A stretch of DNA of 64,000 nucleotides from Syntrophobacterales bacterium (lineage in GTDB: Bacteria > Desulfobacterota > Syntrophobacteria > Syntrophobacterales > Thermodesulforhabdaceae), in assembly GCA_026417655.1 (NCBI GenBank), contig JAOACS010000021.1, forward strand, positions 124,001 through 188,000. Reading direction: 5' to 3'. A program made the position numbers and the translations under genes. The notes beneath the pieces are model-generated. The model worked only from the letters and a program-made list of their open reading frames with translations. It did no database searches and was not told the origin of the DNA. Of the stretch, positions 1 through 64,000 are shown in pieces. The first letter of the stretch is position 1, and every line of letters begins with the position of its first letter.

Positions 1-1
1 G

Positions 2-307
2 AGATATCCATCGGGAACATGTAGTGCAATATCCTTAACAGCTGACCTGCTCTGCGGAGTCAATGCATCAGGCACAGTGGTAACGGGATCTGCAAACTAT
101 AATTTTAAAGTCCCTTCAAGAATGCTTGTAAGCTTCATCCCCAAGGGGGCATCGGATATTCAGATTTTAATAGAATCAAACCTTCTCACCGCCTGGGGAG
201 GGAGTGGAAACGCCAAAATTGTCTTCGATAGTAGAACCTCCTCTGTGAATTTCTCCTGCTGGGATAACTCTATTCATAAGAGGAATTGGCCTAGTGGATG
301 TCCGTAG
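2..307 (+). CDS. 3' end of a possibly pilin-like secreted protein (5' end outside window)
   Basis: The reading frame is open from base 2, with no stop before the terminator at 305-307, so this is the C-terminal 101 residues of a gene starting left of the window; the internal GTG at 77 need not be its start. The fragment is rich in Gly, Ser, Thr and Asn, has four Cys (one in the final CP), and contains no catalytic motif I recognise. Small-residue-rich C-terminal domains with disulfides are common in type IV pilins and pseudopilins, and the next gene is a glycosyltransferase-like membrane protein. A pilin is therefore possible but unproven without the N-terminal prepilin signal. It overlaps the next gene by 14 bases in another frame. 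Confidence 0.5.
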   Translation, partial: RYPSGTCSAISLTADLLCGVNASGTVVTGSANYNFKVPSRMLVSFIPKGASDIQILIESNLLTAWGGSGNAKIVFDSRTSSVNFSCWDNSIHKRNWPSGCP

Positions 308-2084
308 CAAATCCCTTCATCTGTCATCCATCGCCATTATCATAGCTTCTTTACTTTGTTATGCCCCTACATTCAAGATAGGTTTCATATGGGATGATTA
401 CCTATATATTCAGCAACAATTGGCTTCAGTAAAAGAGTTTAGTTTCGTAGATGGATTAAGGCAACTTATCTATTTTAGACCCACCGTTACAATATTTTCT
501 CTTTTTGATTATACCATATGGCATCGTAATCCTCTGGGTTATCATATAACAAACTTCTTGTTTCATACTATTAATAGTCTTCTTGTCTTTGTGCTGGCTC
601 AACGCCTTCTTAGTACAACCAATGGGTTGGATTCCCATGATAAAAGCCTGACTCTAGCATCCCTTTTTGCAGGTTTAATATTCGCTACCCATCCCATCCA
701 TACAGAATCGGTCAATTGGGTTGCAGGAAGAACAGATTTAATCTGCACAACCTTTTTTCTCCTATCCTTCATCTCCTATCTGGAGTTTAGGCATAAAAGA
801 TCCTGGAGAGCTCTATTCCCATCAGTTGTATTCGCTGTGTTTACTGCGGCGGCAAAGGAACCCGGTATAATGCTACCCTTTGTTATAGTTGCCTACGAAC
901 TATTAATAGGCAGGAATAAAGGCTTCTTTTGGAAAATCCTTATACTGTGCACCCTAGTTTTCCTAATCCTTGTCGTGTTGAGATGGCATATAGTAGAAGA
1001 GATAATTTTTAAACAGCTAGATAAAAAGGGAAATAGCGAATTTGTCCGCCTTCTTTTGCTTGCCCACGGATTTTATGTAAAAAAGATTTTTTGGCCCTTT
1101 CCCCTAAATTTCTTTATAGCAGAGCTACCTGAGACTATACCCTTCATTATACTGGGGGTGGTCTCATTTGGTGGCATCCTAGTGAGTGTATTAATGCTAC
1201 ATAGGAGGCATTCTCTATATTCATTCCTAGGATGCTGGTGGCTTATTGTATTGTTTCCCCATTTTTTAATTCTACTCGGAGGAAGTGCTGTAGCCCCTGT
1301 CGCTGAACGCTATCTCTATCTTCCATCCGTTGCCTTTTGTATCTTACTGGGATATGCCCTTACTAGAATCACTCCAGTTACTCTAGGCAAAATAGCCTTA
1401 GGCCTCATAATTACAGTTTACGGCGTTGGAACGTTTAATCGAACAATCCTATGGACGGACGAAGAGCTACTTTGGAAGGATACAGTTGAGAAATCCCCAA
1501 GATCTGCAACACCTGGCCAATGGTATGGTAATGCCCTTATGGTAAAAGGGAAAGTAAGAGAGGCTATCGAGGTATGGCAAAGGTCCCTTACTCTTCCTTA
1601 TATGACAGGAAAACACATGGATTCCACCGGAATGGATTCTATTTTCAGAAAAAACCTTCTTCACACCTCCATCGCCATCGCTTACTTAAGACTCGGGGAA
1701 AGGGATAAGGCTAAAGAACATTTAACTAAAGCGATTGAGCTTTTTGGAAACCACTATCATGCCTATTACCTACTTGGAATAATCGAAAGAGAGGAAGCTT
1801 TAGAGGAGCCCAAAGAAGAAACTAGAAAGATTCGCTTGCTTAGGGCCCTTAACTTCTTGACAATTTCTAGTAAACTTAATCAGGCTCACCAAGAGAGCTT
1901 ATATTTCCTAGGCCTTACCCAAAAGGAACTAAACCTCAATTTGGAAGCGATGGAGTCCTTTAGATTGGCCCTAGAGTTAGACCCTCGCACCCCCTTGGCT
2001 ATTCAGGCAGCTTTCCATTTGGAGGAACTTAGAAGAAGGGCCTTTACACCGGTTCAAGGGGAATTCAATAGTGTATTTAAATAG
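294..2084 (+). CDS. Polytopic GT-C glycosyltransferase-like protein with C-terminal TPR repeats
   Basis: The 596-residue protein starts at a GTG inside the preceding gene. About ten hydrophobic segments fill residues 10-385. An acidic IWDD motif near residue 33 lies just after the first membrane segment, which is where GT-C lipid-linked-sugar transferases carry their catalytic acidic pair. Residues 400-590 are soluble and helical with TPR-like spacing (for example the LGLTQKELNLNLEAMESFRLALELDP stretch split over two helices, ending in the typical ALELDP). The family role would be transfer of a sugar from a polyprenyl-phosphate carrier outside the membrane. The 14-base overlap with the upstream secreted-protein gene suggests co-expression, perhaps to glycosylate that protein. 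Substrate and donor cannot be read from the sequence. Confidence 0.65.
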   Translation: MDVRSKSLHLSSIAIIIASLLCYAPTFKIGFIWDDYLYIQQQLASVKEFSFVDGLRQLIYFRPTVTIFSLFDYTIWHRNPLGYHITNFLFHTINSLLVFVLAQRLLSTTNGLDSHDKSLTLASLFAGLIFATHPIHTESVNWVAGRTDLICTTFFLLSFISYLEFRHKRSWRALFPSVVFAVFTAAAKEPGIMLPFVIVAYELLIGRNKGFFWKILILCTLVFLILVVLRWHIVEEIIFKQLDKKGNSEFVRLLLLAHGFYVKKIFWPFPLNFFIAELPETIPFIILGVVSFGGILVSVLMLHRRHSLYSFLGCWWLIVLFPHFLILLGGSAVAPVAERYLYLPSVAFCILLGYALTRITPVTLGKIALGLIITVYGVGTFNRTILWTDEELLWKDTVEKSPRSATPGQWYGNALMVKGKVREAIEVWQRSLTLPYMTGKHMDSTGMDSIFRKNLLHTSIAIAYLRLGERDKAKEHLTKAIELFGNHYHAYYLLGIIEREEALEEPKEETRKIRLLRALNFLTISSKLNQAHQESLYFLGLTQKELNLNLEAMESFRLALELDPRTPLAIQAAFHLEELRRRAFTPVQGEFNSVFK

Positions 2085-2107
2085 TTTGTGTTATTCTCCA
2101 GTAAACC

Positions 2108-2722
2108 CTAAGAGAAAGTAGAACTAGAGCTGTCCTTTGCCAGAGAAGAGGAAAAGTGATGATAAAGCTCTATAATCTCACTACGCGTAACTAATGCTTC
2201 CACATCGGGAACTAGCCGTTCGATATTAGCCCTTCCATCCATTTCTTCCCTATCAACAAGAACAATTACCTTACAAACCTCTACACCAGCAGCCTGACAT
2301 ACTTCAATCGCCTTTATGGTAGAACCCCCGGTGGTAATGACATCATCTACTACCACCACCCGATCACCGGGTTTAAGGTTCCCCTCAATTTGTGTCATCG
2401 CACCATGCCCTTTAGGCTCTTTTCTTACCACAAAGGCACTAATAGGGTTTCCTTTAAGCCATGAGGTGTATGAAACCGCCATAGCTATGGGATCCGCTCC
2501 TAGAGTGAGACCGCCTATAGCTTTAACGCCAAGTTTTTTTACTCTCTCGAAAAAGAGATTTCCGATAAGAAATTGTCCTTCAGGATCAAGGGTTACCTTC
2601 TTACAGTTAAAGTAGAAATTGCTCATCCCTCCATGAACAAGCTTAAAAATAGGAGTTTCTGAATACTGAAAGGATCGCTCTAGAATGAGTATCTTTAGCC
2701 TCTCTAGCATTCCTTTTTCCAT
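2108..2722 (-). CDS. pyrE: Orotate phosphoribosyltransferase
   Basis: PyrE condenses orotate with PRPP to give orotidine 5'-monophosphate in pyrimidine synthesis. The 204-residue protein carries the PRPP-binding signature VVVVDDVITTGGST at about residues 122-135 and the flexible catalytic loop KEPKGHG at 101-107, both diagnostic of the family; length is normal. ATG at 2722 follows a GGAGAG ribosome site. It is the last gene of a minus-strand cluster, 12 bases after the HTH/coiled-coil gene. The link to a two-component system is not functionally obvious. It ends 23 bases from the convergent glycosyltransferase-like gene. Confidence 0.93.
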   Translation of the reverse strand: MEKGMLERLKILILERSFQYSETPIFKLVHGGMSNFYFNCKKVTLDPEGQFLIGNLFFERVKKLGVKAIGGLTLGADPIAMAVSYTSWLKGNPISAFVVRKEPKGHGAMTQIEGNLKPGDRVVVVDDVITTGGSTIKAIEVCQAAGVEVCKVIVLVDREEMDGRANIERLVPDVEALVTRSEIIELYHHFSSSLAKDSSSSTFS

Positions 2723-2734
2723 CTATCTCTCCTT

Positions 2735-3334
2735 TTAGTCCCAGGTTAGCATTTTAACGAGACGTCGCCAAAAGCTCGTATCTTCGACAGTCCTAGGGGA
2801 GGAACTATTTGAAGGGGCATAGTCCTCAAAAAATTCGTCTCTAGATTTCCTAAGATGGAGTTTCCGCTCAAGATCCATGATCTGAATCTCTAGCTTCCGT
2901 CTTTCTTCATGGAAAATTTGCTTTAGTTTTTCTTCCCTTTCAACCATCTCTCCTAAGAACTCAGACCTAAGTCGCTCTATTTCAAGCTCCCGACTTTTTA
3001 GTCTCTCTTCGAGCTCAAAGACCTTACCTTTTAGTTCTTCATTCTGCCTGATTAATTCCAAAATTATTTTTTCCTGCTGACTCTGTTCGAGTATCAGCTC
3101 GACACGACTCAAAATAGCTTTGAGAATATCCCTTTCGGAGCTGTCCTCGCCTCCACCACGATTTTCCAAACGCTCGAGAACTTTTTGAGTTCTAAGAAAG
3201 ACCCTTAAGCCCCACTCTGGAATGAGCCACTCGTTGTTTTCAAGGCTAGCTGGCAACATACCAGATCTAATGGCTTCAAAAACTTCCTTCTCCGAGATGG
3301 CTAAAATCTCCGATACCTTCTTGACACTATACAT
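2735..3334 (-). CDS. Putative DNA-binding protein: N-terminal HTH plus long coiled coil
   Basis: The most likely start is ATG at 3334, four bases after the stop of the sigma-54 activator. A longer frame upstream runs antisense-shifted through that gene and is rejected. The resulting 199-residue protein begins with a MerR/excisionase-like helix-turn-helix (MYSVKKVSEILAISEKEVFEAIRSG, residues 1-25, where a terminal Lys/Trp-rich wing follows). A charged heptad-rich coiled coil spans about residues 60-165, and the tail ends in FWRRLVKMLTWD. Similar small HTH-plus-coil proteins are found near two-component genes, but no specific function is known to me. Co-transcription with the kinase and activator is inferred from spacing. 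Confidence 0.7.
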   Translation of the reverse strand: MYSVKKVSEILAISEKEVFEAIRSGMLPASLENNEWLIPEWGLRVFLRTQKVLERLENRGGGEDSSERDILKAILSRVELILEQSQQEKIILELIRQNEELKGKVFELEERLKSRELEIERLRSEFLGEMVEREEKLKQIFHEERRKLEIQIMDLERKLHLRKSRDEFFEDYAPSNSSSPRTVEDTSFWRRLVKMLTWD

Positions 3335-3338
3335 CTTC

Positions 3339-4754
3339 CTACTCGTCTCGCCTATATCTATCAGCCTGTATACCGTAGCGTTTAAGTATATATTGGAGAG
3401 CCTGTCTTTCAAGCCCACAAAGCTTTGCGGCCTGAGAGATATTACCACCCGTCGTGGATAGTAATTGCCCAAAGAATTGGGTGTGAAACTCCTGAAGAAC
3501 CCTTTCCTTGGCTTCGCGGTAGGAGAAGTTATTCACCTCATATGAGTACCTCCCCCTAGATTGGGAAACCTTAGAGTTTTCCCGAGTCTCAAGGCTTAAA
3601 TCATCAGGAGAGAGCTCTTCATTTAATGAAAAAAGGATCCCCCTCATAATTGTGTTCTCAAGCTCCCTCACATTACCCTTCCATTCTCTGTTCATAAGGA
3701 GTTTCATGGCCTCAGAGGAGATGGTCTTTACTGGTTTATTAAACTTCTTGGCATATTTCTTTAAGAAATGCTCGGTCAAGAGAGGAATATCCTCCCGGCG
3801 CTCACGAAGAGGGGGGACAAATATAGGCACAACATTTAGACGGTAAAAAAGATCTTCCCGAAAAGTCCCTTCCGCTATCTTCTTCTCTAGATCCTGATTT
3901 GTAGATGCAACAACCCTAACATCAACCTTCACTGTCCTAGTATCACCCAAGGGTTTAATTTCCTTCTCCTGAAGAACTCTCAAAAGCTTCGTTTGAATAT
4001 TCATAGGAATATCACCGATTTCGTCAAGAAATATGGTTCCCTTTTGAGCCTCCTGAAATAACCCTTTTCTATCCTGGACAGCATGGGTAAAGGCTCCCTT
4101 TTTATACCCGAATAGTTCGCTCTCAAGTATCTGATCGGGAACAGCTGGACAATTAACAGGAATGAAGGGGCCATCTCTACGATCGCTTAATTCATGAATC
4201 GCCCTTGCTACAAGCTCCTTTCCCGTTCCCGATTCTCCTCTTATCAGCACTGTAACGTCCGTTGGAGCTACCATCCGTATCGCATCGAAGACCCTTCTGA
4301 TTGAAGCACTCGCTCCCACTATATTCTGGAAAACTTCATAATGTTTAATACTTTCCCGAAGCCGAAGATTTTCTTTGAGAAGCCTTACACGTTCCAAAGC
4401 CTTCTTGAGCGTAATGAGAAAAACATCCTGTTCCAGAGGTTTGGTTATGAAATCGTAGGCCCCCTCTTTTATAGCCTTAACCGCAATTTCTATACATCCG
4501 TAAGCGGTGATCATAATAACCGTTGTGAGAGGATGGTTAGAGCGAATATAAGAAAGAACGTCAAATCCATTCATATCGGGCATTCTTATATCGAGACAGA
4601 CCACATCCATTTCACACCGGCCAAGGAGCTCTAGAGCTTTAGATCCGGAAACGGCAGAGAAAACTTCACAAAGAGGCACCTCCGCCCGAATGAGACGCTC
4701 AAGGAGCCTTATGAAATCAGGTTCATCATCGACTATGAGAATCCTTGTTACCAT
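3339..4754 (-). CDS. Sigma-54-dependent response regulator (NtrC family)
   Basis: This 471-residue protein has three parts. The receiver domain spans residues 1-120, with phospho-acceptor Asp55 (VCLDIRMPD) and a conserved Lys near 105. The AAA+ sigma-54 activation domain spans about 140-380, with Walker A GESGTGKE at 173-180 and Walker B FLDEIGD at 242-248. A Fis-type helix-turn-helix lies near 440-465. The sigma-54-contacting loop reads GAFTHA at 220-225 instead of the usual GAFTGA. It would activate sigma-54 promoters when phosphorylated by the kinase encoded 13 bases upstream. ATG 4754 has an AGGGAAG ribosome site. The target promoters were not identified. Confidence 0.93.
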   Translation of the reverse strand: MVTRILIVDDEPDFIRLLERLIRAEVPLCEVFSAVSGSKALELLGRCEMDVVCLDIRMPDMNGFDVLSYIRSNHPLTTVIMITAYGCIEIAVKAIKEGAYDFITKPLEQDVFLITLKKALERVRLLKENLRLRESIKHYEVFQNIVGASASIRRVFDAIRMVAPTDVTVLIRGESGTGKELVARAIHELSDRRDGPFIPVNCPAVPDQILESELFGYKKGAFTHAVQDRKGLFQEAQKGTIFLDEIGDIPMNIQTKLLRVLQEKEIKPLGDTRTVKVDVRVVASTNQDLEKKIAEGTFREDLFYRLNVVPIFVPPLRERREDIPLLTEHFLKKYAKKFNKPVKTISSEAMKLLMNREWKGNVRELENTIMRGILFSLNEELSPDDLSLETRENSKVSQSRGRYSYEVNNFSYREAKERVLQEFHTQFFGQLLSTTGGNISQAAKLCGLERQALQYILKRYGIQADRYRRDE

Positions 4755-4767
4755 GTAAAAATCTTCC

Positions 4768-6237
4768 CTACCTATCTTTGGTTTTTACGGGCAACACAAC
4801 GGTAAATATGGTTCCCTTTCCTTCGGAACTTTCCACGAGAACATCCCCTCCATGATCTGCAACTATACCGTAACTAACGGCCAATCCCAATCCCGTGCCT
4901 TTACCGGGAGGTTTGGTCGTAAAGAAAGGCTCAAAGATCTTCCCTATATGCTCTGGCGAAATGCCTGATCCGTTATCCTGAATCTTTATTTTCACCATGT
5001 TATCCACAAAACGAGTGCTTACAGAAATCCTACCCCCTCCATCTCCTATAGCATCACGGGCGTTCATAAGCATGTTGATAAAAACTTGCTTCATCTTGGA
5101 GGCATCAAAGGAAAATTCAGGTATCGACCGATCAAAATCCCTATCGACCACAATTTGGGCTCCATTAAGGTGGTGATGAAGTATAGCAATAGCTTCATCG
5201 ATAGTATTATGGATATCTCCTAGTTGTTTCTCTGTAGGTGTCATTCTGGAAAATTTCAAAAGATCGCCCACAATGGTTTTACACATTCTTACTTGTTTTT
5301 CTATGATTCTAAGATCTTCGTAACGTTCAGAACCAGGTGATTCCGACCTAAGGAGTAGCTGGGTGTATCCAAGAATAATTCCTAGGGGATTGTTTATTTC
5401 ATGGGCAACCCCAGCTGCAAGTCTTCCAAGGGAAGCTAGTTTATCAGCGTTTATAAGCTGACGCTCAATAAATTTCCTATGAGTAATATCCCTAAGCCAT
5501 AGGACATACCTTTCTACCGAATCGGATTCCTTGGCTCCGCTTACGAGAAAAATGGGCTTATCTTCATTGGAGACCTTCCTTATGGCACACTCCCAATTAG
5601 CAACGTGGCCATCTAATTCGAGTTTCTCCCACAGTCTATGGAATTCCTCTCTATTCTCAAAAAGGCTATCAAGGCTGACTTCTTGAATACTTTCCCGACT
5701 ATAACCAAAAAGCTTTAAGCCAGCGGGATTCATATCCATAATAGTCCCATCGGGCGCAGCGACGACTATAACCTCCTGGGCTCCTTCGAAAAGGCGGCGA
5801 TACTTCCTCTCAGACGAGATGAGCTCCCTTGTTTTCTCTCTTACCAATTCATCCAGATTTCGATTCATATAGGTCAATTTAAGATGGGCTTCCCTTATAC
5901 GGTGATAAATCCCCCAAATACGCTCAAAGAAAAGAGTTACCGCTCCTCCTACAATAAAGGCTACGGTGTTAAGAGAACCGCTATAGGGACGGAGAACTTC
6001 CCATATGTGGTGATATCCTGCAAAGGATAAGAAATGCTGAGCTATGTGCCCAATTGATCGGGAAAGAGCGAAAAAAGCCAAGGCTATAGAAAGCCAAAGA
6101 AGGTAGGCCCAAATGACATTTTGGGGATCCTTTTTTCTGAGAGCAAAGGATTTAATAACACAGAGGGTTCCAAATACTACCATCAAAAAGGAGCCAAACA
6201 CATCAACAAACCACAGGGGAAAAAATGGAAAGGTCAT
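4768..6237 (-). CDS. Membrane PAS-domain sensor histidine kinase
   Basis: This 489-residue protein has three hydrophobic segments within residues 1-108, a short coil (110-145) and a PAS domain (about 145-255). The HisKA dimerisation helix carries phospho-acceptor His279 in [11 protein letters not shown], and the HATPase domain at the C-terminus has N, G1 and G2 boxes ([25 protein letters not shown]). The membrane part holds several histidines (His64, His68, His76, His77), which could bind heme or metal, although this is inference. It begins two bases after the stop of the small His-rich membrane protein and is followed by its likely partner response regulator, so the three appear to form one signalling unit. 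Confidence 0.92.
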
Positions 6238-6239
6238 GA

Positions 6240-6695
6240 TTATCCCTTTGAAGTGCTAGAGTTGTTTGAATATAGTTCTTTGAGCCCAAGATAGAGACTT
6301 ACAATCGCAGGGACACACAGGAGATGATCAAGTTTAGCAAAATAGTATAAAATAGCCATACCGTCGGTTAGATGATAAAATTTAACGATTCCAGCCCATT
6401 TATTTCCCTCAACAACCATCCCAACCCCATCGGATCCTTCAATACTATGGCCTATAAAGGCATTAATGTTCCATAGTATTAGAAAAGTAGCCCCGAGACC
6501 AATAAAACGCCAGCCTCTGCTGAAAAGGATCTTCATTCTAAAAAGCCAGTAAAGCAGGGTCGCCATAGAAATGGCGAAGAAAGCATGGGCGATTTGATGA
6601 ACAAAGAGCCCTTCAGGATCCCCATGAAGCTGTATGGCAAGGGAAGAAGAAGGGAAATAGGCGATTGAAAAAAGACATAAAATAAAAATTCTCAC
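6240..6695 (-). CDS. His-rich small membrane protein, probable partner of the sensor kinase
   Basis: GTG at 6695 is preferred because it lies about eight bases after a strong GGAGGTG ribosome site; a longer frame to 6716 would include that site. The 151-residue product has a signal-peptide-like N-terminus (MRIFILCLFSIAYFPSSSLA) and about four further membrane segments. Histidines recur at or near membrane faces: His24, His33, His37, and later GHS, YHLTD and KLDHLL motifs. That pattern resembles membrane heme- or metal-binding proteins but is not diagnostic. Tight linkage to the kinase suggests it helps sense the signal. I do not recognise a named family. Confidence 0.75.
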   Translation of the reverse strand: MRIFILCLFSIAYFPSSSLAIQLHGDPEGLFVHQIAHAFFAISMATLLYWLFRMKILFSRGWRFIGLGATFLILWNINAFIGHSIEGSDGVGMVVEGNKWAGIVKFYHLTDGMAILYYFAKLDHLLCVPAIVSLYLGLKELYSNNSSTSKG

Positions 6696-6784
6696 TATAT
6701 CTTCACCTCCCAGCACTTCATAGGTAAGATTTTTATTTAAGTTTAACCCTTAAGTAACCTTTCTGCAATGCGCTTCGATTGTAA

Positions 6785-7144
6785 AAGATAGGAAAGATTT
6801 CTACCCTACTTCTAGAACAGAGCGAGGGTATAAAGCAGGTAAATAGAGCCATCCTAGAAATAGAAAGAATCGTACAGCAAAACGCTAGTAGCGGAGAGGA
6901 AGTTGCCTCCGCTTCAAAAGATCTCAACAATCAGACCTCAATTATGATGGAAGAGCTTAAAAAGCTTATCGGTGAAAATAACCATGGCTTGTCCATAAGA
7001 AAAGAAGAGGGGATCCTCCCAAAAAGCTCTCAAATGGTAGCTAACATGTATACTATTCCAAAATTAATAAGATCGAGTTCCACAAAGGTGGAAACCTTTC
7101 CCAAAATGATTGCGACCTTACAAAAGGAAGAAACCTTAGAATAA
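6785..7144 (+). pseudogene. Remnant of a methyl-accepting chemotaxis protein C-terminus
   Basis: Frame 2 on the plus strand is open from just after a stop at 6782-6784 to the stop at 7142-7144. It encodes EQSEGIKQVNRAILEIERIV followed by QQNASSGEEVASAS, which is the characteristic C-terminal signalling-helix sequence of chemoreceptors. The ligand-binding, HAMP and hairpin-tip regions are missing, and there is no start codon with a ribosome site before this segment. The rest of the frame (after about 6960) is a polar tail. I read this as a decayed chemoreceptor rather than a working gene. It lies between two minus-strand clusters. Confidence 0.75.
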
Positions 7145-7156
7145 CCAAGGCGTCAC

Positions 7157-7852
7157 TTAACTTCTAGGCTTATCTTCCTCTTCTTCCCCCAAAACTTCGT
7201 CTAATTCCTGAAGTAGGCTATCTATGGATCCATCCTCCTCATCGTCTAGAGCCCATTTAGAAGGCTCTCTTACTTGAATTTCTCCACCCTCAGCCGATAT
7301 TTCTAACGGTTTTCCAATTGATACCTCAATAGGAGGTTTTTCATCCAATAAGGATTTATCAGCTAGTGTTGGAATTTCAGCTTCTATCTCTAACTTCCCT
7401 ATCTCATCGTAGGATTCTAATATTTCTTTCAACTTTTGATCTTCCAAAGTTTCAGAGATTGTTAGTTCCTCCCCTCTATCCAAATCCAGAGTATCTAAAG
7501 CTTCACTATCATCCATGACAGTCAATTCTTGAGATTGCTCTTCCTCAGAGACTTTCTCTATATCAAGCTCTATCAATCCCTCATCGTCTATAATGATTTC
7601 TTCCCTCTGATCATATAGAGAAATCTCCAAAACAGGCGGCTCTTCTAGTTCCTTTGTAGTCTGCGTAACAAATGTTGAAACATGGTCTATCTTATCTTTC
7701 TCAGTTCCAAGACCAAGCCATTCCCAAAGGGACATCTTTGGGGGTAGTTCTAAAGGGCAAAGCTCCGACTTAATATCTGTCAACACAGCTCCACACTTTT
7801 TACAATTTTCAAGGTAGTCAAAGGATATATAATTACATTTTGGACATTTCAT
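7157..7852 (-). CDS. Zinc-ribbon protein with long acidic disordered region
   Basis: The start is taken at ATG 7852, which overlaps the rsmE stop (ATGA). The longer frame runs into rsmE and has no support. The 231-residue protein opens with a zinc ribbon, CPKCNYISFDYLENCKKCG (two CxxC pairs, residues 3-21). The rest is very rich in Glu, Asp and Leu, low-complexity and probably disordered, ending in a run of acidic residues. Comparable zinc-ribbon/acidic proteins occur in deltaproteobacteria without assigned function. Translational coupling to rsmE suggests the two are co-expressed. Confidence 0.75.
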   Translation of the reverse strand: MKCPKCNYISFDYLENCKKCGAVLTDIKSELCPLELPPKMSLWEWLGLGTEKDKIDHVSTFVTQTTKELEEPPVLEISLYDQREEIIIDDEGLIELDIEKVSEEEQSQELTVMDDSEALDTLDLDRGEELTISETLEDQKLKEILESYDEIGKLEIEAEIPTLADKSLLDEKPPIEVSIGKPLEISAEGGEIQVREPSKWALDDEEDGSIDSLLQELDEVLGEEEEDKPRS

Positions 7853-8634
7853 GATTTGTCTCCTTCTTGGCGTGATCCCATATCTCCCCATATAAATTGG
7901 CAAAGAGATAAAAGGGCAACCACAGCCGTCTCATACTTTAAGATCCTCGGTCCAAGCCATATAAGATACCACCCATAGTCTCGAAATACCGATAGTTCCT
8001 CCTGTGGCCAACCACCCTCAGAGCCAACGGCAACCACAACTTTTCGGACATTATCTACCTTCGATTTGACACCGTGTAGTAAATTATTAGAATTTTCCGT
8101 TGCAACTATTTTTATACCCTCCTCAGAAGCAAGTCTTTCTTCCAAAAAAGCTAGAGCTTCCCGAAGAGTTTGTATGTAGTGGACCTTTGGAGGAATTCTT
8201 CTTCTACACTGGCATACCGCTTCTCTAGCTATTTTTTCCCACCTTGAAACCTTCTCTAAAATTTTAGATCCTTCAAGTCTATAGGAGCTTCTCTTCGATG
8301 GAAAAATAACCACTTCTTTAACTCCCAGCTCAGTGGCCTGCCTCACAACGAGATCCATTAGATCCGATCTAGCGAGGGCAGCAAAAAGAATAATATCCAA
8401 AGGGGATTCAGCATTGAAGAAGACCTCCTCTATCAAGAGGGCCTGGACTCTTTTTTTTAGTATCTCAGATATCTTGGCTTTCCAACCCCGTCCACTCTCA
8501 TCTCTTAGCTCAATGATGTCTCCCCGCTTTAGCCTAAGGACCCTTAAAATGTGATGGGAAATATCTTCCGGTAGGATAATCTCAGATTCATTTTCAACTA
8601 TCCTGTTCCGAAGAAAAAAAATCTGACGAGTCAT
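7849..8634 (-). CDS. rsmE: 16S rRNA m3U1498 methyltransferase
   Basis: RsmE uses S-adenosylmethionine to methylate N3 of U1498 in 16S rRNA. The 261-residue protein has an N-terminal PUA-like domain (ILPEDISHHILRVLRLKRGD, residues 20-39) and a C-terminal SPOUT knot domain. The knot motifs are the AVGSEGGW loop (GPEGG in most homologues) and LGPRILKYETA, which match the SAM-binding knot. Length is standard. It sits in the dprA-topA-pilD-rsmE run, ten bases or fewer from pilD, and overlaps the following zinc-ribbon gene by four bases. Confidence 0.93.
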   Translation of the reverse strand: MTRQIFFLRNRIVENESEIILPEDISHHILRVLRLKRGDIIELRDESGRGWKAKISEILKKRVQALLIEEVFFNAESPLDIILFAALARSDLMDLVVRQATELGVKEVVIFPSKRSSYRLEGSKILEKVSRWEKIAREAVCQCRRRIPPKVHYIQTLREALAFLEERLASEEGIKIVATENSNNLLHGVKSKVDNVRKVVVAVGSEGGWPQEELSVFRDYGWYLIWLGPRILKYETAVVALLSLCQFIWGDMGSRQEGDKS

Positions 8635-8643
8635 TTGATATTC

Positions 8644-9474
8644 CTAAAATCCACCTAGATACCACCGCCAGAAATCGTCTCCCCAAAGGAGAGCCCCTAT
8701 CCCCCCAAGAGCGAGGAAAGGTCCGTAGGGGATCATTGTTGATAGAGTGTTACCATGGTGGGAATCTCCATTGTCATCCCTAGAAACGGATTTTTTAGAT
8801 TGCATCATCACCACAAACCCTGCAATAGTTCCAACGAAGGCTGAAGAAAAGAGGGCAAAGATAGCTCCCTTCCATCCTGTAAAAGCCCCAATCATGGCGA
8901 GAAGCTTTACATCGCCTCCACCCATCCCTTCTACTCCACGTAGCTTCTGATAACCGTAAGCGATAAGAAGAAGAACTCCTCCACCTACTATAACCCCAAA
9001 AAGAGATTCGAGAAACGTTAGATTTCTATTCCAGGGACTGAGAAAAAGACCAATGAAAATCCCTCCTATAGAAAATATGTCGGGTATTAGATAGGTTTCA
9101 ATATCCGTAAAGGTAACGATTATAAGAAGAGATACAAAGAGTGCTTCAATACCCCACTGCACCATCCCAGCGTCGGAATTTCTAAGGTAAAGCAAGACAT
9201 AGGCGGTAGGTGTCAGGATTTCGACAAGTAAATATCGTAGGGGAATAGTCCCTTTGCAGTAGACACATCGCCGACGAAGTATTATGTAGCTTAGAAGAGG
9301 GATGTTACCCCACCAGGGAATAGGTTTCTCACATTTAGGACAAAAAGATGAGGGACCTAAAATAGATAGGCCCCTCGGCGTACGGTAGATGAGCATATTG
9401 AAAAAACTTCCCATTATAGCCCCAAAAACTATCAGAAGGATTACGTAAATCGAACTGATCCGATCAAATGTCAT
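8644..9474 (-). CDS. pilD: Type IV prepilin peptidase / N-methyltransferase
   Basis: PilD cleaves the leader of type IV prepilins and type II secretion pseudopilins at the inner membrane and methylates the new N-terminus. The 276-residue polytopic protein has the cytoplasmic four-cysteine zinc site (Cys45, Cys48, Cys70, Cys73). The two catalytic aspartates of the aspartyl protease lie in FTDIETYLIPD (Asp124) and GGGDVK (Asp188). Its presence implies that this organism makes type IV pili or a type II secretion system. It is 30 bases downstream of topA. Confidence 0.95.
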   Translation of the reverse strand: MTFDRISSIYVILLIVFGAIMGSFFNMLIYRTPRGLSILGPSSFCPKCEKPIPWWGNIPLLSYIILRRRCVYCKGTIPLRYLLVEILTPTAYVLLYLRNSDAGMVQWGIEALFVSLLIIVTFTDIETYLIPDIFSIGGIFIGLFLSPWNRNLTFLESLFGVIVGGGVLLLIAYGYQKLRGVEGMGGGDVKLLAMIGAFTGWKGAIFALFSSAFVGTIAGFVVMMQSKKSVSRDDNGDSHHGNTLSTMIPYGPFLALGGIGALLWGDDFWRWYLGGF

Positions 9475-9504
9475 GGTAAGTCCTTACACTGAAATTAAAA
9501 AACC

Positions 9505-11775
9505 TTACTCATCAGCCTCTTCCCTATACTTACATTCCTTGTTAAGACAAATCCAGACCGATTGGGCACCATTCCGCTTCCCTTCCCTTGACATAATCTT
9601 ATAGCCGCACTGGGGACAGGTTCTTACGTAGGGCTTACGATTAAAAATAACTGAACACTTTGGGAAAGCGCTACATCCGTAAAAAATCCTTCCCCTTTTA
9701 GACCGTCTCTCTACAATTTCTCCCGAACAGCCTTCGCGAGGACATGGAACACCGAGAGAAATGGCTCTGGTATTCTTACACTTGGGATAGCCACTGCAGG
9801 CAAGGAAGGTTCCATATTTACTCCGCTTTATCAACATGGGGTTTCCGCACTTATCGCAGATCTCCTCCGTCTCATTACGGGAAATAAGCCTAAGCTCTCC
9901 CCTCTCATCTCTTTCATAACTCGATCTAAATTTACACTTGGGGCACTCCACAAAGGGTTCCCCAATTTTACTCCATCTAATTACCAATTCACCTTCACAG
10001 TCTGGACACCTAACCTCCGTAGGAATCCCTTCCACCCGAAGGTTCTTCATTTCCTTGACAGCTTCATCCAACATGGGTCTAAAGCGTTCGTAAAAATCCT
10101 TTAGCAACTCCCCCATGGAACCTTCCCCTCGGGATATTCTATCTAGCTGAGCTTCCATTTGGGCCGTAAAAGATACATCGACAATGTCGGGAAAATGAGT
10201 GACAAGGAGATCGTTTACAACGAAGCCAAGTTCCGTCGGTTTCAGGTTTTTTTTGTCGGAGACTACATAGCCCCTTTCCTGAATGGTGGAAATAATTGTA
10301 GCGTATGTACTGGGACGACCGATACCAAAATCTTCTAAGGCTTTTATAAGGGAAGCCTCGGAGTAGCGACGCGGAGGTTGGGTAAAATGCTGGGACCCCT
10401 TAATCTCTTGAAGTTCAAGACCATCCCCTACCTCTATTGCTGGGAGATAAACATCTTCTTCATCTTCATCTTCATCATCGGTAATTTCCCTGTAAAGCAC
10501 TAGATACCCGGAAAACAACAAAACAGAGCCTGTAGCCCTAAATAGGAACCCCTCCAGCCCTTCGGGCACAATATCTACAGTGGTTCTTTCAAGCTCCGAT
10601 GGTTTCATTTGACAGGCAACAAAGCGTTTCCAGATAAGATCATAGAGAAGATATTGGTCCCGGGAAAGAAAAGGCTTCAAAGACTCTGGGGTGCGGAAAA
10701 CATCGGTTGGACGGATGGCCTCGTGGGCATCCTGGGAGGAAGCTTTGGACTTATATTGATTAGGTTTTGCCGGAACAAACTCCTGACCCCAGTAAGAGGC
10801 GATAAACTGACGGGCGGCCTTTACGGCTTCAGCAGAAAGCCGTGTGGAATCAGTTCTCATATAGGTAATAAGACCGACGGGACCCACTTCTGGAATTTCT
10901 ATCCCTTCGTAAAGCTGTTGGGCAATCTGCATAGTTTTTTGGGGAGAAAACTTAAGTCTTCTTGAGGCATCCTGCTGAAGAGTACTTGTTATAAAAGGAG
11001 GGGATGGGCTCTTTTTCTGCCTCTTCCTTTTAATATCTTGAACAACGTAGAATCTATTTTTTAGAACCTCAATTACCCTTTGAACATCAACTTCTGTTTT
11101 CAAATCGCAGTGCTTTTCACCGTGGCACTGAACAAGTCTCGCCTTTAGATTTTTACCGACCCTCCCTTCACTAAAGACCGCTTCTACGGTCCAGTATTCT
11201 TCCGATCTGAAGGCATAGATTTCTCGTTCCCTTTCGCATACAAGCCTTAAAGCCACAGATTGAACTCTTCCTGCGCTAAGCCCCTGTCTAACTTTTCGCC
11301 AAAGTATGGGAGATATAAGGTATCCAACAAGACGATCGAGAATTCTTCTGGCTTGTTGGGCTTCATAGAGATGAGGATTAAGCTTCCCAGGATTATTGAG
11401 GGCTTCAGTTATACCCCTTTGGGTCAGCTCATAAAAAAGAACTCGATAAACGGGAGGATTTTTTTTACTACCATTACGAGTAATCTCTTCCGCAATATGC
11501 CACGAGATCGCTTCACCTTCCCGATCTGGATCTGGACCAAGAAGAATCCTTTCGGCAGACCTGGCCGACTTACGAAGATCTTCAACAATTTTCTGTTTGC
11601 CTTCAATAATTTGATATTCTGCTCGAAAACCGTTTTCCAGATCGACTCCAAGTCTATTCTCTGGTAGATCCTTAATGTGTCCCTTACTTGCTTTAACCAA
11701 GTAGTTATCCTTAAGATACTTAGAAAGATTTTTAGCCTTTGTAGGAGACTCTACTATTAAAAGAGACTTTCCCAT
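9505..11775 (-). CDS. topA: DNA topoisomerase I
   Basis: This type IA topoisomerase relaxes negative supercoils. The 756-residue protein has an N-terminal Toprim domain (LLIVESPTKAKNL and the DPDREGEAISWH acidic motif). The catalytic tyrosine lies in GLITYMRTDSTRLS. The C-terminal region, about residues 600-750, holds four zinc-binding modules with paired CxxC or CxxxxC motifs, as in the E. coli-like enzyme. The gene starts nine bases after dprA stops, a common neighbour pair. The ribosome site before ATG 11775 is weak, suggesting translational coupling to dprA. Confidence 0.96.
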   Translation of the reverse strand: MGKSLLIVESPTKAKNLSKYLKDNYLVKASKGHIKDLPENRLGVDLENGFRAEYQIIEGKQKIVEDLRKSARSAERILLGPDPDREGEAISWHIAEEITRNGSKKNPPVYRVLFYELTQRGITEALNNPGKLNPHLYEAQQARRILDRLVGYLISPILWRKVRQGLSAGRVQSVALRLVCEREREIYAFRSEEYWTVEAVFSEGRVGKNLKARLVQCHGEKHCDLKTEVDVQRVIEVLKNRFYVVQDIKRKRQKKSPSPPFITSTLQQDASRRLKFSPQKTMQIAQQLYEGIEIPEVGPVGLITYMRTDSTRLSAEAVKAARQFIASYWGQEFVPAKPNQYKSKASSQDAHEAIRPTDVFRTPESLKPFLSRDQYLLYDLIWKRFVACQMKPSELERTTVDIVPEGLEGFLFRATGSVLLFSGYLVLYREITDDEDEDEEDVYLPAIEVGDGLELQEIKGSQHFTQPPRRYSEASLIKALEDFGIGRPSTYATIISTIQERGYVVSDKKNLKPTELGFVVNDLLVTHFPDIVDVSFTAQMEAQLDRISRGEGSMGELLKDFYERFRPMLDEAVKEMKNLRVEGIPTEVRCPDCEGELVIRWSKIGEPFVECPKCKFRSSYERDERGELRLISRNETEEICDKCGNPMLIKRSKYGTFLACSGYPKCKNTRAISLGVPCPREGCSGEIVERRSKRGRIFYGCSAFPKCSVIFNRKPYVRTCPQCGYKIMSREGKRNGAQSVWICLNKECKYREEADE

Positions 11776-11784
11776 AGGTCTTCA

Positions 11785-12921
11785 TTACCCTTTTCTGACA
11801 AAATATTTACCTGGAAGTTGCTGCACCAATCCTTTAAGTTCCATTATTGTAAGAAACGATAGGACTGTAGAACAGGAAAGACCGGTTTTTTCACAAATCC
11901 TATCAACATGTTGAGGTTCTCCACTGAGGCACTGTAAAATCCTTGCTTCTTCAGATCCCGTCGGCTGTCTATTACTATCCATGGGAGAATAGGAAGGAGA
12001 GATCATTTTGTTCGCCCTGCCTAGTGAGATTTTTGAAAGCTCCTTAAACCATGAGGCACATTCATCTAAAATATCCTTGGCATTTTCAACGAGTTTAGCG
12101 CCTTCCTTTAGGAGCCTATTCACCCCGCTGGATCGCTCATCTGTTACAGGGCCGGGCACAGCGAAGACTTCACGTCCCTGCTCAAGAGCGAGTCTAGCTG
12201 TTATAAGCGCTCCACTTCGAAGCCCTGCTTCAACAACCACTACGCCTGCGGATAGTCCACTCACAATGCGGTTTCTCAAAGGAAATCTCCATTTTTCGGG
12301 AGGGGTTCCTAGAGGATATTCGGAAAATACAACTCCCGATTCAGCAATTCGATCTAGCATATCCCGATTAGTCCTAGGGTAAGGCACGTCAAGACCGGAC
12401 CCCATAACAGCAATGGTTTCTCCCCCAACCTTTAGCGCCCCTCGGTGGGCAGCAGAGTCAATGCCAACGGCAAGCCCGCTTACCACAGTAACACCACATC
12501 TGGCAAGATCGGCAGCAAGGGTTTCCGCAAAAATCAGTCCCCTTACAGAAGCATTTCTTGTGCCTACTATAGCTATAGCAGCGGCATGTTCAGGACGATA
12601 AGTACCTTTGGAAAACAAAAATAGAGGTGGATCAGAAATATGTCGAAGCAGAGCAGGATAATTCTCATCGTCCCAGGTGATAAAGTTAATACCCCTCCTC
12701 GAAAGCCTATCCCATTCTTCCAGAGGATTTCTTATCGTTTGCTTCTTTGCTATGGCTCGAGCTGTTTTTTGCCTTACGGTCGCCTTTGCGAGTATCTCAG
12801 ATTCCGAAGCAACAAGTATGGCCTCTGGCCCGCCTAGCTTATTATAAAGCTTCCATAACGATCGGGGGCCCAGCTCCGGAATAAGAGCTAACGTTAACCA
12901 CGAAATTTTTCTCTCATCCAT
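11785..12921 (-). CDS. dprA: DNA-processing protein DprA
   Basis: DprA binds single-stranded DNA that enters the cell and loads RecA on it, so it is the recombination mediator of natural transformation. The 378-residue protein has an N-terminal SAM-like helical part, a Rossmann-like core (IAIVGTRNASVRG near 115; SGLAVGIDSAAHRGAL near 160; VMGSGLDVPYPRTN near 185) and a C-terminal winged-helix domain (DprA_WH, about 315-378). It heads the dprA-topA-pilD-rsmE series. Its presence with pilD does not prove competence, because DprA is widespread. Confidence 0.95.
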   Translation of the reverse strand: MDERKISWLTLALIPELGPRSLWKLYNKLGGPEAILVASESEILAKATVRQKTARAIAKKQTIRNPLEEWDRLSRRGINFITWDDENYPALLRHISDPPLFLFSKGTYRPEHAAAIAIVGTRNASVRGLIFAETLAADLARCGVTVVSGLAVGIDSAAHRGALKVGGETIAVMGSGLDVPYPRTNRDMLDRIAESGVVFSEYPLGTPPEKWRFPLRNRIVSGLSAGVVVVEAGLRSGALITARLALEQGREVFAVPGPVTDERSSGVNRLLKEGAKLVENAKDILDECASWFKELSKISLGRANKMISPSYSPMDSNRQPTGSEEARILQCLSGEPQHVDRICEKTGLSCSTVLSFLTIMELKGLVQQLPGKYFVRKG

Positions 12922-13033
12922 TTTGCTTCGACCAATTGGGACTTGTAGGAAATCCGTAAAAATGATACCTACAAATGTTCATCCCTATTGTCAAACACTA
13001 TCACTAAAAAAGCCTCAAAGGAGAAGGAAGCCC

Positions 13034-13852
13034 ATGGAGGGAATTATAGGGTTCATCGGCACGGGAAATATGGGGAGGGCTCTAATTGAAGGTATTACTA
13101 AAGGAGGCCTCTTCGCTCCTGAATTCATTGCCGCCTATGATGTGATGAAGAGCAAATCGGAAGAGCTCGCTAAAATCTATGGGATCAGGGTTTGCAAAGA
13201 TCTTAAGGAGTTACTCAGCATATCCCAGACAATTGTCATCGCTGTAAAACCTCAAAATATGGATGAAGTTCTAGGGGAGATTAGATCTCATCTTGCTACA
13301 GGTTCCCTTATTATTTCAGTTGCCGCCGGTATTAGCTTAAGATTTATAGAAGAAAGACTTCCTCATAAAATCCCTATTGTCCGTGTAATGCCTAACACCC
13401 CAGCTTTAGTGCTTAAAGGAACATCGGTCCTTGCAAGAAATCGCTATGTGACCGATAAAGAGATGGAAAGGGCCTTAAGAATCTTTCAGGCCGTTGGAGT
13501 AGCCTTTGAAGTAGAAGAAAAACTGATGGATGCTGTAACGGGACTCAGTGGAAGTGGCCCTGCTTACGTCTTCCTCTTTCTTGAAGCTTTAACGGATGCT
13601 GGAGTATTAATGGGTATCCCCAGAGATTTAGCTCGGGAGCTAGTCTTATCAACTGTGGTTGGAAGTGTGGAACTAGCAAGAAATCGTAAATCCCATTTTG
13701 CGGAACTAAAAGATATGGTAACGTCCCCCGGAGGGACTACGATTCATGGGTTAAAGGTAATGGAGGAGGCCGGATTACGGGGCACTATAATGAAGGCGGT
13801 CAAACATGCTACAGAAAGGGCAGCTGAACTTCAAAAGCTGGTAGAGAAATAA
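13034..13852 (+). CDS. proC: Pyrroline-5-carboxylate reductase
   Basis: ProC makes the last step of proline synthesis, NAD(P)H reduction of pyrroline-5-carboxylate. ATG 13034 follows a GGAGAAGGAAG ribosome site; the longer frame from 12923 lacks one and its extra 37 residues do not look conserved. The 272-residue enzyme starts with the Rossmann motif GFIGTGNMG. It contains the proC signature region GLSGSGPAYVFLFLEALTDA near residue 160, and TSPGGTTIHGL near 230. It is divergent from dprA, with 112 bases between the starts for both promoters, and is followed by the YkgJ-like gene after 15 bases. Confidence 0.95.
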   Translation: MEGIIGFIGTGNMGRALIEGITKGGLFAPEFIAAYDVMKSKSEELAKIYGIRVCKDLKELLSISQTIVIAVKPQNMDEVLGEIRSHLATGSLIISVAAGISLRFIEERLPHKIPIVRVMPNTPALVLKGTSVLARNRYVTDKEMERALRIFQAVGVAFEVEEKLMDAVTGLSGSGPAYVFLFLEALTDAGVLMGIPRDLARELVLSTVVGSVELARNRKSHFAELKDMVTSPGGTTIHGLKVMEEAGLRGTIMKAVKHATERAAELQKLVEK

Positions 13853-13867
13853 GGGAGGGTTGATAGC

Positions 13868-14230
13868 ATGAATCTTGATGATCTCTATAACATGATCCCT
13901 TCCGTTCCATGTCCTCCTGGTTGTATTACCTGCTGTAAAAAATTTGGTATTCCATCCCGAACTCCTGAAGAGGACCTAAGAATCAAGGCTTTTTTAAGGG
14001 AGCATGGTATTTCGGGAAAACTAAATGATTTCGAATTGTCAGACTCTGACAATACGTGCCCCTATGTAACAACAAGGGGATGTGCAATTTATCCGGTAAG
14101 ACCTTTCATTTGTAGATTGTACGGAACAGCTCCCAATTATCTCTGTATAGAAAATGTCCGACCCATTACTATGCTTTCTCCTGAGGAAGAGGAGGAACTT
14201 TTGTTTTTATATAGATCCATTGGAAAATAA
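13868..14230 (+). CDS. YkgJ-like CxxxCxxCC cysteine-cluster protein
   Basis: This 120-residue protein has a CPPGCITCC cluster at residues 15-23 and a second group (CPYVTTRGCAIYPVRPFICRLYG, Cys at about 63, 71 and 82, followed by Cys near 92). This is the arrangement of the YkgJ/UPF0153 family, whose cysteines are predicted to bind zinc or an iron-sulfur cluster. The biochemical function is unknown. GGGAGGGT precedes the ATG. It probably shares the proC transcript. Confidence 0.85.
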   Translation: MNLDDLYNMIPSVPCPPGCITCCKKFGIPSRTPEEDLRIKAFLREHGISGKLNDFELSDSDNTCPYVTTRGCAIYPVRPFICRLYGTAPNYLCIENVRPITMLSPEEEEELLFLYRSIGK

Positions 14231-14326
14231 AGAAAAAGGCTTATCATAACATCTCTTCTTTTTGTCCAGTTTCCACTATTAAAAATCCTTGTCTTTCTTC
14301 TCCTACTTTGTGGTATAGCTTTTTAC

Positions 14327-14342
14327 GGGGATGGAGTCCCCC
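14327..14342 (+). terminator. Weak hairpin between YkgJ-like gene and antiporter
   Basis: GGGGA and TCCCC form a short stem with a five-base loop, followed by CTTT only. It may be a weak terminator of the proC transcript. The rest of the 203-base gap is AT-rich with no gene seen, and presumably holds the antiporter promoter. Confidence 0.25.
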
Positions 14343-14433
14343 TTTAACCACCTGCTTCCACAGGTTAATGACTCCTACCATTTAATCCGTTTCTTATCAT
14401 TAAATAAATCTCACAGAAAAGGGAGGAATATTC

Positions 14434-15633
14434 ATGGAACAGGTGTATGTAATTGCAACGGTCTGGTTAGCCCTAGCAGTGATATCGGCAATAATTGCTT
14501 ATCATCTAAGAGTTGCCATAGCCCTCGTGGAAATATGTGTGGGAGTAGCTATGGCAGCCATCGCCGGCTATATGGGAAAGACCGATCTTATTGGATCAGA
14601 CTCAGAGTGGCTTCGATTTTTAGCCTCCTCAGGGGCGGTCCTTCTTACCTTTCTTGCTGGTGCGGAGCTCGAGCCGGATATGCTTAGGGAAAAACTTAAA
14701 GAAGTTAGCCTTATCGGGTTGATTGGTTTCCTGTCACCCTTCATAGGCTGCGCCTTATTGGCCTATTATGTATTGGGATGGGATTTTAGAGCGAGTTTAC
14801 TTGCTGGAATCGCTTTGTCCACAACTTCGATGGCCGTAGTTTATGCGGTAATGATTGAGACAGGCTTTAATGAAACCGAATTTGGAAAGGGTATACTAGG
14901 GTCCTGTTTCATAAATGATCTGGGAACCGTGATAGCACTGGGTCTTATCTTTGCCCCCTTCACATACAAAACCGTTGTCTTTGTAGGAGCGACGGCCTTT
15001 GTGCTCTTCGTTCTCCCTCGGATTACCCGACTCATAACCAAAATCTATGCATATCGCACCGCAGCTATAAGGGCGAAATGGGTTGTGTTCATCCTGTTTG
15101 GACTTGGCACCTTGGCTCTGTGGTCCGGGAGTGAGCCCGTTCTTCCCGCTTATATAGCAGGCATGGTTCTCGCTCAGTTTTCTCAAAGTGACACCTTCTG
15201 GTTACGTCGTTTCAGAACACTTACGGTAGGTTTTCTCACACCCTTTTATTTCTTGAGAGCAGGAACCTATGTATCGCTTCCGGCCCTTATGTCCGCTCCT
15301 CTAGTCTTTATCACTCTCTTGGGAGGTAAAGTAGCTTCCAAGATATTTGGATTATACCCCTTCATCTCAATGTTTCGCAAAGATCGAAACGAAAGGTGGT
15401 ATTATACCCTCCTTATGTCCACGGGGCTTACATTTGGAACCATATCGGCGCTCTACGGCTTCACCCATAACATTGTAAACCAGGCCCAATATTCCTTTCT
15501 TGTAGCCGCCGTAATAGCCAGTGCTGTAGTGCCGACCTGGATCGCCAGTTTAGCCTTCACACCTACCCACCTTCTTCCTAAGCCAGAAGCGGTTCCTTAT
15601 CCGCCTAAGGCAGAACTAGATGAAGAGGGATAG
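14434..15633 (+). CDS. CPA2-type cation:proton antiporter
   Basis: This 399-residue integral membrane protein with 11-12 hydrophobic segments is typical of Na+/H+ or K+/H+ antiporters of the CPA2/Kef family. Supporting motifs are the polar LAGAELEPDMLREKL stretch after the third segment and the unwound-helix region around GIALSTTSMAVVYAVMIETG. The cytoplasmic TrkA-N nucleotide domain of Kef channels is absent, so it is the membrane domain alone. AAAAGGGAGGAA supplies a good ribosome site. It is preceded by a 203-base gap and followed by a hairpin terminator. The ion carried cannot be told from the sequence. Confidence 0.87.
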   Translation: MEQVYVIATVWLALAVISAIIAYHLRVAIALVEICVGVAMAAIAGYMGKTDLIGSDSEWLRFLASSGAVLLTFLAGAELEPDMLREKLKEVSLIGLIGFLSPFIGCALLAYYVLGWDFRASLLAGIALSTTSMAVVYAVMIETGFNETEFGKGILGSCFINDLGTVIALGLIFAPFTYKTVVFVGATAFVLFVLPRITRLITKIYAYRTAAIRAKWVVFILFGLGTLALWSGSEPVLPAYIAGMVLAQFSQSDTFWLRRFRTLTVGFLTPFYFLRAGTYVSLPALMSAPLVFITLLGGKVASKIFGLYPFISMFRKDRNERWYYTLLMSTGLTFGTISALYGFTHNIVNQAQYSFLVAAVIASAVVPTWIASLAFTPTHLLPKPEAVPYPPKAELDEEG

Positions 15634-15644
15634 CAAATATTAAA

Positions 15645-15666
15645 AGGTCGAGCAGAAGCTCGACCT
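15645..15666 (-). terminator. Hairpin terminator shared by convergent genes
   Basis: AGGTCGAGC pairs perfectly with GCTCGACCT around an AGAA loop (9-bp stem). Read on the minus strand the stem is followed by TTTTAATATTT, so it best serves the J-domain gene. It may also stop the antiporter transcript, although the plus strand lacks a U tract. Confidence 0.75.
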
Positions 15667-15676
15667 GAATCTAGAT

Positions 15677-16714
15677 TTAGGTCTGTCTAAGCTTAAAGGC
15701 GATAAGGGCTCGATAGGCTTCGGTAAGTTTTATAAAGGCCTCGTGATCACCACCAGCGTCGGGATGAAGAGTCTTCGCTTGGCGCCTATAAACGCTTGTA
15801 ATCTCTTTCGTTGATAGTTCCTTCCAACGGGATGGGTCTATTCCAAGTTTTTTACAGGCCTCTAAAATCGACATATTAGACCGGCTTGCCCATCTTCTAT
15901 AGGCACTCCGTTCCTTTGCACCGAAAATACCTCTTATAAATTCATCCCAGGAAAACAAGGGTTCGAAGGTTGCGTCAAAATAAATTATTAAATACTTTCG
16001 AAGATAGGGGTGAAGAACCTCTGGCTCATAATCAGGAACGCCATCAAAAAACATAGAGTCTTTATTTAAACGACATATTGCGTCGAAAAAGGCTTCGTCA
16101 ACCCTTTCCGGATCTAGAGCAATGGGATTATTTTTAACAAAGGAGTCCTCAAAATATCTCTGAAGATCGAAGGCTGTATAAACATAGGATTTAATCTCTC
16201 TAGGCCTAAGATGCCGTTCCATTTCTTCAATGATTGTTTCCCGTTCATCACGGCTTTTATCAAGGAGTATATTTAGAAACTTCCAGGATCTCTCTTCCAG
16301 TTTGCCCGTATCTACTCTACCACAGCGTAGAAAATGCATACGCCTTTTGTCGAAGCCGTGGAGTTGTTTCTGTTTTTCAAACAACTCGCTGTCAGAAGTA
16401 GGAATATCTGAAGAGAATCGATGTCTTCGAAAATCATGTTGAAAATTTAGGATAATTCTTCTAATGTTTGGATCAATAAAGGGAAAAAAAAGCGCTTCCA
16501 AATCTTCTGACGAAAAGGTAACACCTGCTTCTTCAAGTTTCTCCTCTAAGGTTTCGTCGAAGTAAAAACCATTTCCTCCAACGTAATGGATATAACTTTC
16601 AGGATTTTCTCCCAAGTCAACAAGATCCCTGTAGGTCCATGTATCTCCCTTGCGATAGGATTCCCTGATCACGTAGTGATAGGCGTTACCATACCGAACC
16701 CTCCTCATATACAT
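15677..16714 (-). CDS. Protein with a C-terminal J domain
   Basis: The 345-residue protein ends in a J domain of about 65 residues with the invariant HPD triad at 318-320 (TLHPDAGGDHEAFIKLTEAY). A J domain stimulates the ATPase of an Hsp70 such as DnaK, so this is a specialised co-chaperone. The N-terminal 280 residues carry no domain I can name; the first 40 residues vaguely resemble the N-terminus of some IS-family transposases but no DDE core follows. ATG 16714 has GGAAGGAG nine bases upstream. It follows the DUF72 gene by six bases. Confidence 0.8.
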   Translation of the reverse strand: MYMRRVRYGNAYHYVIRESYRKGDTWTYRDLVDLGENPESYIHYVGGNGFYFDETLEEKLEEAGVTFSSEDLEALFFPFIDPNIRRIILNFQHDFRRHRFSSDIPTSDSELFEKQKQLHGFDKRRMHFLRCGRVDTGKLEERSWKFLNILLDKSRDERETIIEEMERHLRPREIKSYVYTAFDLQRYFEDSFVKNNPIALDPERVDEAFFDAICRLNKDSMFFDGVPDYEPEVLHPYLRKYLIIYFDATFEPLFSWDEFIRGIFGAKERSAYRRWASRSNMSILEACKKLGIDPSRWKELSTKEITSVYRRQAKTLHPDAGGDHEAFIKLTEAYRALIAFKLRQT

Positions 16715-16720
16715 CGGTAG

Positions 16721-17578
16721 CTACTCCTTCCTTAAAGATTCCGAGATGGCCTTCCACCACGATGGCCAATGTTTCCTTTTAGTATTTAACATCTCCGAAA
16801 AATCCATAGCATCGAAAACTTCGTTACCCTTGAAATGGTTATTAAAGACCACGAAGGTCCTTTCGGTTCTACTAGCTATTGCTAGGGCCGTTTTGGCAAT
16901 CTCAGAAAGCTCCTCCCGCCGGTATCTGTAAAAATATCGGGAATCCCTCGAGCTCTTCTCGCCAAACCATGTTTCAGTATTTCTTCCATGACAGCGAAGA
17001 TAACCCAGAGGGATAGTCACAATAGATGTAAGAGGAAGGGAAAAGGAAACCTGAGGCTGGTCAATATTACAAAAGCCTATACCCAATTCTCTCATGAAGG
17101 CCTCCACAGCCCTGTGTAACCAAGACCTATGGCGAAACTCAACAAAAAGAGGTATCTCCGAGGGAAGAGTTGCCCTTAGATTAACAAGATACTTTCTGTT
17201 TTCTTTCGTATTGTGAAAGCGGTAAGGAAATTGAGCAAGCGCTGCCCCTAAGAGACCTGTTTCTTGTAAAATCTCTAAGACCTTTACCATAAGAGATCTA
17301 TCGCTATTGGTAAGAATTGAAGGATCATGGGTAAATCCCCGGTAAAGCTTTACCGTGAATAAAAAAGAGCCGTCATTTCGAACCCTTTTTGTCCAGGCTC
17401 TTACTGTGCCTTCCGGAAAGACCCTATAAAAGGTGCTATTGATTTCTATGGTATCGAAATAGGTGCTCATAAACTCGAGCGCATCTACTTTACCTCTAGT
17501 ACCTGAAAACACTGTATCTTTCCAGTCCGGATAGCTCCAACCAGCAGGACCGACAAAGATTTTACCCTTTTCTTCCAT
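16721..17578 (-). CDS. DUF72 (YecE-like) protein
   Basis: This 285-residue TIM-barrel-like protein of the YecE/DUF72 family is recognised by FVGPAGWSYPDWKDTVF at the start, YFDTIEINSTFYRVF near 40, ALAQFPYRFH near 115, EFRHRSW near 150 and VFNNHFKGNEVFDA near the end. The biochemical role of the family is unknown. ATG 17578 is chosen because GGAGAGG lies nine bases upstream; the GTG at 17596 has no comparable site. It is probably co-transcribed with the J-domain gene. Confidence 0.9.
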   Translation of the reverse strand: MEEKGKIFVGPAGWSYPDWKDTVFSGTRGKVDALEFMSTYFDTIEINSTFYRVFPEGTVRAWTKRVRNDGSFLFTVKLYRGFTHDPSILTNSDRSLMVKVLEILQETGLLGAALAQFPYRFHNTKENRKYLVNLRATLPSEIPLFVEFRHRSWLHRAVEAFMRELGIGFCNIDQPQVSFSLPLTSIVTIPLGYLRCHGRNTETWFGEKSSRDSRYFYRYRREELSEIAKTALAIASRTERTFVVFNNHFKGNEVFDAMDFSEMLNTKRKHWPSWWKAISESLRKE

Positions 17579-17640
17579 CCCTTGTTCCCTCTCCACATCT
17601 TCTATGATAGCCCACTTTTTGGACCTGGAAAGAATTATGT

Positions 17641-17668
17641 TTGAGAGCGACTATTTTTTTGTTATCAT
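17641..17668 (+). promoter_or_regulatory. Candidate sigma-70 promoter for the VCBS-repeat gene
   Basis: TTGAGA (17641-17646) and TATCAT (17663-17668) are 16 bases apart, close to consensus -35 and -10 boxes, and lie 40 bases before the start codon. This is inferred from sequence alone. Confidence 0.45.
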
Positions 17669-17708
17669 AAACTGCCGTTTAATCTCAAAATGAGGAGGTT
17701 TGAAAGTA

Positions 17709-19475
17709 ATGAACTCATCATTATCTAAGACCTATCATAAGCTGTTCATGCTTGGGGTCATCCTTTGTCTCATCCTGGGGGTAGTATCGGTAAACAATTT
17801 GGCATTTGCTCAAAAAAACATTACCCGGATAGCCATTTCTCAATTTTCGATTCAGGCTCCTCCTGATCTCAACTATCTTCAGAAAGGCATCCAGAATCTT
17901 CTTATGTCAAGAATAAGTGTTCCGGGAAAGATTGATACAATCGCCTCTAACATCCCCGTAACCGGATTCTCCCCTGGCATTTCTATTAAACCAGAGGATG
18001 CCAAAAAGATAGCTAGCACCTTGGGAGCCAACCATCTCATCGCTGGAACCATAACCGCCATAGGGGAATCAGTGAGTATAGATGCCTGGTTATATAATTT
18101 AACATCAGGAGAAGAACCGAAAAAATTCTCTGCTCAGGGAATAACCCTTAGTCAGGTCATCCCCCAAGTGGATCTAATGGCAAAGGAGATTATTACCTCC
18201 CTTGGAGTCTCTCAGACGCCGGAAGTTACACCATCAACCGTTCAGAAGACCCCGCAACAGCAGACAGGTCAGTCCCGAGTAATGGAGGTTTTGGCGAATC
18301 CACTTCTTGAGGACCAAAGGATCTCTTACTTGAATCCCAATTTCCTTGAGATAACCCCTGAAGAATCCTTTCAAAATATGGGTGTATGGAGGAGTCAGAC
18401 AATACCGGAAGGCATAATTGGAATGGACGTCGGTGATGTCGATGGTGACGGGATCCAGGAGATTGTTACGATAAGTCCTAAGAAGTTAAGCATTTTCAAA
18501 CGGGCTGGCACAGCAATGAAGCTTGTGGGAGCCTATGAAGCCGGAAAACTAGAACGCTTTATTTGGTGTTCTCTGATAGATCTTAATGGAGACGGACGAT
18601 CTGAAATAGCTCTAACGGTTATGCAACAGCAGAACGCCCCCATAGGGGGTTACACCGAACAGATGACCAGAGTGGCAACCGGTTCAGAAATACCCTCATC
18701 GATTGTGTTATCCCTACAGGGGTCGTCCCTTCAGGCTATAGCGAAAAATATCCCCTTTTTCATTAACACCTTCACTACAGCCACAGGTGACAAGATATTG
18801 ATAGGACAGCGGCAGGCTCCAGAAAAGGGCTTTCTAAAGGGGATCTATGAGATGCGCCTTAAGGGCTCAAAGCTTGAACCTATTCAGGAATTACAACTCC
18901 CATCTAAATGTAACGTCTTTAACTGTGCGGTAGTAGACATAGATAACGATGGCGTCCTTGAATACGTCATTATACTGCCCGATAATCGAATGCTTCTCAC
19001 TAAAGCCAATGGCTCCGTTATGTGGAAAAGCCGACATCGTTTTGGAGCTACAACAAATTATGTCCTTGGAAAGGAGGAAGATCCTCGATATAATCAGCAA
19101 GATTATTACTATGTGCCTACTCCAATCCTTGTAACCGATCTCAATAAAGATGGAAAAAAGGAGATCGTTACAAATCGCTCCCCCGAATACAGTCGGTTAC
19201 TTCCTGCAGGTTTTAAATACTACGAAGCTGGACAGATAGTTTCTCTATCTTGGGATCAGATTGGACTTATCGAAAACTGGACAACAAGAGACCTCAGCGG
19301 AATGGTTACAAGCGTAAGAATTGCCGATACTAATGGGGATAAGATCCCAGAGCTCGTTGTCAGTGTAGTAATGGGCAAGGAGCTGCTACAAATATGGAAA
19401 ACCGAAAGTGTAATCCTTGCTTACGATCTTAATATGGACAAAAAGACTAGTAACAAGGTAACAGAAGCGAGATAG
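17709..19475 (+). CDS. Exported VCBS/FG-GAP repeat protein
   Basis: ATG 17709 is preferred over the TTG at 17700 because GGAGGT is nine bases upstream of it. The N-terminus is a signal peptide (residues 1-33, ending LAFA). Residues 35-170 resemble the FlgO/LpoB-like fold that reads a lipoprotein- or activity-type name as TolB-like (TRIAISQF start, AKKIASTLGANHLIAGTI). From about residue 225 there are calcium-binding-like repeats: DVDGDGIQEIV, DLNGDGRSEIA, DIDNDGVLEYV, DLNKDGKKEIV and DTNGDKIPELV. This suggests a beta-propeller exported to the periplasm or surface. I cannot name its partner. Confidence 0.78.
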   Translation: MNSSLSKTYHKLFMLGVILCLILGVVSVNNLAFAQKNITRIAISQFSIQAPPDLNYLQKGIQNLLMSRISVPGKIDTIASNIPVTGFSPGISIKPEDAKKIASTLGANHLIAGTITAIGESVSIDAWLYNLTSGEEPKKFSAQGITLSQVIPQVDLMAKEIITSLGVSQTPEVTPSTVQKTPQQQTGQSRVMEVLANPLLEDQRISYLNPNFLEITPEESFQNMGVWRSQTIPEGIIGMDVGDVDGDGIQEIVTISPKKLSIFKRAGTAMKLVGAYEAGKLERFIWCSLIDLNGDGRSEIALTVMQQQNAPIGGYTEQMTRVATGSEIPSSIVLSLQGSSLQAIAKNIPFFINTFTTATGDKILIGQRQAPEKGFLKGIYEMRLKGSKLEPIQELQLPSKCNVFNCAVVDIDNDGVLEYVIILPDNRMLLTKANGSVMWKSRHRFGATTNYVLGKEEDPRYNQQDYYYVPTPILVTDLNKDGKKEIVTNRSPEYSRLLPAGFKYYEAGQIVSLSWDQIGLIENWTTRDLSGMVTSVRIADTNGDKIPELVVSVVMGKELLQIWKTESVILAYDLNMDKKTSNKVTEAR

Positions 19476-19544
19476 ATTCCCTAGACTAACGGTGCATTGC
19501 ATCCTGAAGGGATGGTAAAAAAGCAAAGGATCGGAGGAAAGAAG

Positions 19545-19766
19545 ATGAAGGAACAGGTAGAAAAAGTTCTCGACAAAATTAGACCAATGCTTCAACGTGA
19601 TGGTGGTAACGTAGAACTTGTTGGCATCGAAGGAACGATAGTGAAAGTCAGATTGACTGGTGCTTGCCATGGATGCCCTATGAGCCAAATGACCTTGAAA
19701 GCAGGTATCGAGCGTATTATAAAACAGGAAGTTCCGGAAGTGACCCAGGTAGTAGCGGTTATGTAA
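19545..19766 (+). CDS. NifU-like C-terminal domain (Fe-S scaffold) protein
   Basis: This 73-residue protein is essentially the NifU C-terminal domain, with the cluster-binding CxxC in [18 protein letters not shown]. Free-standing Nfu domains hold and deliver iron-sulfur clusters. ATG 19545 follows GGAGGAAAGAAG; the earlier in-frame ATG at 19497 has no such site. It would help to mature the many Fe-S proteins of an anaerobe, including BioB and the radical-SAM enzymes nearby. A strong terminator follows. Confidence 0.93.
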
Positions 19767-19802
19767 GTGCTTTTACTGTTTACCTTCCGATAATCTTAAG
19801 GT

Positions 19803-19842
19803 GGGGGTGTAGGCAAAAAACTACACTCCCTTTTCATTTTTA
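19803..19842 (+). terminator. Rho-independent terminator after the NifU-like gene
   Basis: GGGGGTGTAG (19803-19812) pairs with CTACACTCCC (19821-19830) with one G-T pair, followed by TTTTCATTTTTAA. The stem and U tract are well placed 37 bases after the stop. Confidence 0.88.
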
Positions 19843-19971
19843 ATCTCCAGAAAGCTAAAGCTAAGTTCCTAGGCTGTTTATCTAAACCGAACATTTTTCA
19901 TTTATACTCTCCATCAATTTATGGTATGCTGATACAGCGAAGTTGAACCCTCACAAGCATAAGGAGACATA

Positions 19972-20571
19972 ATGAGCGATCAGGAGCTACAAACTGCTGT
20001 TAGGGCACTGCAAATAGGGAATAAGATTAGGGAACTCAGGGAGAAAAAGCGTTATACCCTTCAGGAATTGTCTTCAAAAACTGGTCTCTCCAAGGCCCTT
20101 CTTTCGCAGATAGAAAACAATAGAGTAATTCCCCCAATCGCTACTCTACTAAGGTTGGCCAAGGCCCTTGATGTAAGTCTTAGTTATTTCTTTCAGGATG
20201 AAGTAAGGGGTCAGTCGGTTTATGTTACAAGAGCTAATGAACGTCTTAGAGTCGATCGACGTCAGCATCACAAGGAAGGAGAGGTTAATTACGTTTATGA
20301 AGCCCTCGAAACAAAAAAACACGATAAACACATGGAACCTTTCTATGTTGAATTTCCCTTCATGGATGTAGAAGAGATGGTCTTTACAAGCCACGAAGGT
20401 GAGGAATTTGTATATGTGCTAGGTGGAACTATTGAATTTCGCACCGCTAACACTGTAATTATCCTATCCACAGGTGACTCCCTATACTTTGACGCTTCCC
20501 AGGGGCATGCTTTTAGATCAGTTGACGAGAACACTGCTAAAGCCGTAATTGTGGTATGGAATAAGCCCTAG
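19972..20571 (+). CDS. XRE-family regulator with C-terminal cupin
   Basis: This 199-residue transcription factor has an N-terminal helix-turn-helix of the Cro/XRE type (residues 20-75, TLQELSSKTGLSKALLSQIE) and a C-terminal cupin barrel (about 110-195, with EEFVYVLGGTIEF and GDSLYFDASQGHAF). The family senses small ligands through the cupin and often controls neighbouring metabolic genes; here the radical-SAM gene follows after ten bases. The ligand is unknown. The AAGGAG site precedes the ATG. Confidence 0.9.
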   Translation: MSDQELQTAVRALQIGNKIRELREKKRYTLQELSSKTGLSKALLSQIENNRVIPPIATLLRLAKALDVSLSYFFQDEVRGQSVYVTRANERLRVDRRQHHKEGEVNYVYEALETKKHDKHMEPFYVEFPFMDVEEMVFTSHEGEEFVYVLGGTIEFRTANTVIILSTGDSLYFDASQGHAFRSVDENTAKAVIVVWNKP

Positions 20572-20581
20572 ACTGTAAGAT

Positions 20582-22384
20582 ATGAAGTCCTTAAAAATAC
20601 TCTTCCTTCAACTTCCCCTTCAATCTCATGATTATTGCTACAATCTAGCCCATGTTCCCCTTGCCGGAGGTGTTCTCTCGGCCTTTCTCCACAGTCGAAT
20701 CCCCCAAGCAGAGGTCTCCCTTCTCGATCCTCTAGTGACCTGTTGTGGAAGCACAACAAGTATATGCCACTCCATACTGTCTGAAGACCCCGATGTTGTT
20801 GCCATGAGTTGTTACCTCTGGAATACTGAAAGATCCCTTTATATAGCTCATAAACTCCGAAAGGAGGGATCAAAGGCCCTCATAATGGCAGGGGGACCAG
20901 ATGTTCACCCCGACAATACCATCCTTAATACACCAGATTGTCCCTTCGATTTATTCATTGTAGGAGAAGGTGAGGGAGCCCTACTGGAGACTATTTACCA
21001 TCTTATTACCTCTGGAGACCTGAGTGTAGCTCCAAGAACTTTTATAAAATCGGCCCCAACGGAGCTAGTCGAAATACCATCACCCTATATCAAAGGCTTT
21101 CTATCTCCCCCTTTTGAAGGGCCTCTTTTGATAGAATCCTCTAGAGGATGTCCTTACCGTTGTAAATACTGTTACTACCATCACAACGCTTCTGGCGTAA
21201 CAGCCTTTCCTTATGAGAGAATCATTGAAGAGATCTCCTGGGCCCGTAGTTCTGGCATAAGGGAAATAACCTTCGTAGATCCAAGCTTTACATCGCGTCC
21301 CAACCTGAAAGGGCTTCTTGATCTACTCATTTCGGCAAATAAAGACGGTTTCTTCAGCTTCTACGCGGAGCTAAACGCTGAATTCTGTGATGATGACCTG
21401 GCTCTGAGACTTGCCAAGGCTGGATTCAAACAGGTAGAGGTTGGGCTTCAAAGTACCAACCCAAAGGCCCTTAAAGCTATAGGACGTCCCGTAAAACTCG
21501 AAGCTCTAAAAAGGGGGATAAGGGCGCTGAAATCAAAGGGAATTAAAGTTATGGTAGATCTTATAGTAGGTCTTCCAGAAGATACGAAGGAGGATCTTTT
21601 CCGGGCTATTGATCTCTGCCTATCCGAAGATCTTTTTGATGAATTAAGTCTCTACCCTCTTAGCCTCCTTCCAGGGACAGTCTTGAGAAATCAAGCCAAA
21701 AGGATGAACATTATCTACGATCCCCTACCTCCCTATTATGCAAGAAGGACTTCCTGGATAAATGAAGAGGACATAAAACTCGTATTTCAATATGCCGAAG
21801 AAGTAACAGCCATTGATTACTTCCCTCCAGAACCCCCTATAAAGGATCCTCCTCTAAGGTCGGTCCTATGGACATTAAAACCAGAAGACGATCTCAAATC
21901 ATGGTGTAGAGCCATCTTAGAACATCCCGCCATTGGGCAAGCCCTCATATTTGAACTGGATAAGGAGGATTGGTGGTTGGAGAGAGAATTACTCGAAGAG
22001 TTTATAAGGGAGCTTCTCGAGAGGGATCCCTTTTTGCTAATTTCTTGGATCATAAAGGAAAAGTCCTTAAGCTCCCTTCCAGAAAACATTAGGCTTAAGA
22101 TCCTTAAATCTCTCTTCGTTGACAGAAACCATTACAAAGACAGAGAATGGTTCTCAACTTCAAGTTCAACTAAATCCATACAAGTCTTCGTTGAAATACT
22201 AGCCAATGAAGGAAAAACCCTTCTGTGGATTACTCCAGAATTAACCTACCGTAAAGATAAAGAACTATGGCTAATCACAACCTGTGATGAACGCGACTTT
22301 GAAAAAGAGGCTATATTCCTAAGAGCCTGCCAACTTTTAGGAATTTCCAGAAACACCCCCTATCGTATAGTCTTCACCCATTGA
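20582..22384 (+). CDS. B12-binding-type radical SAM protein
   Basis: This 600-residue protein has an N-terminal cobalamin-binding-like Rossmann domain (residues 1-150, DPDVVAMSCYLWN and IMAGGPDVHPD). It is followed by a radical-SAM core whose iron-sulfur cysteines lie in SSRGCPYRCKYCYYHH (about residue 185). The C-terminal 180 residues match the extension found on many such proteins (DUF4080-like). These enzymes use a 5'-deoxyadenosyl radical, but the substrate of this class is unknown. It starts ten bases after the XRE-cupin gene. Its last 48 bases overlap the 3' end of bioB on the other strand. Confidence 0.87.
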   Translation: MKSLKILFLQLPLQSHDYCYNLAHVPLAGGVLSAFLHSRIPQAEVSLLDPLVTCCGSTTSICHSILSEDPDVVAMSCYLWNTERSLYIAHKLRKEGSKALIMAGGPDVHPDNTILNTPDCPFDLFIVGEGEGALLETIYHLITSGDLSVAPRTFIKSAPTELVEIPSPYIKGFLSPPFEGPLLIESSRGCPYRCKYCYYHHNASGVTAFPYERIIEEISWARSSGIREITFVDPSFTSRPNLKGLLDLLISANKDGFFSFYAELNAEFCDDDLALRLAKAGFKQVEVGLQSTNPKALKAIGRPVKLEALKRGIRALKSKGIKVMVDLIVGLPEDTKEDLFRAIDLCLSEDLFDELSLYPLSLLPGTVLRNQAKRMNIIYDPLPPYYARRTSWINEEDIKLVFQYAEEVTAIDYFPPEPPIKDPPLRSVLWTLKPEDDLKSWCRAILEHPAIGQALIFELDKEDWWLERELLEEFIRELLERDPFLLISWIIKEKSLSSLPENIRLKILKSLFVDRNHYKDREWFSTSSSTKSIQVFVEILANEGKTLLWITPELTYRKDKELWLITTCDERDFEKEAIFLRACQLLGISRNTPYRIVFTH

Positions 22385-23332
22385 GAAGGAATGTTCTACT
22401 TCATGAACCATTTTTAGATCCTCCTCTAGAGGGTTTCCTTTAGTTGTAAGATAGTTTCCTACCATAAGACCATTTATGGCTGTCTCAAGGGCCTTTCTTT
22501 GAAAGGATCCAAGAGCACGTTCTCGTCCTCCACAGAGTCTCAAAATACCTGATGGAAAAACCAGTCTAAAAACTCCAAGAGTCTTTAAAATTTCTCCCAC
22601 GGGAAGGGGAGGCTGATCGGCAAGAGGTGTTCCAGGAATAGGATTAAGGATGTTTATAGGGACCGACGAAATATTGGCATCTTTTAGGATAAACATCATA
22701 TCTATACGATCTTCTTCGCTTTCGCCCATGCCAAAAATTCCGCCCGAACATACCTCAAGTCCCGCCTCTTGAGCTATACGAATGGTTTCTATACGCGAAT
22801 CGAACGTATGGGTAGTGCAGATACGAGAATAAAAGGTTCTGGAGGTTTCTATGTTATGATGGTAAGTGGTTACTCCCACTTCCTTTAAAGCAGCAGCCCT
22901 TTCCTTATCAAGGCTCCCCAAGGAAGCACAAAAAGAAAGCGATGGAACCTCCTTTTTAAGAACTTCAAAAATGTCTAAGATCTTTTTGAACTCTCTTCTG
23001 CTTAGCTTTCCACCACTTGTTACCAGAGAAAAACGCTCTACTCCTACTTCCACCATTCGTTTTGCCTTAGCTAGGGCCTCTTCAGCGGAAATTACTGGAT
23101 ACTCGGGAGCTCCCGTCCGATACCAAGAAGATTGAGCACAAAAGGCACAATCTTCGGAACACTTTCCAGAACGGGCATTGATTATGGCACAGAGGTGAAC
23201 CTTAGCTCCACAGAAACGGTATCTTGTCGAACGGGCCTCCATAAGAAGCTGATCTATTTCCCCGTCGGAAATTTTTATTCTTTGTAGCGCTTCCTTCTTA
23301 CTAACACCTACTTCCCCCATTTCCCCCTCCAC
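22337..23332 (-). CDS. bioB: Biotin synthase
   Basis: BioB inserts sulfur into dethiobiotin to form biotin. This 331-residue radical-SAM enzyme has the cluster motif GKCSEDCAFCAQS (residues 50-62) and the conserved YHHNIETS and GGIFGMGE elements. It ends with the LTTKGNPLEEDLKMV region typical of BioB. ATG 23332 has a GGAGGG site. No other bio gene is visible in the window, so the other steps must be elsewhere or biotin precursors imported. Its 3' end overlaps the upstream radical-SAM gene. Confidence 0.96.
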   Translation of the reverse strand: MEGEMGEVGVSKKEALQRIKISDGEIDQLLMEARSTRYRFCGAKVHLCAIINARSGKCSEDCAFCAQSSWYRTGAPEYPVISAEEALAKAKRMVEVGVERFSLVTSGGKLSRREFKKILDIFEVLKKEVPSLSFCASLGSLDKERAAALKEVGVTTYHHNIETSRTFYSRICTTHTFDSRIETIRIAQEAGLEVCSGGIFGMGESEEDRIDMMFILKDANISSVPINILNPIPGTPLADQPPLPVGEILKTLGVFRLVFPSGILRLCGGRERALGSFQRKALETAINGLMVGNYLTTKGNPLEEDLKMVHEVEHSFSMGEDYTIGGVSGNS

Positions 23333-23451
23333 CTATTAATACCAAAGACCACGAAGATATGAATTCTATTATTGCAAATAAGTAAGCCCTAATTATATAG
23401 TCTTTTGGATGTTAATTTCTTAATAGCTAACCTAACCTTAGAAAAGTTTTT

Positions 23452-24537
23452 ATGGAAGCACCAAAAGCCTCAATACTTGTTGTGGACGATGATCTACTCA
23501 TAATCGAAATGATATGCGCCTTTCTTACATGTAAGGGCTATCTATGCCGGCAGGCGGCCACTTTAGATGAAGCACTCAAAATTATCAATAGAGAATCTAT
23601 TGATGTGAGTATAGTAGATGTGTTTTTAAAAAACGAATCTGGCGTGGCTCTAGTGAAAGAACTAAGCAATAGGCAGCCCCCTATACCCTCTATTGTGATC
23701 ACAGGGATAGAGGATGAGAATATAGCTCGCCTTGCCCTGGATGCTGGTGCCTATGGCTATTTGACCAAGCCATTTAGTTTTCTAGAATTGCTAGTAAACA
23801 TCGAGGGGGTACTTAAAAGGCGGCGACTGGAAGAGCTGAGAGATCGCTACAATTGTGAATTGGAGGATATGGTTAAAGAAAGAACAAGGCATTTGGAGAT
23901 TGCTTTAAATCTTCAGCGCCAAATAATAACCGGTGTAGTCCAGGCTATATCGGAGGTTGTGGAGGTTAGAGATCCCTACACATCGGGACACCAATATCGA
24001 ACGGCCCAGCTCGCTTCAGCTATTTCTAAACTCCTTGGTTTGGACAAGGAAAAGATAGAATCCATATACTTGAGCTCGCTTTTACACGACATAGGTAAGA
24101 TATCGGTGCCAGCAGAGATCTTGACAAAACCAGGAAAACTTGACTCGGTGGAATTCGAACTAATAAAGCGTCATCCCCTTGTGGGATATAAGATTTTAAA
24201 AAATATTCCCTTTCCCTTCCCTATTCATGATATTGTTATCCAGCATCACGAGCGCCTGAATGGTTTAGGATACCCCAGGGGACTGAAAGGTAACGAAATA
24301 ATGATGGAGGCTAGAATCATTGCCGTTGCTGACGTTGTTGAGGCCATGATGACCCACAGACCCTACCGACCTGCCTTTGGGCTTGATGCAACCTTGGAGG
24401 AGGTTTCAAGACAAAAGGGTAAATCTTTGGATCAGGATGCAGTAGAGTGTTGCATCGAATTGTTTAAATCCCGTAATTTTTCCCTAAAAGAAAAAAAACC
24501 CATTTCACGGATTCTACAGGAAACACCAGACATTTAA
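23452..24537 (+). CDS. Response regulator with HD-GYP phosphodiesterase domain
   Basis: Of the 361 residues, 1-120 form a receiver domain (ILVVDDD at 9-15, phospho-acceptor in VSIVDVFLKN, near Asp53). Residues 170-340 form an HD-GYP domain (LLHDIGKISVP and HHERLNGLGYPRGL). HD-GYP proteins hydrolyse cyclic di-GMP, so it likely adjusts motility or biofilm formation when phosphorylated. No clear Shine-Dalgarno sequence precedes ATG 23452. No kinase is adjacent. Confidence 0.92.
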   Translation: MEAPKASILVVDDDLLIIEMICAFLTCKGYLCRQAATLDEALKIINRESIDVSIVDVFLKNESGVALVKELSNRQPPIPSIVITGIEDENIARLALDAGAYGYLTKPFSFLELLVNIEGVLKRRRLEELRDRYNCELEDMVKERTRHLEIALNLQRQIITGVVQAISEVVEVRDPYTSGHQYRTAQLASAISKLLGLDKEKIESIYLSSLLHDIGKISVPAEILTKPGKLDSVEFELIKRHPLVGYKILKNIPFPFPIHDIVIQHHERLNGLGYPRGLKGNEIMMEARIIAVADVVEAMMTHRPYRPAFGLDATLEEVSRQKGKSLDQDAVECCIELFKSRNFSLKEKKPISRILQETPDI

Positions 24538-24544
24538 TCATATG

Positions 24545-24585
24545 GGGGATACCTCCTTCGCACACACGGGAGGCTATCCCCTTTT
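24545..24585 (+). terminator. Rho-independent terminator of the HD-GYP gene
   Basis: GGGGATA, then CCTCC, pairs with GGAGG, C, TATCCCC across an 11-base loop; TTTT follows. The stem is bulged at one base. Confidence 0.75.
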
Positions 24586-24602
24586 GGGTTCTAGGAGGCC
24601 TA

Positions 24603-26258
24603 TTATTTAGAGAAGAAGTCTTGATAAAACTTCCTAAGATCTCGCTTAAGAATTTTTCCTGTAGGAGTTTTAGGAAGCGACTCTATAATTATAACAGCCT
24701 TTGGAACCTTAAAACCAGCAAGTTCTCTCTTACAGAGATCGATAATCTCATCTTCCCTTATAGTTTGACCAGGTTTTGGTACTACAATTGCGGTAACAGC
24801 CTCAACCCACTTAGGATGGGGCAACCCTACCACTGCCACCTCGGAGACTCTCGGATCCTTGTAGATTACTTCCTCTACTTCACGGGTTGAAACATTCTCT
24901 CCACCCGTCTTTACCATATCCTTCTTGCGATCAACTACGGTGATGTATCGATCCTCATCATATACACCAACATCTCCAGAATGGAACCAACCGCCCTTCA
25001 TGGCCTCATCGGTCTTATCCGGATCCTTAAAATACATAAGCATAACATGGGGACCCCTTCCGCATATTTCGCCTGGAATTCCAGGCCCATCAATCGGACG
25101 GCAAAAATCATCAAGAAGAGTGGTTTCCATATTCAGTCCGCCCATACCTGCGGAACCAGGTTTGCGCAGTTGATCCGCAGGTTTTAAAATAGTGTGGTAG
25201 GGAGACAGTTCGGTCTGACCATAGTAATTATAAAGTCTTTGACACGAAGGAAGGCGTCGTTGAATCTCTTTTAACACCTCAACTGGCATAATGGATGCCC
25301 CATAGTAACCCTTTTTGAGAGAGGAAAGGTCTCGTTTATCGAAGTCTGGATGCCTTAAGAGCCCTATCCATACGGTAGGTGGCGCAAAGAAGACCGTCGC
25401 CCGATATTTCTCAATGGACTCAAGAATTACCGGGATATCAGCCTTTGGAAGAAGGATATTGGTAGCGCCCACCCATAAGAAGGGTGTTAAAAATACGTCT
25501 CTTTGGGCACAGTGGAATATAGGGAGAGCATTGAGATTCACATCATCGGTCGAATACTCTCCATCAACAATACAACCCATATATTCAGCAAGAAGGGACT
25601 GATTGGTGAGCACAACGCCCTTTGGAAGAGCCTCAGTTCCACTTGTGTAAGTCATCTGCACAGGATCTTCGATATAGAGATCAACATCTGGTTCTTCAGG
25701 AGAAGCTCCTACCATCCACTCTTCAAAATTAAGCCATCCTTGTGGAGCTGGCAATCCAGCACCTTGACTGGACCATATCCAGTGCTTTACCCCTGGCATC
25801 TGATCCCGAGCCTCTTCAACAAGGTCATAAAGGGCATCTTCAACTATAAAGATTTTAGCCTCCGAGTGATTAATGCAATAAGCAATATCCTTTCCCCGAA
25901 GAAGATAGTTAATAGCGAGATAAACACCACCGGCCTTTGCTGTTCCAAGCCAGGTAAGAACATGATGAATGGTATTATGGGCAAGTATTGCAACGCGATC
26001 GTATCTCTTAAGTCCAAGAGAAAGGAGAGCATTGGCTACACGATTTATAGCTTCATCAAGCTGAGAATAAGTAAGGGTTGTATCGCGAAATATAAGAGCT
26101 GGTTTATCGGGATAGCGATAGGCACTTCGGTGAACAATATCCGCAACTACCCACCTAGTAATCCGGTTGTAGCGTTTTCTTAAAAACTGGACTGTCCTAG
26201 GTTCCAAATAATTAAAAAATTCTCGTTCTTCTGGTGTAAAAGATGGGAACTCTTTCAT
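24603..26258 (-). CDS. AMP-forming acyl-CoA synthetase
   Basis: The enzyme activates a carboxylic acid as acyl-AMP and then acyl-CoA. The 551-residue protein carries the ANL-superfamily motifs: P-loop-like MTYTSGTEALPKGVVLT (A3), GWFHSGDVGVYD (A7), DRKKDMVKTGGENVS (A8) and the C-terminal catalytic lysine in LPKTPTGKILKRDLR (A10). The length and the long-chain-type ligand pocket order fit FadD-like or medium-chain ligases, but the acyl substrate is not readable. It follows the Cys-rich gene by 49 bases, so the pair is probably co-transcribed. Confidence 0.92.
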   Translation of the reverse strand: MKEFPSFTPEEREFFNYLEPRTVQFLRKRYNRITRWVVADIVHRSAYRYPDKPALIFRDTTLTYSQLDEAINRVANALLSLGLKRYDRVAILAHNTIHHVLTWLGTAKAGGVYLAINYLLRGKDIAYCINHSEAKIFIVEDALYDLVEEARDQMPGVKHWIWSSQGAGLPAPQGWLNFEEWMVGASPEEPDVDLYIEDPVQMTYTSGTEALPKGVVLTNQSLLAEYMGCIVDGEYSTDDVNLNALPIFHCAQRDVFLTPFLWVGATNILLPKADIPVILESIEKYRATVFFAPPTVWIGLLRHPDFDKRDLSSLKKGYYGASIMPVEVLKEIQRRLPSCQRLYNYYGQTELSPYHTILKPADQLRKPGSAGMGGLNMETTLLDDFCRPIDGPGIPGEICGRGPHVMLMYFKDPDKTDEAMKGGWFHSGDVGVYDEDRYITVVDRKKDMVKTGGENVSTREVEEVIYKDPRVSEVAVVGLPHPKWVEAVTAIVVPKPGQTIREDEIIDLCKRELAGFKVPKAVIIIESLPKTPTGKILKRDLRKFYQDFFSK

Positions 26259-26307
26259 GACAATTCCTCCTAGAATGTTTAGACCCTAAGGTCAATTGAG
26301 AAACAAC

Positions 26308-27051
26308 CTATCCAACAAGAGTGAACTTCCAAGCGCACCACCATTCTTCAGGGTGTTCATCGGGAGGGCACCCAACACACTCCGTCTTAATACGAGGATC
26401 AATCATTTCCGCAAAGGTGGGATATTCCACAAGGCCAACGGACTTACAGGGGTAATCGGGAAGTCCCTTTCGTTTTCTTGCCATCTGAACCCTACATTCA
26501 TTCATACGGAAGATAAAGCTTTTTTCATCCACATCTTCTATAGACTGCTTGTTAATCCTAGCATAGAGCCTAAAGCTAAGGGCTCTTTTAAGACCGTCTA
26601 GACCAGGAAGGTCCAAAAGGCCTAGAAGTTTTTTAATTCGATAGGCCTCGTAGGGAGAAAAGCGGGTCCAACAGATGTCATTACATCGCTTAGCGTAATC
26701 CATTCCGTAGGATTTTTCTACAGCCTGAAACCATACACCGTCGTTAGCAAGCCAGTTAACACAGACAGCATCGAGAATGTCCCAAAGTTCCTGCTCAGAC
26801 TTGTTCTTAAGAGCGACAGGGATACCATTTTCCACGGGAAAACCAAGAACCTTAGAAAGTCGCTGGACAATGATGTTCCAAGAAAGATCTCCCGCCTCCT
26901 GTTCAATTTCTACAGCCCTATGGATCCCCAATTGGTAATCCACCTCCCTAAACCAGCAACCGTAATGAACAATAGTTCTCCTTACCCCATCCATAATCCA
27001 TTGAATTAAGAGCTCCTTAGAAATACCCTTGTGGTAATCGTAACTATTCAT
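26308..27051 (-). CDS. Conserved Cys-rich protein of unknown function (DUF6125-like)
   Basis: The 247-residue soluble protein has conserved-looking Cys and Trp motifs in the C-terminal half: MNECRVQMARKRKG near 190, YPCKSVG near 205, TECVGCPPDEHP near 230 and WWCAWKF at the end. I recall a deltaproteobacterial and archaeal family with this pattern (DUF6125), although I cannot confirm the number here. Cys spacing suggests metal or cluster binding. It is the first gene of a pair with the acyl-CoA synthetase, hinting at aromatic or fatty-acid metabolism, but that link is inference. Confidence 0.7.
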   Translation of the reverse strand: MNSYDYHKGISKELLIQWIMDGVRRTIVHYGCWFREVDYQLGIHRAVEIEQEAGDLSWNIIVQRLSKVLGFPVENGIPVALKNKSEQELWDILDAVCVNWLANDGVWFQAVEKSYGMDYAKRCNDICWTRFSPYEAYRIKKLLGLLDLPGLDGLKRALSFRLYARINKQSIEDVDEKSFIFRMNECRVQMARKRKGLPDYPCKSVGLVEYPTFAEMIDPRIKTECVGCPPDEHPEEWWCAWKFTLVG

Positions 27052-27107
27052 TTCCCATCTCCTACGCTACCTGTTTAACGGCTGTCTCCTAGTTTCGACT
27101 TTAAAAA

Positions 27108-27121
27108 AACTAATTTTAGTT
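27108..27121. promoter_or_regulatory. Inverted repeat in divergent intergenic region
   Basis: AACTAA and TTAGTT flank a two-base centre, 57 bases upstream of the Cys-rich gene. This symmetric site in the 303-base gap before ftsH could be an operator. No regulator gene is adjacent. Confidence 0.3.
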
Positions 27122-27262
27122 AGATTAAAAAGATTCTAATCGACCGTCAAGGAGGAAGGGATTCAATTCAAAGGACTCCCGGAGGAGGGTTAATTTTTTT
27201 TAAAAAACGCTGAAACGTCAACTAATTAACGCTTAAGATTACTTTTTAGTAAGTCATTCCTC

Positions 27263-27292
27263 TTGGCCAATGGACGAAAAAGACATTATGAT
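27263..27292 (+). promoter_or_regulatory. Candidate promoter of the ftsH operon
   Basis: TTGGCC (27263-27268) and TATGAT (27287-27292) are 18 bases apart, about 60 bases before the ftsH start. The region also has AT-rich stretches. The rest of the 303-base gap contains no gene that I can see. Confidence 0.4.
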
Positions 27293-27354
27293 ATATAAGC
27301 AGGTTGTATTTGGGAATAGCCTGCTCGAAAAAAGGAAGGAGGAGGTTTTAAACT

Positions 27355-29178
27355 TTGAATCCGTTTTACAAGAATCTCGCTCTATGGTTAACTATAACAT
27401 TAATGGTAGTATTTTTATTTAACGTGTTCAACAAACCCCATCACAGCGAATTTGAAATATCCTACAGTGCTTTTCTTGATGCTGTAGAAAAGGGTCGAGT
27501 GGTACACGTCACAATTCAGGGAAACAACGTTTCTGGAGCGCTCATCGATGGTAAACCCTTTAAGACCTATGCTCCCGAGGATTCAGGGCTCATTGCTACC
27601 CTGAGAAAGCACTCTGTCGAAATTTCTGCTAAACCCAAAGAGGATTCCCCCTGGTATATGACGATACTTGTTAGCTGGCTTCCCATGATTATTCTCATCG
27701 GCGTATGGATCTTCTTTATGCGCCAAATGCAGGCAGGTGGTGGAAAGGCGATGAGTTTTGGGAGAAGCCGAGCCAGAATCATACAAGAAGGTATGACGAA
27801 GGTAACCTTCGATGATGTCGCCGGTGTAGACGAAGCCAAACAGGAACTTCAGGAAATCGTAGAGTTTCTGAAGGATCCTAAGAAGTTTACTCGGCTTGGA
27901 GGAAGAATCCCTAAGGGGGTACTCCTTGTAGGATCCCCTGGCACAGGAAAAACTCTCCTTGCCAGAGCGATTGCAGGGGAAGCAGGTGTCCCGTTTTTAA
28001 GTATCAGCGGCTCAGATTTTGTTGAAATGTTCGTAGGGGTCGGCGCAGCGAGAGTAAGGGATCTCTTTTACCAAGGTAAAAAACATGCTCCCTGTATAAT
28101 CTTCATCGATGAGATTGATGCCGTTGGGCGTCAACGCGGAGCGGGGCTTGGAGGAGGTCACGACGAACGTGAACAAACTCTAAACCAACTCTTAGTGGAA
28201 ATGGATGGTTTCGAATCTAACGAGGGTGTTATACTTATCGCGGCAACCAATCGTCCTGACGTTCTTGACCCGGCCCTCCTTAGACCAGGTCGGTTTGACC
28301 GCCAGATTGTCGTTCCTGTGCCAGACATAAATGGTAGAGAAAGTATTCTAAAGGTTCATCTTAGAAATAAACCCCTTGCTCCAGATGTTGATGTTAGAAC
28401 TATTGCCAAAGGGACCCCGGGATTTTCCGGTGCCGATCTGGAAAATCTCGTAAATGAGGCTGCCCTCCTTGCTGCTAGAAAAAACAAGGAAGTTATCGAA
28501 ATGGAGGATTTTGAAGAAGCAAAAGACAAGGTGCTTATGGGGTTGGAGCGTAAAAGTATAGTTCTTAGCGAAGAGGAGAGGAAAACTACAGCCTATCATG
28601 AAGCAGGGCATGCTCTCATAGCGAGATTGCTTCCAGAAACCGATCCACTTCATAAAGTTACTATAATTCCCCGTGGTAGAGCCCTTGGACTAACGCAGCA
28701 ACTTCCTGAGACCGATCGGCATACCTATTCCAAGGAGTATCTCATAAACAGCATCTGTATCTTAATGGGAGGAAGAATCGCTGAGGAGATTGTTCTAAAC
28801 AAACAAACCACGGGTGCTGCAAACGATATAGAACGGGCTACATCAATAGCTCGTAGAATGGTATGTGAATGGGGAATGAGCGATCGGCTTGGACCACTTA
28901 CCTTTGGAAAGAGGGAAGAACACATCTTTCTCGGAAGAGAAATCGCCCGCCACCAGGACTACAGCGAACAAACCGCCATAGAGATCGATCGTGAGATCAG
29001 ATCTATTGTGGAAAGCTGCTACGAAAGAACAAAGAAACTCCTAGTAGAGCATATGGATATACTCCATGCTATTGCTAAGGAACTTTTAGAAAAAGAGACT
29101 CTTCAAAAAACCGACATTGACAAAATCATTGAATCTATCAAACCGGGCCTTATAAAGAAAGATGTTCCTAGCGAGTAA
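27355..29178 (+). CDS. ftsH: ATP-dependent zinc metalloprotease FtsH
   Basis: FtsH is a membrane-anchored AAA protease that degrades misfolded membrane proteins and unstable regulators. The 607-residue protein has two N-terminal membrane segments (about 9-24 and 103-122). Its AAA module has Walker A GSPGTGKT near 200, Walker [10 protein letters not shown] and the second region of homology [19 protein letters not shown]. The zinc motif is HEAGH near 423. The start is a TTG at 27355 with GGAGGAGG eight bases upstream, so annotators scanning for ATG may misplace it. It is followed by folP after 12 bases. Confidence 0.97.
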
Positions 29179-29190
29179 TGGAGACACGGT

Positions 29191-30069
29191 ATGCTTAGCC
29201 CTATCTCTGATAGAAGACCCTTTAGACTTGAGCTTCCCCGGGGAAGAACACTAGTTCTTGGAGACCGGACATACATTATGGGCGTAATAAACGTTACACC
29301 AGACTCCTTCTCGGATGGGGGCAAGTTTTACGAGACTGAAAAAGCCGTAGAAAGAGCAAAGGAACTTATCGAGGCAGGGGCTGATATCATAGACATAGGG
29401 GGCGAATCAACCCGTCCTTTCTCAGATCCTATCCCATTGGAGGAAGAACTCTCCCGCACCATCCCCGTTATTGAGAAAATACGACTCCTCTCGGATATTC
29501 CCATCTCGATCGATACAACAAAGGCCGAAGTTGCTAGAAAAGCGATAGAGGCAGGAGCAGATATTATTAACGATGTTAGCTCATTACGATTCGATCCAGA
29601 AATGGTTAAAGTTGCGGCTAACGCGGGGGTTCCTGTCGTTCTCATGCACATGCTCGGAACTCCTAAGACCATGCAGGAGAACCCTCACTACGAGTGTCTC
29701 TTTGGTGAGATCATCTCTTTTCTCCAAGAGCGTATTCAGTATGCTGTAAGTAACGGTATTAGACGAGAACAGATTATTATTGACCCAGGAATAGGCTTTG
29801 GGAAAACCGTAACCCATAATTTACGACTCATAAGAGACTTGAATCTATTAAGTCTTCTAGAAAGACCTATCCTTTTGGGGCTTTCTAGAAAACGGTTTAT
29901 TGGAACCGTATTGAATCGACCTATAGAGGAGAGGGAATTAGGGACCGCCGTGGCTAATACGGTGGGAATAATGGCAGGGGCTCACATTCTTCGGGTTCAC
30001 GATGTGGCCTTTCAAATCGACGCAATCCGCATGGCCGATGCGATTAGAAGAGGAGATTTTTCCAGTTAG
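29191..30069 (+). CDS. folP: Dihydropteroate synthase
   Basis: FolP joins 4-aminobenzoate to the pterin diphosphate in folate synthesis. The 292-residue protein has the two family signatures: IMGVINVTPDSFSDGG (residues 30-45) and GADIIDIGGESTRP near 63-76. ATG 29191 is used; the preceding ribosome site is weak. Placement after ftsH and before glmM is the classic bacterial gene order. Confidence 0.96.
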   Translation: MLSPISDRRPFRLELPRGRTLVLGDRTYIMGVINVTPDSFSDGGKFYETEKAVERAKELIEAGADIIDIGGESTRPFSDPIPLEEELSRTIPVIEKIRLLSDIPISIDTTKAEVARKAIEAGADIINDVSSLRFDPEMVKVAANAGVPVVLMHMLGTPKTMQENPHYECLFGEIISFLQERIQYAVSNGIRREQIIIDPGIGFGKTVTHNLRLIRDLNLLSLLERPILLGLSRKRFIGTVLNRPIEERELGTAVANTVGIMAGAHILRVHDVAFQIDAIRMADAIRRGDFSS

Positions 30070-30107
30070 CTTATGAGTCATTCCAGTAGAAGAGATGAGG
30101 GGTGGCT

Positions 30108-31457
30108 ATGGGAATTCTATTTGGAACCGACGGAATAAGGGGGGTTGCCAACACCTATCCTATCACTGCAGAAGTTGCAATGAAGGTTGGGTCTGCGGTA
30201 GCATCGGTTTTACGCAGTAATACCCATAGACCTAAGATCCTTATCGGAAAGGACACCAGGCTGTCAGGTTATATGCTAGAATATGCCATGACTTCTGGAA
30301 TATGCGCTATGGGTGTAGATGTTTTTCTGGTCGGACCCCTCCCAACGCCAGGTATCGCCTTTATAACCAGGGACATGAGAGCCGATGCTGGGATCGTTAT
30401 ATCGGCCTCCCATAATCCCTACGAATACAATGGCATAAAGATCTTTGCTAGAGACGGATATAAACTTCCCGATGAAATAGAACTAAAACTTGAAGAAATT
30501 GTCTTTAACTTTAACGAAATATCCCTTGCCCCATGCGATCGCATAGGAAGGGCAAGACGTATCGAAGATGTTCAGGGACGGTACATAGTTTTTCTTAAAC
30601 ATACCTTCCCACCAGACTTGAGCCTTGAAGGTCTCAAACTAGTTGTGGATTGCGCTCACGGAGCAGCCTATAAGGTCGCTCCCCTTGTTTTCCAAGAACT
30701 CGGAGCGGATGTAATCGCCACAGGAATCCAGCCCGATGGAAGGAACATAAATGATCGATGCGGAGCGCTCTATCCAGAATGTATAGCTCAATTAGTGAGA
30801 AAATATGGGGCCCATGCAGGTATTGCCTTCGATGGAGATGCCGACAGGGTTATAATGGCCGATGAGAAAGGAAATGTTCTAGATGGCGACACACTTATGG
30901 CTATATGCGCTGAACATATGCTCCGTGAGGATAGACTCCCGGGGCGAACGGTAGTTGCTACCGTTATGAGTAATCTTGGACTGGAAAAAACCCTGGAATC
31001 CATGAATGCTCGACTGATAAGAACACCAGTGGGAGATCGTTATGTTGTAGAAGAGATGAAAAAACATGGTTATAAGCTTGGAGGGGAACAATCTGGCCAT
31101 ATTGTCTTCCTAGATCACAACACAACAGGTGATGGGATTATATCGGCTCTCCAAGTCCTTGCCATTATGTTAAAAAGGGAGAGACCCCTTTCGGAACTTT
31201 CCCTCATTATGGAAAAGTATCCCCAAAAACTCGTAAATATTCCCTTACCCGATGGGAAGAAGTTTTGGGACATTCCTGGAATGAAAGAATATATAATTGG
31301 TATAGAGAAAAGGCTTGGAAAGGAAGGGCGAATCTTAGTAAGACCTTCGGGCACAGAACCGGTTGTGAGAGTTATGGTTGAGGCTCTAAAAGAAGAACTC
31401 ATTGAGGATACGATTGAAGAAGCAGTAAGTTTTATAAAGAAACACTTCTCCCCTTAA
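30108..31457 (+). CDS. glmM: Phosphoglucosamine mutase
   Basis: GlmM converts glucosamine-6-phosphate to the 1-phosphate, feeding UDP-GlcNAc for peptidoglycan and lipopolysaccharide. The 449-residue enzyme starts MGILFGTDGIRG, has active serine Ser101 in SASHNPYEYNG, and has the metal-binding DGDADR near residue 240. ATG 30108 is chosen, seven bases after GAGGGG; the GTG at 30102 has its ribosome site too close. Confidence 0.97.
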   Translation: MGILFGTDGIRGVANTYPITAEVAMKVGSAVASVLRSNTHRPKILIGKDTRLSGYMLEYAMTSGICAMGVDVFLVGPLPTPGIAFITRDMRADAGIVISASHNPYEYNGIKIFARDGYKLPDEIELKLEEIVFNFNEISLAPCDRIGRARRIEDVQGRYIVFLKHTFPPDLSLEGLKLVVDCAHGAAYKVAPLVFQELGADVIATGIQPDGRNINDRCGALYPECIAQLVRKYGAHAGIAFDGDADRVIMADEKGNVLDGDTLMAICAEHMLREDRLPGRTVVATVMSNLGLEKTLESMNARLIRTPVGDRYVVEEMKKHGYKLGGEQSGHIVFLDHNTTGDGIISALQVLAIMLKRERPLSELSLIMEKYPQKLVNIPLPDGKKFWDIPGMKEYIIGIEKRLGKEGRILVRPSGTEPVVRVMVEALKEELIEDTIEEAVSFIKKHFSP

Positions 31458-31473
31458 GAAGGTATCTTAAGCT

Positions 31474-32289
31474 ATGGCTCAAGCAAAGAAAACAAAAGTT
31501 AAGTCCTTGGAAAGTCGTTCCCTACTTCTTGCTGTTGATATTGGGAATACCCAAACTGTGCTTGGTCTTTTTAGGGAAGATTCCCTTCTTTACGAATGGA
31601 GACTCAGAACAGCCGTTGATGCTACAGAAGATGAGTGGGGGGTTTTCATCTACGAATTATTTAAAATGGAACAGATAGAATTCGATGTCGTAAGGGACTG
31701 TATTATTTCCTGTGTAGTCCCCCCTGCGCTCCACTCTATGGAGCGATTCTGTGAAAAATACCTTAAGGTAAAACCTCTTATAGTAGGGCCGGGCATAAAG
31801 ACAGGAATGCCCATTCTTTATGACAATCCCAAAGAGGTGGGGGCAGATCGAATTGTAAATGCCGTTGCAGCCTACGAAGAAACCAGGGATGCAACGATAG
31901 TTATAGATTTTGGAACAGCTACGACCTTCGATTATGTGTCGGACAAGGGAGAATACCTTGGGGGCGCCATATGCCCAGGTGTAATGATCTCCTGCGAAGC
32001 CCTCTTCCAAAAGGCTTCTAAGCTTCCCAGACCACAAATCTTTGTCCGTCCTAAGTCCGTTATTGGGAAAAATACGATCGATTCTATGAATGCAGGGATT
32101 ATCTTTGGATATGCAGGCCTTGTAGAAGGGATTGTAAAGCGGTTTGAAAAAGAGGCTGGACGGGCTCTTAGGACTATAGCTACGGGGGGGCTCGCAACAA
32201 TTATAGCACCCGTCTGTCCCGCCATACAATCGGTTGATCCCCATCTTACTCTAAAGGGGCTAAAGATCCTTTTCGAGAGAAATCAATGA
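31474..32289 (+). CDS. coaX: Type III pantothenate kinase
   Basis: CoaX phosphorylates pantothenate in the first step of coenzyme A synthesis. The 271-residue protein carries the ASKHA phosphate-1 motif LAVDIGNTQTVLGLF (near 20-34), the DFGTATTFD motif, GADRIVNAVAA, and a C-terminal ATGGLA. It overlaps ldcA by four bases (ATGA). Confidence 0.93.
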   Translation: MAQAKKTKVKSLESRSLLLAVDIGNTQTVLGLFREDSLLYEWRLRTAVDATEDEWGVFIYELFKMEQIEFDVVRDCIISCVVPPALHSMERFCEKYLKVKPLIVGPGIKTGMPILYDNPKEVGADRIVNAVAAYEETRDATIVIDFGTATTFDYVSDKGEYLGGAICPGVMISCEALFQKASKLPRPQIFVRPKSVIGKNTIDSMNAGIIFGYAGLVEGIVKRFEKEAGRALRTIATGGLATIIAPVCPAIQSVDPHLTLKGLKILFERNQ

Positions 32290-33212
32290 AGGTGGGAAAG
32301 GGATCCCTTCTTCCTTCTGGGTTTCCTAAAATACTCCCTGGAGCCACCATTGCCCTCGTTGCTCCAGCTGGAGTCTTTGACCAAGAAACCCTTGAAGCGG
32401 CCAAAAACAGAATACTCTCGGTGGGCTATAATATTTTGCACTCTGAAAAGATATGGCTTCGCCGGGGAGATGTATGCGGAGACGAATGGGAACGGGCAAG
32501 CGATATTATCCAATTTATGAACTCTTTATCAGTCGATGCTATATGGTGCATAAGAGGTGGATACGGAAGCAGTCAAATCCTTTCTCGGCTTCCCCGACTC
32601 CCGTGGCATAAAAAGCCTATTATAGGCTATAGTGACATATCGTTTCTCCACTTCTTCATCCACTCCCATCTAAGGGCTCTTACCTTTCACTGTCCAAACT
32701 TCATAGAACTGGCCAATATGGATTCAGAACATCTAAATAGGATATTCCAAATCCTCCAAGATCCCCAATCCTTCCTATGGACCTTCCAGTCCTCACAGGT
32801 CCTACGTCCAGGTGTAATCTCCGGTAGATTGATAGGTGGAAACCTTACATGCCTTATACACCTATTAGGGACATCCCACTTTTCTAAAAAAGCTTTTAGA
32901 GGAGCTATCCTTTTTGTTGAGGACATTAATGAAAGACCCTACAGAATAGACAGAATGTTTAATCACCTGCGGGATGCTGGAATACTTCATGAAATCGGAG
33001 CTCTAATTCTTGGACATTTTGTAAACTGCGGATCTGACTATGGAGAGATTAGAAATAGAATCCTTAGGATCTGTAGTCCCTTTAATTTTCCAATAGTTGA
33101 GGGCTTCCCCGTGGGACACACAAACTCTCAGCTCTGTATCCCAATGGGATTACAGGCCCTTATTGACACCTCTGAAGGGATTCTACTTCTGAGAACGGAT
33201 TCCCACGACTGA
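32286..33212 (+). CDS. ldcA: LD-carboxypeptidase (S66 family)
   Basis: This family removes the terminal D-Ala of the tetrapeptide during peptidoglycan recycling. Of 308 residues, the S66 nucleophile serine is in IRGGYGSSQILSRL (near residue 100). The catalytic glutamate and histidine are in FVEDINERPY (near 218) and GFPVGHTNSQ (near 280). The ATG lies inside the coaX end (ATGA), so translation is coupled. A perfect inverted repeat encloses its stop codon. Confidence 0.9.
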   Translation: MKVGKGSLLPSGFPKILPGATIALVAPAGVFDQETLEAAKNRILSVGYNILHSEKIWLRRGDVCGDEWERASDIIQFMNSLSVDAIWCIRGGYGSSQILSRLPRLPWHKKPIIGYSDISFLHFFIHSHLRALTFHCPNFIELANMDSEHLNRIFQILQDPQSFLWTFQSSQVLRPGVISGRLIGGNLTCLIHLLGTSHFSKKAFRGAILFVEDINERPYRIDRMFNHLRDAGILHEIGALILGHFVNCGSDYGEIRNRILRICSPFNFPIVEGFPVGHTNSQLCIPMGLQALIDTSEGILLLRTDSHD

Positions 33213-33223
33213 GAATCCGTTCT
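33192..33223. terminator. Inverted repeat enclosing the ldcA stop codon
   Basis: AGAACGGATTC (33192-33202) pairs perfectly with GAATCCGTTCT (33213-33223); the ldcA stop TGA lies in the ten-base loop. No U run follows on either strand, so it may be a bidirectional terminator of weaker type or a transcript-stabilising stem. Confidence 0.5.
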
Positions 33224-33233
33224 GTTGAGGACA

Positions 33234-33425
33234 TTACTTCAATCCGGCAAACAAGGGATCCTGTTTGCAATCTCCTGTTTTCTCCTTGAGCTCGCAAAGG
33301 GGGCAAAACTTCCCATACTCCGGTTTAGACTGGCGAGATGTTACATTCTCTCCCTTAGGATAGTCGGGACAATTTGCACACCAGTGCCAAGTGTCGGATC
33401 CCTCTTTTCTTTTGTAAACCGGCAT
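33234..33425 (-). CDS. Small zinc-binding-like protein
   Basis: The 63-residue protein has CANCPDYP (Cys near 16 and 19) and CPLC (near 41 and 44), giving a four-Cys zinc pattern, plus a later Cys. A strong GGAGG six bases before ATG 33425 supports it being real, and its codon usage fits the neighbours. The opposite-strand frame over the same bases is a shadow. No function is known to me. Confidence 0.75.
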   Translation of the reverse strand: MPVYKRKEGSDTWHWCANCPDYPKGENVTSRQSKPEYGKFCPLCELKEKTGDCKQDPLFAGLK

Positions 33426-33528
33426 AACAATACCTCCTGCTAAGAATCCACATTAAAACCCTCTTCACTACCTTTGTAAATTTAGCAATTATAAAATCCC
33501 TGGACAACCTTTTAACTAGGCAAAAATC

Positions 33529-34062
33529 TTAGAATTCCACACCCTTTTGGGCTTTTATGTTCCTTTCCTTCAAATGGTGCTTAATTAATCTCATCTCAGT
33601 TACCAAATCGGCAGCCTCTATAAGAATCTGAGGCGCATACCTCCCAGTAAGAATTACATGCATACCTTCTGGACGAGCCCTGAGGGTTTTTAGAACTTCC
33701 TCAACATCCAAAAATCCCCGGTGAAAGGCATAATTAATCTCATCAAGCACAACCATATCGTAATAATCTTCCAATATAGCCTCCCTAGCCCTTCTCCACC
33801 CCTCCCCCACGAGCTCTACGTCCTTAGAAAGATCCTCCCTTTTTTTGGTAAATCCAGCACCATATCGAACAACTTCAACCGAAGGAAGCAAGGAAAGGGC
33901 CTTCAATTCACCGGGATGCCATCTTCCTTTTATGAATTGAAAAATTCCTATCCTCATCCCATGTCCTGCCGCACGTAGAACCATTCCCAAGGCAGCACTG
34001 GTTTTTCCCTTGCCTTCACCGGTAAATACGATAATAAGTCCCCTGTGTTCTTCTCTCGACAT
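33529..34062 (-). CDS. cobO: Cob(I)yrinic acid a,c-diamide adenosyltransferase
   Basis: CobO (BtuR, CobA in other names) transfers the adenosyl group of ATP to cobalt in corrinoids. The P-loop GEGKGKTSAALG is near residue 15, followed by FQFIKGRW and DEINYAFHRGFLD. The 177-residue length is normal. ATG 34062 has GAAGGG upstream; the earlier TTG at 34086 lacks one. Adenosylcobalamin could support the B12-type radical-SAM protein only indirectly. It is divergent from the M32 gene by 116 bases. Confidence 0.92.
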   Translation of the reverse strand: MSREEHRGLIIVFTGEGKGKTSAALGMVLRAAGHGMRIGIFQFIKGRWHPGELKALSLLPSVEVVRYGAGFTKKREDLSKDVELVGEGWRRAREAILEDYYDMVVLDEINYAFHRGFLDVEEVLKTLRARPEGMHVILTGRYAPQILIEAADLVTEMRLIKHHLKERNIKAQKGVEF

Positions 34063-34178
34063 TTTATTCCCTTCGAGCAGTTTCAAATTTTGAAGGAGGG
34101 GCGAGCTTTCATCGGTGAGAGATTAAATCTTTAGAGGCCAAAATTCAATTAAAATTAGGAAAATAAGGAGCCAATATT

Positions 34179-35690
34179 ATGAAGCCCCACGAAGCTTACC
34201 AAAGGCTTGTAAGGTGGAGTAAGGAGATTACAACCATTGAAAATATTATTGGACTCTTAAGGTGGGACCAGAGTTGTTACATGCCCCCTAAGGGATACAA
34301 ACATAGGGCTGAACAGATCAGTTTTTTGACGATGGAGAAACACCAACGGCTGAGGGACGATCGCATTGAAGAATGGCTGGAGAAGGCAGAAGAGGCCTTT
34401 CATGGCGATGACCCCCACAGTCCTGAAAGGGCGAATATAAGAGAGTGGAGAAGATGGTTCCTAAAGGCAAGAAAAGTTCCTCTAGAGATTGCTAAAGAGA
34501 TTGCTAGAGTAACCTCCGAAGCCAACCATATCTGGGAAAAGGCAAGGAAAGAAAATAATTGGAAGCTCTTCGAACCATATCTCGAACAAATCTTTTCCCT
34601 TAAAACTGAAGAGGCAGAGGCTTTAGGTTATAGGGAGGATCCCTACGATCCGCTTCTTGATGAGTTTGAACCAGACTTTTCATCAAAAGACTTTGATGGT
34701 ATATTGAAAATACTTCTTCCAACCTTAAAGGAACTTTTGGAAAGGATACTTGAAAATCCAGTAAAAATCGACTCATCATGCCTATACCGCCATTTCCCCA
34801 TTCCTCTTCAGGAAAGATTCGGTCTCCTTGTCGCCAAAAAACTTGGTTATGACTTCGATGCTGGACGGCTCGACATTACTACCCATCCTTTTACCGTATC
34901 AATTAGCCCCGAGGATGTGAGAGTCACAACCAGGTATAGGGAGGATGATTTTTCTCTTTCTTTTTTCGCAGTTGTTCACGAAGTTGGGCACGCCCTATAT
35001 GATCAAGGATTGACAAAGGATTACTGGGGTACCCCAGCTGGTATGGCTGTGTCTTTGGGTATCCACGAGTCCCAATCAAGATTTTGGGAGAATATGGTGG
35101 CAAAATCTTACGCCTTTTGGAAGTTCTGGTATCCATCCCTTCTCCAATACTTTCCAATTCTTACAGATGTACCTCTAGAGACATTTTGGAAGGCCCTAAA
35201 TCGGGTTCAACCCTCCCTTGTGCGGATCCAAGCGGACGAACTTACCTACCCCTTTCACATAGCCATCCGTTACGAAATCGAACGCTACGCTCTTAAGAAA
35301 GATCTCAAGGTCTCAGATATTCCCAACTACTGGAGCGAAAAGATGGAATACTACCTGGGTCTTAAACCATCATCCTTTGTCGAAGGCCCCCTCCAGGATA
35401 TCCACTGGAGCGTAGGACTCATAGGGTATTTTCCCACATACCTTCTTGGTAATATCTATGCAGCCCAGTTCCTATCAAGGATGCAAAGGGACCTTGGGGG
35501 AGATATTGATAAATTTATTGAAACGGGTCTTTTTGGGATTATTCTTGGGTGGCTTAGAGAACATATCCACCAGAAGGGAAGCCGCTTCCTTCCAAAGGAA
35601 CTCTTGGAAGATGTAACAAAGTCACCTCCCGATCCTTCATTTTTTGTAAAATACCTTAAGGATCGCCTAGGCAGTATCTACAATCTCTAG
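34179..35690 (+). CDS. Carboxypeptidase M32 (Taq type)
   Basis: This metallocarboxypeptidase trims residues from peptide C-termini. The 503-residue protein has the zinc motif HEVGH at 267-271, after FFAVV, and a glutamate ligand downstream in IHESQSRFWE. It also has the family-specific RVTTRYREDDF near 245 and the DELTYPFHIAIRYEIE segment. The length is typical. M32 enzymes are common in thermophiles but not restricted to them. Confidence 0.95.
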   Translation: MKPHEAYQRLVRWSKEITTIENIIGLLRWDQSCYMPPKGYKHRAEQISFLTMEKHQRLRDDRIEEWLEKAEEAFHGDDPHSPERANIREWRRWFLKARKVPLEIAKEIARVTSEANHIWEKARKENNWKLFEPYLEQIFSLKTEEAEALGYREDPYDPLLDEFEPDFSSKDFDGILKILLPTLKELLERILENPVKIDSSCLYRHFPIPLQERFGLLVAKKLGYDFDAGRLDITTHPFTVSISPEDVRVTTRYREDDFSLSFFAVVHEVGHALYDQGLTKDYWGTPAGMAVSLGIHESQSRFWENMVAKSYAFWKFWYPSLLQYFPILTDVPLETFWKALNRVQPSLVRIQADELTYPFHIAIRYEIERYALKKDLKVSDIPNYWSEKMEYYLGLKPSSFVEGPLQDIHWSVGLIGYFPTYLLGNIYAAQFLSRMQRDLGGDIDKFIETGLFGIILGWLREHIHQKGSRFLPKELLEDVTKSPPDPSFFVKYLKDRLGSIYNL

Positions 35691-35915
35691 TTTTAAGGAC
35701 AAGGACACAGTGAAGGGGCGATAGGAGGCCTCTTTACTTTGCGTAGCTTGAATCGATTCCCTGATCCTTTCAATAGGATGGCTTCCATTATTTATTCTTT
35801 TTTGAACCTTTTTGAGAAGCTCCTTAATCTTAAGTTCCCCAAAAACCCTTCGATTTTTCAATTCAAATTATTTATCCTTTCCCCGAAAACCGCGTCGTAG
35901 GAGGAGATGAATCCA

Positions 35916-37898
35916 ATGATAATACTTCAAAATATCTCTCGGTGGATTGGCAAAGAAAAACTCTTTGATAATATAACCACTACCATTCGAATAAAGGATA
36001 GAATAGGGCTTGTGGGAAAGAACGGTAGCGGAAAAACCTCTCTTTTCAAGATCATAATTGGGGAGAGTGAACCAGACACTGGTTCTATAAGTTATCCCCG
36101 CTATATCCGTATTGGATACTTACCGCAGGAATGGTCACCCCTTAGAGATGCTCCCCTTATAGACTACGTAAAAAATATCCACGATGAGCTTCATATCGCC
36201 AAAAAACGGCTCGACGAGATCACCACTGCAATGAATAAAGCTTCCTCCCCACAAGAAGCTGAGGAACTAGCCTTCCAGTATGCAGAAGTGGCTGAAAGGC
36301 TTGAGTATCTCGGTGGTTACGATCTCCAGGCTCGAGCTGAAAGAGTGCTAACAGGTCTTGGATTCCCCCCATCTACACATCATCGTCCCCTCAGCACTCT
36401 TAGCGGTGGATGGATTATGCGGGCTGAACTTGCCCGTATTTTACTATCCGATCCAGATCTAATACTCCTTGATGAACCAACCAATCACCTTGATTTGGCT
36501 TCACTACTTTGGTTCGAATCCTTCATAGGAGAATCAAAGGCAGCCTTCGTAATAATTTCTCACGACAGGGAGTTTCTCAACCGAACAGTTAATCGAATAT
36601 GGGAACTCGATGGAGGAACCTTCTACGAATATGTTGGAAACTACGACGATTACGAGCGTCAGCGTGCCGAACGGATCGAACATCTTAAAGCCATGGCAAA
36701 ACATCAAAGGGATCGCATTCGTGAGATAGAAGACTTTATAGCTCGAAACCGAGTTAGAAAAGATAGGGCACGACAGGTCCAGAGTCGATTAAAGATGCTG
36801 GAGAAAATGGAGCTCATAGAGCTTCCAGATGAGGAACCTTCGCCCACCTTTTCCTTTCCCGAACCAGAAAGAGCGCCTAAGAGACTTGTGGAACTCCAAA
36901 ATATCTCAAAGCGTTTTGGCAACACAATTCTATACGAAAATCTTTCTCTCACTATAGAACGGGGCGACAAAGTAGCCTTTGTGGGAATCAATGGCTCCGG
37001 TAAAACAACCCTCCTTAAAATTATCGCTGGTATAATAGAGCCAGATAGTGGCACCCGTTTTATAGCTCCAGGCGTAAAAATCGGTTACTATGCCCAGCAC
37101 CAGCTTGAGCAACTTGACGCCGAACGAACAATCTTTGAAGAAGCTCGATCCGTCTCGGGTGATCTCCCCCAAAGCATCCTAAGGCAAATCCTGGGGGCCT
37201 TTAAATTTAGCGGCGACGAGGTAGAAAAAAAGGTAGGTTGTCTTAGTGGAGGTGAAAAGGCTCGCCTAAGTCTTTGTAAAAAGATCCTGGAACGTCCTAA
37301 TCTCCTCCTTTTGGACGAACCAACAAATCACCTAGACATCGCGTCTCGAGAAGTTCTCGAAAGGGCTCTCAAGGAATACGCTGGAACAATTTGCTTTATA
37401 AGCCATGATCGCCGATTCATAAATGCTCTAAGCACTAAAATTCTTCTCTTTAACGGTGGCCGAATAGAACTCTTTTTGGGAAACTACGATGACCTAGAAA
37501 AGATTTGGCTTCCAAGGCTCATTGATCAGGAAGACCAAAACAAACCTATTCTAACTTCGGCAACAGAAAGCAAGAAGGATCACTCTCATCGGAAAAGACT
37601 TGAAGCCAAGTGGCGTAACGAGCTCTATAGACTAAAAAAACCCCTACTAGAGGAAGTAACCTCTCTAGAGAAAGAAATTGAACATCTGACCACTGAACTA
37701 GATAGGATCCAAGCCCTTCTTTCTCAACCAGAGACTTATAAAAATGGAGGAGAAAAGGCTCGAGAGCTAAAAATAAGCTATCATAATATCCAAGAGAGAG
37801 TTAAAATGCTCACGTCCCTTTGGGAAGAGAGAATGCTTTCCCTAGAGGAACTAGAAAAGCGATTTTGGAAAGAGAGAAAGGGATCCATAGAAAAGTAA
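35916..37898 (+). CDS. ABC-F family ATPase (translation factor type)
   Basis: The duplicated ABC ATPase lacks membrane segments. The first domain's Walker A is GKNGSGKT near 35-42 and its signature LSGGW. The second has GINGSGKT near 345-352 and LSGGEKARL. Both contain Walker B/D-loop DEPTNHLD. Between them is the charged helical linker (about 235-305) that ABC-F proteins insert into the ribosome E site, and a coiled C-terminus follows. Such proteins help stalled ribosomes; the paralog (EttA, Uup, or YbiT-like) is not certain. ATG 35916 is preferred because GGAGGAG is nine bases before it, whereas the ATG at 35907 abuts the site. Confidence 0.93.
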   Translation: MIILQNISRWIGKEKLFDNITTTIRIKDRIGLVGKNGSGKTSLFKIIIGESEPDTGSISYPRYIRIGYLPQEWSPLRDAPLIDYVKNIHDELHIAKKRLDEITTAMNKASSPQEAEELAFQYAEVAERLEYLGGYDLQARAERVLTGLGFPPSTHHRPLSTLSGGWIMRAELARILLSDPDLILLDEPTNHLDLASLLWFESFIGESKAAFVIISHDREFLNRTVNRIWELDGGTFYEYVGNYDDYERQRAERIEHLKAMAKHQRDRIREIEDFIARNRVRKDRARQVQSRLKMLEKMELIELPDEEPSPTFSFPEPERAPKRLVELQNISKRFGNTILYENLSLTIERGDKVAFVGINGSGKTTLLKIIAGIIEPDSGTRFIAPGVKIGYYAQHQLEQLDAERTIFEEARSVSGDLPQSILRQILGAFKFSGDEVEKKVGCLSGGEKARLSLCKKILERPNLLLLDEPTNHLDIASREVLERALKEYAGTICFISHDRRFINALSTKILLFNGGRIELFLGNYDDLEKIWLPRLIDQEDQNKPILTSATESKKDHSHRKRLEAKWRNELYRLKKPLLEEVTSLEKEIEHLTTELDRIQALLSQPETYKNGGEKARELKISYHNIQERVKMLTSLWEERMLSLEELEKRFWKERKGSIEK

Positions 37899-37919
37899 CT
37901 ATAAGTTAGGGAGGAACCC

Positions 37920-38330
37920 ATGATAAAGACGATAGCAATCTTTATTTTATGCGTAACAGTAACCTTTTCCCTCGTCTCATGTTATGCACCAGGTTATCCA
38001 ACTCAGCAACATTATGAATCTGCCACTTGGCTTGGGGTTGTGGGTGCAGGCATAGGAGCCCTGGTGGACAAAGACAACAGGTGGCGGGGAGCGGTAATTG
38101 GTGGAAGTCTTGGAGCCCTAACTGGCTATGGGCTTGCGGAGATCAATCAGCGAGCAGCGCAAGAGGCGGCTTATCGAAGGAATACCGTTACCTACTATAA
38201 TCAGCGAACTGGTGAATGGGTTCAGGCGGATCCTATGAGCTATGGACCAGGATACGCGGACGTTCGCATTCGAACAGGTTATGGCCAGCAAGTTCAAAAC
38301 GAGCGTTATGAGAGAGTTCCTCTCAGATAA
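37920..38330 (+). CDS. Glycine-zipper lipoprotein
   Basis: The 136-residue protein has a lipoprotein signal with lipobox LVSC (Cys21), then a glycine-zipper membrane hairpin (GVVGAGIGALVDKDNRWRGAVIGGSLGALTGYG, residues 39-71 with regular G-x-x-x-G spacing). The C-terminus is YY-, Arg- and Gln-rich. Resembles small outer-membrane lipoproteins of the YMGG/17-kDa type; function unknown. Its last 23 bases overlap the RlmI-like gene. Confidence 0.8.
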   Translation: MIKTIAIFILCVTVTFSLVSCYAPGYPTQQHYESATWLGVVGAGIGALVDKDNRWRGAVIGGSLGALTGYGLAEINQRAAQEAAYRRNTVTYYNQRTGEWVQADPMSYGPGYADVRIRTGYGQQVQNERYERVPLR

Positions 38331-39519
38331 GGCAAACCTTGAAGACTATCCTGTCTTAAGGCTTCAAAAAGGGCGGGAAAGGCGACTCCTCTACGGTTAT
38401 AGATGGGTTTTCAGTAACGAAGTTCTAGATCCAATAGGTGAATTCGAGCCGGGAAGCTGGGTCAAAGTAGTAAGTCATAAGGGAGATCACTTAGGGATTG
38501 GCTATGTCAATCCCCACTCCCTTATCGCCGTAAGGATTGTCTGTCCCCCCGGTAAGAAACCATCAAGACTATATTTCCGACGGCTCTTGGAACAGGCTTC
38601 CGAGATGCGAAAAAAGCTTTATACCGAATCAACCTGTTATCGGCTCTTTTACAGTGAGTCCGATGGTCTTCCTGGCCTTATTGTGGATAGATACGGTGAC
38701 GTACTAGTATATCAAATTACCACCCTTGGAGCGTCAAAACTTGAAGATCTCATAAGGGAGCTTCTCATAGAACTTTTTAGTCCCGTGGCGATTGTGGCAA
38801 GAAATGACACATCTGCAAGAATTATCGAGGGGCTTCCTCTTGAAAAAGCTGTTGTTTGGGGAGAACTTCCAGAAGAATTATGGGTCAAAATCGATGAACT
38901 TTTTTTCCTTGTTGATCCCCTGAATGGACAAAAAACAGGTCATTACCTTGATCAGCGTGAAAACCGTAAGGTTCTTAGAAAGTTTTCCTACGGATCCCGC
39001 ATGCTGGATCTCTTTTGCTACGATGGAGGATGGGGGCTTTCGGGGGCTCTCTACGGTGCAAAGGAGATAGTCTTTGTCGATCAATCCGATACAGCCCTCG
39101 ATAGAGCTAAGATCAATGCCATTCGGAATGGCTTGTTGCCCAGATGCACCTTTGTAGAGTCTGATGTTTTCGAGTTTCTTAAGGCTAGCGAAAGGAAAGA
39201 GTTTGATATTATCGTCTCAGACCCACCAGCATTCGTAAAAAACAAAAGGGCCTTACCCCAGGCGATAAAGGGTTATACGGATCTAAATAGACGAGCACTT
39301 CTTGCTATTCGAGATGGAGGTATCCTTGTAAGTTGTTCCTGTTCTCATCATGTCTCAATAGAACTTTTTGAAGAAATACTTCGAAAGGCAGCTCTAGCGA
39401 GTGGCAAAAAACTTCTTGTTCTAGAAACCAGAAGTCAATCACCTGATCATCCAATCCTAATCGCAATGCCAGAGACTCGTTACCTTAAGTGTTACGTAAC
39501 AAAGGTGCTCCCAAAGTAA
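38308..39519 (+). CDS. RlmI-like SAM-dependent rRNA methyltransferase
   Basis: Residues from MREFLSDKANLEDYP onward form a PUA domain (RRLLYGYRWVFSNEV near 30). A Rossmann methyltransferase follows: MLDLFCYDGGWGLSGALYGA with SAM-motif FCYDGG near 235, and the catalytic SDPPAFV motif near 310, matching C5-methylcytosine methyltransferases such as RlmI. The 3' cysteine pair CSCS follows the PPAF motif. The start is uncertain: the frame is open to 38242, and I favour ATG 38308, giving 403 residues. Overlap with the lipoprotein gene suggests coupled translation. Confidence 0.82.
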   Translation: MREFLSDKANLEDYPVLRLQKGRERRLLYGYRWVFSNEVLDPIGEFEPGSWVKVVSHKGDHLGIGYVNPHSLIAVRIVCPPGKKPSRLYFRRLLEQASEMRKKLYTESTCYRLFYSESDGLPGLIVDRYGDVLVYQITTLGASKLEDLIRELLIELFSPVAIVARNDTSARIIEGLPLEKAVVWGELPEELWVKIDELFFLVDPLNGQKTGHYLDQRENRKVLRKFSYGSRMLDLFCYDGGWGLSGALYGAKEIVFVDQSDTALDRAKINAIRNGLLPRCTFVESDVFEFLKASERKEFDIIVSDPPAFVKNKRALPQAIKGYTDLNRRALLAIRDGGILVSCSCSHHVSIELFEEILRKAALASGKKLLVLETRSQSPDHPILIAMPETRYLKCYVTKVLPK

Positions 39520-39546
39520 AATCCTAGGGCTCATGTCACGGAAGGA

Positions 39547-39596
39547 TAAAAAAACCGAAGGGAAATATTTTAATTATCCAGAGCTGTCCCTTCGGT
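39547..39596 (-). terminator. Rho-independent terminator of the LeuA-like gene
   Basis: ACCGAAGGGA (39554-39563) pairs with TCCCTTCGGT (39587-39596). On the minus strand the stem is followed by TTTTTTTA. The 23-base loop is long but the U tract is good. Confidence 0.8.
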
Positions 39597-39615
39597 TACT
39601 AATCACAAACGGAAT

Positions 39616-41178
39616 TTAAAGCTTTACTGTCCAACTCTCATCTTCACTCATCTCTGAAATCTCATGTCTTCCACGATAAAATTCCAGTTTGTTTAGAGCA
39701 TCAATGAGAGCAAGAGCGCTTGCCATTACAATATCCGTATTTACAGCCCTACCGTCCACAATGGCATCGTCTTCCTGAAGTCTCAAAAGAACCTGTCCCT
39801 GAGCATCAGTCCCCATAGTGGCCGCATTAACTTCGTAGCGAATCAATTTAGGAAAGCGTTTAACCATCCGGAATATGGTCTTAAAGGTCGCATCTACAGG
39901 TCCCTGTCCAAAACCTGCATCCTGAATCACCTGGCCGTCAATTTCAAGTTGAACCGTAGCATGGGGCACCGGGATGGAGCCTGCGGAAACATTAAGATAT
40001 AACAACTTGTATCGTTGAGGCACCTGGGAAAGGGTTTGGTGAACAATCACCTCGAGATCTTCATTAAAGAGATAGTCTTTCTTCTTAGCCACATCAAGGA
40101 ACAGGGCATAGGCTTTTTGGCGAGTTTCATCATCGAGCACATAACCGAGAGACTCAAGCCGTTTGCTGAATTTTTCAAACTCCGTATCACGATCGAGGGG
40201 CTCCTCTAGTCTTGGAATGCCAACCTTTTCTGAGCTGATAACAGCAAAGGGGGGTTTCTCTGTCGCATCACCTAACTGAGGTGTCGATAGGTCGCAGGTA
40301 AAAGCATTTGAGCCAACCAGGGGCTTTAGGGCGCTCATGGAAATTCCGGTGTAACGCTCAACTATCTTGCTAAGAGGATACAGCTTGTTAAGAGCGACTG
40401 TAGTTGACAATCCATATTCTGCTCCGTAAAGATCGATAAGAACAGAAAGCTCCTCAAGGGGTGCATTACCTGCCCTTTCCCCCAAACCGTTTACAGTGCA
40501 ATGAGCCTGATCAGCGCCGGCCCTTAGAGCGGCAAAGGAATTTGCGGTAGCCAATCCTAAATCATTATGACAGTGGATACTTATGCGGAGGCTATCACCA
40601 AAGTGTTTCTTTAGCAATAAAATGAGTTCCTCCACTTTCCACGGAGTGGCGCAACCGACGGTGTCAGCGTAGTTAACAATGTAGGTGCCAGAAGAGAGAA
40701 CCCTCTCCGTCATAGTTAAGATATCATCTAAACTAGCTCTGAAGGCATCTACAAGTGAAAACTCTACCTCCGATGCGACATCGGAAGCTCTTTTTATAGC
40801 CTCCTGAGCAATACGGAGAGAATCATTAAAAGACTTTTTCAAAAAATGATCTCGATACATGGGAGAGACGGGCAAAAAGGTGTGGACTCGACCCCTAGAG
40901 CCTCTAGAGAGCACATCCTTTGCGACGGTAAAATCTTCAGGATTGGTAGCCCTTGCAAGAAGGCAGAAAATAACAGGTTCTTCAACGGCCTCAATGATAG
41001 CACAGGAGGTTTTATATTGGTCCTCCGATGCAGCAGGAAATCCTACTTCCAGAACCGTTACACCGGTGCTGGCAAGTTGCCTAGCGATATGCACTCTTTC
41101 TTCTATGGTAAGGTGAATCCCCGCAATCTTGAGACCGTCTCGTAAGGTAGTGTCAAAAATTGAAATGTTGCGTGCCAT
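39616..41178 (-). CDS. LeuA-family alpha-isopropylmalate/citramalate synthase-like protein
   Basis: The enzyme condenses acetyl-CoA with a 2-oxo acid. The N-terminal HMGL-like TIM barrel holds FDTTLRDG (residues 8-15), metal-binding HCHNDLGLA near 199 and NGLGERAGNAPLEEL near 227. The C-terminal part is a LeuA dimerisation/regulatory domain (about 385-510, YLNVSAGS and FGQGPVDATF). The usual motif with the second conserved histidine (GIHQDG-like) is replaced by AFTCDLSTPQLGD near 297. The substrate (2-oxoisovalerate, pyruvate or another) therefore stays open. The gene begins after a structured leader and ends at a terminator, so it is single. Confidence 0.82.
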   Translation of the reverse strand: MARNISIFDTTLRDGLKIAGIHLTIEERVHIARQLASTGVTVLEVGFPAASEDQYKTSCAIIEAVEEPVIFCLLARATNPEDFTVAKDVLSRGSRGRVHTFLPVSPMYRDHFLKKSFNDSLRIAQEAIKRASDVASEVEFSLVDAFRASLDDILTMTERVLSSGTYIVNYADTVGCATPWKVEELILLLKKHFGDSLRISIHCHNDLGLATANSFAALRAGADQAHCTVNGLGERAGNAPLEELSVLIDLYGAEYGLSTTVALNKLYPLSKIVERYTGISMSALKPLVGSNAFTCDLSTPQLGDATEKPPFAVISSEKVGIPRLEEPLDRDTEFEKFSKRLESLGYVLDDETRQKAYALFLDVAKKKDYLFNEDLEVIVHQTLSQVPQRYKLLYLNVSAGSIPVPHATVQLEIDGQVIQDAGFGQGPVDATFKTIFRMVKRFPKLIRYEVNAATMGTDAQGQVLLRLQEDDAIVDGRAVNTDIVMASALALIDALNKLEFYRGRHEISEMSEDESWTVKL

Positions 41179-41235
41179 AACATTCCCCCTTCGGTAGCAT
41201 CCTATTTAATACCTCTTGATTTGCTAAGAAAGGCT

Positions 41236-41301
41236 AGAGGAACGCATTCCTAATGCGTCCAGACGCCCCATACTTTCAGTTGGCTGAGAAGCCAACCCTC
41301 T
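41236..41301 (-). ncRNA. Candidate structured leader RNA before the LeuA-like gene
   Basis: On the minus strand three helices can form. A closing stem AGAGG/CCTCT (plus coordinates 41236-41240 with 41297-41301) encloses GTTGGCT/AGCCAAC (41279-41285 with 41290-41296, GAGA loop) and ACGCATT/AATGCGT (41242-41248 with 41252-41258). A 20-base unpaired segment lies between the inner stems. It ends 58 bases before the start of the gene. I do not recognise a known riboswitch class. Confidence 0.4.
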
Positions 41302-41323
41302 CGGATCGAATCCATAGACCCCA

Positions 41324-42286
41324 TCAATAAATGTCAATATCACCCATGGTGTAAAAAAAACAACTGGAAAGAATCTCCAGAGGGGGAAGGAAGGGGACGG
41401 AATCATTCACAACTATTGCAAGATCTATAGGTGTCGGATAATAGGCCCTCTTCAGGTCAAGAAACTCCTTCCTCAAAAAACCTGGCACCCACAGTATAGC
41501 CTCATGAATGGCAAGCTCCCTTAAAAAGCAGGAAAAAACCTCTCTCATAGAAAAAGGTGGTAGGAGATAATCTACGATCCTAGGAGGGCTACTGTCTCTG
41601 GTCTCTAGGATAATCCATCCTATAGGTTTCCATAGGCGCTTCACAAGATAAAAGTCGTAAGAAAACCACGGATGAGATAGATAACGCCATTTTAAAAAGG
41701 TGCTATCTCTTGTAATAAGCACAGGATAGTATTTTCTTGATCTAGCCCAAAGTGAATCCATAACATCTTCTGAGAAATTAGGACTAAGTTTTTCAAAAGA
41801 AATGAGCCTAAGCCACCTGGGAAAGGCCCTTTGATCCAATCTCCCAATGGAAACATCCTCTATAGAACCCAAAAGACCTAACCAACCATACTTTTGACCT
41901 ATTTTAGATGATACGGGACCAGGGAAAACGTAAGGGAAGAATACTGGATGGTGATTGCAAATGAACCTAAGTAACATATGAATCATGGCAGTAAGAATGT
42001 TCTGTCCCCGCCATGAAGGGTGAACCATCGCATCTACAAACTGAAAAAAGGGTATCCTCTCTCCCGCAAAAAAACCTTCTAAAGGTATCGCTGCCACATG
42101 GGAAATAACATTATTCCTTTCATCCTCTACCTGTACCCCATATAGCCTTCCAAAAAGTCCTTCCCGATACTTCCATTCAAAATCAGAAGGTTTGGCCGAC
42201 TTAGAAAAAACCTCATTGAACAGAGAGGCTGTAGCTTCAAAGCGAGACGAATCGAGAAAGCGAAAAGATCCTTCTTTCAAATTCAC
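41324..42286 (-). CDS. GNAT-type N-acetyltransferase
   Basis: This 320-residue protein has an acetyl-CoA-binding region like GNAT enzymes: FFQFVDAMVHPSWRGQNILTAMIHMLLR near 88-115, with the HPSWRGQ pyrophosphate loop. The long C-terminal part resembles a second, degenerate GNAT repeat. The start is GTG 42286, overlapping the AhbD stop (GTGA), so the genes are coupled. The substrate is unknown; the pairing with a heme enzyme is not readily explained. Confidence 0.75.
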   Translation of the reverse strand: MNLKEGSFRFLDSSRFEATASLFNEVFSKSAKPSDFEWKYREGLFGRLYGVQVEDERNNVISHVAAIPLEGFFAGERIPFFQFVDAMVHPSWRGQNILTAMIHMLLRFICNHHPVFFPYVFPGPVSSKIGQKYGWLGLLGSIEDVSIGRLDQRAFPRWLRLISFEKLSPNFSEDVMDSLWARSRKYYPVLITRDSTFLKWRYLSHPWFSYDFYLVKRLWKPIGWIILETRDSSPPRIVDYLLPPFSMREVFSCFLRELAIHEAILWVPGFLRKEFLDLKRAYYPTPIDLAIVVNDSVPFLPPLEILSSCFFYTMGDIDIY

Positions 42287-43365
42287 AGACTATTGTCCCC
42301 CCTTTTCCTAAGACTTGAGGGAATATAACTACAGAGTGGTTCTTCCGCCATAAAATTTCCCGTCGCCTCATAGGCCCTTGCCCGACATCCACCACATACC
42401 CTTATATATTCACACTTTCCGCATTTTCCTTCGTAAGCAGAAAAATCTCTTAACCTTCGAAAAACATCTGAGTTCTCCCATATTTCCCCGAAGGGTTTCT
42501 CACGGACATTTCCACAGGAAACCTCCAGATATCCACAGGGCTGAACATCTCCCAAATGGGAGATGAAACAAAAACCAGTTCCTGCGAGGCAACCCCTCGT
42601 CATAGCATCAAGTCCATAAGTTTCTACCGTCACCTTTTCCCCTCTTTCTCGAGCCCTTTCCCTAAGAATACGGTAATAGTGGGGAGCACAGGTTGCCTTT
42701 AGTTGAAGAGGACTTTTTCCCCGCTGGTCATAAAACCAGTGGAGAATGTTCTCATAAACCTCCGGCAAAAGCTCCTCACCTGCCATGTCACGTCCTCTTC
42801 CTGTAGGAACGAGAAGGAAGATGTGATGGGCAACTGCACCAAGTTTTATCGCTAAAGCATGAATTTTCGGTAGCTCTTCATAGTTTGAGCTGGTAATGGT
42901 TGTATTTATTTGAAATGGAATACCGGCGCTCTTAAGAATCTCAATCCCTTTAAGGGCACCCTCAAAGGCTCCCGGCATTTGACGAAAACGGTCATGATTT
43001 TCCGCACTAGAACCATCAAGACTTATACTGACTCTCTGGATACCCGATCTTTTCATATCCTTTGCAATCTCAGGATCTACTAATGTTCCATTAGTTGCCA
43101 TTGTGACCCTACACCCTTTTTGACTACTATAATGAGCTATTTCGAAGATATCTTTCCTCAATAGGGGTTCTCCACCGGTGAGAATTAAAATAGGTTTCCA
43201 TACCAGCCCAATATTGTCAATAAGCCCTATAGCCTCCTCAGTTGAAAGCTCCCCCGAATAGGGTGCATTAATAGAGGCTGCCCTGCAGTGGATACATGAA
43301 AGGTTGCAGGTTCGCGTAACTTCCCAGGCGATAAGACGAGGAGTAGCCATGTGATTATGATCCAT
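42283..43365 (-). CDS. ahbD: Heme b synthase AhbD-like radical SAM/SPASM protein
   Basis: AhbD decarboxylates two propionates of iron-coproporphyrin III to form heme b in the siroheme-dependent route. The 360-residue protein has the radical-SAM cysteines CNLSCIHC (Cys20, 24, 27) and a C-terminal SPASM region (CGKCEYIRVCGGCRARAYEATG) followed by EEPLC. Sequence blocks such as IFLLVPTGRGRDM and LKATCAPHYYRILRERA match AhbD. The related d1 heme protein NirJ is a possible alternative, but no nitrite-reductase genes are near. ATG 43365 has GGAAGG upstream. Confidence 0.85.
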   Translation of the reverse strand: MDHNHMATPRLIAWEVTRTCNLSCIHCRAASINAPYSGELSTEEAIGLIDNIGLVWKPILILTGGEPLLRKDIFEIAHYSSQKGCRVTMATNGTLVDPEIAKDMKRSGIQRVSISLDGSSAENHDRFRQMPGAFEGALKGIEILKSAGIPFQINTTITSSNYEELPKIHALAIKLGAVAHHIFLLVPTGRGRDMAGEELLPEVYENILHWFYDQRGKSPLQLKATCAPHYYRILRERARERGEKVTVETYGLDAMTRGCLAGTGFCFISHLGDVQPCGYLEVSCGNVREKPFGEIWENSDVFRRLRDFSAYEGKCGKCEYIRVCGGCRARAYEATGNFMAEEPLCSYIPSSLRKRGDNSL

Positions 43366-43698
43366 CTTTTACCTTCCCTCTAGTAATGTCTCCGAAGAAT
43401 GTGTAGCAACACTACACTTCTAGCCGAGGATGGGCAAGACATTCTTAAATAGGATCTCTATTTTTGCGATACCTACGCAAACCACTCTATCGACCCCTCT
43501 CTGGTAAAAAACTTTGCAAAACTATCCTCCTCAGGAAAGGCTCTACAAAAAAACACCGCATTATAAACCCTTCCAGGTCCCGGTCTAACTAACATCATCA
43601 TTTTCTTCAATACCAAGAAAAGATCGTCTATTATACAGGTTATGGACGGTTACCACAGGTAGCATAGGATTTTTTCGCAACACTTAACGAGTTGAGAT
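43366..43698. other. 333-base gap with one tiny possible ORF
   Basis: Between AhbD and the glycosyltransferase-cupin gene I see no sizeable gene. On the minus strand a 42-codon frame (43473-43601, starting at three consecutive ATGs, preceded by GAAGAAA only) has protein-like sequence such as VRPGPGRVYNAVFFC. It lacks a good ribosome site. The remainder carries a short hairpin, TGTAG/CTACA, near 43400. Presumably the AhbD promoter lies here. Confidence 0.5.
43473..43601 (-). CDS. Possible very small protein (42 aa)
   Basis: The frame runs from ATG 43601 to TAG 43473-43475 and encodes MMMLVRPGPGRVYNAVFFCR followed by AFPEED. The open frame continues 16 codons upstream without a start codon of standard type. 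Composition is protein-like, but a weak ribosome site and the small size leave it doubtful. It could be a decayed gene end. Confidence 0.25.
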   Translation of the reverse strand: MMMLVRPGPGRVYNAVFFCRAFPEEDSFAKFFTREGSIEWFA

Positions 43699-45051
43699 TT
43701 AGACTCTGCCATAATCGTCTTCCGCCCTCTCTATGTCATCTTCCCCAAAGTAATCACCGGTTTGGACCTCAATAAATGTAAGATTCCATGGGCCAGCGTT
43801 TTTGATTCTATGCCATGAGCCGACGGGGATATCTATAGCATTGCCGGTCTCTAGTTCATACTCCCTTCCATCTAAAGTAACTACGGCTTTTCCGCTAACA
43901 ACATACCAGTGCTCTGCCCTCCTAAAATGTCTTTGATAGCTAAGGCGCTTCCCTGGATATACAGTAATACGTTTTACCTTATGATCCTCCTTATCAGAAA
44001 GAATCTCGTAAAAACCCCAGGGTCTGTGGTCTTCTCTTTTTCTCTCCTTAAGGATTTTCTCATAAACCTTTAAATACTCTTCCACCATTCGGTCTGAACT
44101 AAATCGTTCCTCTACCCACTTCCTGCAAAGCTTTCTGTCAAGATCTTTTACCTCCTTTACACAATCGAGCATCTCCTTAAGGGAGGAACAGAGAAAGCCC
44201 GTAACGCCATGTCTTATAAGCTCAGGCATGCTACCTCTTCTTATGGCTACAACAGGTGTCCCACAGGCCATCGATTCTACGACTGAAAGCCCAAAGGGTT
44301 CATCGAAATTTATGGGATTAAGAAGGGCATAGGCATTTCCTAATAGCTGATCACGGCGTTCAGGTCCTACACTTCCAATGTATTCGATTTGATGACCATC
44401 AATGAAGGGTTCAATCTCTTCTCTAAAATACCGTCGATCCTGTATGATACCAGCGATGATAAGTTTCATTCCGAGCTTTTGGGCTATTTCTATACACTCT
44501 TTTGTGCCCTTTTCCTGATGAATCCGCCCGAAGAAAAGAAGATAGTTTCCGTGCTTATCACGGAAAGTAAAACGATCTAGATCAATCCCATGATGTATAG
44601 TGGCAATATAGTCTAGCTCTGGTCTTTTATCGGCTTCACTTATGGCAACATAGTAGCATTTACCATTGTATTTTTTGTAAACGGGAAGAATCGCCTGGGA
44701 AGAAAAACCGTAAATGGTAGTAAGAAGGGGAGTTGAGGTCATAGCTGAATAGGTAAGGGGTAAAAAATCGAAGTGGTTATGGATAAGGTCAAATTCATCT
44801 CCTCGCTCGAAAACTTTAGAAATATGAAGACATCCCCATACCTTAGGATCTATAGACGGATCTTCCTCATAACCCCTAGGACACACCCCCTCTAATTTGG
44901 CACTAGTTTCAGAATCGAGAGTTGCAAAAAGAGTAACATCCATGCCGCGCTTTATTAACCCTTCGGTAAGGGTCGAGACTACTGACTCCCATGGTCCATA
45001 GTGCCTTGGAGGGGTTCGCCATGCGATCGGGGAAAGCATCGCAATCTTCAT
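43699..45051 (-). CDS. GT4 glycosyltransferase fused to mannose-6-phosphate isomerase-type cupin
   Basis: Residues 1-340 are a GT-B family 4 glycosyltransferase. They contain the N-terminal Gly/Trp-rich start, FGRIHQEKGTKECIEIA near 190, and the C-terminal donor-binding EPFGLSVVESMACGTPVVA near 262-280. Residues about 350-450 are a type-II phosphomannose-isomerase-like cupin (RPWGFYEIL, ITVYPGKRLSYQRHFRRAEHWYVVSG, DIPVGSWHRI). The fusion suggests that it makes a mannose- or fructose-type sugar link, but not the acceptor. ATG 45051 is chosen, with GGAG upstream; a GTG lies at 45060. Confidence 0.86.
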   Translation of the reverse strand: MKIAMLSPIAWRTPPRHYGPWESVVSTLTEGLIKRGMDVTLFATLDSETSAKLEGVCPRGYEEDPSIDPKVWGCLHISKVFERGDEFDLIHNHFDFLPLTYSAMTSTPLLTTIYGFSSQAILPVYKKYNGKCYYVAISEADKRPELDYIATIHHGIDLDRFTFRDKHGNYLLFFGRIHQEKGTKECIEIAQKLGMKLIIAGIIQDRRYFREEIEPFIDGHQIEYIGSVGPERRDQLLGNAYALLNPINFDEPFGLSVVESMACGTPVVAIRRGSMPELIRHGVTGFLCSSLKEMLDCVKEVKDLDRKLCRKWVEERFSSDRMVEEYLKVYEKILKERKREDHRPWGFYEILSDKEDHKVKRITVYPGKRLSYQRHFRRAEHWYVVSGKAVVTLDGREYELETGNAIDIPVGSWHRIKNAGPWNLTFIEVQTGDYFGEDDIERAEDDYGRV

Positions 45052-45102
45052 AATCCTCACTCTCCTTTTTGTAAGTCCTCTATAAGGTTTAGAATTTACA
45101 TC

Positions 45103-45114
45103 TCCTAATTAGGA
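45103..45114. promoter_or_regulatory. Perfect 12-base palindrome upstream of glycosyltransferase gene
   Basis: TCCTAATTAGGA is symmetric and lies 52 bases before the glycosyltransferase-cupin start. It could be a regulator-binding site, but no regulator is adjacent and palindromes of this length can occur by chance. Confidence 0.25.
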
Positions 45115-45188
45115 TTCATCATCTCTTGATAAAGGACAATATCTTTTTTCTCGCTTAAGAACGTCCCCACCTTCCACCCTTCGTAATC

Positions 45189-45218
45189 GGCTCTACGAGG
45201 TATATCCCTCATAGAGCC
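45189..45218 (-). terminator. Hairpin after the small 45234-45488 gene
   Basis: GGCTCTA pairs with TAGAGCC, then GAGG with CCTC after one mismatch. The stem is strong but no U tract follows on either strand, so termination efficiency is uncertain. Confidence 0.45.
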
Positions 45219-45233
45219 GGCAGCTAAAAGATC

Positions 45234-45488
45234 CTATTCCTGATCTGTCCTAGCTTTGATCTTATGATGAGTCTCTTCTCCCAGGGCATTAAGAAGATCT
45301 AGAAGTTCCTGATCTCCATCTCCTATTCCCCTTCCCATCATCATAGTACTTGTATAAAATGATTTACCATATCCCATAAAATTCCTAGAAAGCTCCCTCT
45401 CCTCATCGAAAGCATGGAACAAAAATCGAAGGAAGGTGTAATAAAGGCTGGTTAGAAGTTCTTGATCTATCTCTATATCTACCCCCAT
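45234..45488 (-). CDS. Small hypothetical acidic protein
   Basis: This 84-residue protein (MGVDIEIDQELLTSLYYTFL start) has a Met- and Gly-rich middle and a charged helical C-terminus with no recognised domain. The bases before ATG 45488 contain no clear ribosome site. The frame is longer than chance but unsupported by neighbours; a hairpin follows its stop. Function unknown. Confidence 0.5.
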   Translation of the reverse strand: MGVDIEIDQELLTSLYYTFLRFLFHAFDEERELSRNFMGYGKSFYTSTMMMGRGIGDGDQELLDLLNALGEETHHKIKARTDQE

Positions 45489-45658
45489 TGTTAAAATAAC
45501 GGTAATGAGAGCTCTATCATTTTCGTCTGCGAAAGGTTTATTCTCAATCCTCTTTGACCTCTACGAACACTTACGGGTAACCTTTAAGATCTTGTAAGCT
45601 CTCCTTCTTAGCCATCAAAAGAGTTAATTGTTTTCTCCCAAATCGAACTAATATGTAA

Positions 45659-45850
45659 AGTGTTAAATATGGGCATACGAATTTACACATCCTGTATGAA
45701 AACGATCCCCTACTTGACTTTCCAGTTGAAGCTTTTAAGAAAAATACTGGTGTTACGGTATGGGAAAATACCGCCTGCTGGAGCTTCCCATACCTAAGAG
45801 TGGCGGGAAAGAAATACTCCAGCCCAAACTGTATTGACCAGTTTGGTTGA
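45659..45850 (+). pseudogene. 3' remnant of an unrecognised protein gene
   Basis: Frame 2 from 45659 has no usual start codon but encodes protein-like text, HTNLHILYENDPLLDFPVEA then FKKNTGVTVWENTACWSFP, ending TGA 45848-45850, 20 bases before the radical-SAM ATG. The upstream stop at 45656-45658 and lack of a start suggest a 5'-truncated gene or a frameshift. I do not recognise the family. The minus-strand frame over the same bases looks less protein-like. Confidence 0.4.
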
Positions 45851-45870
45851 ACGGTCGAAGGGGAAAGGAA

Positions 45871-47010
45871 ATGGGATCGAAAGGATGGCAAGAATTTTTG
45901 GGCTCAGCAACGAGAAACATTCCCAAAAAGGGTCGTTCTTACTATTCGAAGAATTTTTTGCGCGCCTTCCGCTCCTGGCTAATCCCTTACATTAAAGCCC
46001 AACTTACCCCCGATAACGCCTTTAGACCAGTTCTTGCGTATCTCTACACTGACTTAGAATGTAACATGATCTGCCGTTATTGCTACAGTCGAGGAAAACA
46101 CATAGCTGGTATGACCTTCGAGACCGCAATAAAGGCCGTAGATTGGTTGGACTCCGTTGGTTGCCGGGTGTTGGCCTATATGGGTGGTGAACCCTTAATC
46201 AGAAAGGATTTCATACTGGAACTCACAAGGTACGCAACGGAAAGGGGTTTCTTTGTCTATCTCCCAACTAACGGAGTTCTTCTGGACGAGGAATTCATTA
46301 ATGCCATAGGTAGAGCTGGAGTGGCCGCTATAAATCTTGCGGTTGATGTGGTGGAACCAAAAGATGGGCTCCCCAAGGCTTTTAGTAGAATCAAAGATCA
46401 GCTTGAATATCTTGTTGCTAAAGAACCCGAGTACGGTTACATAACCTTCTTGAATATCAACATCACTAGACACAACACAGAGGATGCGAAAGAACTTACC
46501 GAAATCGCCCATCGGCTTGGCATAGCAACCGACTATCACATAAATGAGCCTCCCCCCATTCCCTATGAAGGCTTTTCCTACCATAGTGACGGCTGGTGGA
46601 TTACTCCCAATGAATTTGAAGCCGTAGATAAGCTCGTGGATTGGCTAATAGAGAAGAATAAGGCTGGTTACACAATGGTAAATTCTATTGAACATCTTGC
46701 CGCCATGAAAGATTTTATAAGAGGAAGACTAAAGCCGTGGAAGTGTAGAGCTGGAGAAATCACAATGGTTATTCGTCTCGATGGAACCTTTTCTCCCTGT
46801 TTTGAAATGTATGGTGCCAAGGAGGATTGGGGTAGCCTCTTCGAGGGACCTCGTTTTGATCGAAAAGCTCTTGATGAAATGAAAAAGAAATGTTCACCCC
46901 ATTGCTTAAGCACATGTAATTTCCAGGCCTATCATTACACGAAATCCTATCTCTATACCCTCCAGTGGGTAATAAAACACGCATACTCAGACTTTCTTGG
47001 GGTCTCATAA
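45871..47010 (+). CDS. Radical SAM protein of unknown substrate
   Basis: The core cluster motif is CNMICRYCYSRG (near residue 67). The MGGEPLIRKDF motif follows near 105, and the C-terminal CSPHCLSTCNFQ group near 352 may bind an auxiliary cluster. Length is 379 residues. ATG 45871 is chosen with GGGGAAAGGAA just upstream; the TTG at 45847 is rejected. The gene may follow the remnant in one transcript. It ends 48 bases from the MBL gene, which converges. The substrate cannot be assigned. Confidence 0.82.
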   Translation: MGSKGWQEFLGSATRNIPKKGRSYYSKNFLRAFRSWLIPYIKAQLTPDNAFRPVLAYLYTDLECNMICRYCYSRGKHIAGMTFETAIKAVDWLDSVGCRVLAYMGGEPLIRKDFILELTRYATERGFFVYLPTNGVLLDEEFINAIGRAGVAAINLAVDVVEPKDGLPKAFSRIKDQLEYLVAKEPEYGYITFLNINITRHNTEDAKELTEIAHRLGIATDYHINEPPPIPYEGFSYHSDGWWITPNEFEAVDKLVDWLIEKNKAGYTMVNSIEHLAAMKDFIRGRLKPWKCRAGEITMVIRLDGTFSPCFEMYGAKEDWGSLFEGPRFDRKALDEMKKKCSPHCLSTCNFQAYHYTKSYLYTLQWVIKHAYSDFLGVS

Positions 47011-47058
47011 AAACTTCTTCCGAGGAGGTAACATGGAACCCCATGTACCTCCCATACC

Positions 47059-47856
47059 CTAAGGTTCAATAGATTTTATGATATTGGCAGATGACCATTC
47101 ACCTTGCGAAATTTTGACAATAAAGGGCTTCTTAGGAAATAGCATCCGATCAATCTCTTCAAGGGCATATCCCCTTTCCTTTAGAGCTCGAACTCTTTCG
47201 TAGAGCTCCTCAAGATATTCCTTTTTCTTTGTTATGAGTTCTCTACCATTAGAGTGATGCCCCGAATGAGAACAGAAGAGGTCTGAAAAATCAAGAGAAA
47301 GCATTTTATGAAGAGCCTGGAGGGTTTGGTAAGTTATCTCTTCGTAAAAGGCAACTATTGGACGTGTTGTAAGGAATAGATCGCCTACAAAAAGCCACCC
47401 TTCTTTAGGTTCATAAAGTATGGCATGATCGTGGCTATGTCCACCAACATGGATAATTTCAAATGAATAGAGATCAGTTTCGACAATATTAGGATAGGGC
47501 TCAGCTCTAAAAGGTCTTCTCCTTCCCCAGAAAATGCGGCGATATAGAGGTAGCTTGGCTTCCGTAGCCGAAACATCTATACGATCTCCGTGAGCATAAA
47601 TAGGCACCTTCGGATAAACCGAATTTATCCAAAATGCCAAACCGCAGTGATCCTCGTGAAGATGAGTTACTACAACCTTTTTTGGTGGAAATGCAAGAAG
47701 AAAGGGCTTAATTTCATTGGCAAGACGCCATGGGCCTGTGTCAATAAGTAGTCCATCAACACTATAGAGAAAGACATTTAGGTTAACACCAAGATAACCA
47801 ACCTTTCCATGTCCTATAATAAAGCGATCGTTAAATCTGCTCACCCGAAGTCCCAT
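47059..47856 (-). CDS. Metallo-beta-lactamase-fold hydrolase
   Basis: The 265-residue MBL-fold protein has the metal motif THLHEDHCG (near 64-72) followed by further ligands in GGHSHDHAIL (near 136) and the DLFLTTRP region. It is a hydrolase of the glyoxalase-II/RNase-Z-like superfamily, but the substrate cannot be read. It is the last gene of the minus-strand heme operon, 26 bases after tatA. Confidence 0.82.
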   Translation of the reverse strand: MGLRVSRFNDRFIIGHGKVGYLGVNLNVFLYSVDGLLIDTGPWRLANEIKPFLLAFPPKKVVVTHLHEDHCGLAFWINSVYPKVPIYAHGDRIDVSATEAKLPLYRRIFWGRRRPFRAEPYPNIVETDLYSFEIIHVGGHSHDHAILYEPKEGWLFVGDLFLTTRPIVAFYEEITYQTLQALHKMLSLDFSDLFCSHSGHHSNGRELITKKKEYLEELYERVRALKERGYALEEIDRMLFPKKPFIVKISQGEWSSANIIKSIEP

Positions 47857-47882
47857 TTGAAACCCCCGTAACTGAACCCCAA

Positions 47883-48080
47883 TTATTGTTCACTCTTCTT
47901 TGTCTGTTCACCTGCTTTCTGAGAAGATTCGTCGCTACCCTCAGGTCCCTTAAAGGAACTTCGGAAATTCCTTATAGCCTGACCAAGCCCTGAGCCAATC
48001 TCAGGCAGTCTCCTACCTCCAAAGATTATCAAAACGATAATTAGAATAACCAGTAACTCAGTCCAACCTATCTTTCCCAT
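47883..48080 (-). CDS. tatA: Twin-arginine translocase subunit TatA/TatE
   Basis: TatA forms the pore that exports folded proteins. The 65-residue protein has the short membrane helix ([13 protein letters not shown]), the conserved [10 protein letters not shown] hinge and a polar Lys/Glu tail, all typical. AAGGAG precedes ATG 48080. tatC is not in the window, so the other subunits are elsewhere. Exported Tat substrates here could include cofactor-bearing redox enzymes. Confidence 0.93.
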
Positions 48081-48104
48081 GAGTTTACTCCTTAAGGTTA
48101 TGTC

Positions 48105-48506
48105 CTACCCCAACATCTTTTCAACCTCATCAAGAAGCCTCAGAAATTCAGGAGATTCTCGATACTGCTCCATCGCCTTCTGATAGTTAAGCCATCCCTC
48201 CCAGGCCTTTTCCCACTCCCGGTTGAACCAATAGTATTTACGATCTATCGGCTCCCCTCTACTCTTTTTCATGTATATACAATACTCCTCGTAGCATACC
48301 GAACAGAAGGGATAGGGAGCGTTATAGGGCTGGGACATCTCATACTCTTCGTCTGCAATCTGGCTTCCACATCGGGCACATCGAAAAGAACACCTCATGC
48401 ACTGAAAGTGTTTTCTTAGGGACTCAATCTTCAGTCTATTAAGTCTCCCCTCTTCTATTTTTTGAATGCCTTCTACCTTTTTTCTAAAATCGATTAAATC
48501 CGCCAC
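48105..48506 (-). CDS. Small Cys-rich protein in the hemA operon
   Basis: The 133-residue protein has eight cysteines in residues 35-77 (CMRC, CARCGSQ, CSVCYEEYC), which would form two zinc ribbons. A C-terminal Tyr-, Trp- and Glu-rich helical region follows. It follows hemA by three bases and is presumably co-transcribed. I do not recognise the family. Confidence 0.7.
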   Translation of the reverse strand: MADLIDFRKKVEGIQKIEEGRLNRLKIESLRKHFQCMRCSFRCARCGSQIADEEYEMSQPYNAPYPFCSVCYEEYCIYMKKSRGEPIDRKYYWFNREWEKAWEGWLNYQKAMEQYRESPEFLRLLDEVEKMLG

Positions 48507-48509
48507 TTT

Positions 48510-49904
48510 CTAATCCTTTTTAAAAGGATGGATGTTACCCCCTTCAGAAGCCATTGCTGTAGTGTTGGTGTCAATCCTAAGGTTACTACATCCTACCTCT
48601 GGAAGTTTTAGATTATGAGCCCTTCGATCATCTCCCATTGGAAGGTTAAAAACCTGTTGAACAAGATCAACATAGAACTCTTTCGATGGTCGTGACGCCT
48701 TACGTTTCATGAACATTATAGGATCGTGAAGCACCTTCTTTACAATGGCCTCAGTCAATTTAATTATAGCCTTTTTATCATCTTCAGAAAGATGAGGTAA
48801 GTGAGAAAAGGTTTTGGAAAGCTCCGTTAACCTAATTTCCTCAGCCTTTCTTCTCATGGCAATTATTGTCGGAAACACATCAAGGGTCTGAAGCCAACGA
48901 TGGAATTTTATGGTCTCCTCCTCTATGATGTGCTCAGCCTTTTCGGCCTCTCGCCTCCTCTCCTCCTTATTCCATTCAATAACCTCCTGAAGATCGTCAA
49001 TATCATAAAGGTAGACGTTATCTAATTCGTTAACTTTAGGATCAATATCCCGAGGCACGGCTATATCAATTAAGAAGAGAGGTCTATATCTACGCTTTCT
49101 CATGAAGGCCTTAATATCTTCCTTTTTTATTATCGGATTTACTGAGCCCGTCGAAGAAAGAACCACATCTACCGTCTCAAAGGCGTTGGAGATGTGGGAA
49201 AAGGGTATTGTAGAGGCTCTAAATCTCTTCGCAAGTTCTATGGCCCGTTCCACTGTTCTGTTGGCAATAATAAGGTGAGAAGCTCCGTTACGCATGAAAT
49301 GTTCAGCCGCAAGCTCTGCCATCTCTCCAGCTCCAATAAGAAGGACCCTTTTGTCCCTGAGAGAGCCAAAGATCTTCTTTGCAAGCTCTACGGCAGCATA
49401 ACTAACTGATACGGCCCTACACCCAATACCTGTCTCTGTCCTGACTCTTTTAGCGACAGAAAAGGTTTTATGCATAAGCCGATTTAGGATAACCCCAACG
49501 GTCCTTCGTTGAGTCGCCTCACGATAGGCCCCTTTAATCTGTCCAAGGATTTGGGGCTCTCCCATAACCATAGAATCAAGTCCAGAGGCAACTCTAAAAA
49601 GATGGCGGACTGCGTCAAGACCTTCATGGGTATATACCATCTCGTAAGATAGGTAGCGACCAGAAGCTTCACACAAAAGGTTATTTATAGCCTTGATAAC
49701 TTCGGCGGACTCTCTAGAGACTACGACAAACTCTATTCTATTGCAGGTTGAAACCACCATGAATTCATCAAAAAAGCCATCCCTTTTTAACATATCAAGG
49801 TTTCGACTAATATCTTCCGTAGCAAGTCCTGCCGTAACTCTTTCTCTTATCTCTACAGGAGCCGTTCTATGGTTTATACCAACTACCAATATCTGGTCTT
49901 CCAT
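48510..49904 (-). CDS. hemA: Glutamyl-tRNA reductase
   Basis: HemA reduces glutamyl-tRNA to glutamate-1-semialdehyde, the first committed step in tetrapyrrole synthesis. The 464-residue protein has NHRTAPVEIRE near 11-21 and the catalytic Cys54 in STCNRIEF. It also has the NADPH-binding LLIGAGEMAELAAEH near 190 and the C-terminal dimerisation helices. The C-terminus is about 30-40 residues longer than usual. It lies with HemX-like and siroheme synthase genes, as is common in sulfate reducers. Confidence 0.96.
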   Translation of the reverse strand: MEDQILVVGINHRTAPVEIRERVTAGLATEDISRNLDMLKRDGFFDEFMVVSTCNRIEFVVVSRESAEVIKAINNLLCEASGRYLSYEMVYTHEGLDAVRHLFRVASGLDSMVMGEPQILGQIKGAYREATQRRTVGVILNRLMHKTFSVAKRVRTETGIGCRAVSVSYAAVELAKKIFGSLRDKRVLLIGAGEMAELAAEHFMRNGASHLIIANRTVERAIELAKRFRASTIPFSHISNAFETVDVVLSSTGSVNPIIKKEDIKAFMRKRRYRPLFLIDIAVPRDIDPKVNELDNVYLYDIDDLQEVIEWNKEERRREAEKAEHIIEEETIKFHRWLQTLDVFPTIIAMRRKAEEIRLTELSKTFSHLPHLSEDDKKAIIKLTEAIVKKVLHDPIMFMKRKASRPSKEFYVDLVQQVFNLPMGDDRRAHNLKLPEVGCSNLRIDTNTTAMASEGGNIHPFKKD

Positions 49905-49907
49905 CCC

Positions 49908-50738
49908 TCATTTCTCCTGATGATGGAAAAAGGTTACATGGTGAGTTTCACCGTAAAGGTTAACTCCAATAAAGGTAGCGATTACACTAATAAAACCGCA
50001 GATAGCAACAATGGAAGCCTTCCTTCCTCTCCATCCAAGAGCCAGTCTCTGATGAAATAGAATCGCATAAACACACCATGTGAGAATAGAGAGAATTTCC
50101 TTTGGATCCCCGGTCCAAAACTTTTTCCAAAATACCTGGGCTGCTCCAAACCCCGCTATAAGACCTGCCGTCATAAAGGGAAACCCTATAAGAACACACC
50201 TATGATTTAAGCGATCCAGAACCTCCAACGAAGGAAATAGCAACGTCATGGCTGTCTTGAGATCCTTACGCTTGAGCTTTCTTTCCTGCAAGAGGTAAAC
50301 AAGACTTATGGAAAAAGAAAGAGAAAAAAAGGCATAGGCGATGAAAAGCATGGCTATGTGAAAAAGTATCATCCCATGACGAAAAATCGGTCTCATTGGA
50401 ACACCCTCAAATGGGAGCACTGAGGCTCCAATTATACCTAGTAAAACAAAGGGCATTATAAAAGTTCCCATGAGACTTATAGGGCGATGGCGAGCTAAGA
50501 GAGCAAAAATCGCTGCAACAAGAAGTGAAACGATTGAGAGAGCATCGCTATGAAGGGAGAATTCTCCCACATATTGGGGGAAAAATATAGAGGCTAAAAG
50601 ATCTAGAGCATGAAATAGAGCCCCTACTACAACAAACCACCAGGCTACTACTGGCAATATAGGCTGACGACTATAGGCACATATGAAATACCCTGCAGTT
50701 CCAAGGAAATAACAAAGAAAAGCAAGGACAATCAGCAT
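49908..50738 (-). CDS. HemX/CcsA-like cytochrome c assembly-type membrane protein
   Basis: The 276-residue protein has eight hydrophobic segments and the CcsA-type motif FWTGDPKEILSILTW near 212. It belongs to the CcmC/CcsA heme-handling superfamily, and in operons with hemA it is called HemX. HemX proteins influence glutamyl-tRNA reductase levels in Bacillus; heme transport is a possible role. It overlaps the siroheme synthase start by seven bases. Confidence 0.85.
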   Translation of the reverse strand: MLIVLAFLCYFLGTAGYFICAYSRQPILPVVAWWFVVVGALFHALDLLASIFFPQYVGEFSLHSDALSIVSLLVAAIFALLARHRPISLMGTFIMPFVLLGIIGASVLPFEGVPMRPIFRHGMILFHIAMLFIAYAFFSLSFSISLVYLLQERKLKRKDLKTAMTLLFPSLEVLDRLNHRCVLIGFPFMTAGLIAGFGAAQVFWKKFWTGDPKEILSILTWCVYAILFHQRLALGWRGRKASIVAICGFISVIATFIGVNLYGETHHVTFFHHQEK

Positions 50739-51406
50739 CTATGTAATTCCCGCTTGAGCCAAAGGAGCTCTTCTCCTGAAAATTTACTAGTCAATACCCT
50801 TTCAACTCGCTCCTTTAGTTCTTCTATGTTTTTCTTCCCCTTCAGTCCTTCAAAGATGACCCTGGCCAACTCTCTGAAAAGCCCTAACTTCTCTTCATCT
50901 CTCCCAACAGCTTCCTGGATAGCTCTTCTCAGCCTATCAAGACATTCAAGAGCTTGATCCCAGTCGGCATTAAAATTAGAGGCAAGACTATCTCTTACGA
51001 GCTGAGCCAAAGCAGGACGTGCTCCATCGGTTCCTACAGAGATTGTTAACCTACCTCTTTTTAAAACCGCCGGTAGAATCATATTCCCTTCGGAGGGATT
51101 AGTGGCACTATTACACCATAAACCACGCCTTAGAGCATCATAAACGACTAGGCTATTGAGCTCCCTATCACTGGTAGCAGCAAAAACAAGGGCCATCCCT
51201 TCCATATAACTTTCTCGATATTCCTTAGCGAGCCAGGTAATATGTCCAGCCTCTACCATCTTTTTAAACCATTCCGTTACTTCCCTAGAGATCAAGTAAA
51301 CCAACGCCCCCTCTTCAACAAGCCCCTTCGCTTTTCTTTCCCCCACCTGCCCTCCCCCGACAACCAGACATCTTAAACCCTGGAGTTTTAAAAGAACTGG
51401 ATACAT
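50732..51406 (-). CDS. Precorrin-2 dehydrogenase / sirohydrochlorin ferrochelatase
   Basis: The 224-residue protein matches the Met8/CysG N-terminal bifunctional siroheme synthase. It has the Rossmann motif VVGGGQVGERKAKGL near 16-30, the NAD-binding FAATSDREL near 75 and the CNSATNPSEGNMILPAVLKRG segment near 98-119. It oxidises precorrin-2 and may insert iron. Siroheme serves sulfite reductase and, through Ahb enzymes, heme b. Overlap with the HemX gene suggests coupled translation. Confidence 0.9.
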   Translation of the reverse strand: MYPVLLKLQGLRCLVVGGGQVGERKAKGLVEEGALVYLISREVTEWFKKMVEAGHITWLAKEYRESYMEGMALVFAATSDRELNSLVVYDALRRGLWCNSATNPSEGNMILPAVLKRGRLTISVGTDGARPALAQLVRDSLASNFNADWDQALECLDRLRRAIQEAVGRDEEKLGLFRELARVIFEGLKGKKNIEELKERVERVLTSKFSGEELLWLKRELHRC

Positions 51407-51415
51407 ACCCTCCCA

Positions 51416-52435
51416 CTAAAACCGCCTTGAAACAGTATATTCTGCAATATCCAAAAGAACGTTCTTCCAACGGCCTGAAGGAAAGACCGAGAGAGCCTCC
51501 GTCGCATTCGATACATGCCTTCTAGCTATCTCTTCCGTGTATGCGAGTCCTCCTGTCCTCTCAACCCATTTTCGGACATCATTGAAGGTGTTCGGATCGC
51601 CCTTATCCCCGTCTTTGAATAGCTGACTTATCCAGGTTCGCTCCTCCTCACCCGATCTGTTAAAGGCATAAATAAGGGGCAAGGTAGCCTTTCTTTCCGC
51701 AAAATCCCTTCCTATAGGCTTTCCCAATTCTTCGGCCGTTCCAATATAGTCGAGAAGGTCATCAACGAGCTGAAAAGCTATCCCAAGATGGTAACCGTAG
51801 GATGCCATATTTTCAATTTCCTCTTCTGAGGCCCCTCCTAAGATAGCCCCAACTCGACAGGCAGCACTCATCAAAGCGGCCGTTTTCCTTCTTATCACCT
51901 CAAAATACTCCGACTCTTCTAAGTCGGCTCGACCCAGATTGAGAAGCTGAAGAATTTCGCCTTCAGACATTAGGTTAGCAGCTTCTGCTAGGGCCTTCAT
52001 TATACGCATATCATCATACTCAATCGCCAACATAAGGGCTTTAGAATATAAAAAATCACCTACAAGAACCACAGCCTGATTACCCCACAAGGTGTTGGCC
52101 GCTGCCCGATTCCTTCTCACCTCAGCCCCATCTATTACGTCATCGTGAAGTAGGGTTGCCACATGGAGAAACTCAAAGGCCACAGAAAGTCGTGCATCTC
52201 GATCCCCCTTGTATCCACAAAGTTTAGCACTGAGAATCATAAGTAATGGGCGAAGGCGCTTTCCTCCGCTATCAATAATGTACCGACTTACTGTGTTTAC
52301 GAGGGGCACAGGACCAAAAACCTGTTTTTTAAGCTCCTGCTCTATTCTTAGTAAGTCAGGATAAACATTTTCCAAAATTCGCTTCTTGCGACTTTCTTGG
52401 TTTGGTTGTTCTACAAAAGACCTTAAGGAGATCAA
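51416..52435 (-). CDS. Polyprenyl diphosphate synthase
   Basis: The 339-residue trans-prenyltransferase makes long isoprenoid diphosphates for quinone side chains. The first aspartate-rich motif is LLHDDVIDGAE near 93-103, and the second is QLVDDLLDYIG near 222-232; GGKRLRPLL is near 60. The start is a TTG at 52435, with GGAAGG about eight bases upstream. It begins the minus-strand operon that ends with the MBL gene. Confidence 0.91.
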   Translation of the reverse strand: MISLRSFVEQPNQESRKKRILENVYPDLLRIEQELKKQVFGPVPLVNTVSRYIIDSGGKRLRPLLMILSAKLCGYKGDRDARLSVAFEFLHVATLLHDDVIDGAEVRRNRAAANTLWGNQAVVLVGDFLYSKALMLAIEYDDMRIMKALAEAANLMSEGEILQLLNLGRADLEESEYFEVIRRKTAALMSAACRVGAILGGASEEEIENMASYGYHLGIAFQLVDDLLDYIGTAEELGKPIGRDFAERKATLPLIYAFNRSGEEERTWISQLFKDGDKGDPNTFNDVRKWVERTGGLAYTEEIARRHVSNATEALSVFPSGRWKNVLLDIAEYTVSRRF

Positions 52436-52612
52436 TTTTCTGCCTTCCCTGGTTTTTTAAGTTTCTAACATCCTTTGTGTCCTTCTTCTCAAGCAATTTT
52501 ATGCTAGCAGAGATGGTTTAAGTCGTCAAACCGAATGGAAAAAATAGATCTTGAAATTTTTATCCGAATTGGGGAAAATTAAAATGGTGGTATTGTGTTA
52601 GAGGTATAAACA

Positions 52613-53203
52613 ATGAACGTGTTGTCGACTACGCCCCCACTTTCTCCTGGTACCTATAAGGGAATTGACATTAAAGCGCTAGAGGGAAAAAACGTCAAAA
52701 ATGATAAGAACCCCCTATCCAAAGAAGATATTAATTCTACAGAAAATGCCACTTCCCTTAAAAACAGTGAGGTAACCAATAAAAACCTTACCGAAGAAGA
52801 ACGACGTCAAGTTGAAAAGCTTAAACAAAGGGACCAGGAAGTCCGTACTCACGAAAGAGCTCATATTGCTGCCGGTGGTAAATATGTAAGAGGTGGGGCG
52901 AGTTTTCAATACGAGCGAGGTCCCGATGGGAGACTCTATGCCATAGGTGGAGAGGTTTCAATCGATGTCTCTCCCGTGCCCAATAATCCGTCTGCTACCA
53001 TAAAAAAGATGGAAACGGTTATAAGAGCTGCCCTTGCTCCATCCCAACCCTCTGGTCAGGATTATCAGGTCGCAGCAAGAGCCCAAATGGAGATTTCAAA
53101 GGCGCAGATGGAACTTCTACATAAACGGGGAAAGGAAACCTATTCGAGTTTTGGGAGAAGAGCCCCCTCTTCAGGAGGTTCAGATATTTCTCTTATCGCA
53201 TAA
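52613..53203 (+). CDS. SprA-related putative metalloprotease domain protein
   Basis: The 196-residue protein has a Ser- and Asn-rich N-terminal half and a conserved domain (about 70-175). It contains a zinc-protease-like HERAH motif (near 82), VRGGASFQYERGPDGRLYAIGGEVSID and ARAQMEISKAQMELL. This matches the SprA-related family (putative metalloprotease catalytic domain), whose activity is unproven. ATG 52613 has GAGGT eight bases upstream. Its 3' end overlaps the P1 peptidase by 11 bases. Confidence 0.85.
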   Translation: MNVLSTTPPLSPGTYKGIDIKALEGKNVKNDKNPLSKEDINSTENATSLKNSEVTNKNLTEEERRQVEKLKQRDQEVRTHERAHIAAGGKYVRGGASFQYERGPDGRLYAIGGEVSIDVSPVPNNPSATIKKMETVIRAALAPSQPSGQDYQVAARAQMEISKAQMELLHKRGKETYSSFGRRAPSSGGSDISLIA

Positions 53204-54188
53204 TGTCACTGTAGGAAGGGATACCTGGAAAACCCTTCGCCTTTTTTACAGCCCTAATTATGGCATGTGCTACAGCCTCAGCGGCGAGAGCCCCAATCAC
53301 CGATGTCTCTACTCCGTCTAGTTCGCCACAACTTACTGAAAATATCGTATCTCCATCATATTGAGTATGAGCTGGCACAATGGTTCTCGCAAGACCATCA
53401 TGGGCCATTTGGGCAACCTTCGTAAGCTGATTCTTATTCAGCCTGGCATTTGTTGCTACCAGACCAATAACGGTATTTTGTCCCTGAGGAAACCCCCTAA
53501 GTCGGGGTATTTCCCGAAGCACTCGATCGGCATAGGCCAGTTCAAGACTATCACTACTCTTTCTACATCCCGCTATAAACCGACCTTCCCAGGGATCCCA
53601 AATGTCTCCAAAGGCATTAACTACCATTAAAGCTCCAACCATAAGGCCATAGCCTGTTTTAATGCAGAAACTTCCCAGTCCACCCTTCATACCCTGAGCT
53701 ACACCATAGAGCTTTCCAACAGTAGCTCCCAACCCAGCCCCCACATTACCTTCTTGACATGGGGAGTCAGTGGCCTTTATGCAGGCTTCAAAGCCCAGTT
53801 GAGCGTCTGGATAAACCCCCGATCTATTAACGCCGAGATCGAAAATTATAGCACCAGCAACTATAGGAACTTTCCCATAACCCGTCTCAAAACCTAAGCC
53901 GTAACTAGAGAGGAAACGGCGCACACCATCTCCTACAGAAAGGCCAAAGGCACTTCCTCCACTGAAAAATATGCCGTGCACTCGATCCACAAGGTTTATT
54001 GGAGAAAGAGAGTCGGTTCCACAGGTTCCTGGGGCACCACCTCTTATGTCAACGCCTGCCGGAGCCCCCTCAGGAGGAAGAAGTACCACCGTGCACCCAG
54101 AAGGTCTTTCGTCCCTAAGATGAGCATGTCCTACACGGATACCTAAGATAGCGGTAATTGTGTCGTTTGTTCCATCCACTGCTTTCAT
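53193..54188 (-). CDS. P1-family peptidase (DmpA-like)
   Basis: The 331-residue protein resembles P1/DmpA self-processing aminopeptidases (N-terminal nucleophile class). It has GIRVGHAHL near 20, the GGAPGTCGTDSLSP block near 45-60, NVGAGLGATVG near 148 and VATNARLNKNQLTKVA near 250. The exact processing serine cannot be assigned with confidence. It is the last gene of the ABC-CNB-HD cluster, six bases after the HD gene. Confidence 0.88.
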   Translation of the reverse strand: MKAVDGTNDTITAILGIRVGHAHLRDERPSGCTVVLLPPEGAPAGVDIRGGAPGTCGTDSLSPINLVDRVHGIFFSGGSAFGLSVGDGVRRFLSSYGLGFETGYGKVPIVAGAIIFDLGVNRSGVYPDAQLGFEACIKATDSPCQEGNVGAGLGATVGKLYGVAQGMKGGLGSFCIKTGYGLMVGALMVVNAFGDIWDPWEGRFIAGCRKSSDSLELAYADRVLREIPRLRGFPQGQNTVIGLVATNARLNKNQLTKVAQMAHDGLARTIVPAHTQYDGDTIFSVSCGELDGVETSVIGALAAEAVAHAIIRAVKKAKGFPGIPSYSDIMR

Positions 54189-54194
54189 ATCACC

Positions 54195-54965
54195 CTATGC
54201 CAGACAACTTTCTCCATAATGTCTTAAGAGATAGCGGTAAATATCTTTACCTATGGCTATGCCATTTTCTATTATTTCTGGACCAAATTGTCGTCCTGTA
54301 GGGGTGCGAAAGGTCTGAGCTATTTTTCTAATGCCATCAATCCCCCAATGGAAACGCTCAATAAGATCCCTTGGAGAAAGGTTCTGATGATCTACCATAC
54401 GCCATATCGTATAGGTAAAGTTATCAGCCCCCCATCTAAACTTGTCAGCATCATACAAACAATCGCTTATGAGTTGACCTATCGGGTTAAGAGATGGAAC
54501 AGGACGTCTAAAGGCTTCATGATTTCTTATAGCTCGACATATAAAACCTATTTCTTCTTCACTAAAGGGGAAGAGTCTTAAAATCTTTGCCGCTTCCCGA
54601 GCCCCTACCTCGGCATGATTTGGCTCACAGCGAGCAATATCATGTAGTATACCAGCAGCAAGACCAAGGATAAGAATTCTATGCTTATGGACACCGATAT
54701 TTCCTATCTGGGTCAATTCAATATCCAGGAGGGCTGCGCAGTCCCAGGCTACACGACTACTATGATAGATACCATGCCCTACCTTTTCACAGAGAAGAAG
54801 ACGCTCTTCAACGGCCTCACGAAGGAGAATTATAATGGGATTTGTAAAGTAGAGATGTTTCGATCTAGACACTTCCACGTGAAACCGAGCATAAAAGTCT
54901 GGTTTTTGATGTCTGGAAGCAAATTCTCGGGATTTTCTGGCCAAATCTTCAATAAAGCAATTCAC
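54195..54965 (-). CDS. HD-domain phosphohydrolase
   Basis: This 256-residue HD-family protein has metal ligands in HGIYHSSRVAWD (His near 63), ILHDIARCEPNH (HD near 109-110) and IRNHEAF near 144, which are typical of HD phosphohydrolases. The start is GTG 54965 with AAGGAG upstream, inside the 3' end of the cyclic-nucleotide-binding gene. It may hydrolyse a nucleotide, but the substrate is unknown. Confidence 0.82.
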   Translation of the reverse strand: MNCFIEDLARKSREFASRHQKPDFYARFHVEVSRSKHLYFTNPIIILLREAVEERLLLCEKVGHGIYHSSRVAWDCAALLDIELTQIGNIGVHKHRILILGLAAGILHDIARCEPNHAEVGAREAAKILRLFPFSEEEIGFICRAIRNHEAFRRPVPSLNPIGQLISDCLYDADKFRWGADNFTYTIWRMVDHQNLSPRDLIERFHWGIDGIRKIAQTFRTPTGRQFGPEIIENGIAIGKDIYRYLLRHYGESCLA

Positions 54966-55467
54966 ACTTCAACTCCTTGGCGTACATTTCTATAAATTGA
55001 TCCTCCATAGCAACTATTCCTTTTACCATAATTTCCAACATTCGCAAAGATATGTCGGGAAATTGGATAACAAAACGTTTGAAAACCTCCCGAGGCACTA
55101 TAAGACACTCGGAGGATTTCACAGATTGAGCAGAAAAGAGCCTTTTAATATCGGCAAGAAGTGCAAGACCTCCAAAAAATTCTCCCTCCTCCAGCTCCTT
55201 AAGGATAAAGGAGCGATCCTCATAATGACGGATCATTCTCACTCTACCGGATTTAAGTATATACCCATTAGAGTCGTATTCTCCCTGCCGAAATATAAAC
55301 TCCCCTTCAAGGTATTTACGACAAGGGCAGAGAGTGGCTAGTATCTTTAATTGATCAATGGGTATCGCCCCAAAGGCTGAAATTTGCCTAAGCAAACTTA
55401 CCTTTTCATCGAGACCACAAAAACATTTTATTGTAATAAGACCTTCAAGATCCCTTGAGGAGATCAT
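54949..55467 (-). CDS. Cyclic nucleotide-binding domain protein without HTH
   Basis: ATG 55467 follows AAAGGA and gives 172 residues. The protein is a Crp-type beta-roll: YLEGEFIFRQGEYDSNGYIL near 54-73, SGRVRMIRHYEDRSFILKELEEGEFFGGLALLAD near 75-108. No helix-turn-helix follows, and the C-terminal 40 residues are helical (LEIMVKGIVAMEDQFIEMYA), so it is likely a sensor without DNA binding. Overlaps the ABC gene by 23 bases and the HD gene by 17. Confidence 0.83.
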   Translation of the reverse strand: MISSRDLEGLITIKCFCGLDEKVSLLRQISAFGAIPIDQLKILATLCPCRKYLEGEFIFRQGEYDSNGYILKSGRVRMIRHYEDRSFILKELEEGEFFGGLALLADIKRLFSAQSVKSSECLIVPREVFKRFVIQFPDISLRMLEIMVKGIVAMEDQFIEMYAKELKCELLY

Positions 55468-57967
55468 AGAAATATCCTTTCTTTTCAACTAATTCATCGT
55501 AGGAACCTGCCTCTACAATTCTTCCCGCCTTCATAACCAAAATGCGGTCGTAGTCACTTACCGTCTCTAAACGGTGGACAACCGATATGATTGTGCACTT
55601 TCCAGCAAGATCCTCCCTTATGAGTTGTTGGACCTTAGCCTGGGATCTATTGTCCAACCCAGAGGTGACCTCGTCTAAAAGCAAGATGGAAGGTTTTTTT
55701 AATAGAACTCTCGCTAAGCATATCTTCTGTTTTTGGCCTCCCGAAAGAAGTCCTCCCTGACTTCCAACGTAATAGTTCAGTCCCTTAAGCAAAATCCGAT
55801 CTCTTACTCCAAATTCCTCTATTGTCTTAATTACAGCTTCTCTTACAATATTTTCAGCTTGAGAGATCTCACTTCTAACGCTTCCAAAGATAATGTTTTG
55901 AAAAACGGTATGCTTCCAACAAAATTGAGCTGGATTTATAAAACACAGGGACCCTCGAAAGGCCTCGCCAATTTCGTTTCTAAAAGCTGAACGGCAACGG
56001 ACAATATAGTCCATAAACGATGAGGGGACGGAAATAATAGGATGAAAAGCAGGGACATAGCGGAAAGCAAGTTTTAGTAAAAGAAGGATCTCTTTTCTAC
56101 TTAGCCTTCTAATATCCCCATCCTTTTCCACAAAACCTTTATAAACTGGAAACTCCTCAATCAAGAGTGGGGTTATCCCCGTAAAGAGATCGTCCTGTAT
56201 ATCTCGATTAAAGATATCTAAAGTCGACTCGACTATAGCCCGCCCCATCATTGCCAAAGGAACTAATAGACCAAGATTATCTAGGACACGGATAATATTC
56301 GGGTGTTTCACGAGGAGTTCCTCTTCCGGTTCTTCCGTGAGGCTAAACCCAAACAATAGGTTAACCGCCAGAGACTGGTGGGAGATAAAGGAGCCTTCAT
56401 CGAAGGGCTCAATAAGGGAGCTAATATCATGATCGATCCTTTCCAGAAAGTGCCTTCTAATGGAAAGAACCAGCTCAGCGAAATCCTTTTCCGATCCATT
56501 AAGTTTTGCATTTAACCCAAATGTTAGAACATCACCGTCAAGTCCCACCCTTTCAATGACCTTCATGAGTTCTTCATGGGTAGGAAGTATTTCGCAAGCC
56601 TTCAAACTACTATCGTAGGAGATCTTTTCGCCGATAGTTTTCGCGGCGTTACAACCATAGAGTATATTCTCAAGAATTGTCCCACTAAATATAAAAGGCG
56701 ATTGAGCTACGTAACCTAAGTTGAGACTTACATCAGCCTTCGTTAACTCTCTCAGCTCCTTCTCATCTATTAGAACATGACCTCCAGTGTAATCGCAAAG
56801 TTGAGCAAGTATCATGATAAGGGTGCTCTTCCCACTTCCTGAAAACCCAACGATCGCTACTCGCTCTTTAGAGTTAATCTTACAAGATACCGAATCTACA
56901 ATCTTTATCGAATGATCCACTGTAAAACTTACACGATCCATCTCGAGGTTGCCGGAGAGGGTGTAAACCTGTCTATCCGTTGGCACTAGTTTGACATTGG
57001 TATCGTAAGAGAAGGTCTCCATAACTTTTTTGTATCGAACCCGGGCATCTTGATAATTCTGGTAGTATTCGATTAATTCCTTCCATGGATCGGAAAGTTT
57101 TTCATAAGCGGAGAGAAAAGCAATAAGGGCTCCAATGTCTAGCCTACCCTGAATGCTTAAATACCCACCCAGGAGAAAAAGGATGAAGGGACCAAGGTTT
57201 TGAAAAAAATTATTCATCCACTTTATAAGGAATTTTACTGCCGCCATACGGTAACGGATTTTGAAAAGAGAATAGGAGAATTTTTCAAACCTTTGCCCTT
57301 CCAGTTCATAGGAAGCATTACAATGAATTTCATGGACACCGGATATAACTTCGCCTAGAAAGTTACTTGCATTTCTAGTAATCTCCATACGCTCTTGGTT
57401 TAATCTATTGAATTTATTCTGAAGAATAGGGACTATAGCAACTTGAAAGGGATAGACACAAAGACTTACCAGGGCTAGAAGGGGATTGAGGTAGAACATG
57501 AATCCAGCGAAGGCGAAAAGACTCAGTATATTTACAAGGGGGGTTGAAATAGCCTCGCCCAGAAATTCACCAATACTTCCGAGCTCGTTTATGATAAAAG
57601 AAATTGTCATGCCAGGCGGGGTCTTTCTAAAAAAGGATAGAGGGAGACGTAACACATGGTTAAAGAGAGCTGTCCTAATTTCATAAACGATTTTCTGTCC
57701 AACAAAGTTTGTTATAATATTTACGACATATTTAAGAAGTCCTGCGGAAATTATTGCTACAATATAAAGAGCACAATAGGTGAAAAGGCTATAAACCGAT
57801 TTCATTGCTATAGCAAGATTTACAATCTTTTTCTGCATTTCAAGAGGAAATACCCTGAGAAATATAGTGACTATCACGAGAATAAGGGCAGTAATCTGGT
57901 GAAGTCTATATCTTGTAAGAATCCAGTAAAACAAAGGAATACGGGTTATATCCTTTCCTGCTTCCAT
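55445..57967 (-). CDS. ABC exporter with split nucleotide-binding domain and long insertion
   Basis: The 840-residue protein starts with six membrane segments (about 30-330), matching ABC exporter half-transporters. Walker A GFSGSGKST lies near 374 and a first Q-loop (YVAQSPFIFSGTILENILYG) near 427. A roughly 240-residue section without known motifs follows. Then comes a second Q-loop-like segment (INPAQFCWKHTVFQNIIFG) near 680, signature LLSGGQKQK near 740, Walker B SILLLDE near 763 and H-loop VVHRLE. The signature is about 57 residues after the second Q-like segment, the normal spacing, but 366 from Walker A. The exported substrate is unknown. Confidence 0.87.
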   Translation of the reverse strand: MEAGKDITRIPLFYWILTRYRLHQITALILVIVTIFLRVFPLEMQKKIVNLAIAMKSVYSLFTYCALYIVAIISAGLLKYVVNIITNFVGQKIVYEIRTALFNHVLRLPLSFFRKTPPGMTISFIINELGSIGEFLGEAISTPLVNILSLFAFAGFMFYLNPLLALVSLCVYPFQVAIVPILQNKFNRLNQERMEITRNASNFLGEVISGVHEIHCNASYELEGQRFEKFSYSLFKIRYRMAAVKFLIKWMNNFFQNLGPFILFLLGGYLSIQGRLDIGALIAFLSAYEKLSDPWKELIEYYQNYQDARVRYKKVMETFSYDTNVKLVPTDRQVYTLSGNLEMDRVSFTVDHSIKIVDSVSCKINSKERVAIVGFSGSGKSTLIMILAQLCDYTGGHVLIDEKELRELTKADVSLNLGYVAQSPFIFSGTILENILYGCNAAKTIGEKISYDSSLKACEILPTHEELMKVIERVGLDGDVLTFGLNAKLNGSEKDFAELVLSIRRHFLERIDHDISSLIEPFDEGSFISHQSLAVNLLFGFSLTEEPEEELLVKHPNIIRVLDNLGLLVPLAMMGRAIVESTLDIFNRDIQDDLFTGITPLLIEEFPVYKGFVEKDGDIRRLSRKEILLLLKLAFRYVPAFHPIISVPSSFMDYIVRCRSAFRNEIGEAFRGSLCFINPAQFCWKHTVFQNIIFGSVRSEISQAENIVREAVIKTIEEFGVRDRILLKGLNYYVGSQGGLLSGGQKQKICLARVLLKKPSILLLDEVTSGLDNRSQAKVQQLIREDLAGKCTIISVVHRLETVSDYDRILVMKAGRIVEAGSYDELVEKKGYFYDLLKGS

Positions 57968-57992
57968 AGACCTTCCCTTGAACTTAGAAATG

Positions 57993-58021
57993 TTGACATA
58001 AATGATAATTGTTCTTAATTT
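57993..58021 (+). promoter_or_regulatory. perR promoter with Fur/PerR-type operator-like sequence
   Basis: TTGACA (57993-57998) and TAATTT (58016-58021) are 17 bases apart. Between and beyond them the AT-rich ATGATAATTGTTCTTAATTT resembles Fur/PerR boxes, so PerR could regulate itself. The 85-base divergent region may also carry the ABC promoter. Confidence 0.55.
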
Positions 58022-58052
58022 TAAAAATGCATATCAGTAAAAGGATAAAAAA

Positions 58053-58490
58053 ATGCGAGTCACAATACAACGTAAAACAATATTAGAAACTCTTAGGCGC
58101 CTTAAATCTCATCCTACGGCGGAAGAGCTTTATTCTATTATAAAGCCAAGCCTACCTCGCATAAGCCTTGCCACGGTCTATAGAAACTTAGAATTACTTG
58201 CCGAGGAGGGATTAATTAGGAAGATTTTTGTCCAAGGTAGTTCTCAAAAACGCTTCGATGGGAATCCCCATCCCCATTGCCATATCCAGTGCATAAACTG
58301 TGGTAAAGTAGATGATATTACAATTAATCCCATTTTAAACCCTATAAAATTTATAATGGAAACCAAAGGTTTTGAGGTTACTAATTATCATATAGAATTT
58401 AGCGGTCTATGTGCCGATTGCAAAAAACAACCGTCTCAAAAGGAGGAAACAAAAAATGGCAGGAAGAAGTGTAAAGGGAACAAGAACTGA
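58053..58490 (+). CDS. perR: Fur-family peroxide regulator PerR
   Basis: The 145-residue Fur-family repressor has an N-terminal winged helix ([27 protein letters not shown], residues 28-55). Regulatory metal ligands are in [10 protein letters not shown] near 72-81. A structural zinc site is formed by two CxxC motifs, CINC near 84 and CADC near 126. PerR senses peroxide through iron-dependent oxidation of histidines. It directly precedes rubrerythrin, a typical PerR target, and overlaps its start by 35 bases. Start ATG 58053 with AAAGGA upstream. Confidence 0.88.
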
Positions 58491-59037
58491 AAAAAATCTT
58501 CTAACGGCCTTTGCTGGTGAATCTCAAGCTAGAAACCGCTATACTTATTTCGCAGAAAAAGCGAGACAGGAAGGGTATGAACAGATAGCAGCCATCTTTG
58601 AAGAAACGGCTAATCAAGAAAGGGAACACGCAAAGAGACTTTTCGGCTTCCTTGAGGGAGGTGAGGTTCAGATCGAGGGAACCTTTCCTGCTGGAGTTAT
58701 AGGATCAACAAGAGATAATCTCCTTGCCGCTGCGGCAGGTGAGCTTTATGAACATTCTCAGATGTATCCAGAATTTGCCAAGATTGCGGAAGAGGAAGGT
58801 TTTTCAGAGATAGCAGTAGTTTTCAGAAACATAGCCGTTGCGGAGAAATATCATGAAAAGAGATATAGAGATTTTGCCGCCAATATAGATGCTGGGCGAG
58901 TGTTCAAGAGGGAATCCACAGTAACTTGGCGATGTAGAAACTGTGGGTACCTCTATGAAGGAGATAGCGCTCCCGAAAAGTGTCCTGCCTGTGCCTATCC
59001 GAAGGCTTATTTTGAACTCCTTGGCGAAAACTGGTAA
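58456..59037 (+). CDS. rbr: Rubrerythrin
   Basis: Rubrerythrin reduces hydrogen peroxide at a diiron centre in anaerobes. The 193-residue protein has the diiron four-helix region with [28 protein letters not shown] and AEKYHEKRY. The C-terminal rubredoxin-like centre is [10 protein letters not shown] ... CPAC (near 158-177). ATG 58456 follows AAAGGAGG, within the perR end. It forms the start of an oxygen-defence run. Confidence 0.96.
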
Positions 59038-59049
59038 ACTTACTAAACT

Positions 59050-59076
59050 CCGGGCGTTAATATCACAACCGCCCGG
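59050..59076 (+). terminator. GC-rich hairpin between rubrerythrin and rubredoxin
   Basis: CCGGGCG (59050-59056) pairs with CGCCCGG (59070-59076) over a 13-base loop. No U run follows directly, so it may be a partial terminator or an mRNA-processing or stabilising stem that sets the rubrerythrin to rubredoxin ratio. Confidence 0.45.
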
Positions 59077-59103
59077 ACCAACTTAATTTCAAGGAGACCG
59101 TAA

Positions 59104-59295
59104 ATGTCGCAAAAATTATGGCAATGCCAGACTACAAATTGTGGGTATATCTACGATCCAGAAAGAGGTGATAGAAAAGGTAAGATCCCAAAGGGCGTTC
59201 CCTTTGAAGAACTACCAGATGACTGGAAATGTCCCGTCTGTGGAGCATCCAAGAAAATGTTTCGTCCCATAGAGAGTCCATCAGCAGGCCTTTAA
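59104..59295 (+). CDS. Rubredoxin with CX4C first metal loop
   Basis: Rubredoxin passes electrons from NAD(P)H:rubredoxin reductase to oxygen- and peroxide-reducing proteins. Of 63 residues, the second loop CPVCG (near 44) is standard, but the first is CQTTNC (four residues between Cys8 and Cys13) instead of CxxC. Atypical CX4C rubredoxins are known in Desulfovibrio. The usual [13 protein letters not shown] and aromatic core are present. Confidence 0.93.
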
Positions 59296-59311
59296 TGAGG
59301 GAGGAATGGAA

Positions 59312-60508
59312 ATGAAAGCTGTAGAAATCAAGCCAGACATTTATTGGGTTGGGGCTATCGACTGGAAGATTCGCGACTTTCATGGCTATTCGACCTATAA
59401 GGGAACGACCTATAACGCCTTCCTTATAAAGGATGCAAAAGTTACTTTAGTGGACACGGTAAAAGCTCCCTTTTTCAACCAGATGATTCATCATATAAAA
59501 GAGATTGTTGAACCCTATGAAGTGGATTACATGGTTGTTAATCATGTAGAAATGGATCATTCAGGATCCTTCCTTCAGGCTGTAGAAACATTTAAACCCA
59601 AAAAGATCTTCTGCTCAGAAATGGGCAAAAAGGCACTCCTTCAGCATTTTCATAGTATAGATCTCCCCTATGAGGTAGTAAGAACGGGAGACTATGTTAG
59701 CACAGGAAAAAAGACCCTTCATTTCATCGAAACCCGCATGTTACACTGGCCTGACAGCATGTTCACCTATATTCCCGAAGATAAACTCCTGATTTCCAGC
59801 GATGCCTTTGGTCAACACTGGGCAACAAGCGCTCGCTTTGATGATGAAGTCCCCTCGGATGAGCTTATGTACCACGCTGCAAAATACTATGCTAACATAC
59901 TGCTACTATATTCCCCTCTAGTTCAGAAGCTTCTTACTAAGGTAAAGGAACTAAACCTTGACATAGATATGATCGCCCCAGATCATGGTTTGATATGGAG
60001 AAAGAGTCCGGGAAAAATCATCGAGGCCTACGATAGATGGAGTCGTCAAGAAGCGAAAAGGAAAGCTATTGTGGTTTACGACACCATGTGGCACAGCACG
60101 GAAAAGATGGCGAACGCCATTTCCGATGGGCTTATAGACGAAGGGATAGAAACCCTCCCAATGTCTCTAAAAGTCTACCACCGAAGTGATATCATAACGG
60201 AACTTTTAGATTCAAAGGGACTAGCCATTGGGTCACCTACCCTCAACAATGGTCTATTCCCAACAGTGGCCGATATTCTAACCTATATGAAGGGACTTAA
60301 ACCCTTAGGAAAAATCGGTTTCGCCTTCGGTTCCTATGGTTGGAGCGGTGAAGCTGCAGGTATTATATCCCAATATCTTTCTGATATGAAAGTTGAGCAA
60401 ATTATAGATCAACCCTTTAGAATCCAATATGTCCCCGACCATGAAGCTCTCAAAAAATGTTACGAATTAGGACGTAAACTTGGAGAGCGTATAAAGGAAG
60501 TGGTCTAA
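59312..60508 (+). CDS. Flavodiiron protein (rubredoxin:oxygen oxidoreductase)
   Basis: Type A flavoproteins reduce oxygen (or nitric oxide) to water using electrons from rubredoxin. The N-terminal MBL-fold diiron domain holds HVEMDHSG (near 78-85) and a later DAFGQH near 162; the C-terminal flavodoxin domain starts VVYDTMWHSTEKMANAI near 250. ATG 59312 is seven bases after GGGAGG; the ATG at 59306 is too close. Lies ten bases after rubredoxin, its expected donor. 398 residues, normal length. Confidence 0.94.
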   Translation: MKAVEIKPDIYWVGAIDWKIRDFHGYSTYKGTTYNAFLIKDAKVTLVDTVKAPFFNQMIHHIKEIVEPYEVDYMVVNHVEMDHSGSFLQAVETFKPKKIFCSEMGKKALLQHFHSIDLPYEVVRTGDYVSTGKKTLHFIETRMLHWPDSMFTYIPEDKLLISSDAFGQHWATSARFDDEVPSDELMYHAAKYYANILLLYSPLVQKLLTKVKELNLDIDMIAPDHGLIWRKSPGKIIEAYDRWSRQEAKRKAIVVYDTMWHSTEKMANAISDGLIDEGIETLPMSLKVYHRSDIITELLDSKGLAIGSPTLNNGLFPTVADILTYMKGLKPLGKIGFAFGSYGWSGEAAGIISQYLSDMKVEQIIDQPFRIQYVPDHEALKKCYELGRKLGERIKEVV

Positions 60509-60540
60509 ATTCCCATCTCACCAAAGACAAGGAGGACAAA

Positions 60541-61851
60541 ATGGATGTTTTATTTTTGTCGCGGCTTCAGTTCGCTGCCGCAACATATTTTCATTTTCTA
60601 TTTGTTCCCCTTACCCTTGGTTTATCTATACTCATCGCTTTGATGGAGACAAAATATGTAAGAACAGGCGATGTAACCTATCAGAGGATGGCTAAATTTT
60701 GGGGCAAGATATTTCTTGTAAACTTCGCAGTTGGAGTTGTTACGGGTATTACTCTTGAGTTTCAATTTGGCACCAATTGGGCTAATTATTCGAAATATGT
60801 TGGCGATGTCTTTGGGTCTCTACTCGCTATAGAAGCATCGGTTGCTTTTTTCCTTGAATCTACCTTTATCGCTGTGTGGGCTCTAGGTTGGAAACGTCTT
60901 TCACCTAAGGCCCATGCCATAAGCATTTGGCTTGTGGCTCTAGCATCCAACATCTCAGCCTTTTGGATTCTCACAGCAAATGCCTGGATGCAAAATCCCG
61001 TTGGATATGTTATAAGAGGTGGTCGAGCAGAACTTGAAAATTTCTGGGCTCTCATTACCCAGAGTTTTGCTCTCCATGAGATTTTCCACACCCTTGCAGG
61101 TTCCTATATCCTGAGTGGTTTTTTTGTGATGGCTATAAGCTCTTACTATCTTCTCAAAAGGCAACACATTGACTTTTTCAAACGATCCTTTGCCATGGGA
61201 GTAACAATGGCCCTTATCTTTTCGGTTGCAGAGGTCATCCAGGGTCATATGAACGGTGCTGAAGTGGCAAAATACCAACCCGCAAAGCTTGCCGCCATGG
61301 AATCCTTCTGGGAAACAAAGGCCTACGCACCTCAGTATCTTTTCATAATTCCAGATGAGAAAAACGAGCGAAATCTTGTAGAATTTGGTGCTATGCCTGG
61401 AATGTTAAGCATGTTGGCCTATCACTCCCCCAAAGCGACAGTCAAGGGACTTAAGGATTTTCCAAAGGACGAGAGACCCCCTGTAGCAATCACCTTCTGG
61501 TCCTTCCGTATTATGGTCGCTTTAGGTTTTCTATTTCCCATTCTTGCATTCCTAGGATGGCTTAAGAGAAAAACCATAGAAAACTATCCTAGATTATTAA
61601 GGCTTTTCCTCTATGCCCTACCCCTTCCCTACATTGCGCTTCAGGCAGGTTGGACTCTCACCGAAGTAGGACGTCAGCCATGGGTTGTCTATGGCGTCCT
61701 TAAAACAAAGGATGCCGTCTCAATGATAGATAGATCCCAGGTGCTTTTTTCATTTGTTGGCTTAGTAGGGCTCTACACAATTATTGGTCTTATCGCCCTA
61801 TACCTCATAGTGAAGTTCGTTAAAGAGGGCCCTGAAGTAGCACAACAATAA
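60541..61851 (+). CDS. cydA: Cytochrome bd ubiquinol oxidase subunit I
   Basis: CydA binds the three hemes of the bd oxidase. The 436-residue protein has the family start FLSRLQFAAATYFHFLFVP, where the heme b595 histidine lies (near 19), the HEIFHTLAGSYIL block near 186, and the GRQPWVV motif near 380. It is of the short Q-loop type by length. High-affinity oxygen reduction with quinol protects anaerobes. It is 32 bases after fprA. Confidence 0.95.
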   Translation: MDVLFLSRLQFAAATYFHFLFVPLTLGLSILIALMETKYVRTGDVTYQRMAKFWGKIFLVNFAVGVVTGITLEFQFGTNWANYSKYVGDVFGSLLAIEASVAFFLESTFIAVWALGWKRLSPKAHAISIWLVALASNISAFWILTANAWMQNPVGYVIRGGRAELENFWALITQSFALHEIFHTLAGSYILSGFFVMAISSYYLLKRQHIDFFKRSFAMGVTMALIFSVAEVIQGHMNGAEVAKYQPAKLAAMESFWETKAYAPQYLFIIPDEKNERNLVEFGAMPGMLSMLAYHSPKATVKGLKDFPKDERPPVAITFWSFRIMVALGFLFPILAFLGWLKRKTIENYPRLLRLFLYALPLPYIALQAGWTLTEVGRQPWVVYGVLKTKDAVSMIDRSQVLFSFVGLVGLYTIIGLIALYLIVKFVKEGPEVAQQ

Positions 61852-61871
61852 TTTTCTAAGGAGGGAAAGGA

Positions 61872-62900
61872 ATGCTTCTTTCGATATGGTTTTTCCTTTG
61901 GGGACTTTTATGGGCAGTCTATTTTATGCTAGATGGGTTTGACTTGGGCCTTGGCACATTAAGTCCTTTTATTGCTAAGGATCAAAGAGAAAAGAATATA
62001 GTGCATCAAGCCATCGGCCCCTTCTGGGACGGTAACGAAGTATGGCTCATCGCTGCAGGTGGGGTTACCTTCGCTGCATTTCCTACAGCCTACGCTGTAC
62101 TTTTCAGTAGCTTTTACTCACCCCTTATGATCATTCTTTTTGCACTTATTATAAGAGGCGTAAGTGTGGAGTTTCGCAATAAATCTACCGATCCAGGATG
62201 GCAAAAACTATGGGATGTGGGAATATTTGTCGGTAGCTTCCTTCCTGCAATTCTTTTTGGTGTTGCCTTCGCCAATATCTTTAAAGGCATCCCCATTGAT
62301 GGCAATGGAGTATTTCATGGGTCTCTTATGGATCTTCTGAATCCCTATGGTTTACTCGGTGGTCTCCTGTTTCTTTGTCTATTTCTAGTCCATGGAGCCC
62401 TATGGCTTTCCGTAAAAACTGAGGGATCTCTTCGGGAAAGGGGATTTCGCTATGCAAAGGCTCTATGGCTGCCGTCCCTTCTTGTAGCCGCAGGATTTCT
62501 TATTGCAACATGGTTTAATACGTCCCTTTATTTAAACTATATTGAAAGGCCTCTTTTTTATGCAATCCCTTCAGTTCTTATCCCTCTTGCTGTCCTGGGA
62601 GGTATGGCGGGAATTTTATATTTTATTCGAAAACAACATGCTTGGTATGCCTGGACATCATCTGCCATAACCATCGTTGGAGTAACCTTTTTCGGTATCG
62701 TGGGACTCTACCCTAATCTTCTTCCCTCCAGCCTAAACGCAGCCTATAATCTCACTATTTACAATGCTGCTTCGAGCCCTCTTACTCTAAAAATAATGCT
62801 TACTGTGGTAGTGATTTTTATCCCCCTTGTTATCGCATATCAGGTCTGGGTATATAGGCTCTTCAGTCACACCGTAACCGAAGAGGAAACTGGCTACTAA
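61872..62900 (+). CDS. cydB: Cytochrome bd ubiquinol oxidase subunit II
   Basis: The 342-residue protein with eight to nine membrane segments matches CydB: MLDGFDLGLG near 19, PFWDGNEVWLI near 51, the IRGVSVEFRN region near 92. It completes the bd oxidase with CydA, 20 bases before. No cydX-sized frame is obvious, although small ORFs would be easy to miss. Confidence 0.95.
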   Translation: MLLSIWFFLWGLLWAVYFMLDGFDLGLGTLSPFIAKDQREKNIVHQAIGPFWDGNEVWLIAAGGVTFAAFPTAYAVLFSSFYSPLMIILFALIIRGVSVEFRNKSTDPGWQKLWDVGIFVGSFLPAILFGVAFANIFKGIPIDGNGVFHGSLMDLLNPYGLLGGLLFLCLFLVHGALWLSVKTEGSLRERGFRYAKALWLPSLLVAAGFLIATWFNTSLYLNYIERPLFYAIPSVLIPLAVLGGMAGILYFIRKQHAWYAWTSSAITIVGVTFFGIVGLYPNLLPSSLNAAYNLTIYNAASSPLTLKIMLTVVVIFIPLVIAYQVWVYRLFSHTVTEEETGY

Positions 62901-62931
62901 CAATTACCGGGGTGTCGAGGTCTTTTAACTT

Positions 62932-62965
62932 AAAAAAAAGGGTGGATCCACAAGGCCTCCACCCT
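62932..62965 (-). terminator. Terminator of the rfb genes, possibly shared with cydB
   Basis: AGGGTGGA (62939-62946) pairs with TCCACCCT (62958-62965). On the minus strand the stem is followed by TTTTTTTTA, ideal for rfbD. On the plus strand only a mixed CTCTATTAT tail follows, so it may also slow cydB transcripts. Confidence 0.82.
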
Positions 62966-62980
62966 CTCTATTATATCATA

Positions 62981-63877
62981 TCAGCCAAAAGACCATTCTT
63001 TTGAATTATAAAGCTCTTCAAGCATACGGCGAAGGGCTTTTCTCCAATGTTCAGGTTTCTCATTCCACATTTTCCAGGCACTTTCCTTATCGAGCACGCT
63101 GAAGGGGGGTCGAATTGCTTTGGTTGGATAATCCCTTGAAGGAATGGGAACGACTTCGACAGAGTGTGTTCTCCATGATCTTGTCTCCTCTTCTATCGCA
63201 ACAGCAAAGTCATACCAGCTAGCAACGCCTGCATCGGTAAAATGGTAGCGACGACCTTTGGAAAATTCATCGAAATGATCAACCACAAACCAAATAAATC
63301 TTGCAAGATTAAAGGCCCATGTGGGCGTGCCCACCTGATCACACACTACCCTAAGGAGAGATGACTTTTGAAATAACCTGAGCATCGTTTTGACAAAATT
63401 ATTCCCGTGGGTTGAGTAAAGCCAAGCGGTTCTAATCACTACAGAACCTTTAGGATAGATCTTCTCGAGAGCTTTCTCTCCCGCTAACTTACTATTACCA
63501 TAAACATTTAGGGGTGCTGGTTCATCCTCTGGACGATAGGGGACACCAGAAAGGCCGTTAAACACGAAATCCGTTGAAATGTGAACAAGGCGGGACCCAA
63601 TTTCTTTGGAGACTCTAGCAAGATTTATTACGCCGTCCCTATTTACTCTAAAGGCAAGCTCTTCTTCTTCCTCCGCTTTATCAACAGCGGTGTAGGCAGC
63701 TGCGTTGATTACGATATTAGGCCTAAGTTCTCTAAAAACCTTTGCCACAACCTCCTCTTGGGTAATGTCCATTTCATAAACATCGGTAATCCACACTTCC
63801 CATTTAGGTGGCTTTGTGCGGCTAAGTTCCCAGCCAAGCTGTCCCAATCCCCCTGTTATGAGCACCCGATTATTCAT
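62981..63877 (-). CDS. rfbD: dTDP-4-dehydrorhamnose reductase
   Basis: RfbD reduces dTDP-4-dehydro-L-rhamnose to dTDP-L-rhamnose, used in O-antigen. The 298-residue protein starts MNNRVLITGGLGQLGWELS (Rossmann motif), has the SDR catalytic YGNSKLAGEKAL (Tyr and Lys near 131 and 135) and the Lys/Thr-rich IRTAWLYS block. ATG 63877 has AAGGG eight bases upstream; the earlier ATG at 63904 overlaps rfbC. The gene is last in the minus-strand rhamnose operon. Confidence 0.94.
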   Translation of the reverse strand: MNNRVLITGGLGQLGWELSRTKPPKWEVWITDVYEMDITQEEVVAKVFRELRPNIVINAAAYTAVDKAEEEEELAFRVNRDGVINLARVSKEIGSRLVHISTDFVFNGLSGVPYRPEDEPAPLNVYGNSKLAGEKALEKIYPKGSVVIRTAWLYSTHGNNFVKTMLRLFQKSSLLRVVCDQVGTPTWAFNLARFIWFVVDHFDEFSKGRRYHFTDAGVASWYDFAVAIEEETRSWRTHSVEVVPIPSRDYPTKAIRPPFSVLDKESAWKMWNEKPEHWRKALRRMLEELYNSKEWSFG

Positions 63878-63900
63878 GGAAATATCCCTTTTTGTCGAAC

Positions 63901-64000
63901 TCAAAATAGATCAGCCTCTTCAAGCCTCAGTCCCTGGGCATCCTTTGGAGAAAGGATCGGTTCCATACCATCATCTAAAGGCCATTTTATAGAAATGGTA
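63901..64000 (-). CDS. rfbC: dTDP-4-dehydrorhamnose 3,5-epimerase, 3' end
   Basis: The minus frame ending at the stop 63901-63903 encodes IKWPL, then EPILSPKDAQGLRLEEADLF, matching the C-terminus of RfbC, which supplies the substrate of RfbD. The gene continues beyond the window. It lies 23 bases upstream of rfbD. Confidence 0.8.
   Translation of the reverse strand, partial: TISIKWPLDDGMEPILSPKDAQGLRLEEADLF

Follow-up and report, generated by a model that had tools for sequence, protein, structure and literature searches.

The exporter encoded in the window, the stretch of 64,000 nucleotides of Syntrophobacterales DNA analysed here, is a new variant of ABC exporter, its architecture having no earlier description in the literature searched. 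As judged from its sequence, its ATPase domain is one catalytic core with a Q-loop-exit/helical unit that occurs three times, because profile alignments link the copies to each other and to canonical ATPases. No description of a triplicated-module exporter was found in that literature, from which subscription journals were mostly absent, and SMb20813, by annotation the S. meliloti msbA homologue and a putative equivalent of two members of the family described below (L017/L018), is named in a single paper there, merely as an msbA homologue.

The exporter ORF is uninterrupted and encodes 840 aa on the minus strand, from an ATG at 57967 to a stop codon ending at 55445. The PF00664 score of its membrane domain lies above the cutoff and places the protein among ABC exporters of the type IV (ABCB-like) class. 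The ATPase domain is C-terminal, with a Pfam match that falls in two stretches, and carries the complete set of Walker A, Q-loop (VAQSPF, beginning at residue 420, with the catalytic Gln at 422), LSGGQ signature, Walker B with catalytic Glu, and switch His. The protein would be a dimer driving transport by ATP. The main features are located as follows.

55445-57967, minus strand: ABC exporter gene, 840 aa, with the triplicated Q-loop-exit/helical module (ORF and 59-member family).
57008-57910, minus strand: ABC membrane domain, about residues 20-320 (PF00664, E 2e-34 (2.1e-34), residues 46-288; alignment).
56822-56848, minus strand: Walker A GFSGSGKST, residues 374-382 (motif scan; K380 in 47 of 47 Desulfobacterota members).
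55859-56647, minus strand: net extra segment, about residues 441-703, ca. 263 aa (spacing versus ordinary exporters).
55733-55747, minus strand: ABC signature LSGGQ, residues 741-745 (alignment, motif scan).
55661-55684, minus strand: Walker B and catalytic Glu LLLDEVTS, residues 762-769, D765/E766 (alignment, motif scan).
55574-55576, minus strand: switch His 798 (alignment).

The original prediction had described an ATPase domain split by about 260 residues, with a stretched order of motifs and no second Walker A, and all three points were borne out. Walker A (374) and signature (741) are separated by 367 residues, where an ordinary exporter encoded in this genome has 104, a spacing that departs from that of a canonical ATPase domain (about 104 residues) by a net excess of ca. 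263. Neither a second Walker A nor a second Walker B left any trace in the alignment or the motif scan. This layout is common to the 59 members of a working family defined after removal of near-copies, with distances of 357 to 403 residues (median 363) versus 86 to 114 in nine control rows, two of which represent the same exporter. The family comprises 47 members from Desulfobacterota and 12 from Alphaproteobacteria, the latter drawn from plasmid records only. One further candidate (L016) corresponded to an ordinary exporter pair and was dropped.

A scan of contigs detected seven full-length relatives in Desulfobacterota that are 39-43% identical and that all have the extra segment at the same place. 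A profile of this segment had matches in 20 of 297 genomes drawn evenly across the phylum and in 36 of 60 nearer relatives. Among plasmid records the segment was detected in 246, the majority from Rhizobium and Sinorhizobium, and a search with the Azospirillum sequence also reached Ruegeria, Sulfitobacter, Tritonibacter and Methylobacterium. The hypothesis that a frameshift or an assembly error had joined two genes, against which the original prediction had cautioned, has only the unusual length in its favour. The same architecture, in proteins of 811 to 1075 aa, is found in all 59 non-redundant members, which come from independent assemblies including some single-contig genomes, and a layout conserved across dozens of genomes reflects neither chance nor assembly error; this explanation is ruled out for all practical purposes.

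Between Walker A and LSGGQ, the domain is occupied in succession by copy 1, copy 2 with a spacer, and copy 3.

56513-56734, minus strand: copy 1, true Q-loop (Gln 422) and the helices after it, residues about 412-485 (alignment, profile comparison).
56228-56509, minus strand: copy 2, R504 helix, FDEGSFISHQSLAVNLLFG (no Gln) and helices, residues about 487-580 (alignment, profile comparison).
56048-56227, minus strand: spacer between copies 2 and 3, residues about 581-640, without detectable relatives outside the family.
55763-56047, minus strand: copy 3, R659 helix, INPAQFCWKHTVFQNIIFG (no Gln) and helices up to the signature, residues about 641-735 (alignment, profile comparison).

In the alignment, the Q-loop exit motif is seen three times, as IFSGTILENILYG (426-438), FDEGSFISHQSLAVNLLFG (522-540) and INPAQFCWKHTVFQNIIFG (677-695), with the catalytic Gln retained in copy 1 only. 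The Q-loop-like segment placed near residue 680 by the original prediction (INPAQFCWKHTVFQNIIFG) bears a likeness to the Q-loop exit alone; the Gln position is not conserved there, and the further copy at 522-540 had been overlooked. Copy-to-copy comparisons with hhalign gave E values of 6e-8 (copies 1 and 2), 2e-10 (1 and 3) and 2e-13 (2 and 3), with scores of 42 to 94 versus at most about 20 in column shuffles (100 per pair). Longer units of copy 2 (487-605) and copy 3 (640-757) aligned over 85 columns with an E value of 4e-17, while the copy 1-2 comparison with extended ends was left out because the pieces overlap themselves. Control pieces of the exporter gave E values of 0.06 or worse, with the exception of a match of 18 columns between copy 1 and the spacer (E 0.0015). 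When compared to canonical ATPases, copies 1 and 3 matched the same region (E 8e-10 and 2e-13, respectively) and copy 2 gave a weak match in register (E 0.02); the closest match of copy 2 is copy 3, and vice versa. The repeat Asn residues (434, 536 and 691) and the Arg residues 504 and 659 are invariant in the 59 members, including those in which the ATPase is broken (see below), as is G695 of copy 3.

The extra segment taken alone has no sequence match in Pfam or in the PDB. Its AlphaFold model (pLDDT 79.6) is mostly helical, with a short strand-helix-helix-strand element that recurs at copies 2 and 3, and a Foldseek search of this insert-only model against the PDB gave no match with an E value of 0.001 or better. 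Foldseek matched the full-length model, whose pLDDT of 66.6 is moderate, to nothing but whole ABC exporters, and these superposed poorly (rmsd above 20 A). The absence of matches for the segment in Pfam, in the PDB and by Foldseek, together with the weak similarity of copy 2 to ordinary ATPases and a spacer resembling nothing, would be in line with an unrelated domain nested inside a single ATPase domain, the likeness of motifs being convergent. This is nevertheless improbable given that copy 2 matches both copy 3 and copy 1 at levels that stand out from the shuffled controls. Somewhat more credible, though still unlikely, is the fusion of a pair or trio of ATPase domains whose extra catalytic cores were later lost, leaving copies 2 and 3; all three copies are indeed ATPase-derived, but second Walker motifs are missing altogether and the mutual closeness of copies 2 and 3 is what duplication in place predicts. 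Fusion and internal duplication differ in the history that they imply, not in the present architecture. Of the two options put forward in the original prediction, a fused and partly deleted pair is the closer one, the extra segment being largely ATPase-derived, but the catalytic core (Walker A, Walker B) was not duplicated and the actual form is an internal duplication of the module. As for the other option, a nested insertion, most of the segment is made up of module copies, and ca. 60 residues (roughly 581-640) could be a true insert.

Next to the exporter is a gene for a cyclic-nucleotide-binding fold (CNBD).

54949-55467, minus strand: stand-alone CNBD gene without HTH (PF00027, E 1e-17; partner in 54 of 59 members).

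Its translation in the window probably starts from the ATG at 55467, located after AAAGGA, the longest listed ORF beginning at 55488. Across the family, a CNBD lies directly 3' of the exporter on the same strand, or is fused to its C-terminus, in 54 of the 59 members; the partners are 150 to 210 aa long and, in Desulfobacterota, their gene usually overlaps the exporter stop codon. Four of the remaining members (L066, L092, L097 and L118) have no adjacent CNBD despite room for a partner gene, and the fifth is located at a contig end. Some records annotate the partner as a Crp/Fnr or transcriptional regulator, which would make it an unrelated gene merely sharing the exporter's operon. That reading is very unlikely: Pfam detected no DNA-binding domain or HTH in the window CNBD or in the other partners tested, the CNBD is fused to the exporter in five members belonging to three lineages (Azospirillum, Ruegeria and Hyphomicrobiales UR115; confirmed by Pfam), and the linkage is conserved between two phyla. 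The near-universal occurrence of this partner lends support, of an indirect kind, to the regulatory role that the original prediction had suggested for the extra segment.

In the phosphate-binding cassette of the window CNBD, a Gly replaces the Glu while the Arg is present, so that the residues indicative of cAMP or cGMP binding are incomplete. Among Desulfobacterota CNBDs, 34 of 44 have Gly at this position of the cAMP pocket and 40 of 44 keep the Arg; all 10 alphaproteobacterial CNBDs have kept Glu/Asp and Arg. Most of the Desulfobacterota CNBDs, being devoid of the canonical cNMP-pocket Glu, may act as scaffolds rather than as sensors. The distribution is near-reciprocal, members with an intact ATPase mostly having a Glu-less pocket and those with a dead ATPase having Glu/Asp and Arg; one ATPase-intact exception (L063) has a CNBD with both pocket residues.

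The seven catalytic positions checked are all intact in the 47 Desulfobacterota members, whereas every one of the 12 alphaproteobacterial members examined has broken ATP sites, with loss of the Walker A Lys in 11, of the Q-loop Gln in 12, of the catalytic Glu in 11 and of the switch His in 12; the signature Ser is also changed in the 12. An ATPase-intact alphaproteobacterial member could exist outside the plasmid sample. In the phylogenetic tree, members from Desulfobacterota and Alphaproteobacteria fall on opposite sides of one branch, with long outgroup branches and an unsure placement of two alphaproteobacterial rows (L092 and L097). The latter, from Methylobacterium bullatum plasmid 1 (3570-6122), has the longest branch, a membrane domain that has diverged strongly and no CNBD in its vicinity, yet all three copies are recognisable.

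Broken ATPase residues in every alphaproteobacterial member examined, and the high divergence of L097 and L092, which have no CNBD, might be taken as signs of decaying, functionless genes. However, the frames are open and dN/dS values between related dead members, which are approximate with some dS near saturation, range from 0.04 to 0.19 for the membrane domain and from 0.06 to 0.60 for the ATPase and insert. Since dN/dS is below 1 in every computable region, which indicates purifying selection, these genes are not simply decaying, and such a scenario, also at odds with the invariant repeat Asn residues and with the 246 plasmid records carrying the segment, is regarded as most improbable. In the dead members the membrane domain is as constrained as the ATPase domain or more so, and in several intact pairs the extra segment evolves faster than the remainder of the exporter. 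Retention of membrane domain, module and CNBD after loss of the ATPase suggests that in this branch the module probably works on the membrane domain with no ATP being turned over. A bolder hypothesis, put forward tentatively and with low confidence, is that the dead branch consists of ABC-derived membrane proteins making no use of ATP at all, in which module and CNBD would form a ligand-controlled gate or receptor on the membrane domain.

Another gene follows in the putative operon.

54195-54965, minus strand: HD-domain-like gene (Pfam HD falling slightly short of its cutoff; near 9 members).

In the window (53193-54965 and 58053-60508), the run exporter-CNBD-HD-peptidase S58 is divergent from genes for Fur, rubrerythrin and an FprA-like protein. 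These neighbours recur near other members (S58 at 13 loci, Fur at 10, FprA-like at 10, HD at 9 and rubrerythrin at 8), and this setting may hint at an oxidative-stress context. Of the 47 Desulfobacterota members, 23 have STAS genes nearby and 17 have RsbW-like genes, and an RsbW-like HATPase and STAS partner-switch pair is found up- or downstream of many of these loci (L009-L015, L046-L119). In Rhizobium, the exporter gene adjoins glycosyltransferases, with cyo oxidase genes nearby. In Rhizobium etli CIAT 652 plasmid pA (L121), the two upstream genes are annotated redA and redB (membrane-anchored protein and glycosyltransferase); no publication on either turned up in the literature searched, and they may hint at the exporter cargo. 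The root-colonisation gene pRL110056 (PMC11103875) may be a neighbour of a family member.

The best sequence and fold matches of the window exporter are MsbA/ABCB-type (type IV) half-exporters such as MsbA, Sav1866 and TM287/288, with which it shares the membrane domain, the catalytic motifs and their order, but from which it differs by the helical unit present three times and by the dedicated CNBD partner. The best NCBIfam match is MsbA (TIGR02203) with 307.7 bits, below the cutoff of 602 bits for an MsbA lipid A exporter. Large segments inside an ABC ATPase domain occur in UvrA, Rad50/SMC and ABC-F proteins, but these are not membrane exporters and their insertions are unrelated domains or coiled coils rather than copies of the helical unit. 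HetC and related peptidase exporters also join an ABC exporter to a cyclic-nucleotide-binding fold (PMC10986499), but theirs is an N-terminal CNBD accompanied by a C39 peptidase, neither of which was detected by Pfam on the window exporter; the present family has a triplicated module, lacks a peptidase and carries its CNBD either in a gene of its own on the 3' side or at the C-terminus of the exporter. MlaFEDB, with its STAS subunit MlaB, has a small non-catalytic protein on the ABC ATPase domain (PMC7367683), as proposed here for the CNBD, but belongs to a different transporter class, and STAS genes are merely neighbours of the exporter family. Finally, degenerate catalytic motifs in a functional family are known from heterodimeric exporters, in which one ATP site is degenerate and the other stays canonical (reviewed in PMC7756269); in the alphaproteobacterial members Walker A, Q-loop, catalytic Glu and His were lost together and a canonical half was not identified. 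An anti-phage defence component was also considered and rejected, PADLOC matches being partial and confined to the ATPase domain, with none for the neighbours.

On balance, the reading favoured here, with reasonable though not high confidence, is that of an MsbA-like exporter whose expanded helical subdomain serves as a docking and gating platform for the CNBD subunit. It is weakened by the faster evolution of the extra segment in several intact pairs, by the Glu-less pocket of most Desulfobacterota CNBDs, by the four members that have room for a CNBD gene but none beside the exporter, and by the modest quality of the full-length model. The exporter would be a homodimer of the MsbA/ABCB type, each ATPase domain combining a single catalytic core with a helical subdomain of increased size. 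The CNBD, produced from the next, overlapping gene as a dedicated cytoplasmic subunit or, in some lineages, as the exporter's own C-terminal domain, would dock on this subdomain and shift its position with respect to catalytic core and coupling helices. Such a movement might switch ATP-driven export on or off in response to a putative small ligand or regulator. In the alphaproteobacterial branch, the membrane domain, the triplicated module and usually also the CNBD have persisted despite the loss of the ATPase residues. HetC, which needs its ppGpp-binding CNBD to function (PMC10986499), is a precedent for CNBD control of an ABC exporter, and MlaB, a small STAS protein binding an ABC ATPase, is one for a small-protein partner (PMC7367683); the helical subdomain is the rotating element through which the ATP sites and the membrane domain are coupled (see the discussion in PMC7367683).

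In the family described here, the subdomain that couples ATP turnover to the membrane domain is thus tripled and paired with a sensor-like subunit. To our knowledge, few ways are known in which a partner protein controls an ABC transporter through its helical subdomain. The existence of one branch that kept module and CNBD after loss of the ATPase makes ATP-free gating of an ABC membrane domain directly testable and, if such a gate does exist there, the Desulfobacterota members would display the regulated-pump state ancestral to it. These data also provide a testable role for genes, present on hundreds of plasmids of mainly rhizobial origin, whose annotation goes no further than 'ABC transporter' and 'Crp/Fnr regulator'.
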